Position numbers and translations under genes: made by a program | Notes under the pieces: generated by a model | Seen by the model: the letters and a program-made list of their open reading frames with translations, nothing else | The model's database searches: none | What the model was told of the DNA's origin: nothing | Virus record (IMG/VR): IMGVR_UViG_3300001213_000475 | Coordinates: 1 to 23,639 of that record | From: a virus | Strand: one strand, 5' to 3' | DNA: 23,639 nt | Part shown: one piece after another, positions 1-23,639 of the stretch | Layout: every line of letters starts with the position of its first letter | Numbering within the stretch: position 1 is the stretch's first letter

Positions 1-93
1 ACCGAATGTGCTTTGGTGATGAAGTCTTTAATTGTTAATTTTCTTGGCACGAGATACAAATTCTTTAATTGTTAATCTTGGATTGCCCTTCAT
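1..93 (-). pseudogene. 5' end of a DUF723-type endonuclease gene, frameshifted, runs off the left edge
   Basis: An ATG at 93 overlaps the stop of the 232-aa gene as ATGA. It reads MKGNPRLTIKEFVSRAK and then hits TAA at 28-30. One frame over, the DNA continues as KLTIKDFITKAHSV, which matches the start of the DUF723-type repeats elsewhere in the window (for example LTPEKFITKAKSVHGN). Removing one A from the AAGAAAATT run would join the two frames. The LTIK(E/D)F(V/I) start is present twice, so the 5' end looks duplicated. Either this is a decaying mobile-endonuclease gene or there is a base-call error. The rest of the gene lies outside the window. Confidence 0.55.
25..76. repeat. 15-bp direct repeat, offset 37 bp
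   Basis: TCTTTAATTGTTAAT occurs at 25-39 and again at 62-76. On the minus strand each copy encodes the L-T-I-K start of a DUF723 repeat, but in different reading frames. This fits a small tandem duplication at the 5' end of the leftmost endonuclease-type gene. Confidence 0.7.
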
Positions 94-788
94 ACAAGAT
101 TTTTCCAATCATCAGGTCCATCATCATCGTCATTATCAGATTGAGAACACCATTTCTTAAATCGTTGGATTTCTATATTACTATTTAATACTTCTCTCAG
201 TTTATTCTCTACTGCATCATTCAATTGTTTTTTCAATGACATTTCTTCAATTGTGGTTTCTGGTGTTCTCATCCATTCATTTTCTTTTGAAGAAAGAACA
301 TCAATACGCATTATAATACCGTCAAAATTTGTAGTAATATAGTTACCAATCTCTTTATAGATTTTGGAATATTTTTCTTCCTCTTCAGGAGTTATTTTGG
401 CGGCAAAATCATCAAGTTCTTGTTTCATACTCGCAACCATCTCATTAATTTCTTCATCCAATAGTTCTCCATTGCTATCATCAATTGGTGGTGCAACCAA
501 TGCATCAACTTTCTCCACCGATTCCTCTAACAGGTTTTGAAGCAATTCATCCAAATCAATCTCATCCTCTTCCTCCACTGGTTCAAATTCTCTTAACCCA
601 TTTTGTATGAATTTATACATTCCTATGGGGTCATCTTTGAATTTTTTCTGTATTATTTCAATCTCTGAAATCTCAAGTTGTAATATAGTCCATTGTCCAA
701 TTCCAACTCCTTTAAGAGTAGATTTTTGATGGATGTCTTTACTGATAAGCTCGGCACAGGATATTTGGGATGCGTTTCTTAGATTCAT
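90..788 (-). CDS. Acidic 232-aa protein of unknown function
   Basis: I do not recognise the family. The protein is strongly acidic and mostly helical by composition. Residues 71-90 hold an E/D-rich stretch with the motif EIDLDELLQNLLEE, close to motifs in the prohead protease extension (VIDLNELLDEDL) and the 874-aa protein (EVNLDSFLQNM). The C-terminus is a polyaspartate patch (SDNDDDDGPDDW). It is the last intact gene seen in the minus-strand head operon. It starts 27 nt after the upstream DUF723 gene without a clear Shine-Dalgarno, and its TGA overlaps the next ATG as ATGA. A role as a head-core or accessory structural protein is inferred only from position and the shared motif. Confidence 0.7.
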   Translation of the reverse strand: MNLRNASQISCAELISKDIHQKSTLKGVGIGQWTILQLEISEIEIIQKKFKDDPIGMYKFIQNGLREFEPVEEEDEIDLDELLQNLLEESVEKVDALVAPPIDDSNGELLDEEINEMVASMKQELDDFAAKITPEEEEKYSKIYKEIGNYITTNFDGIIMRIDVLSSKENEWMRTPETTIEEMSLKKQLNDAVENKLREVLNSNIEIQRFKKWCSQSDNDDDDGPDDWKNLV

Positions 789-815
789 TTTATTAGGGGG
801 ATGTAGAGAAAGGGT

Positions 816-1550
816 TTACAAAATTTCCTTGGTTAATATTGGGACTATGTTATTATAATCCTTCTTGTTTCGGTATGGAATTCTCACCATCTTGATTTTA
901 TTATCAAAAGCATACCGAGTTTTGATTTCATCGTTTCGTTTTGTTCTTTCAAATTCTTCTTTAGTAATCTTATGACCATTAAAATTTTGACCGTATGTAT
1001 AATGTTGTATTCCATCAATTTCGATCAAAATGTTGTAATTTGGAAGATAGAAATCAAATCTCAATTTATATCCCCGTGTTCCTCTACAACCATCAAATGT
1101 CATTTGTTTGATGTAAACAATTCCATTGTCATTGAGATGTTTCTCTGTAAGAAGTTCTCCTTTAGATGTATGACAAATTGGACATCCACTTCCATTTAAA
1201 TGACTATTTGGGGTTTGTATGAACAATCCATGTTGGGGGCAAATTATTCTTACTCTGGTTTGATTATTCACATAAATGACATTGAAATAATCATATCTAT
1301 TATCATGTAGTTGATTGGATTTGATAATAAATTCTTCTTTAGTTGAACGATGCACACCACCACATTTAGGACATCCACAATCCCGTAAATGTGAATATGG
1401 ACTTTGCCAAAAACTGCCATGACCCTTCTTACATATGATTTCCACTTTGATCCTATTATTCAAATAATTGACCAACGAATAATCATATGAATTACCATGC
1501 ACAGATTTTGCCTTGGTGATGAATTTTTCGGGTGTTAATTTCTGTGGCAT
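816..1550 (-). CDS. DUF723-repeat putative homing endonuclease (two repeats plus Vsr/EDxHD-like nuclease)
   Basis: 244 aa. Two N-terminal repeats (about 5-65 and 70-125) each carry the pattern SVHG..YDYS..Y, I.C..HG.F, and a closing GCP.C, so each probably binds zinc through C..H and C..C. The C-terminal part (about 128-244) resembles Vsr/EDxHD-type freestanding phage homing endonucleases: SKGELL, LRFDFYLP, then LIEIDGIQHY with acidic and Q-H residues, and RIPY near the end. It probably nicks or cuts DNA to copy itself into related phages; activity is not shown. The last 29 codons are almost identical to those of the gene at 2032-2964. An inverted repeat ends 8 nt before the ATG, and I see no Shine-Dalgarno. 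Confidence 0.85.
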   Translation of the reverse strand: MPQKLTPEKFITKAKSVHGNSYDYSLVNYLNNRIKVEIICKKGHGSFWQSPYSHLRDCGCPKCGGVHRSTKEEFIIKSNQLHDNRYDYFNVIYVNNQTRVRIICPQHGLFIQTPNSHLNGSGCPICHTSKGELLTEKHLNDNGIVYIKQMTFDGCRGTRGYKLRFDFYLPNYNILIEIDGIQHYTYGQNFNGHKITKEEFERTKRNDEIKTRYAFDNKIKMVRIPYRNKKDYNNIVPILTKEIL

Positions 1551-1558
1551 TTTAAAGA

Positions 1559-1640
1559 TTGATGTTACAGATGGTGTTCATATTCACGCCATGTGTCTGC
1601 GTAGGTTCTCCCAACGCCTGTATTCCATCCGTAACATCAA
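1559..1640 (-). repeat. 16-bp imperfect inverted repeat, possible 5' hairpin of the DUF723 gene
   Basis: The arms lie at 1559-1574 and 1625-1640 and differ at one position. On the minus strand that position is a G-U pair, so the minus-strand transcript can form a continuous 16-bp stem around a 50-nt loop. The stem ends 8 nt before the start codon of the endonuclease gene at 1550 and follows the 128-aa gene. It could control translation or end transcription, but no long U-run follows. The rest of the 98-nt gap shows nothing else. Confidence 0.6.
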
Positions 1641-1648
1641 ATTGTATT

Positions 1649-2035
1649 TTAGAAATCAAATCTTAATTCGCTTTTGTCATCAAACGTTTTTGTTTTGTCC
1701 GTGGTAAGGTTTACCACAACGTAACGTCCATTTGAGGCGACGAATGATATGTAATTGTTATTTCCTCGTGGTTTGAAATCACTAATTCCGAACTTATATT
1801 TTGCAACTAATGCACGGTAGTTAGACAATTCGGCGGGGAATAGTTCCCGCACCCATATTGGATCAGCCATAGTTCTTTCTTGATGTAAATGTTGAGCATC
1901 TGTCAGATGGACATTTTCATTGACAATTGAAGTTCTTCCACCAGTAGTAATATCTCTTGCTGGTAGGGTCTGTGGTTCTTGTCTGATGCCCGCTCTTATA
2001 TTACGGATTTCCAATTCTCTTTCGGCCATATTCAT
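1649..2035 (-). CDS. 128-aa hypothetical protein
   Basis: No family recognised. The N-terminal half (1-70) is polar with little predicted structure. The C-terminal half (about 75-128) has beta-type alternation (YISFVASNGRYVVVNLT) and ends in a charged tail. The start used here overlaps the preceding DUF723 gene by ATGA (2032-2035); a second in-frame ATG lies two codons on at 2029. It sits between two DUF723 endonuclease genes and is probably a resident phage gene of the head operon. The function is unknown. Confidence 0.6.
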   Translation of the reverse strand: MNMAERELEIRNIRAGIRQEPQTLPARDITTGGRTSIVNENVHLTDAQHLHQERTMADPIWVRELFPAELSNYRALVAKYKFGISDFKPRGNNNYISFVASNGRYVVVNLTTDKTKTFDDKSELRFDF

Positions 2036-2964
2036 ATAATTTCTTTGGTTAATATTGGGACTATGTTATTATAGTCCGTCTTGTTTCGGTATGGTATTCT
2101 CACCATCTTGATTTTCTTGTCAAAAGCATAACGGTTTTTGATGTCGTCATTTTGCTTAATTCTTTCAAAGTCATTTTGTGTCATATAATGGTTTCCAATT
2201 TTTCCTACTTTGAAGTGTTGTGCTCCATCAATTTCGATTAAAATATTGTAATGAGGAAGATAGAAATCAAATTTCAATTTCCATCCCCGAACCCCTTTAC
2301 AACCATCAAATGTCATTTGCCGAATATAAATAATACCATTGTCATTAAGATATTTCTCAGTAAGAATCTCTCCTTTGGATGCATTACACATAGGACATCC
2401 ACTTCGTTGAGTAATATGGCTTCCAACTGATTGATAAAATGAACCATGTTTTTTACAAATTATCTCCACTTTTGTTTGATTATTCACATAGTTGACTTTG
2501 GAATAATCGTATAGATCCCCATGAACTTCCTTACATTGTCGTAAAAATTCTTCACTCGTTAATGTATGCGATTTTGCTCGTTTATGTATTCCACATTTAG
2601 GACATCCACTTCCATTTAAATGGTCATTTGGTCTTTGACTGAACATTCCGTGTTTTTTACAAATAATTTCAATCTTTTTGTTGGATCTTTTATACACCAC
2701 TCCATCATAATTATATTTGTCTCCATGAACTTCTTTGGCACGAGAAATCCATTCCATTGTAGTTGGAATAGTATTACTACTACAAATAGGACATCCGTGA
2801 CCCCCTAAATGAGTATTTGCTTCTTGAATAAATGATCCGTGATTTTTGCATACAATTTCCACTTTTATACGAGATTTGATATAATCAATTTTGGAATAAT
2901 CAAATTTATTACCATGCACTGAACGTGCTTTGGTAATCCATTCTTTAGTTGTAAGATTTTTCAT
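2032..2964 (-). CDS. DUF723-repeat putative homing endonuclease (three repeats plus nuclease)
   Basis: 310 aa. Three zinc-ribbon-like DUF723 units (about 7-62, 67-125, 133-192) each show VHG..(Y/F)(D/N)Y, I(I/V)CK.HG.F and GCP.C. They are followed by a Vsr/EDxHD-like nuclease domain (about 195-310) with SKGE, LKFDFYLP, LIEIDGAQHF and RIPY. The repeats probably bind DNA and give target choice, while the C-terminal domain would cut. The nuclease part is the closest relative in this window of the one at 816-1550, which suggests a recent duplication or gene conversion. The gene is joined by ATGA overlaps to both neighbours, a 51-aa ORF upstream and the 128-aa gene downstream. Confidence 0.88.
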   Translation of the reverse strand: MKNLTTKEWITKARSVHGNKFDYSKIDYIKSRIKVEIVCKNHGSFIQEANTHLGGHGCPICSSNTIPTTMEWISRAKEVHGDKYNYDGVVYKRSNKKIEIICKKHGMFSQRPNDHLNGSGCPKCGIHKRAKSHTLTSEEFLRQCKEVHGDLYDYSKVNYVNNQTKVEIICKKHGSFYQSVGSHITQRSGCPMCNASKGEILTEKYLNDNGIIYIRQMTFDGCKGVRGWKLKFDFYLPHYNILIEIDGAQHFKVGKIGNHYMTQNDFERIKQNDDIKNRYAFDKKIKMVRIPYRNKTDYNNIVPILTKEII

Positions 2965-3116
2965 ACAGTTTGAAAATTTTCATCCCATCTAACAAATGGG
3001 TGGTCAAGAATTGGATGCATTTTTGGGGAGAGTTGGATTGATTTTTTATCAACAACTGCCACCTTTTCTTTAACCTGTTGAGGTTCCGGTTTATTGATTT
3101 GTTTTTTTGATTTCAT
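2961..3116 (-). CDS. 51-aa hypothetical protein
   Basis: A short open frame from ATG at 3116 to TGA at 2961-2963. It starts MKSKKQINKPEPQQVKEK and ends near PFVRWDENFQTV. The N-terminus is lysine- and proline-rich, and the C-terminal half carries HPILDHPFVRWDE. It overlaps the 3' end of the 70-aa gene by 26 nt, and its TGA overlaps the ATG of the next DUF723 gene as ATGA, the same coupling used throughout this operon. That arrangement, and the fact that it fills a gap of about 125 nt, are the main support. There is no Shine-Dalgarno and no recognised family. Confidence 0.6.
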   Translation of the reverse strand: MKSKKQINKPEPQQVKEKVAVVDKKSIQLSPKMHPILDHPFVRWDENFQTV

Positions 3117-3303
3117 GTTTCAAATTTGCAATGTCTTCGTTTGATAAATGTAATACATCTTGATACTTTATAATATCTTTCTCAAGTTCATTCTTTATGT
3201 TTGTGAATTGGTTCCATTCAAATGAACGAATCAGATTTGTTGATATGACCCTCTCTACATCAATCAACGTGCTCAACAATCTTTTTAACGAATGTATATT
3301 CAT
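3091..3303 (-). CDS. 70-aa helical hypothetical protein
   Basis: A small, probably all-helical protein with heptad-like spacing of Leu and Ile (LKRLLSTLIDVERVI, then LEKDIIKYQDVLHLS and LKHEIKK). It could form a coiled coil. The ATG overlaps the stop of the DUF723-repeat gene at 3300 as ATGA, and the 3' end overlaps the start of the 51-aa ORF. No family is recognised. It is likely a resident structural or accessory gene of the phage operon. Confidence 0.55.
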   Translation of the reverse strand: MNIHSLKRLLSTLIDVERVISTNLIRSFEWNQFTNIKNELEKDIIKYQDVLHLSNEDIANLKHEIKKTNQ

Positions 3304-3911
3304 TTTTGCTTACATTGTGGACATCCTTGACCTCTCAAATGCTGACTTGCACGTTTGATGGTGATTAGACCATGTATGGGACATCCAATTGTTATAGGGT
3401 AAAGTCGTCCACTATATTTGGTGTCGGTATAATCATATCTCTCTCCGTGGACTCTTATTGCTTTCTCGATGAAAACTTCCTTTGTCAACAACCGTTTTTT
3501 TCGGCTTTCTTTAATGGCACATTTTGGACATATAGAACCTCGTGCGTGGTTGGATGGTAATGTTTGAAATTCGCCGTGAGTAGGACAAATGATTATTACT
3601 TTGGTAGTGTTCCGTTTATAATCAACTTTACTATAATCATATTCTTCCCCATGAACTTCTTTAGAACGTTTGACAAACCAATCAGTATTCCAGATTTGTT
3701 TTCTTTTTGAATTTTTGATATTACATGTATGACATGCAGTATTACGGTGGATGAAATTACTGGCAGAGGAAATTGAGAACCCTCCGTGTATAGGACAGGT
3801 TACATTGTAAATTGGGTCGTTCATTCTGGAATAACCTAAATTATCATAAGTATATTTTTTACCATATACTTTTTTGGCCAGATTTATAAACTGTTCACGA
3901 GTGTATTTCAT
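3300..3911 (-). CDS. DUF723 repeat protein without a nuclease domain
   Basis: 203 aa made only of three DUF723-type repeats (about 4-65, 74-130, 141-200). Each has the (V/I)(Y/H)G..Y.Y core, a C..HG element and a closing C..C (CHTC, CPKC, CPQC). Unlike its neighbours it stops right after the third C..C, so the Vsr/EDxHD-like nuclease domain is missing. It may be a 3'-truncated homing endonuclease or a DNA-binding protein in its own right. Its repeats are more diverged from the others in the window. A strong Shine-Dalgarno (AAAAGGAG, 6 nt before the ATG) lies inside the upstream 49-aa ORF, and both ends use ATGA overlaps. Confidence 0.8.
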   Translation of the reverse strand: MKYTREQFINLAKKVYGKKYTYDNLGYSRMNDPIYNVTCPIHGGFSISSASNFIHRNTACHTCNIKNSKRKQIWNTDWFVKRSKEVHGEEYDYSKVDYKRNTTKVIIICPTHGEFQTLPSNHARGSICPKCAIKESRKKRLLTKEVFIEKAIRVHGERYDYTDTKYSGRLYPITIGCPIHGLITIKRASQHLRGQGCPQCKQK

Positions 3912-4057
3912 TTCAACTCCTTTTCAATCAATTTAATCAACTTCTTTTTCTGATGGTAATAATTCCTTGCCATTTTTCTGGATGCATTCAAATGGCTATA
4001 ATAATGCCGCATTCTGGCTTCATTGTTCAATTTACGTTTCTCTGCATTGGTTTTCAT
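3908..4057 (-). CDS. 49-aa very basic hypothetical protein
   Basis: A short ORF from ATG at 4057 to TGA at 3908-3910. It starts MKTNAEKRKLNNEARMRHYY and ends KKLIKLIEKELK. It is rich in Lys, Arg, His and Tyr, so nucleic-acid binding is possible. The TGA overlaps the ATG of the next gene (ATGA), matching the style of this operon, and the 3' end contains that gene's Shine-Dalgarno. Its own ribosome site is weak. No family is recognised. Confidence 0.55.
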   Translation of the reverse strand: MKTNAEKRKLNNEARMRHYYSHLNASRKMARNYYHQKKKLIKLIEKELK

Positions 4058-4291
4058 ATCATTGTCGTCTTATTACTTGACATATACATAGAGAAGTATA
4101 TGCAGAAAAGCACAATTATTTTTGTAATATTGAAACTCAGAACTAATTGGAGAGGAAACTAAACGTAAGATACATGTCAGTGATGAATGGATGCAGAATT
4201 ATTCGTTAAACTGAACACCGTTGCAGGACTTCCCTACATGCTACGCTGATATGTATCTAAAACTACTAATATGGACTTGTGGACTAAAACG
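4058..4291. other. Gene-free stretch holding a large inverted repeat
   Basis: 234 bases with no credible gene on either strand. The main content is the inverted repeat at 4168-4258. I looked for a tRNA (acceptor stem, T-loop GTTCRA) and found none. A TTGACA at 4077-4082 on the plus strand has only a poor -10 partner (TATGCA at 4099-4104) and no gene downstream. Confidence 0.6.
4168..4258 (+). repeat. 13-bp inverted repeat with a 65-nt loop, possible structured RNA
   Basis: The arms at 4168-4180 (AGATACATGTCAG) and 4246-4258 (CTGATATGTATCT) pair over 13 bp. The single non-Watson-Crick position is G-U in plus-strand RNA but A-C in minus-strand RNA, so a plus-strand (antisense) RNA would fold better. 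Inside the loop, CTG AACACCGTTG CAG can form a short second hairpin. It lies between the stop of the 189-aa gene and the 49-aa ORF. It may be a processing or regulatory hairpin or a small RNA; no transcription evidence exists here. Confidence 0.5.
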
Positions 4292-4861
4292 TTAAATGAT
4301 AACTTGACCCTTGATGGTATCAATGATAGCAACACGCCCGTCAGCCGTCAACCCTAAACGTTTTCCGCCAGTGGTATCTTTGAATGCAGCATCATTGCGA
4401 GAACGGTTTTCATTGAGGGTAATGACTTTTCCACCACGTTCATGGTCAATATTCTCCCATCCTTCGTGTTTGAGTTCACGGAGAGCTTCTTCGGCAGTCT
4501 CAGATGGACCTTCAACTGACATTTTTGTCTTCTCCATCGGATTTTTTGAAGTATATTTGTGGAAGGTATTGATTAGATCATTTGCAGATGTATCACCAGC
4601 AACAACTCTCATGATTTCACTCGCCGCCAATTCCAATGGAATTGATGGAGCATAGTATTGACGACTGGTGCGTGCATCAAATCCATCTATACGGTATGTA
4701 TTGGCACCTTTAGGAGACACAATTACATACCCGAATAAAAGTTTTATACAGACTTGCCCAGAATCGAGGATATGTGCTTCATATCGCTCCGGCAATTTTT
4801 TATTGATTTCATTTTGGAACACTTCAGCAAGTGCTTCATCTAACATGCTTATATTTTTCAT
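4292..4861 (-). CDS. 189-aa hypothetical protein of the head operon
   Basis: Not recognised. The N-terminal part (1-85) looks like a folded alpha/beta domain with a beta-rich core (VCIKLLFGYVIVSPKG). The middle (about 95-140) is helical and charged. The C-terminus (about 145-189) is again beta-like (KRLGLTADGRVAIIDTIKG). It follows the 874-aa protein by 7 nt with only a weak AAGAAAA ribosome site, so it is probably co-translated with it. Position downstream of the prohead protease suggests a head-assembly or virion role, which is inference. Confidence 0.7.
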   Translation of the reverse strand: MKNISMLDEALAEVFQNEINKKLPERYEAHILDSGQVCIKLLFGYVIVSPKGANTYRIDGFDARTSRQYYAPSIPLELAASEIMRVVAGDTSANDLINTFHKYTSKNPMEKTKMSVEGPSETAEEALRELKHEGWENIDHERGGKVITLNENRSRNDAAFKDTTGGKRLGLTADGRVAIIDTIKGQVII

Positions 4862-4868
4862 AATTTTC

Positions 4869-7493
4869 TTATTTTCTATTTGCCTTCATTTCCTGAATGG
4901 CTTGTTTTATTTGTTCCGTTGTCAATCTATCTGGAGTTTCGGTTGATGGACGTTGATGTGTTTTGTATTTCAATCCTTTATTAGTTCCATAATCATTTGG
5001 AACCTTATCAGATTCTTTCACAATTCCAGATTTGACCTTCTTGGGTTTACTAATAATAACTTCATCCTGCATTCCAACTAATGTATAACCCTCTCGTTCA
5101 CTCTGCTCTGTGCCTCGGTTCTTTTTTTGACCCGGTGCTGCAAACGCATTTGCACTATTATATCCAGCCACTGAAGACGCAGTTGAAATCTCATCTACAG
5201 ATCCAGTGGTTTCAGAATCCCACCCCGGTTCCAATATCTTATCATTCGGAATTTCAACGTCTTTTGTTTTATCCTTATCATCTGGAAATGCAATTTCATT
5301 TGTTGTCGGAAATATATCATTTTTCATGTTCTGCAAGAACGAATCTAAATTTACTTCTTCATCTCCATCATTTCTTGATTTTGATACTTTATCATTCTGT
5401 TTTGGACGTTCATCATTTACCCATTTAGATCCGGGATATGCTGGTGTTGGCGAAGAATACAACTTTATTTCGTTCTGTTTTTTCTTTTTCAATTCCAATA
5501 AAACTTCCATCAAATCATTCTTTGACATGTATTTCAGCATTTCCTTCATGCTTAATTTTGGAGCATCATCTCCAACTGGAATTTTTCCATTTGAATGTCT
5601 AAATGGGTCTTCTCCCGGTTTGACATTATGTTTATCAAATGTTGATGGTTCTGCCATTTTGGGGGATTTTGGTGCATCTTCAATTCGTTTATCTTTATCA
5701 ATATCAAATGGACTTTGAGTATGAGTATTAAGATACAAACTTGGTCTAGGCATTTCAATTTTCTCACCCTTCTTTGGACTCAATCGTTCGCCACGTTGAG
5801 GAACCAATTTCTCTGGTTGTTTTTTTGATTGGTCTTTCGGTATTTCTGGTTCTGGGTCGGTCAACTTCATCTTTGGATTTGGATGATATAAATTGAGATT
5901 CATATCCGCTTCAATAATTGGATCGAAAGCATCAAATTCCTTTTTCTTTTCTCTATCAATGTCACCTTGTCGCAAACGAGCGTTGAATAATTTGCTGGCA
6001 ATATATTCTTTTGCAGCAGCAATTCTTTTCAAACGCTCCACTTCTGGACTCATTTTAATAGGTTCATTTTCAAATTTTGAATCACTTTCATCAATTGGTT
6101 CGGATGGTTTATCCCAATCAGATGGTGTAGATGGTCTGCCAGTTGGAGGTTTTTGTTTCTTAATAATATCGGCATGGGTTGCTCCCATTGACTTGCCAGA
6201 ATTCATGTATGCCAACATTCGTCTCTCACGTTCCTCTTTCGGAAGACCTTTTAATGAGTCAATAAACATTTTATAGAAATCAGACTTAGTGTCTCGGTCA
6301 TTTTCATTAATAGGTTTATCTTTACCATGTTGTGATTTTAAATTATCCAAATAATCCTGTCGCACTTTATCACTAGCATTTTTCGTTTGTGCAACATGAC
6401 GACGAAGAGCATACATTGGATCTTTTTCTGCAAGTTCTTTCTCCATTGCTGCCTTGACTGCACTCAAATCTGGGTCGGGGGTATTTGATAGTTTATTACT
6501 CAATGCTCTGCGTTTAGCACGGTTCCAAGTTCCAGTTGAAGCATGAACAAATCCCTCGGGTTCATCCGCCGATGGTTCTTCATTCTCGTTAACACCATCT
6601 TTCTTTGGTTCCATTGCCTTCAATATGTTTGCATATTGTTTTTTGAACTCAATGTCTTCGGGAGTTAGTTCAGAATCTTCTTTCCCATCAACAGCAGTCA
6701 ATTTTGCCATAATGCGTTGATAATAATCATCGTCGGATTCATTAATTTTCATTGATAAACCAGATGGAGGAACAGATGGACCGACATTTAGATTGGTATT
6801 TTTTTCAGCAGACATCTTATCTTTAATACGTTTTCTCTCTATTTCTCTCTCTTCTGGAGTCATTTGGCTGACCATCTTTTTTACTTGTGGTTGTGCCATT
6901 TTCAATTTTGTCTCGGCATTGGGAAGTTCATGAAATGGATATTCCTCATTTTCGTTCAACTCTGGATCATTTCCATCAGTATCAATATCCACATTTACAT
7001 CTCCATAATAAAGACCTTGGTTGTCCAATTGAGTTCTATATGCTCGTGCTGCTTCTTCCATTGGCATGTTTTCTTTAACATGTTTGTTATAAATTGCCCA
7101 AAGTTCAGCGTATGTTTTTGGATTGTCGTGTCCATATTCTTTTTTCACTCGTTGGGTTATATGCCAGTTAGCATCTCCCCGTCCAAATGAAGGTGGAAGA
7201 TTTTCTTCCATTTTGGCAATCTCTTGAAGCTTTTGTAAAACATGTTCCATCAAAGTTTTCTGTAATGGCGAAAGATTGCCTTGAATATTCAAGGTTTGAA
7301 GTTTGGTGTATTCCGCCAACAACTTCTCTTTGGAGTTTAATTGTTGAACAAATGGATTGCTCACGGGGAACACTTGTGTAGTCCTAATGACGCCTGCCAT
7401 TCGACGAATTGTAATATCTTCGTTGATCTTGGTCGGGGTCGTTTTTGGTTTAATTCCGGCATTACGGCACATTGTCTTGTTGTCTAAACTCAT
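4869..7493 (-). CDS. 874-aa acidic low-complexity protein, possible prohead core or scaffold protein
   Basis: Long, highly charged and rich in Lys, Glu, Asp, Pro and Asn, with few hydrophobic segments, so it is mostly extended or helical. The N-terminus carries two copies of a short motif ending in AG(I/V) (KTMCRNAGI at 6-14, ITIRRMAGV at 27-35), also found in the protease and the 302-aa protein. A more ordered segment (about 98-140) contains GRGDANWHITQRVKKEYG. Near the C-terminus EEVNLDSFLQNM matches acidic motifs in two neighbours. In T4 the scaffold gene follows the gp21 protease; the same order here supports, but does not prove, a scaffold role. Its ATG overlaps the stop of the upstream DUF723 gene (ATGA). 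Confidence 0.7.
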   Translation of the reverse strand: MSLDNKTMCRNAGIKPKTTPTKINEDITIRRMAGVIRTTQVFPVSNPFVQQLNSKEKLLAEYTKLQTLNIQGNLSPLQKTLMEHVLQKLQEIAKMEENLPPSFGRGDANWHITQRVKKEYGHDNPKTYAELWAIYNKHVKENMPMEEAARAYRTQLDNQGLYYGDVNVDIDTDGNDPELNENEEYPFHELPNAETKLKMAQPQVKKMVSQMTPEEREIERKRIKDKMSAEKNTNLNVGPSVPPSGLSMKINESDDDYYQRIMAKLTAVDGKEDSELTPEDIEFKKQYANILKAMEPKKDGVNENEEPSADEPEGFVHASTGTWNRAKRRALSNKLSNTPDPDLSAVKAAMEKELAEKDPMYALRRHVAQTKNASDKVRQDYLDNLKSQHGKDKPINENDRDTKSDFYKMFIDSLKGLPKEERERRMLAYMNSGKSMGATHADIIKKQKPPTGRPSTPSDWDKPSEPIDESDSKFENEPIKMSPEVERLKRIAAAKEYIASKLFNARLRQGDIDREKKKEFDAFDPIIEADMNLNLYHPNPKMKLTDPEPEIPKDQSKKQPEKLVPQRGERLSPKKGEKIEMPRPSLYLNTHTQSPFDIDKDKRIEDAPKSPKMAEPSTFDKHNVKPGEDPFRHSNGKIPVGDDAPKLSMKEMLKYMSKNDLMEVLLELKKKKQNEIKLYSSPTPAYPGSKWVNDERPKQNDKVSKSRNDGDEEVNLDSFLQNMKNDIFPTTNEIAFPDDKDKTKDVEIPNDKILEPGWDSETTGSVDEISTASSVAGYNSANAFAAPGQKKNRGTEQSEREGYTLVGMQDEVIISKPKKVKSGIVKESDKVPNDYGTNKGLKYKTHQRPSTETPDRLTTEQIKQAIQEMKANRK

Positions 7494-8254
7494 ATTTTTA
7501 TTTCCTTTTCTAAAATTGTTTCTACTAAAACTTGTATGTCTGCATTTGTTTGTGCATCATATAGTCTGTTATTTTTCTCATCAAATCGCAAGAACAAACT
7601 TGGATTTATATTTTGTATTAAATCGTTTTGGCGAGATATATCTTTTGATAATAAATTTCCATTTATATCATAATGTCTATATTCATCATATTCGAATATA
7701 ATATTTTTCTTTTTATCATATCCATCTGCAAAATATCCATACAATTCAACTTCTCCTCCATTAAGAGCGTGTTGAAGGTTCAATCCAATCATTTCATTGA
7801 GTTTATCAATGAATAAACAAGCTTTTGGATTATAAGTTTTTACCATTCCACTACCCGGAAATATGCCTTTATCTCTCAATGCTTTTATACATCCAACCCT
7901 AATTTTATGACGGGTTTCGTTGGAATGTTTCTTCCCATATAACGGATGTTTATCTCCACGTTGAGACATTCTCATCTTATTTCGTGTGGAAATTTTATGT
8001 TTCTTTCCAATCCAATTTGTTTTCAAATGTGGAGTATTTTTTTCAATTCCTAATAGTTTACCACACGTAGGGCATCCACGCTTTTGACTTAAATGAAGAT
8101 TTGGAGATTGTTCAAATATACCATGAATCGGACAAATTATATTAACCTTTTCCTTGGAATTTTTATAACAAACTAATGAATAGTTGAATTTATTACTATG
8201 CACAAAACGTGCTTTGGATATAAATTCTTCGGTTGTTAATTTTTTTCCGTTCAT
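7490..8254 (-). CDS. Chimeric putative homing endonuclease: DUF723 repeat, NUMOD3-like motif, distinct nuclease domain
   Basis: 254 aa from ATG at 8254 (MNGKKLTTEEFI); an in-frame TTG at 8272 gives a longer but less likely start. One DUF723 repeat (about 5-65, ending GCPTCG) is followed by a NUMOD3-like DNA-binding segment (HPLYGKKHSNETRHKIR, about 100-116). The C-terminal domain differs from the other DUF723 proteins: NPKACLFIDKLNE, then HALNGGEVELYGYFADGYD, then IIFEYDEYRHY, whose E.D...H spacing resembles the IEIDG.QH site of the neighbours. It is likely a freestanding homing endonuclease assembled from swapped modules. It begins 1 nt after the protease stop and ends in an ATGA overlap with the 874-aa gene. 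Confidence 0.8.
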   Translation of the reverse strand: MNGKKLTTEEFISKARFVHSNKFNYSLVCYKNSKEKVNIICPIHGIFEQSPNLHLSQKRGCPTCGKLLGIEKNTPHLKTNWIGKKHKISTRNKMRMSQRGDKHPLYGKKHSNETRHKIRVGCIKALRDKGIFPGSGMVKTYNPKACLFIDKLNEMIGLNLQHALNGGEVELYGYFADGYDKKKNIIFEYDEYRHYDINGNLLSKDISRQNDLIQNINPSLFLRFDEKNNRLYDAQTNADIQVLVETILEKEIKI

Positions 8255-8255
8255 A

Positions 8256-10616
8256 TTATTTATTATAACCAATCAACTTTTTCATTCTCTCTTTACTGCC
8301 ACGAACGAATTCTTCATTTAAGTGCAATCCTCGGTGACTCTTATTTTTTTGTCTGGTTCTGGAATGTAAATTATTTTCCATATCTCCAAGTGGATCCTCT
8401 CCTCGATCTAAACGACTCCATTCCTTTCTTCCTTCTTGGTCTCTTCGGGATTCTTTTTTACTTATTTCTTCCGCCATAGCTGGTTCTTTCTCAGGTGCAT
8501 TGGCTGTTGCAGTCTTAGTAACTGGTTTAGATGCTCTGGCTTGAGATAGAAAAGTATCTTTACAAGACGGACATATCCCATGACTTACACCAGTAATTTC
8601 TGGATCATGTCTAATGCCATTTTTACACCAAGCACATTGAACATTATAATGTTGATTTATAGGAGCAATCTCATTCACCGATTCACTCGTTTCGGTTGAA
8701 GTTACTGGTATAATGTCTTTCCTATTCGGAGAAATCTCTGTTGATGTTCTTGGTGTTTTACTATTTATTCTCTTCTTTAATCCAAGAGCATTTCCAGATA
8801 AATTTATTTTTGTATTTTTATTTTTTGGAGAAGTGTCATACGTTGCTTCTTTTGTCAAAGAACCACCTTCATCTTCATTGTTTTCAGTTCCAGTTCCAGA
8901 TGTTTTTTCTCTTGGTTTTAACATTGCTTTCATTGCAGCTGGTAAATCCGCAGTATCATCTACATATATTTTTCTGGATTTTCTCAATCCATTTCCACGA
9001 ATATCTGTATTGAATTCACCTTCATGACCAGCAGCATTGACATGATATACATCATCCTGTTCATTCAATTCATTATAATAATTCTCATCTGATAGTAAAT
9101 TGTCAATCACATTTTGAAATGCAATTTCAATATCATCTTCATTTTCAAGTTCCTGTGCCAATGCCATTTGAAGTAGTTCTGAATCTATATCATCAATATC
9201 AATTGAATTTATATCACAATCCTCTTCCAATTTTGCTTTTTTGAGTTTAGTATAATAATGTGGATCTTCCCGTAAATGGTCATTTGCAATTCTCTCAGCT
9301 GAAAGTGGGTCATTCGTATGCTCACGTTCAACTTCAATTCCCATTTTTAATTGTTTCTCAAATGTATTGAATTTGGAATCGTCCAATACTTCTGGCAACA
9401 ATGGATTTGAATTTGGAATTGATGTGGAGGTCTCTTGGTCTTCATTTAAAGGAGTGCCAAGCTTCATTTTATATTGTTGAATGAGTTTGTTCTTTGCCGA
9501 CTTCATCAGATCTTCATCAAGTAATTCATTCAGGTCAATTACTTCGTCGGAAGACTCATTTACCAATACTTCCTCATCTTGAAGACCATCAATGATTTCG
9601 TCAACATCATTATCAGTTACATTTTCAAATTGTTCTTTATATGGGAAATCAATCAAATTGATTATTTGGTCAATACTAACTTCCTTATCGGAAAATTTAT
9701 TGCCATTGTATTCACCTACAAAATCAAACAAACCAGATCCAATAACCAGATGATTAATGGTAGCGGTGAAATCTTTGAAATACAGGAGGATAGAACTATT
9801 CATCAATTCGGTTCTCATATTTGGGAATAGTTCATTCAACTTTTGTTCCAATTCTCTCAATTCACCCTCTTCTTCTGCCATGTCTTGAGTATAGTCTTTG
9901 ATAAAGCGTTCATTGACCTTCTGCTTTGTGTTCAAAATCGTGTCAATACCAGCACTACGTTTCATTCGGTATTGCAAATCATTATCAACTGGTCTATCAA
10001 TATTTTCTGTCAATGGATTTTGTTTCTTGATACCAGCCGCAAATTGAAGACGGTCTTTGAGAGTCATCACTGGAACATCATCATTATTAACAATACGAGT
10101 TTTCTTTCCCTCACATAAAATAAACGCACCTTGAGTAGAAGGATTGCTGACAAAATCGAAACTTACTAACTCGAAATCTTCCCCAACCACGGAAGAATTC
10201 TCTGATACCTTTTTCAAAGACCCAAGTCCACGACTTGAAATACCAATCCTAACTCCCGATTCTAGCAACGATTTTAGGATGTTACCGGACGGAGTGGGCA
10301 GGATTTTCATCGTGGCGTATAGGTCATCCTCGTTCCATTGCAGGTCAGTTATGAGATGGCTGGCATTTTTTAGATTGACAATACTTGATTCTGGATGGTC
10401 CAATTCCCCGAGAGCACGTTTCTCATTGATAAATGTATTTCTATACTTCTCAACTTCTCTTTCCAATACTCCATCAGGATAGATTCTTCCATTCTGATTG
10501 CGTTTTCCCTTTCTTTGAACCAATCCACGCACTATAAATGCATCGCTGGCAGCATTTTCTACAATTCTCTCACATTTGAAAGTGCTATACTCAACCAATA
10601 GATTCTTTTCGCTCAT
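8256..10616 (-). CDS. Prohead core protein/maturation protease, T4 gp21-like, with a long C-terminal extension
   Basis: 786 aa. Residues about 1-170 match the gp21-type (peptidase U9/S78 fold) prohead protease: RNQNGRIYPDGV, ELDHPE with the likely catalytic His74, GISSRGLG with the likely catalytic Ser127/128, and VSFDFVSNPS with Asp154. T4 gp21 is only about 212 aa. Here some 550 extra residues follow: two AGI motifs (186-196, 214-224), a small folded region (about 250-330), acidic linkers with VIDLNELL (359-366), and a zinc ribbon (C661..C664, C682..C685, SHGICPSC). This enzyme would cleave scaffold and head proteins inside the prohead. It is the first recognisable resident head gene of the minus-strand operon, with a DUF723 gene on each side (gaps of 3 nt and 1 nt). 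Confidence 0.9.
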   Translation of the reverse strand: MSEKNLLVEYSTFKCERIVENAASDAFIVRGLVQRKGKRNQNGRIYPDGVLEREVEKYRNTFINEKRALGELDHPESSIVNLKNASHLITDLQWNEDDLYATMKILPTPSGNILKSLLESGVRIGISSRGLGSLKKVSENSSVVGEDFELVSFDFVSNPSTQGAFILCEGKKTRIVNNDDVPVMTLKDRLQFAAGIKKQNPLTENIDRPVDNDLQYRMKRSAGIDTILNTKQKVNERFIKDYTQDMAEEEGELRELEQKLNELFPNMRTELMNSSILLYFKDFTATINHLVIGSGLFDFVGEYNGNKFSDKEVSIDQIINLIDFPYKEQFENVTDNDVDEIIDGLQDEEVLVNESSDEVIDLNELLDEDLMKSAKNKLIQQYKMKLGTPLNEDQETSTSIPNSNPLLPEVLDDSKFNTFEKQLKMGIEVEREHTNDPLSAERIANDHLREDPHYYTKLKKAKLEEDCDINSIDIDDIDSELLQMALAQELENEDDIEIAFQNVIDNLLSDENYYNELNEQDDVYHVNAAGHEGEFNTDIRGNGLRKSRKIYVDDTADLPAAMKAMLKPREKTSGTGTENNEDEGGSLTKEATYDTSPKNKNTKINLSGNALGLKKRINSKTPRTSTEISPNRKDIIPVTSTETSESVNEIAPINQHYNVQCAWCKNGIRHDPEITGVSHGICPSCKDTFLSQARASKPVTKTATANAPEKEPAMAEEISKKESRRDQEGRKEWSRLDRGEDPLGDMENNLHSRTRQKNKSHRGLHLNEEFVRGSKERMKKLIGYNK

Positions 10617-10619
10617 ATT

Positions 10620-11111
10620 TTATATTTGTTTCTGTAAAATTGTTTCTATGTCATTCATGTCGGTATATGGTATTCTTACTAATTTCTTATCGTTATCCAT
10701 TGCCCATTTTGTTTTGATGGCATCTTTCCTCTGAATATTTTCCAAATCTTCTAGTGTAGTTTTATATTTTCCAACGAACCCACACATAAAATGTTGTTCC
10801 CCATCAAATTCAATTAAGGTATTTTTACTTGGAATATAAAAATCAAACTTCAATAATCCCTTATCTCTGCATCCAGAAAACGGTTTTTGATGAACATAAC
10901 CAATACCTTTGAACTCAAGCCATTTTATAATTCTCAATTCTCCTTTGGATGCATTACATATTGGACATCCCTGTTTTTGAAATATATGAGCATCTGGAGT
11001 TTGATTAAATTTACCATGCTTCTTGCAAATTATTTTTACCTTGGTGCGATTGTTTTTATAATCAACTTTTGAATAATCATATAAATCATAATGTATCAAT
11101 TTTGATTTCAT
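10620..11111 (-). CDS. DUF723-repeat putative homing endonuclease, possibly 5'-truncated
   Basis: 163 aa from ATG at 11111: a shortened DUF723 repeat (YDLYDYSKVDY, ICKKHGKF, GCPIC) and a complete Vsr/EDxHD-like nuclease domain (SKGE, LKFDFYIP, LIEFDGEQHF, RIPY). The frame stays open upstream as ..CYDTEFI before that ATG, like the EEF(I/L) found before the repeat in related genes, so the annotated start cuts into the repeat and has no Shine-Dalgarno. An ATG at 11177 with GAGG just upstream is in the same frame but is separated by a TAG at 11157-11159. So this is a decayed gene, one with an unusual start, or a TAG read-through case. The nuclease part is closest to the gene at 15602. Confidence 0.75.
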   Translation of the reverse strand: MKSKLIHYDLYDYSKVDYKNNRTKVKIICKKHGKFNQTPDAHIFQKQGCPICNASKGELRIIKWLEFKGIGYVHQKPFSGCRDKGLLKFDFYIPSKNTLIEFDGEQHFMCGFVGKYKTTLEDLENIQRKDAIKTKWAMDNDKKLVRIPYTDMNDIETILQKQI

Positions 11112-11280
11112 AATGAATTCGGTGTCATAGCAACCAGACTTTACAAGTTGCCAACCCTATACAATAAATATAAACATTTTCCTCTTAATAAAGAAAATAT
11201 TACAAAAATAACGCATAACTTGAAACTACTTTATATTTATTAATAGATTGGAGTTCATATGTGAATGTCCGCAGGGTTGT

Positions 11281-11312
11281 ATTCATAATGTATTGGACAT
11301 GCGATTATGAAT
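11281..11312. repeat. 9-bp perfect palindrome, possible operator
   Basis: ATTCATAAT (11281-11289) and ATTATGAAT (11304-11312) are exact inverted copies 14 nt apart. The predicted -35 box lies in the loop, and the right arm lies in the promoter spacer. That is the layout of a repressor site, but the binding protein is unknown. Confidence 0.5.
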
Positions 11313-11322
11313 GACATATAGT
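11294..11322 (+). promoter_or_regulatory. Sigma70-like promoter of the plus-strand operon
   Basis: TGGACA (11294-11299, 5 of 6 to consensus), a 17-nt spacer, then TATAGT (11317-11322, 5 of 6). The predicted start of transcription near 11329 leaves a leader of only a few bases to the ATG at 11336, or about 25 bases to the in-frame ATG at 11354. Confidence 0.55.
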
Positions 11323-11335
11323 ATCAACTCCTCAT

Positions 11336-11644
11336 ATGCCCTCACAGGAACATATGAATTCCAATCCAATACATTGTAGTTGGTGGGAAGAACCCACCAG
11401 ATGCTACATATACAATTTTATGACAGAAGAAGAAAGATTAAACTTGGTTTTACTCCTTCAACCTCTTATTAGTGAGAGTGAGAAGAAATTGGATACTTTT
11501 CTAAAAGAGAATGATCCATCAAAAAGAAAAACATGGACGCCATCCACATTTAGGAAAATGAATAAGTTAGTAAAAGAACACAATACTGTCATCAAACAAC
11601 ATAATAAAATAGTGTTACCAGAATTTAGAGCACCATTAGTATGA
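11336..11644 (+). CDS. 102-aa hypothetical protein
   Basis: No family recognised. The N-terminus has a Cys/Trp cluster (HCSWWEEPTRCYIY); the rest is helical and charged (MTEEERLNLVLLLQPLISE, then MNKLVKEHNTVIKQHNKI). An internal ATG at 11354 has AGGA just upstream and may be the true start, removing six residues. It is the first gene of the plus-strand operon and overlaps the next ORF by ATGA. Its C-terminal helix resembles the one in the following 71-aa protein. Confidence 0.65.
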   Translation: MPSQEHMNSNPIHCSWWEEPTRCYIYNFMTEEERLNLVLLLQPLISESEKKLDTFLKENDPSKRKTWTPSTFRKMNKLVKEHNTVIKQHNKIVLPEFRAPLV

Positions 11645-11856
11645 CTGACGAAAGAAAAACAAACCGATTGAGAAACAAAATGAGCAAAGTTGCAAAAAAA
11701 CTTGCCATAGTCCTTAAACATCATTCCTCTATTGGTGGAGCACCAACAAAAGCCATGATGGATGAGTTAAAAAGGATAGCAAAAGAACAGAATAATTTAG
11801 CAGAAGAGTGGAACGAATTACATCCATTAAACAAATTGGACGTTATAAAACTATAA
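11641..11856 (+). CDS. 71-aa basic helical hypothetical protein
   Basis: A small, lysine-rich, probably all-helical protein (MTDERKTNRLRNKMSKVAKK at the start; ELKRIAKEQNNLAEEWNELH near the end). The start is fixed by an ATGA overlap with the 102-aa gene. The C-terminal helix is similar in pattern to that of the preceding protein, so the two may come from an old duplication. Function unknown. Confidence 0.65.
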   Translation: MTDERKTNRLRNKMSKVAKKLAIVLKHHSSIGGAPTKAMMDELKRIAKEQNNLAEEWNELHPLNKLDVIKL

Positions 11857-11862
11857 AATATT

Positions 11863-12771
11863 ATGACTTTAAGAGAGAAAATGATGAAGAATGCTGGGTT
11901 GATACTGGAAATTACAGACCAAACACCAGACCCAGAATCCCCCGATGAGGTTCAAAAAGATTTGACTGACATGATGAATATGGGAGTTAAAGCATTTGGT
12001 GGACCTCCCGATTTCGTGTCATATGATTATGATACCAAACAAGCATCTACAAATATCTCTCACGAGAAACCTCTATCCAACACTCATAAACCAGAGAATA
12101 ATGAATCATTGAAAAAGAAATTACAGAAAAATGCAGGTATTAAAGAGTCCGACGAAGGAACCCCTGATTTTGTTAATAGTAAATCGGTTGGTCCATATTC
12201 AAATTTGAGACAGAATACCACCAATGATATTCAAGATGTTGACCAACAACTTTCAAAATTTGATGCCGATGTAGTTCAATCTGGAATTAAGTATGAGAAT
12301 GCTCAAATGATTAAAAAAGACGATTATACTGCAAAAACACGAGTATTGAAAAATTTGAAAGCAGATGCATCTTATTATACAAATCCAGCATTATTTGTAA
12401 ATACACCTGAAGATGATGGTAATGATAATACACCAGAACTCGTGCCGCCAAGCGAAACTCTTGGAACTGCTGATGTATCTTCATTCAAAAGCACCGAGGA
12501 AGATGGTGATGAAAATGAAGAACATCCAAATTTAGCAGCAGGCACGAGTCCAAGAAATTTAACGGCGAATGTATCGGAAGCAAGTATTGAGGGAGACCCA
12601 TCCGATCCACGTAATAAAAAATATATGAAAGGTCGTAGATGGACAACTTCATATGGTAAATCTTATACGGATGAAGGATTTGATCCGTGGTCTATGGGTG
12701 GACCAAATGGACCTGACATCACGGGTGGAGACCCATATTCTTTATGGAACTCCCAAATGCGTGAGAAATAA
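11863..12771 (+). CDS. 302-aa structural-type protein with duplicated AG(I/L) motif
   Basis: A polar, low-complexity protein without transmembrane segments or a recognised domain. Two related blocks stand out: LREKMMKNAGL (3-13) followed by PPDFV (48-52), and LKKKLQKNAGI (83-93) followed by TPDFV (100-104). The same Leu-basic-...-AG(I/L/V) motif occurs twice in the prohead protease and twice in the 874-aa protein, which links this gene to head assembly or packaging even though it lies on the other strand. The C-terminus is Gly/Pro/Asp-rich with aromatic residues (WTTSYGKSY). The gene starts 6 nt after the 71-aa ORF. Confidence 0.65.
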   Translation: MTLREKMMKNAGLILEITDQTPDPESPDEVQKDLTDMMNMGVKAFGGPPDFVSYDYDTKQASTNISHEKPLSNTHKPENNESLKKKLQKNAGIKESDEGTPDFVNSKSVGPYSNLRQNTTNDIQDVDQQLSKFDADVVQSGIKYENAQMIKKDDYTAKTRVLKNLKADASYYTNPALFVNTPEDDGNDNTPELVPPSETLGTADVSSFKSTEEDGDENEEHPNLAAGTSPRNLTANVSEASIEGDPSDPRNKKYMKGRRWTTSYGKSYTDEGFDPWSMGGPNGPDITGGDPYSLWNSQMREK

Positions 12772-12797
12772 AAATATTGAAGAAAAACAATATGAAC

Positions 12798-13010
12798 TTA
12801 TCTATCAATCAATATCATCACATTCTCGTCATTAAAATGTGGAACCAATTTTCCACTAATTTTTCCATCAAATTTACCGCAAAATTTTGCAATCAAAACG
12901 CCAGAAAAAGAACTAATGTATCCACGAGTAATTCCATTCGTATTATAGATTTTGTTGTTTCTTTCTTTGGTATATCCAAGAAGTTCATTTTTTTCGTTTA
13001 CAATTTTCAT
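12798..13010 (-). CDS. 70-aa minus-strand hypothetical protein
   Basis: This lies in the 290-nt gap between the 302-aa gene and the tape measure gene. The translation has short beta-type repeats around Gly (KIVNEKNELLGY, KIYNTNGITRGYI, FCGKFDGKISGKL), which look like a real small beta protein. The overlapping plus-strand frame (12777-13058) is rich in Phe, His and Asn with no pattern and looks like a shadow. No Shine-Dalgarno is seen before ATG 13010. If real, it is the only minus-strand gene inside the plus-strand operon. Confidence 0.5.
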   Translation of the reverse strand: MKIVNEKNELLGYTKERNNKIYNTNGITRGYISSFSGVLIAKFCGKFDGKISGKLVPHFNDENVMILIDR

Positions 13011-13061
13011 ATGGGAACATCATATCATAGTTCGGTTAAATGTCAAGGAGAAATATAAAAT

Positions 13062-15557
13062 ATGCCATCAATTCCAGCACAACAAATATCAGACGAGTTT
13101 GATAAAGTAAACACTTCGGCCAAACTGTTTAGAGACATTCAGGCTGAAGTGTTAGATAGCATAAAAAATCAAAAAGACGCACTTGTAGAAATTTCAACTT
13201 TAGAATTAAAACTCGCCAGAATGAAAGAGAATGGATATTCTAAAAATAATAAGGTTCTAAAAGAAATTGTAAAAAACATAAGAGATCATCAAAATGAAGA
13301 AAAAAAAATAAATGATGAATTGAGAATATCTCAAAAACTTTTGAAGAATATGATGTCTGCTCCACCTACCATGACTTTGGATTTTCAAAAAATGTATGGG
13401 GTTTTAACTAATATTGATAAATTGGCTGGGGATTTTAGTGTCATTGATATGTTTACTGAATTCAAACCAACAATGTATATTGCGGAAAAAATTAAAGAAC
13501 ATATGGGAGGTATTTCCGCAAAAACTGCTGCTTTATTATTTGTTATGAAACAAATTGTAGGCACCTTTATTGATTGGGATAAAGCAGCAACTTCATTTCG
13601 TTATACTATGGGATTTCTTCGTAAAGAGGGAGAATCCATAAATAAAACAGCAAGAGACCTTACTATTCAATATACAAAATTTGGATTGACTCTTAATGAT
13701 TCTTTGTCCACACTACAATCCATGAGTAACTATTTTGGTGGTATATGGAATTACTCAAAACAACTCCTTCCTACATTGGTATTATTTAATACTCAATTAG
13801 GAATTGGTGCTGATACTGCATTGAAAACATTACAGACATTTGCAGTTATGAGTGGAACTCTAATGGAAGCTAATAAGAACACTCTATTGTGGTCTAAATC
13901 TCTCTCAAATGCCGCAGGAGTAAGTTTTAGCGAAGTTCTTGGAGACATTACATCCCTCAATACAAACGCTCTCCTATTATCATCAAGACTACCTTCGGCA
14001 ATTGCAAAAACCGCAGTAGAATTGAGACGCATGGGATCTTCATTCAATGAAGCTGCCGATGCCTCACGTAGCATTTTAAACTTCACTGAGTCTGTTAATG
14101 CCGAGATGGAAGCGTCCGTCCTACTTGGTAAGTCAATCAATTTACAAGGTGCTCGTCAACTTGCTTATAGTAGAGATTTAGAAGGTTCGACCAAGGAAAT
14201 TCTACGTATTGCAAAAGAAAATAATTTTGCTACTGGTATGGATGTATTCCAACAAGAAGCATTCGCAAAAGCAACTGGTAGAAGTGTAGAAGAATTGTTG
14301 AACATGATTCAAATTGATAAAGAACTCAATCATATTCGTGCAGCAGGAACTACCGAACAAAAAGCTCAATTGAAACTGTATGAGGATTTGAGAAAACAAA
14401 ATTCAGCGATGCGTGCTGATATTGCAAAAACTGTCCAGCAACAACTCATGCAAAGATCAAACGCAGAATATTTGGTAGCAATCCAATATAAATGGAATTC
14501 GTTGCTTATTAAGGCACAATCAGTTGTATATCCAATATTAAGTGCATTACTTTCAATTGTTCCAGCTATCATAGACATCTCCGCAAGAATAAATGGTGTG
14601 TATATGGGATTTCTTGGTATATCCAAAATACTCAATGCTATTGGAATTGATTTAAAAGATGTTATTACATCTACAAAATTTATTAAAGATTTGACTTTTG
14701 GAATTTTAGTAATATGGGAGGATATATCTAATTATTTGAAACCAGTTGGCGTATTTTTTTCAAAGATTGGAATCTTTATCGAAAAAATTGCAAGCGGAAT
14801 ATCTAAATTCGTCGGAGAAATTTCAAAAGTATTGCCAATTGTAGGAAAAATATTAGCACCAATTGGTAAGATTGGAATGTTCTTTCTCAAATGGCTTGAA
14901 CCAATTGGTTGGGTAGTGGCAGCAATTCAATTCATCTATTCTCTCGTAACACGATTCAGCAATACTGAATTTGTAAAGGGCGATTGGATTGGTAATATAT
15001 GGAAAGGTATCAAAGCAATCGGCGGAGCACTCTATGATGTATTAATTTCACCATTCGTAGATGCTTATAAATGGATAGCATCGGTTTTTGTTGGAAATTC
15101 TCCATCACAATTGGGAATGGGTATAGTGAATGGTATAGTATCCGTTGGAACTATGATATATGATGCATTAACAAGTCCATTCCGAGATGCTATGGGATGG
15201 ATTGCTAATAAATTTGGATTACATGGAGTTGCCGACAAACTTCGGGGTGGTCTCGGTGGAATGTTGTCAAAACCAGTAGAATCCAAAGCATCAGCAACAT
15301 ATATTGATGCTGTCAAAGTGACCCCAAATGGAACTCGTATAGCAAGTCCTACAAATACGAAAGATTCTATTGTTAACAAAGAAACTGCACAAGATACCAC
15401 CACATTAGCGGATGTAGTATCATCCATCAAAGCACTTACGGATGCTATTACAAGTGGTAAAGTAAAGGCTGGAGATGTATATTTGGATGGAAGTCTTTTA
15501 AGCTCAACTCTCGCTCGTTCGCTTGACTTCCACGGGAACTATGGTGTAAACAAATAA
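13062..15557 (+). CDS. Tape-measure-like tail protein
   Basis: 831 aa. The N-terminal 100 residues are a charged coiled coil. The middle (about 100-480) is helical and Ala/Ser-rich. Residues about 483-540 and 546-628 are long hydrophobic helices (ALLSIVPAIIDISARI, LPIVGKILAPIGKIGMFFL), as usual in phage tape measure proteins. Two repeated blocks follow (about 646-676 and 685-720) of the form (L/I)YD(V/A)L(I/T)SPF.DA..WI. The C-terminus ends in a polar tail with a Thr/Asp-rich helix. Such proteins set tail length and help DNA entry; at about 1.5 angstroms per residue the length would suggest a tail near 120 nm. AAGGAG lies upstream with a long 11-nt spacing. Confidence 0.8.
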   Translation: MPSIPAQQISDEFDKVNTSAKLFRDIQAEVLDSIKNQKDALVEISTLELKLARMKENGYSKNNKVLKEIVKNIRDHQNEEKKINDELRISQKLLKNMMSAPPTMTLDFQKMYGVLTNIDKLAGDFSVIDMFTEFKPTMYIAEKIKEHMGGISAKTAALLFVMKQIVGTFIDWDKAATSFRYTMGFLRKEGESINKTARDLTIQYTKFGLTLNDSLSTLQSMSNYFGGIWNYSKQLLPTLVLFNTQLGIGADTALKTLQTFAVMSGTLMEANKNTLLWSKSLSNAAGVSFSEVLGDITSLNTNALLLSSRLPSAIAKTAVELRRMGSSFNEAADASRSILNFTESVNAEMEASVLLGKSINLQGARQLAYSRDLEGSTKEILRIAKENNFATGMDVFQQEAFAKATGRSVEELLNMIQIDKELNHIRAAGTTEQKAQLKLYEDLRKQNSAMRADIAKTVQQQLMQRSNAEYLVAIQYKWNSLLIKAQSVVYPILSALLSIVPAIIDISARINGVYMGFLGISKILNAIGIDLKDVITSTKFIKDLTFGILVIWEDISNYLKPVGVFFSKIGIFIEKIASGISKFVGEISKVLPIVGKILAPIGKIGMFFLKWLEPIGWVVAAIQFIYSLVTRFSNTEFVKGDWIGNIWKGIKAIGGALYDVLISPFVDAYKWIASVFVGNSPSQLGMGIVNGIVSVGTMIYDALTSPFRDAMGWIANKFGLHGVADKLRGGLGGMLSKPVESKASATYIDAVKVTPNGTRIASPTNTKDSIVNKETAQDTTTLADVVSSIKALTDAITSGKVKAGDVYLDGSLLSSTLARSLDFHGNYGVNK

Positions 15558-15601
15558 AAATAATTGAATTGTTGACCTAAATTTGATAGAATAGTTCGAA
15601 T

Positions 15602-16543
15602 ATGAATGGTAATAAACTAACAACCAAAGAATGGATCTCTAACGCATATAAAGTGCATGGTGAGAAGTATGGGTATGACAAAAGTGTTTATAAATATAGT
15701 AGAGAGAAAATAATAATCATGTGTAAAAAACATGGTGAATTTTTACAAAGACCAAATTGTCATGTAAGTCAAAAACAGGGATGTCCAAAATGCAAATCTA
15801 CACTAATTGGAAATCTTCGCAGAACAACAATAGGAGAATTTCTCCAAAAATGTAAAATGATACATGGAGATCTATATGATTATTCCAAAGTAAATTATAA
15901 AAACAATTCCACTAAAATTGAGATTGTTTGTGAAAAACACGGAAATTTCTGGCAAGTAGCAAGTAGTCATTTATTAGGACACGGTTGTTCTAAATGTCAT
16001 TTTGAAAATTTATCAGACCTCTATACCTCCACCAAAAAGGAATTTCTTCAACAATGCAAGGATATTCACGGAATCATTTATAATTATTCCAAATCAATTT
16101 ATGTAAATAATAGAACAAAAGTTGAAATAATCTGCACTAAACATGGATCATTTTTACAAAGACCACATGATCATTTGAGTGGAAATGGATGCCCAAAATG
16201 TAATTCTTCGAAAGGAGAATTGGAAATAATAAAAGTGTTGACAAAAAATAACATAGAGTTTGTTAATCAAAAGAGATTTAATGATTGTAGAGATAAAATT
16301 CCATTGCCATTCGATTTCTTCATACCATCAAAAAATGTATTGATTGAATACGATGGAGAACAACATTTCAAATTTGGATGTAATATGGGGAAATATATTA
16401 CCACCGAGAAAAATTTAAGAGACACCCAAAAGAAAGATGCTATCAAAACGAAATATGCCGAAGATTCTGGTAAGAAACTCATTCGTATTCCATATACGGA
16501 AATGAAGAATATAGAAACAATTTTGGAAAAGGAAATAAGATGA
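15602..16543 (+). CDS. DUF723-repeat putative homing endonuclease (three repeats plus nuclease)
   Basis: 313 aa. Three DUF723-type zinc-ribbon units (about 7-62, 77-135, 148-203) each have (V/M/I)HG..Y.Y, C..HG.F and C..C (CPKC, CSKC, CPKC). A Vsr/EDxHD-like nuclease domain follows (about 205-313) with SKGELE, LPFDFFIP, LIEYDGEQHF and RIPYTEM. It belongs with the gene at 10620 by its nuclease sequence (both have CRDK, DGEQHF and KDAIKTK). It is the only such gene on the plus strand here and is inserted between the tape measure gene and a virion-type protein. Its stop overlaps the next ATG (ATGA). Confidence 0.88.
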   Translation: MNGNKLTTKEWISNAYKVHGEKYGYDKSVYKYSREKIIIMCKKHGEFLQRPNCHVSQKQGCPKCKSTLIGNLRRTTIGEFLQKCKMIHGDLYDYSKVNYKNNSTKIEIVCEKHGNFWQVASSHLLGHGCSKCHFENLSDLYTSTKKEFLQQCKDIHGIIYNYSKSIYVNNRTKVEIICTKHGSFLQRPHDHLSGNGCPKCNSSKGELEIIKVLTKNNIEFVNQKRFNDCRDKIPLPFDFFIPSKNVLIEYDGEQHFKFGCNMGKYITTEKNLRDTQKKDAIKTKYAEDSGKKLIRIPYTEMKNIETILEKEIR

Positions 16544-17010
16544 TAAAAAGAATTATTATAAACAAAGGAAAAAAATACATTGTCAACTGTGTCGGTGGAG
16601 TTGATGAGCAAGGTATAGGAGCAGGTTGTCCAAGTGGTGTAGCATGGTTATCAGACAATACTGGTAGTTGGTTCTCCGTGCAACTTACCGGAACATCTGG
16701 TTCGTTATCATTATCCACCACGGCAATCCCTGCCACTTCTCAATCAGTTGGTATGAATGCCAATGATTTCCCATTTCAAATCGTTCAGGCAAACGATGGA
16801 TTGAACTATCAAGTATCCATTGTAGCTGGTTCAGTTGTAATCTCACAGACGCCCTCGGCATACAATTCATCCAAACCATATCTGTTCCTTCAATCCAAAA
16901 CAGATAGTGCTTATTATTACGTCTCTGCAAAAAACACCGCTGGCACAATTACTTTAGTTATCAATGATAACACAAGAATGGATGGCAGTTTAGTTCAACC
17001 TCTCAATTAA
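16540..17010 (+). CDS. 156-aa probable virion protein
   Basis: Beta-rich and Ser/Thr/Gly-rich (TGSWFSVQLTGTSGSLSLST, then YYYVSAKNTAGTITLVINDN), typical of phage tail or fibre surface proteins. It is mostly uncharged apart from a basic N-terminus (MIKRIIINKGKKY). No specific family is recognised. The ATG overlaps the stop of the DUF723 gene, so in an ancestor without that insertion it would follow the tape measure gene directly. Tail structural role is inferred. Confidence 0.65.
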   Translation: MIKRIIINKGKKYIVNCVGGVDEQGIGAGCPSGVAWLSDNTGSWFSVQLTGTSGSLSLSTTAIPATSQSVGMNANDFPFQIVQANDGLNYQVSIVAGSVVISQTPSAYNSSKPYLFLQSKTDSAYYYVSAKNTAGTITLVINDNTRMDGSLVQPLN

Positions 17011-17034
17011 AAAATATCTCAACCCAAATAAGTT

Positions 17035-17343
17035 ATGCTTGTATCTGGTGTCATAAATCCATCCAAAAAAGGAACAATAACATCGAACGTCTTCCATCTC
17101 TTTTATTCAAATGAATCCACATCTTATCTTTTTGACTCGGCTAGGATGGATGAACCGATAATATTTGGAAATAAAAGTCTGGTGCTTTCGATTCTTCGTA
17201 AAATTAATACCTTGATGGTTATTGGAAGTCCAGATACAAAAGTATTTGTTTATTCTTATATCATGACTTCCGAAGGATATAAACGCAAAATCACTTTCAA
17301 TGGACCAATTTCGGGTATTGGTCGAAATGTTCCTCTCCTGTAA
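17035..17343 (+). CDS. 102-aa probable virion protein
   Basis: A small alpha/beta protein with beta-type stretches (NVFHLFYSNESTSYLFD, TLMVIGSPDTKVFVYSYI) and a Gly/Pro-rich C-terminus (GPISGIGRNVPLL). No family recognised. It follows the 156-aa gene by 24 nt, and the methyltransferase gene begins 1 nt after its stop. A tail or virion accessory role is inferred from the neighbours only. Confidence 0.6.
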   Translation: MLVSGVINPSKKGTITSNVFHLFYSNESTSYLFDSARMDEPIIFGNKSLVLSILRKINTLMVIGSPDTKVFVYSYIMTSEGYKRKITFNGPISGIGRNVPLL

Positions 17344-17344
17344 A

Positions 17345-18088
17345 ATGAATATTGTTATAAATGGAAACTCTTTAGTGGAATTAAAAAAACTATCAAATGA
17401 AAGTATTGATTTGATAGTTTCTGATGTTCCTTATAAAATCAAAGCTGGAGGAATCAAATCTCAAATTTCGGATGATGATGTTGGTGGTATATTCACCAAA
17501 CGTAATTTTGTCAGTGATGGAACTGCTTGTTCAAACAAATGGATAAAGAAAAATTCCAACTATATTGCTGCCGCAAAATCTGGAAAAATGTTCAAACATA
17601 ATGATATTGAATTTGATGAATGGATGCCAGATGTATATCGAGTTTTGAAAAAAGGAACACATTGCTATTTGATGGTCAATGGTGCTAATTTATGCAAATT
17701 ACAAGTATCTGCCGAGAAATCTGGATTTGTATTCCAACAATTGATTGTATGGTCAAAAAATAATTGCACTCCAAACCGATATTATATGGGGAGTGCCGAA
17801 TTCATCCTCATGTTGTCAAAAAGACCGGCCAAGAGTATAAATAATAAAGGAACTAAGAACGTATTGACTATACCAAATATCATTGGAAATAAATTACATC
17901 CAACGGAGAAACCAGTTGAATTGATGGATATATTTATTAAAAATAGTAGTGTAGATGGTGATGTTGTGTTGGATATGTTCTGCGGATCTGGTGCTACATT
18001 AGTGTCAGCGAAGAAACTGAATAGAAAATATATTGGCATAGAAATTGATGAGGAGTATGTCAATGTTTCAAATGTTAGATTAATATGA
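17345..18088 (+). CDS. Beta-class DNA methyltransferase (adenine-N6 or cytosine-N4)
   Basis: 247 aa from ATG 17345, one base after the stop of the preceding gene; a longer frame from 17300 would overlap that gene and adds no motif. The catalytic motif IV appears as DVPY (27-30; DPPY is usual). The order is motif IV first, HPTEKPVEL next, and the SAM-binding motif I last (LDMFCGSG, about 209-216) followed by YIGIEID, which is the beta class. It transfers methyl groups from SAM to DNA bases, probably to protect phage DNA from host restriction or its own nucleases. No restriction partner is visible. The stop overlaps the zinc-finger gene (ATGA). Confidence 0.88.
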   Translation: MNIVINGNSLVELKKLSNESIDLIVSDVPYKIKAGGIKSQISDDDVGGIFTKRNFVSDGTACSNKWIKKNSNYIAAAKSGKMFKHNDIEFDEWMPDVYRVLKKGTHCYLMVNGANLCKLQVSAEKSGFVFQQLIVWSKNNCTPNRYYMGSAEFILMLSKRPAKSINNKGTKNVLTIPNIIGNKLHPTEKPVELMDIFIKNSSVDGDVVLDMFCGSGATLVSAKKLNRKYIGIEIDEEYVNVSNVRLI

Positions 18089-18609
18089 ATTTGGAAAGTG
18101 CATCTCTATTTTTATACAAACCAATTCCGAATGGGAACCCACTCGCATATTTTGAATGCCACTCCTGTAAACGTCAACTTCCATTTTACTCGCCAATAGC
18201 AGTCGAATTAGTCCAAGGTAAGAGCATCATATGTGCCCATTGTATTGCCCGAGAAGCACTATATGGGCGAGCTTGTCCTCAATGTTTTATTCCATTGAAT
18301 TATTCGACCGAGCGGGCATATGATTATGCTACTAAACATAATACTCGTTGTCGTTTTTGTGCCAGTGGTAAGAAAATATATTCAAACGATATTGATAGAA
18401 TTAATGCCAGACGGGAATCATCAAAACGGTGGAAAAAGAGAAATCCTGAGTATCGAATAAATAGAAAAAAACAAATTCAGATCGAATGCTCAAAACCATG
18501 TCCATCATGCCACCGTGGAATATTGTTGAAATCCATTTCTTCGAGAAATAGGTCAATCAAAAATAATGCAAAATGCAAAAAATGTGCTGGCAAAATCAAA
18601 CACCAATGA
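18085..18609 (+). CDS. Cys-rich zinc-finger protein, basic middle segment
   Basis: 174 aa with six C..C pairs: CHSC, CAHC, CPQC and CRFC in the N-terminal 95 residues, then CPSC and CKKC near the C-terminus. Two or three zinc ribbons are therefore likely. Between them lies a strongly basic stretch (RRESSKRWKKRNPEYRINRK) of a kind seen next to HNH-type endonuclease cores, but no clear HNH signature is visible. DNA binding is likely. It is translationally coupled to the methyltransferase (ATGA), so it may act with it. The 3' end overlaps the converging 50-aa gene by 14 nt. Confidence 0.65.
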   Translation: MNLESASLFLYKPIPNGNPLAYFECHSCKRQLPFYSPIAVELVQGKSIICAHCIAREALYGRACPQCFIPLNYSTERAYDYATKHNTRCRFCASGKKIYSNDIDRINARRESSKRWKKRNPEYRINRKKQIQIECSKPCPSCHRGILLKSISSRNRSIKNNAKCKKCAGKIKHQ

Positions 18610-18748
18610 CTTCGTTGTTTCTGACAATCATCTTACGAGTTGAATGTGCTTTTAATGCTGCTGCTGTTCGGTCAATTTTCTGATGGCGAATGGTATTGTG
18701 AGCTTTATTTGCCGCAATAATGCGAGATGGAGATTTTAATTTTTTCAT
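18596..18748 (-). CDS. 50-aa basic hypothetical protein
   Basis: Starts MKKLKSPSRIIAANKAHNTI and is rich in Arg, Lys, His and Ala, probably helical and able to bind nucleic acid. The longer open frame (from 18904) runs antisense to the INT_rpt gene and is not believed. ATG 18748 is chosen because a sigma70-like promoter ends 7 nt before it. That predicts a leaderless message starting at or near the A of the ATG. No family recognised. Confidence 0.5.
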   Translation of the reverse strand: MKKLKSPSRIIAANKAHNTIRHQKIDRTAAALKAHSTRKMIVRNNEVIGV

Positions 18749-18755
18749 ATAGAGT

Positions 18756-18784
18756 ATAATATCAAATTTTAGAAGCAGTATCAA
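18756..18784 (-). promoter_or_regulatory. Sigma70-like promoter, leaderless type
   Basis: TTGATA (18779-18784), a 17-nt spacer, then TATTAT (18756-18761), read on the minus strand. The ATG of the 50-aa gene follows 7 nt after the -10 box, so transcription should begin at about the start codon. The promoter starts just after the end of the INT_rpt gene. Confidence 0.5.
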
Positions 18785-18788
18785 GGAG

Positions 18789-19292
18789 TTATTTCTCGAC
18801 ACCACCCAACCAGTCGCTCCAAGAAATCCATCCTTTATTTTTGTAAACTTGATGTGGATTGGATGGTATAACAAACCATTTTTCTCCTGATTTACAATAT
18901 TCATTCCACTCCCTGAAATTTTTTAATTTCAAGGATAGTGAAATTTTCTTGGCATCATTGAAATCCAACCATTTGCCATCAAATCCAATTTTGGTTCCTA
19001 GAAAATCACTCCACGATTTCCATTCGTTTTTATAAATTTGTGGTGGAAGTGCAGGTATATTATGATGTCTCTTCCCAGATTTACAATATTCATACCACTC
19101 TTTTTGTTTTTTAAATCCCAGTGAATGAACAAATGTTTTTGCGTCTTTAAATGAAAAAAATTTGCTGCTTTTTTGAGCATTGAAATCAAATCCATTTTCT
19201 TTTAACAATTTTATCTTCCACGGCGACAGATTTCCCGTTTTATGATAATAGCGACAATTCCATTCCCATGATTGTATTTCTTGTTCATTCAT
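18789..19292 (-). CDS. Two-repeat INT_rpt (phage-integrase repeat) protein
   Basis: 167 aa. The N-terminal 40 residues (SWEWNCRYYHKTGNLSPWK, GFDFNAQ) resemble a helicase-associated-type helical module. Two copies of the INT_rpt pattern follow (about 43-100, 105-165): F.DAK.....L......EW.EYCKSG....IP..P...YK..W.SW.D(F/W)LG. No integrase or nuclease domain is present. Known INT_rpt units occur beside integrase domains and probably bind DNA. It is related to the five-repeat gene at 21304. A perfect TTGACA promoter ends 7 nt before the ATG. It faces the helicase gene divergently. Confidence 0.75.
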   Translation of the reverse strand: MNEQEIQSWEWNCRYYHKTGNLSPWKIKLLKENGFDFNAQKSSKFFSFKDAKTFVHSLGFKKQKEWYEYCKSGKRHHNIPALPPQIYKNEWKSWSDFLGTKIGFDGKWLDFNDAKKISLSLKLKNFREWNEYCKSGEKWFVIPSNPHQVYKNKGWISWSDWLGGVEK

Positions 19293-19299
19293 TCCTCAC

Positions 19300-19327
19300 A
19301 TATTACCACACTCCATCCCAATGTCAA
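19300..19327 (-). promoter_or_regulatory. Sigma70-like promoter, leaderless type
   Basis: TTGACA (19322-19327, perfect), a 16-nt spacer, then TAATAT (19300-19305), read on the minus strand. Only GTGAGGA separates the -10 box from ATG 19292, so the transcript should start at about the start codon. Confidence 0.6.
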
Positions 19328-19368
19328 CTGTATTTTCACCAACCTACAAAAATATTTCGTAATACATC

Positions 19369-19397
19369 TTGACATTATAATCTGTTTATGCTATTGT
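19369..19397 (+). promoter_or_regulatory. Sigma70-like promoter of the helicase gene, leaderless type
   Basis: TTGACA (19369-19374, perfect), a 17-nt spacer, then TATTGT (19392-19397, 4 of 6). ATG 19406 follows 8 nt after the -10 box. A TATAAT at 19376-19381 also exists but has no -35 partner. The two divergent -35 boxes are 41 bp apart. Confidence 0.5.
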
Positions 19398-19405
19398 ATG
19401 TAGCA

Positions 19406-21307
19406 ATGAAACATTTTATCCAACAGTCCAACATCCACTTGAAAACTGGATGGAACTCCACTCGTCAGCCAATCGTTTCTGATTTTGGAGGACCAAAAAC
19501 AGCAAGACCTTGGCAATCCGCCGCATTCAATAAACTCAAAAATAAACCAGTTTCAGCCATTTGTGGACCTCCTGCTACTGGTAAAAATTTCTTCATTGAA
19601 CTGTTCGCCGCCGAATACCTTCGCCTCAACCCCAATAACAAAGTCATCATCGCCGCCCCACAAAAAAATATCACCGAAAACATGCGGGTGGAGACATTCA
19701 TTCTACCTTCAACAAAAGAAACCGTAAACTGGTGTCCTTCATATCTCAACGAAACAAGGTATAATACCGACTCCACCACCGAATTGTCAAGAACATTTTT
19801 GGAATCTCCCGGCATTGTCGGAGACATCAATAGTCGGGCAATCATAATGACCCATAATACATTGGTCAATATTCATAAAGAACTCAAACATCTGTTGAAG
19901 AACATTCTGGTCATTTTCGATGAATATCACCACATCCTATACGGAGAAAATGACGAGGGGTTTGTTGAAACCAACCAACTTGGAGACCTCGTAAGATACA
20001 TCCTTGATAACAAATCTCTCAATGCTCATATTCTCTTGGCAACTGCCACTCCCTTTCGTGGTGACAAATATCCAATCATTCCTGATGGTGTATTGACTCC
20101 TGAATGTGAATATGAACATCCCTATGATGAAGCTTGGCAGGATTTCGCCCCACTTGAACATTTCAGCGTGGATTTCATCCTCTATAAGGGCAATACCTAT
20201 AAAAAGGCGATGGGTGAACTAATGGGTAAGAAAATTGAACCCTCATTGATTTTCATTCCTAACGTAGGGTCACGGTATTCGGTTGGTGATAAACATAAGG
20301 ATGTCATTGAATGCTACAAATCAATATCAGGCAAGGATAAACCAACCATCAAAAAAGACGATATTTTCACTCTTGTCAAAAAAGGCAAGGATTGGATACG
20401 TTGTATTGACTTGGTTGATGAAGACAATCGTGCCGAAAAATTCAAGGTCATCAATGCAGACCATGCCAATTTAGACCCAACCAAGCGTAAAATTGACATT
20501 ATCATTGCTTTGGGAACCATGAAGGAAGGAGCAAACCATAGATGGTTGAAGAATGCCTACGTAATCGGTGCCAGAGGGTCATTACGTGAGTTTGTTCAGA
20601 TGAGTGGTAGGTTGTTCCGCTCTGCCGAAGGAAAGACCGATGTAAAGGTCTATTACATGCTTCCTCACTCAACCAATGTCGGCACAGATGAATACGAAGA
20701 GAATTTCAATGAATATCTCAAAGCAACCATGTCATCCTTGCTTCTGATTAAAGTCTATGCTCCCCGTCTCATTGAAACCCCAGTTGAAGGTGAGGAAATT
20801 GACATCTATGGTCATGCCCGACAGAAAACAGTTAGCTACATCAATACCGTCCTTCCCGATTCCGAAGACCAAGAAAGACTACTGGAAGACTCCTATGATG
20901 CCATTGTCAATGCCTCAGAAGAGTTTGATGATGGACTGACATTCAAACATGGCAAGATAACTCCTGAACAAGGACTTCTGTTGAAAGCATCATTGGATGT
21001 TGTTTTGGACGACTTCAAGATTAAAGATAGACGGGAGGAAGTCAAGGAAGAGATTCTTCGCTGGTTTGCGATGAAGAACATTGCCACGATGTTGGAGACC
21101 AATGGAATGAATGTGAACACCATTGATTATGACATGGTGAAGGATATTCATCCATTGGCATGGTCGTTGTCTTGTTATTCAAATGCGTTTGGGATTAAGA
21201 CATTCAAGGAGTATCGTGAGGCAGTGGAGAAATCACGGGCACTGTGGATGGCACAGTTTGAAGAATGGAAGAAATATAATAAAGAACGGCAATCTGTTGA
21301 AGTATGA
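19406..21307 (+). CDS. SF2 DEAD/DEAH-type DNA helicase/ATPase
   Basis: 633 aa from ATG 19406. An in-frame ATG at 19388 would lie upstream of the predicted transcription start, so the shorter form is chosen. Superfamily 2 motifs are clear: Walker A GPPATGKN (54-61), motif II DEYH (172-175), motif III ATATP (212-216), and motif VI QMSGRLFR (398-405) with GTMKEGANHRW before it. Both RecA-like lobes are present, plus a helical C-terminal region of about 200 residues. It could serve recombination, replication restart or transcription switching, as UvsW does in T4; I cannot tell which. Its base composition is less AT-rich than the flanking INT_rpt genes. Its TGA overlaps the next gene (ATGA). Confidence 0.85.
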   Translation: MKHFIQQSNIHLKTGWNSTRQPIVSDFGGPKTARPWQSAAFNKLKNKPVSAICGPPATGKNFFIELFAAEYLRLNPNNKVIIAAPQKNITENMRVETFILPSTKETVNWCPSYLNETRYNTDSTTELSRTFLESPGIVGDINSRAIIMTHNTLVNIHKELKHLLKNILVIFDEYHHILYGENDEGFVETNQLGDLVRYILDNKSLNAHILLATATPFRGDKYPIIPDGVLTPECEYEHPYDEAWQDFAPLEHFSVDFILYKGNTYKKAMGELMGKKIEPSLIFIPNVGSRYSVGDKHKDVIECYKSISGKDKPTIKKDDIFTLVKKGKDWIRCIDLVDEDNRAEKFKVINADHANLDPTKRKIDIIIALGTMKEGANHRWLKNAYVIGARGSLREFVQMSGRLFRSAEGKTDVKVYYMLPHSTNVGTDEYEENFNEYLKATMSSLLLIKVYAPRLIETPVEGEEIDIYGHARQKTVSYINTVLPDSEDQERLLEDSYDAIVNASEEFDDGLTFKHGKITPEQGLLLKASLDVVLDDFKIKDRREEVKEEILRWFAMKNIATMLETNGMNVNTIDYDMVKDIHPLAWSLSCYSNAFGIKTFKEYREAVEKSRALWMAQFEEWKKYNKERQSVEV

Positions 21308-22452
21308 CCATAAAACAGATTAGAACGTGGGAAGTTACTCAACGAATCAACTTCAATAATAATGATTTACCACAATGGAAAATCAATCTATTAAATGATT
21401 CAGGATTTGATTTTGAAAATCAACTGATCAAAAATGTTCTTCCATTTGAAATTGCCAGAAAATTTGTTCGGGATTTAAAATTCAAAGGAACCGTAGAATG
21501 GAATGAGTATTTAAAATCGGGAAACAGACCCGAAAATATTCCATCACATCCAAATAGAAAATATGAATTGGAATGGATCTCTTTGGGAGATTGGTTAGGA
21601 ACAACGCCGGGATTTGGTGGAACTTATTTATCATATGATGATGCTAAAAAAATTATTCATCCATTGAAATTACAAAGTTCATTTGAATATAGAGATTATT
21701 GTAAATCTGGAAAAAAACCTCATAACATACCATTTGCTCCACAACAAACCTACATCGGAAAAGGATGGATAAGTTTTGGAGACTTTTTAGGCAATGGTGT
21801 AATTGCATCATTCAATAATAAATATCTTCCATTTGAATCGGCAAGGAGTATGGCGAGACAACTTAATTTAAAAACGGGGAAGGAGTGGAGGAATTATTGT
21901 GATTCAGTAAAATTGCCAGTCGGAATGCCAAATGCTCCGTGGCATGTGTATAAAGATGATGGATTCATATCAATGGGGGATTGGCTAGGAACTGGTAATA
22001 TTGCAAATTATAATAAAAAATTCATTACATATAATAAATGCAAAGAGTTTGCCATCCAGAACAAAATAAAATCGGCACAACAATGGAACGATTTCTTTAA
22101 ACAAAATCATCCCACAAACATCCCACAAAAACCTGCTAGAAATTATAAAAATAAAGGATGGAAATCGTGGGGAGATTTTCTTGGAACTGGAAGTTTTGGA
22201 CCTAAATCCAATAATAGATACATGAGTTTTAAAAAAGCGAGGAAAATAGTCAGAACCCTTGATCTTTCAAATAGACAAGAATGGACAAAATTAAAGAATA
22301 AGCCAAAAAATATTCCAGTTGTTGCCCATATAGTGTATAAAGATAAAGGATGGATTGATTGGTATGACTTTCTTGGAATTACTAAAGAGAAATCGAGAGA
22401 AATCCAACAGCAAAGAATATGGAAATCTCGAATACAAAATGAACCCCATTGA
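21304..22452 (+). CDS. Five-repeat INT_rpt (phage-integrase repeat) protein
   Basis: 382 aa. The N-terminal module (TWEVTQRINFNNNDLPQWK, GFDFENQ) matches that of the gene at 18789. Five INT_rpt units follow (about 44-105, 107-170, 173-236, 239-302, 306-368), each ending (G/D)(W/F)(I/K)S.GD(W/F)LG or close to it, with EW.(E/N)Y.KSG and IP..P in the middle. No catalytic domain is visible, so it is probably a modular DNA-binding protein or a relic of a mobile gene. It is AT-rich and sits exactly between the helicase (ATGA overlap) and the Rossmann-type gene (14-nt overlap), both less AT-rich, which suggests insertion. Confidence 0.8.
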   Translation: MTIKQIRTWEVTQRINFNNNDLPQWKINLLNDSGFDFENQLIKNVLPFEIARKFVRDLKFKGTVEWNEYLKSGNRPENIPSHPNRKYELEWISLGDWLGTTPGFGGTYLSYDDAKKIIHPLKLQSSFEYRDYCKSGKKPHNIPFAPQQTYIGKGWISFGDFLGNGVIASFNNKYLPFESARSMARQLNLKTGKEWRNYCDSVKLPVGMPNAPWHVYKDDGFISMGDWLGTGNIANYNKKFITYNKCKEFAIQNKIKSAQQWNDFFKQNHPTNIPQKPARNYKNKGWKSWGDFLGTGSFGPKSNNRYMSFKKARKIVRTLDLSNRQEWTKLKNKPKNIPVVAHIVYKDKGWIDWYDFLGITKEKSREIQQQRIWKSRIQNEPH

Positions 22453-23095
22453 ACATCTTAACTGGTCAAGCAACAAAAAAGTCTCTGCTCGCCACGAGAC
22501 CATCATCAATCAATATCGAAAATTGATTGGCAACCACTCCCTACCCAAATCCCAACAATACTGGACACTTGCTGCCAATCAAACAGATGATCACGGAAAC
22601 CTTCTCCACGGTGGAGAATTGGATCAAATCATCACCACAGGTCTTATAACTCCAAAGCAATACATCGGAGTGGACATTGATGAACAAACCATTGCCAAAA
22701 ATAAATCCATCACCAATGGTGCTCAATTCATCCACGGCAACTTCTACTCCGAACTCGTAAAAGCACACAACAATCATACCCTCAATGCAGGTATAATTAA
22801 CTTTGATACCTTAAACATGGCCATGAGAGGGTCAGTTGACTTCTCCAATATCATGTATTTGCTCTCATTGAAGAAGTCCACCAATATAATGCTCGTCGGC
22901 AATTTCATCCTTAGACATCGCTGTATTCAAGATTCCATGCCAGTGGATATTATTCAGGAACTTGAGAAACAACCCAAATTCCAATTTTCAATCAAAAAGA
23001 GAAATTGGAAGTCGTCATATGAGATTTATACCTACAATGGCAGCGGTATAACCAAAGCAACTTGGATGGCAACCATCATATTTGTATTGAAATGA
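22439..23095 (+). CDS. Rossmann-fold protein, possible SAM-dependent methyltransferase
   Basis: 218 aa from ATG 22439 (MNPIEHLNWSSNKK). A longer frame from 22355 reaches back into the INT_rpt gene and is not used. The middle shows a class I methyltransferase-like order: a Gly-containing loop (LLHGGELDQIIT), then YIGVDIDEQTI (acidic end of strand 2), then FIHGNFYSEL and AGIINFDTLNM. The Gly-rich motif I is weak and there is no DPPY-type catalytic motif, so it is unlikely to be a base-specific DNA methyltransferase of the usual kind. Base composition matches the helicase, so it is probably a resident gene that once followed the helicase directly. Confidence 0.6.
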   Translation: MNPIEHLNWSSNKKVSARHETIINQYRKLIGNHSLPKSQQYWTLAANQTDDHGNLLHGGELDQIITTGLITPKQYIGVDIDEQTIAKNKSITNGAQFIHGNFYSELVKAHNNHTLNAGIINFDTLNMAMRGSVDFSNIMYLLSLKKSTNIMLVGNFILRHRCIQDSMPVDIIQELEKQPKFQFSIKKRNWKSSYEIYTYNGSGITKATWMATIIFVLK

Positions 23096-23098
23096 CAT

Positions 23099-23639
23099 AT
23101 GACTAATCATGAATGTCAACGATGGGAATCTCGCCAACGAGAAAGATACCAAAACAATCACATGTTTATTAATGAACTAAGATTGTTGAGAGAATGTGGA
23201 TTTGATTTCGAATCACAACATCAATCCGAATCGGAAAAAATCAAACTTGCAGAAAAACTCTTTAGAGAGAATGGAACTATACCACATTATTCTCAATTGA
23301 AAAGGAACGGATATGGTCGTTTGGCAGAATTTATATCAAAATATCCCGAGAAAATATCTCATTTAAAACAAGATAAAAGAGTGAAATCCATTGAAGAATG
23401 GATTTCTATTGCAGAAAACCTTCCGAAAAACAATAAAGGAGAAATCCCATCTAACTCAATTTTGAGGAAAGGAAAATATTTGGGATTATTAAGATTTATG
23501 TCTAAATATCCAGATAAGTTTTCTCATATAAAACAAGAGAGACTTCGCCGGTCAATGCAAGACGCATTTTTGGCAGCAACAAAATTGACAAACCAAAATA
23601 ATGGAAGATTGCCATCTCTACATTGGCTGAATAAAAATG
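23099..23639 (+). CDS. Partial repeat protein sharing the N-terminal module of the INT_rpt genes
   Basis: Open from ATG 23099, 3 nt after the preceding stop, to the right edge (180 codons seen, no stop). The first 40 residues (RWESRQRERYQNNHMFINEL, GFDFESQ) match the N-terminal module of the proteins at 18789 and 21304. What follows is different: repeats of about 50 residues with the pattern (L/I)AE.L...N.G.IP..S.L...(G/K)Y..L..F.(S/M)KYP(E/D)K(I/F)SH(L/I)KQ, at least two full copies and the start of a third (LTNQNNGRLPSL). They resemble, at a distance, HNH-endonuclease-associated helix-turn-helix repeats. A mobile endonuclease with its catalytic domain beyond the window is possible. Confidence 0.7.
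   Translation, partial: MTNHECQRWESRQRERYQNNHMFINELRLLRECGFDFESQHQSESEKIKLAEKLFRENGTIPHYSQLKRNGYGRLAEFISKYPEKISHLKQDKRVKSIEEWISIAENLPKNNKGEIPSNSILRKGKYLGLLRFMSKYPDKFSHIKQERLRRSMQDAFLAATKLTNQNNGRLPSLHWLNKN

Follow-up and report, generated by a model that had tools for sequence, protein, structure and literature searches.

The window, i.e., the whole stretch of DNA analyzed here, is the viral record IMGVR_UViG_3300001213_000475 (23.6 kb; 23,639 nt), which has a GC content of 35% and belongs to an environmental T4-like phage. The promoters and genes under consideration are listed in Table 1. Relatives of the prohead protease in Mel-JY01 and immuto measure about 195-220 aa, compared with 786 aa for the fused form found here. 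Look-alike ORFs (816-1550, 2032-2964, 3300-3911, 7490-8272, 10620-11111 (minus) and 15602-16543 (plus)) sit among the structural genes; three of them match DUF4379 (treble clef), and their appearance suggests that homing-type genes inserted repeatedly. The two INT_rpt-related paralogues (18789-19292 and 21304-22452) are 46% identical and lie on either side of the helicase gene. Assignment of a host from 15 matches was rejected, as these came from scattered metagenome bins and were taken as contamination. Searches with the helicase, the tape measure and the 70-aa ORF yielded no close relatives, nor did the full-length prohead protease as a query, so that the footprint described below comes from genes of other contigs.

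Table 1. Promoters and genes of the window
Feature	Position	Strand	Remarks
Extended -10 promoter, TTGATA-17-(TGA)TATTAT	18756..18784	minus	7 nt to ATG 18748
Extended -10 promoter, TTGACA-16-(TGG)TAATAT	19300..19327	minus	7 nt to ATG 19292
Extended -10 promoter, TTGACA-17-(TGC)TATTGT	19369..19397	plus	8 nt to ATG 19406
Extended -10 promoter, TTGACA-16-(TGA)TATGAT	13019..13046	minus	11/12; 8 nt to ATG 13010
Weaker extended -10 promoter, TTGAAT-17-(TGA)TAGAAT	15564..15592	plus	9/12; 9 nt to ATG 15602
TGGACA-17-TATAGT, without TG	11294..11322	plus	13 nt to ATG 11336; outside the tight group
Basic ORF, 50 aa	18596..18748	minus	no family match; behind the promoter at 18756..18784
Protein, 167 aa	18789..19292	minus	sub-threshold INT_rpt match
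DEAD/ResIII-type helicase, 633 aa	19406..21307	plus
ORF, 70 aa	12798..13010	minus	no family match; fills the gap between two plus-strand genes
DUF4379 (treble-clef) protein, 313 aa	15602..16543	plus
Prohead protease S77	8256-10616	minus	786 aa in all; long extension with DUF5661 domain
Tape measure	13062-15557		weak match only

Promoters adjoining start codons in the window

Three sigma70-like promoters located 7-8 nt before ATG codons had been named in a preliminary description of this DNA, and all three were confirmed, with gaps of 7, 7 and 8 nt at 18748, 19292 and 19406, respectively. Each is an extended -10 promoter, with a TG that is rare among the promoter-like sites listed for the window. 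Throughout the tight group of promoters next to start codons, the -35 and -10 hexamers are spaced by 16-17 nt, i.e., within the 16-18 nt of the sigma-70 type. Six extended sites of the window reach a score of 10/12 or more; four of these are placed 7-8 nt ahead of an ORF-opening ATG, and the other two fall inside other genes. The minus-strand promoter at 13010 is the best-scoring extended site of the whole window. The three sites in the 660-bp region are real but not special to it, since the arrangement also occurs at 13010, at 15602 and in related contigs. The promoter at 11294, which had been described as almost as close to its ATG, is a weaker site; a hairpin around 11249-11332 was no better than those in shuffled sequences (z = 0.05).

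No Shine-Dalgarno (SD) site at a working distance precedes these starts, and the GAGGA at 19292 directly adjoins the ATG, which is too close for it to act as an SD. The start codons and ORFs themselves are supported by an alignment of the 19292 protein with its paralogue at 21304 from Met1 on, and by the codon scores of the 50-aa (18748) and 70-aa (13010) ORFs, which exceed those of all 114 spurious frames. Upstream of the helicase start there is another in-frame ATG, at 19388, with a perfect TATAAT (19376-19381) 6 nt ahead of it. This ATG, which sits upstream of the transcript start expected for 19406, is a possible second leaderless start.

As a control, the 1165 ATGs of the window that are not gene starts were considered, 4 of which are preceded at 4-10 nt by a site scoring 10/12 or better. 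The number expected for the 26 gene starts is 0.09, compared with three observed, which bears out the view that the spacing is hard to put down to chance. (Note that the corresponding P of about 1e-4 is only rough, because the 26 starts were hand-picked; as the cases had also been pointed out in advance, an independent test in relatives carries more weight.)

Promoter spacing and start signals in related contigs

Relatives were gathered from an alignment of the protease, which resulted in 80 loci. The pattern TTGAC-N14..16-TGnTAnnnT-N4..10-ATG occurred 30 times in 34 records, compared with 6 times for the reversed pattern; some of these records overlap, G012 and G013 having four sites in common. 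At a distance of 24-30 nt the same pattern occurred 11 times in the 34 records, with 8 of the 11 in two long records. For the distance counts, copies were removed, ORF-opening ATGs at most 60 nt from a TTGAC...TGnTAnnnT promoter were considered, and contigs were split into two classes by the base before the ATG. Regarding class 1 (17 contigs, 594 kb, window excluded), 13 of the 24 ATGs were at 5-9 nt, nine of them at exactly 6 nt, and several contigs had no such promoter-ATG case. Regarding class 2 (44 contigs, 934 kb), none of the 23 ATGs was at 4-9 nt, and the one at 10 nt was a T4 site. In the tree of the prohead protease, the window and 17 contigs form one clade of 18 T4-like sequences (support 98/97), in which most genes are without an SD site and begin as TATG. 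The exact position of the window within it is unsure because its branch is long. All 17 clade contigs have T-1 values of at least 0.62, and three borderline contigs (0.56-0.57) fall outside the clade.

The -10 hexamer is located exactly 6 nt before the ATG of the orthologues of an RlaP-like nucleotidyltransferase in four contigs and of Mom in six contigs, according to a criterion passed by 1.3% of random positions. Within the Mom set, G005 has an overlapping hexamer at 0 nt with an equal score, and some orthologues have a weak -35 (3-4 of 6). The partial orthologue L007 is without such a promoter, and the promoter of the DUF5662 gene is present in G002 and absent before the orthologues in G013 and G015. 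Orthologous proteins in the relatives start at the same ATG. As transcription usually begins about 7 nt past the -10, a gap of 6 nt predicts a start at the A of the ATG, and the gaps of 7-9 nt in the window, compared with 6 nt in most relatives, predict leaders of about 0-3 nt. In L093 (G011:C1:8710, 9310 and 9579, minus), each of three adjacent genes is preceded, at exactly 6 nt from its ATG, by a near-identical promoter of its own.

The pooled start profile shows no prominent -10 at 6 nt, so that only a minority of genes would be arranged with a promoter near the ATG. When consensus and spacer were kept constant, 87 stretches in the whole of IMG/VR had a gap of 6 nt and 74 a gap of 27 nt; among the loci retrieved, 49 of 65 distinct cases at 6 nt and 29 of 42 at 27 nt open an ORF. 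Because the two gaps are about equally frequent, the 6-nt geometry is not restricted to this clade; the group is distinguished by how concentrated and conserved this geometry is and by its association with SD-poor TATG starts.

SD-like sites occur at few genes of class 1 (mean 0.13). A T at -1 is found in 71% of the genes called in the window and in 73% of those pooled from eight relatives and the window, compared with a background of 27% before any ATG. Since it is kept in genes that overlap the preceding gene (72%), the signal seems to be one of translation and not just a mark left by transcript starts. The protein bS21 was not found in the checked records of the SD-poor TATG group, many of which are fragments, and is common among related contigs outside this group that have SD sites; G024, which has an intermediate T-1, has one. 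Its absence from the group is suggestive only, and it does not define the lineage, as T4, S-WAM1 and Flavobacterium phage immuto are also without bS21. Immuto has few SD sites and a T at -1 in 53% of its genes, and SD-poor T-1 starts are therefore not wholly peculiar to this group.

Probable leaderless messages and alternative explanations

The sites are most probably extended -10 promoters of the sigma-70 type which give rise to leaderless or near-leaderless mRNA, with SD-independent initiation at the 5'-AUG. That the messages are leaderless or nearly so (predicted leaders of 0-3 nt) is very likely in view of the geometry, the enrichment over control ATGs, the distance peak in the relatives and the fixed 6-nt spacing of the orthologues. 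RNA polymerase would begin at the A of the ATG or as much as about 3 nt upstream of it, the promoters presumably being read by the host sigma-70 polymerase, and the mRNA would be translated by SD-independent initiation at its 5'-terminal AUG. In a lineage that rarely has an SD and mostly has T-AUG starts, nothing upstream of the AUG would need to be transcribed, and a promoter could thus be fused to the start codon ahead of single accessory genes. The preliminary description had proposed leaderless transcription as an early-gene mode; its leaderless part is well supported by the evidence above, and early timing is plausible given that the promoters are of the host sigma-70 type. We infer the actual transcript start, the use of sigma-70, translation from the 5'-AUG and the early timing.

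In DNA with 35% GC, sequences resembling TTGACA and TATAAT arise often, and some of them will land before an ATG. Indeed, the window contains 72 promoter-like sites compared with 58.7 +/- 7.1 in shuffles, which indicates that most of them are due to chance, and the cases were selected after the fact; as an explanation of the sites next to start codons, however, coincidence is very unlikely, because it accounts neither for the enrichment over control ATGs nor for the distance peak in other contigs and the fixed spacing in orthologues. It is also improbable that the promoters are real but followed by an ordinary short leader, with the true start codon elsewhere or transcription coming from another upstream promoter. 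The in-frame ATG at 19388, with the TATAAT just before it, would fit such a leader for the 19406 gene, but a start at 19388 would be leaderless too; the GAGGA at 19292 would also fit, were it not too close for an SD, but Met1 of this protein aligns with the paralogue, and the orthologous proteins of the relatives begin at a common ATG.

T4 late promoters are read by a phage sigma factor, and as the phage is T4-like they provide a precedent for promoters that depend on a phage-encoded sigma factor or polymerase (e.g., of the T4 late type) instead of host sigma-70. The presence of -35 boxes at 16-17 nt and of extended -10s makes this origin improbable, as does the lack of a clear peak of TATAAATA at 5-10 nt in class 1. 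The T4-type late promoter (TATAAATA without a -35) was rejected for the sites at hand, there being no enrichment near the ATG, and the Bacteroidetes promoter (TAnnTTTG -7 element) was rejected because it is not enriched upstream of genes.

Known systems and possible functions

T4 early promoters share with the leaderless arrangement proposed here the sigma-70 type and a T4-like phage, whereas in the 50 kb of T4 examined most such sites are at a greater distance upstream and SD sites are frequent. The cI message of phage lambda, transcribed from PRM, is a leaderless phage transcript. It likewise combines a phage gene, a sigma-70 promoter and a transcript start at the AUG (here predicted), but the present case involves several genes per contig, a 6-nt spacing conserved in relatives and an SD-poor lineage. 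Leaderless genes of bacteria (Actinobacteria and Deinococcus-Thermus; e.g., mycobacteria) also have a promoter that abuts the start codon, no SD and an expected start at the AUG (PMC4633059); here they are predicted from sequence alone, in T4-like phages, with a clear -35 and an extended -10. For the SD-free initiation of Flavobacterium johnsoniae (Bacteroidetes), A at -3, -6, -12 and -13 has been stressed (PMC6847099), whereas the signal in these genes, which are also without an SD, is T at -1. According to PMC5312081, phage transcripts are often leaderless, and leaderless phage genes are already known; the present one is a new case in an unusual T4-like lineage. The literature searched (open papers only) did not yield any account of such an arrangement in T4-like phages.

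The genes behind such promoters in the window encode the helicase, the protein with the weak INT_rpt match, the DUF4379 protein and the two short ORFs. In the relatives they encode Mom (PF25680), an Apyc1-like protein (PF23023), NADAR, an RlaP-like nucleotidyltransferase, a pyrimidine-dimer glycosylase and DUF5662, and probably include counter-defence genes, which would profit from immediate expression and in this respect fit an early use. A broader and rather speculative reading is that this T4-like lineage, with its TATG starts and no bS21 found, may largely have given up SD-guided initiation, and that promoter-plus-AUG modules may express accessory genes as early leaderless messages, several of them probably for counter-defence (Mom DNA modification, Apyc1-like anti-Pycsar, NADAR and RlaP-like RNA repair).

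Leaderless genes would be predictable in uncultured phages without further data than their sequence, and a fixed distance between -10 and AUG, conserved between orthologues, is now available. The arrangement goes together with a marked shift of start signals in one phage lineage, where SD sites are few and TATG starts prevail. It also makes short genes, for example the one at 13010, easier to find, and points to a set of predicted leaderless genes, some of them with probable counter-defence functions.
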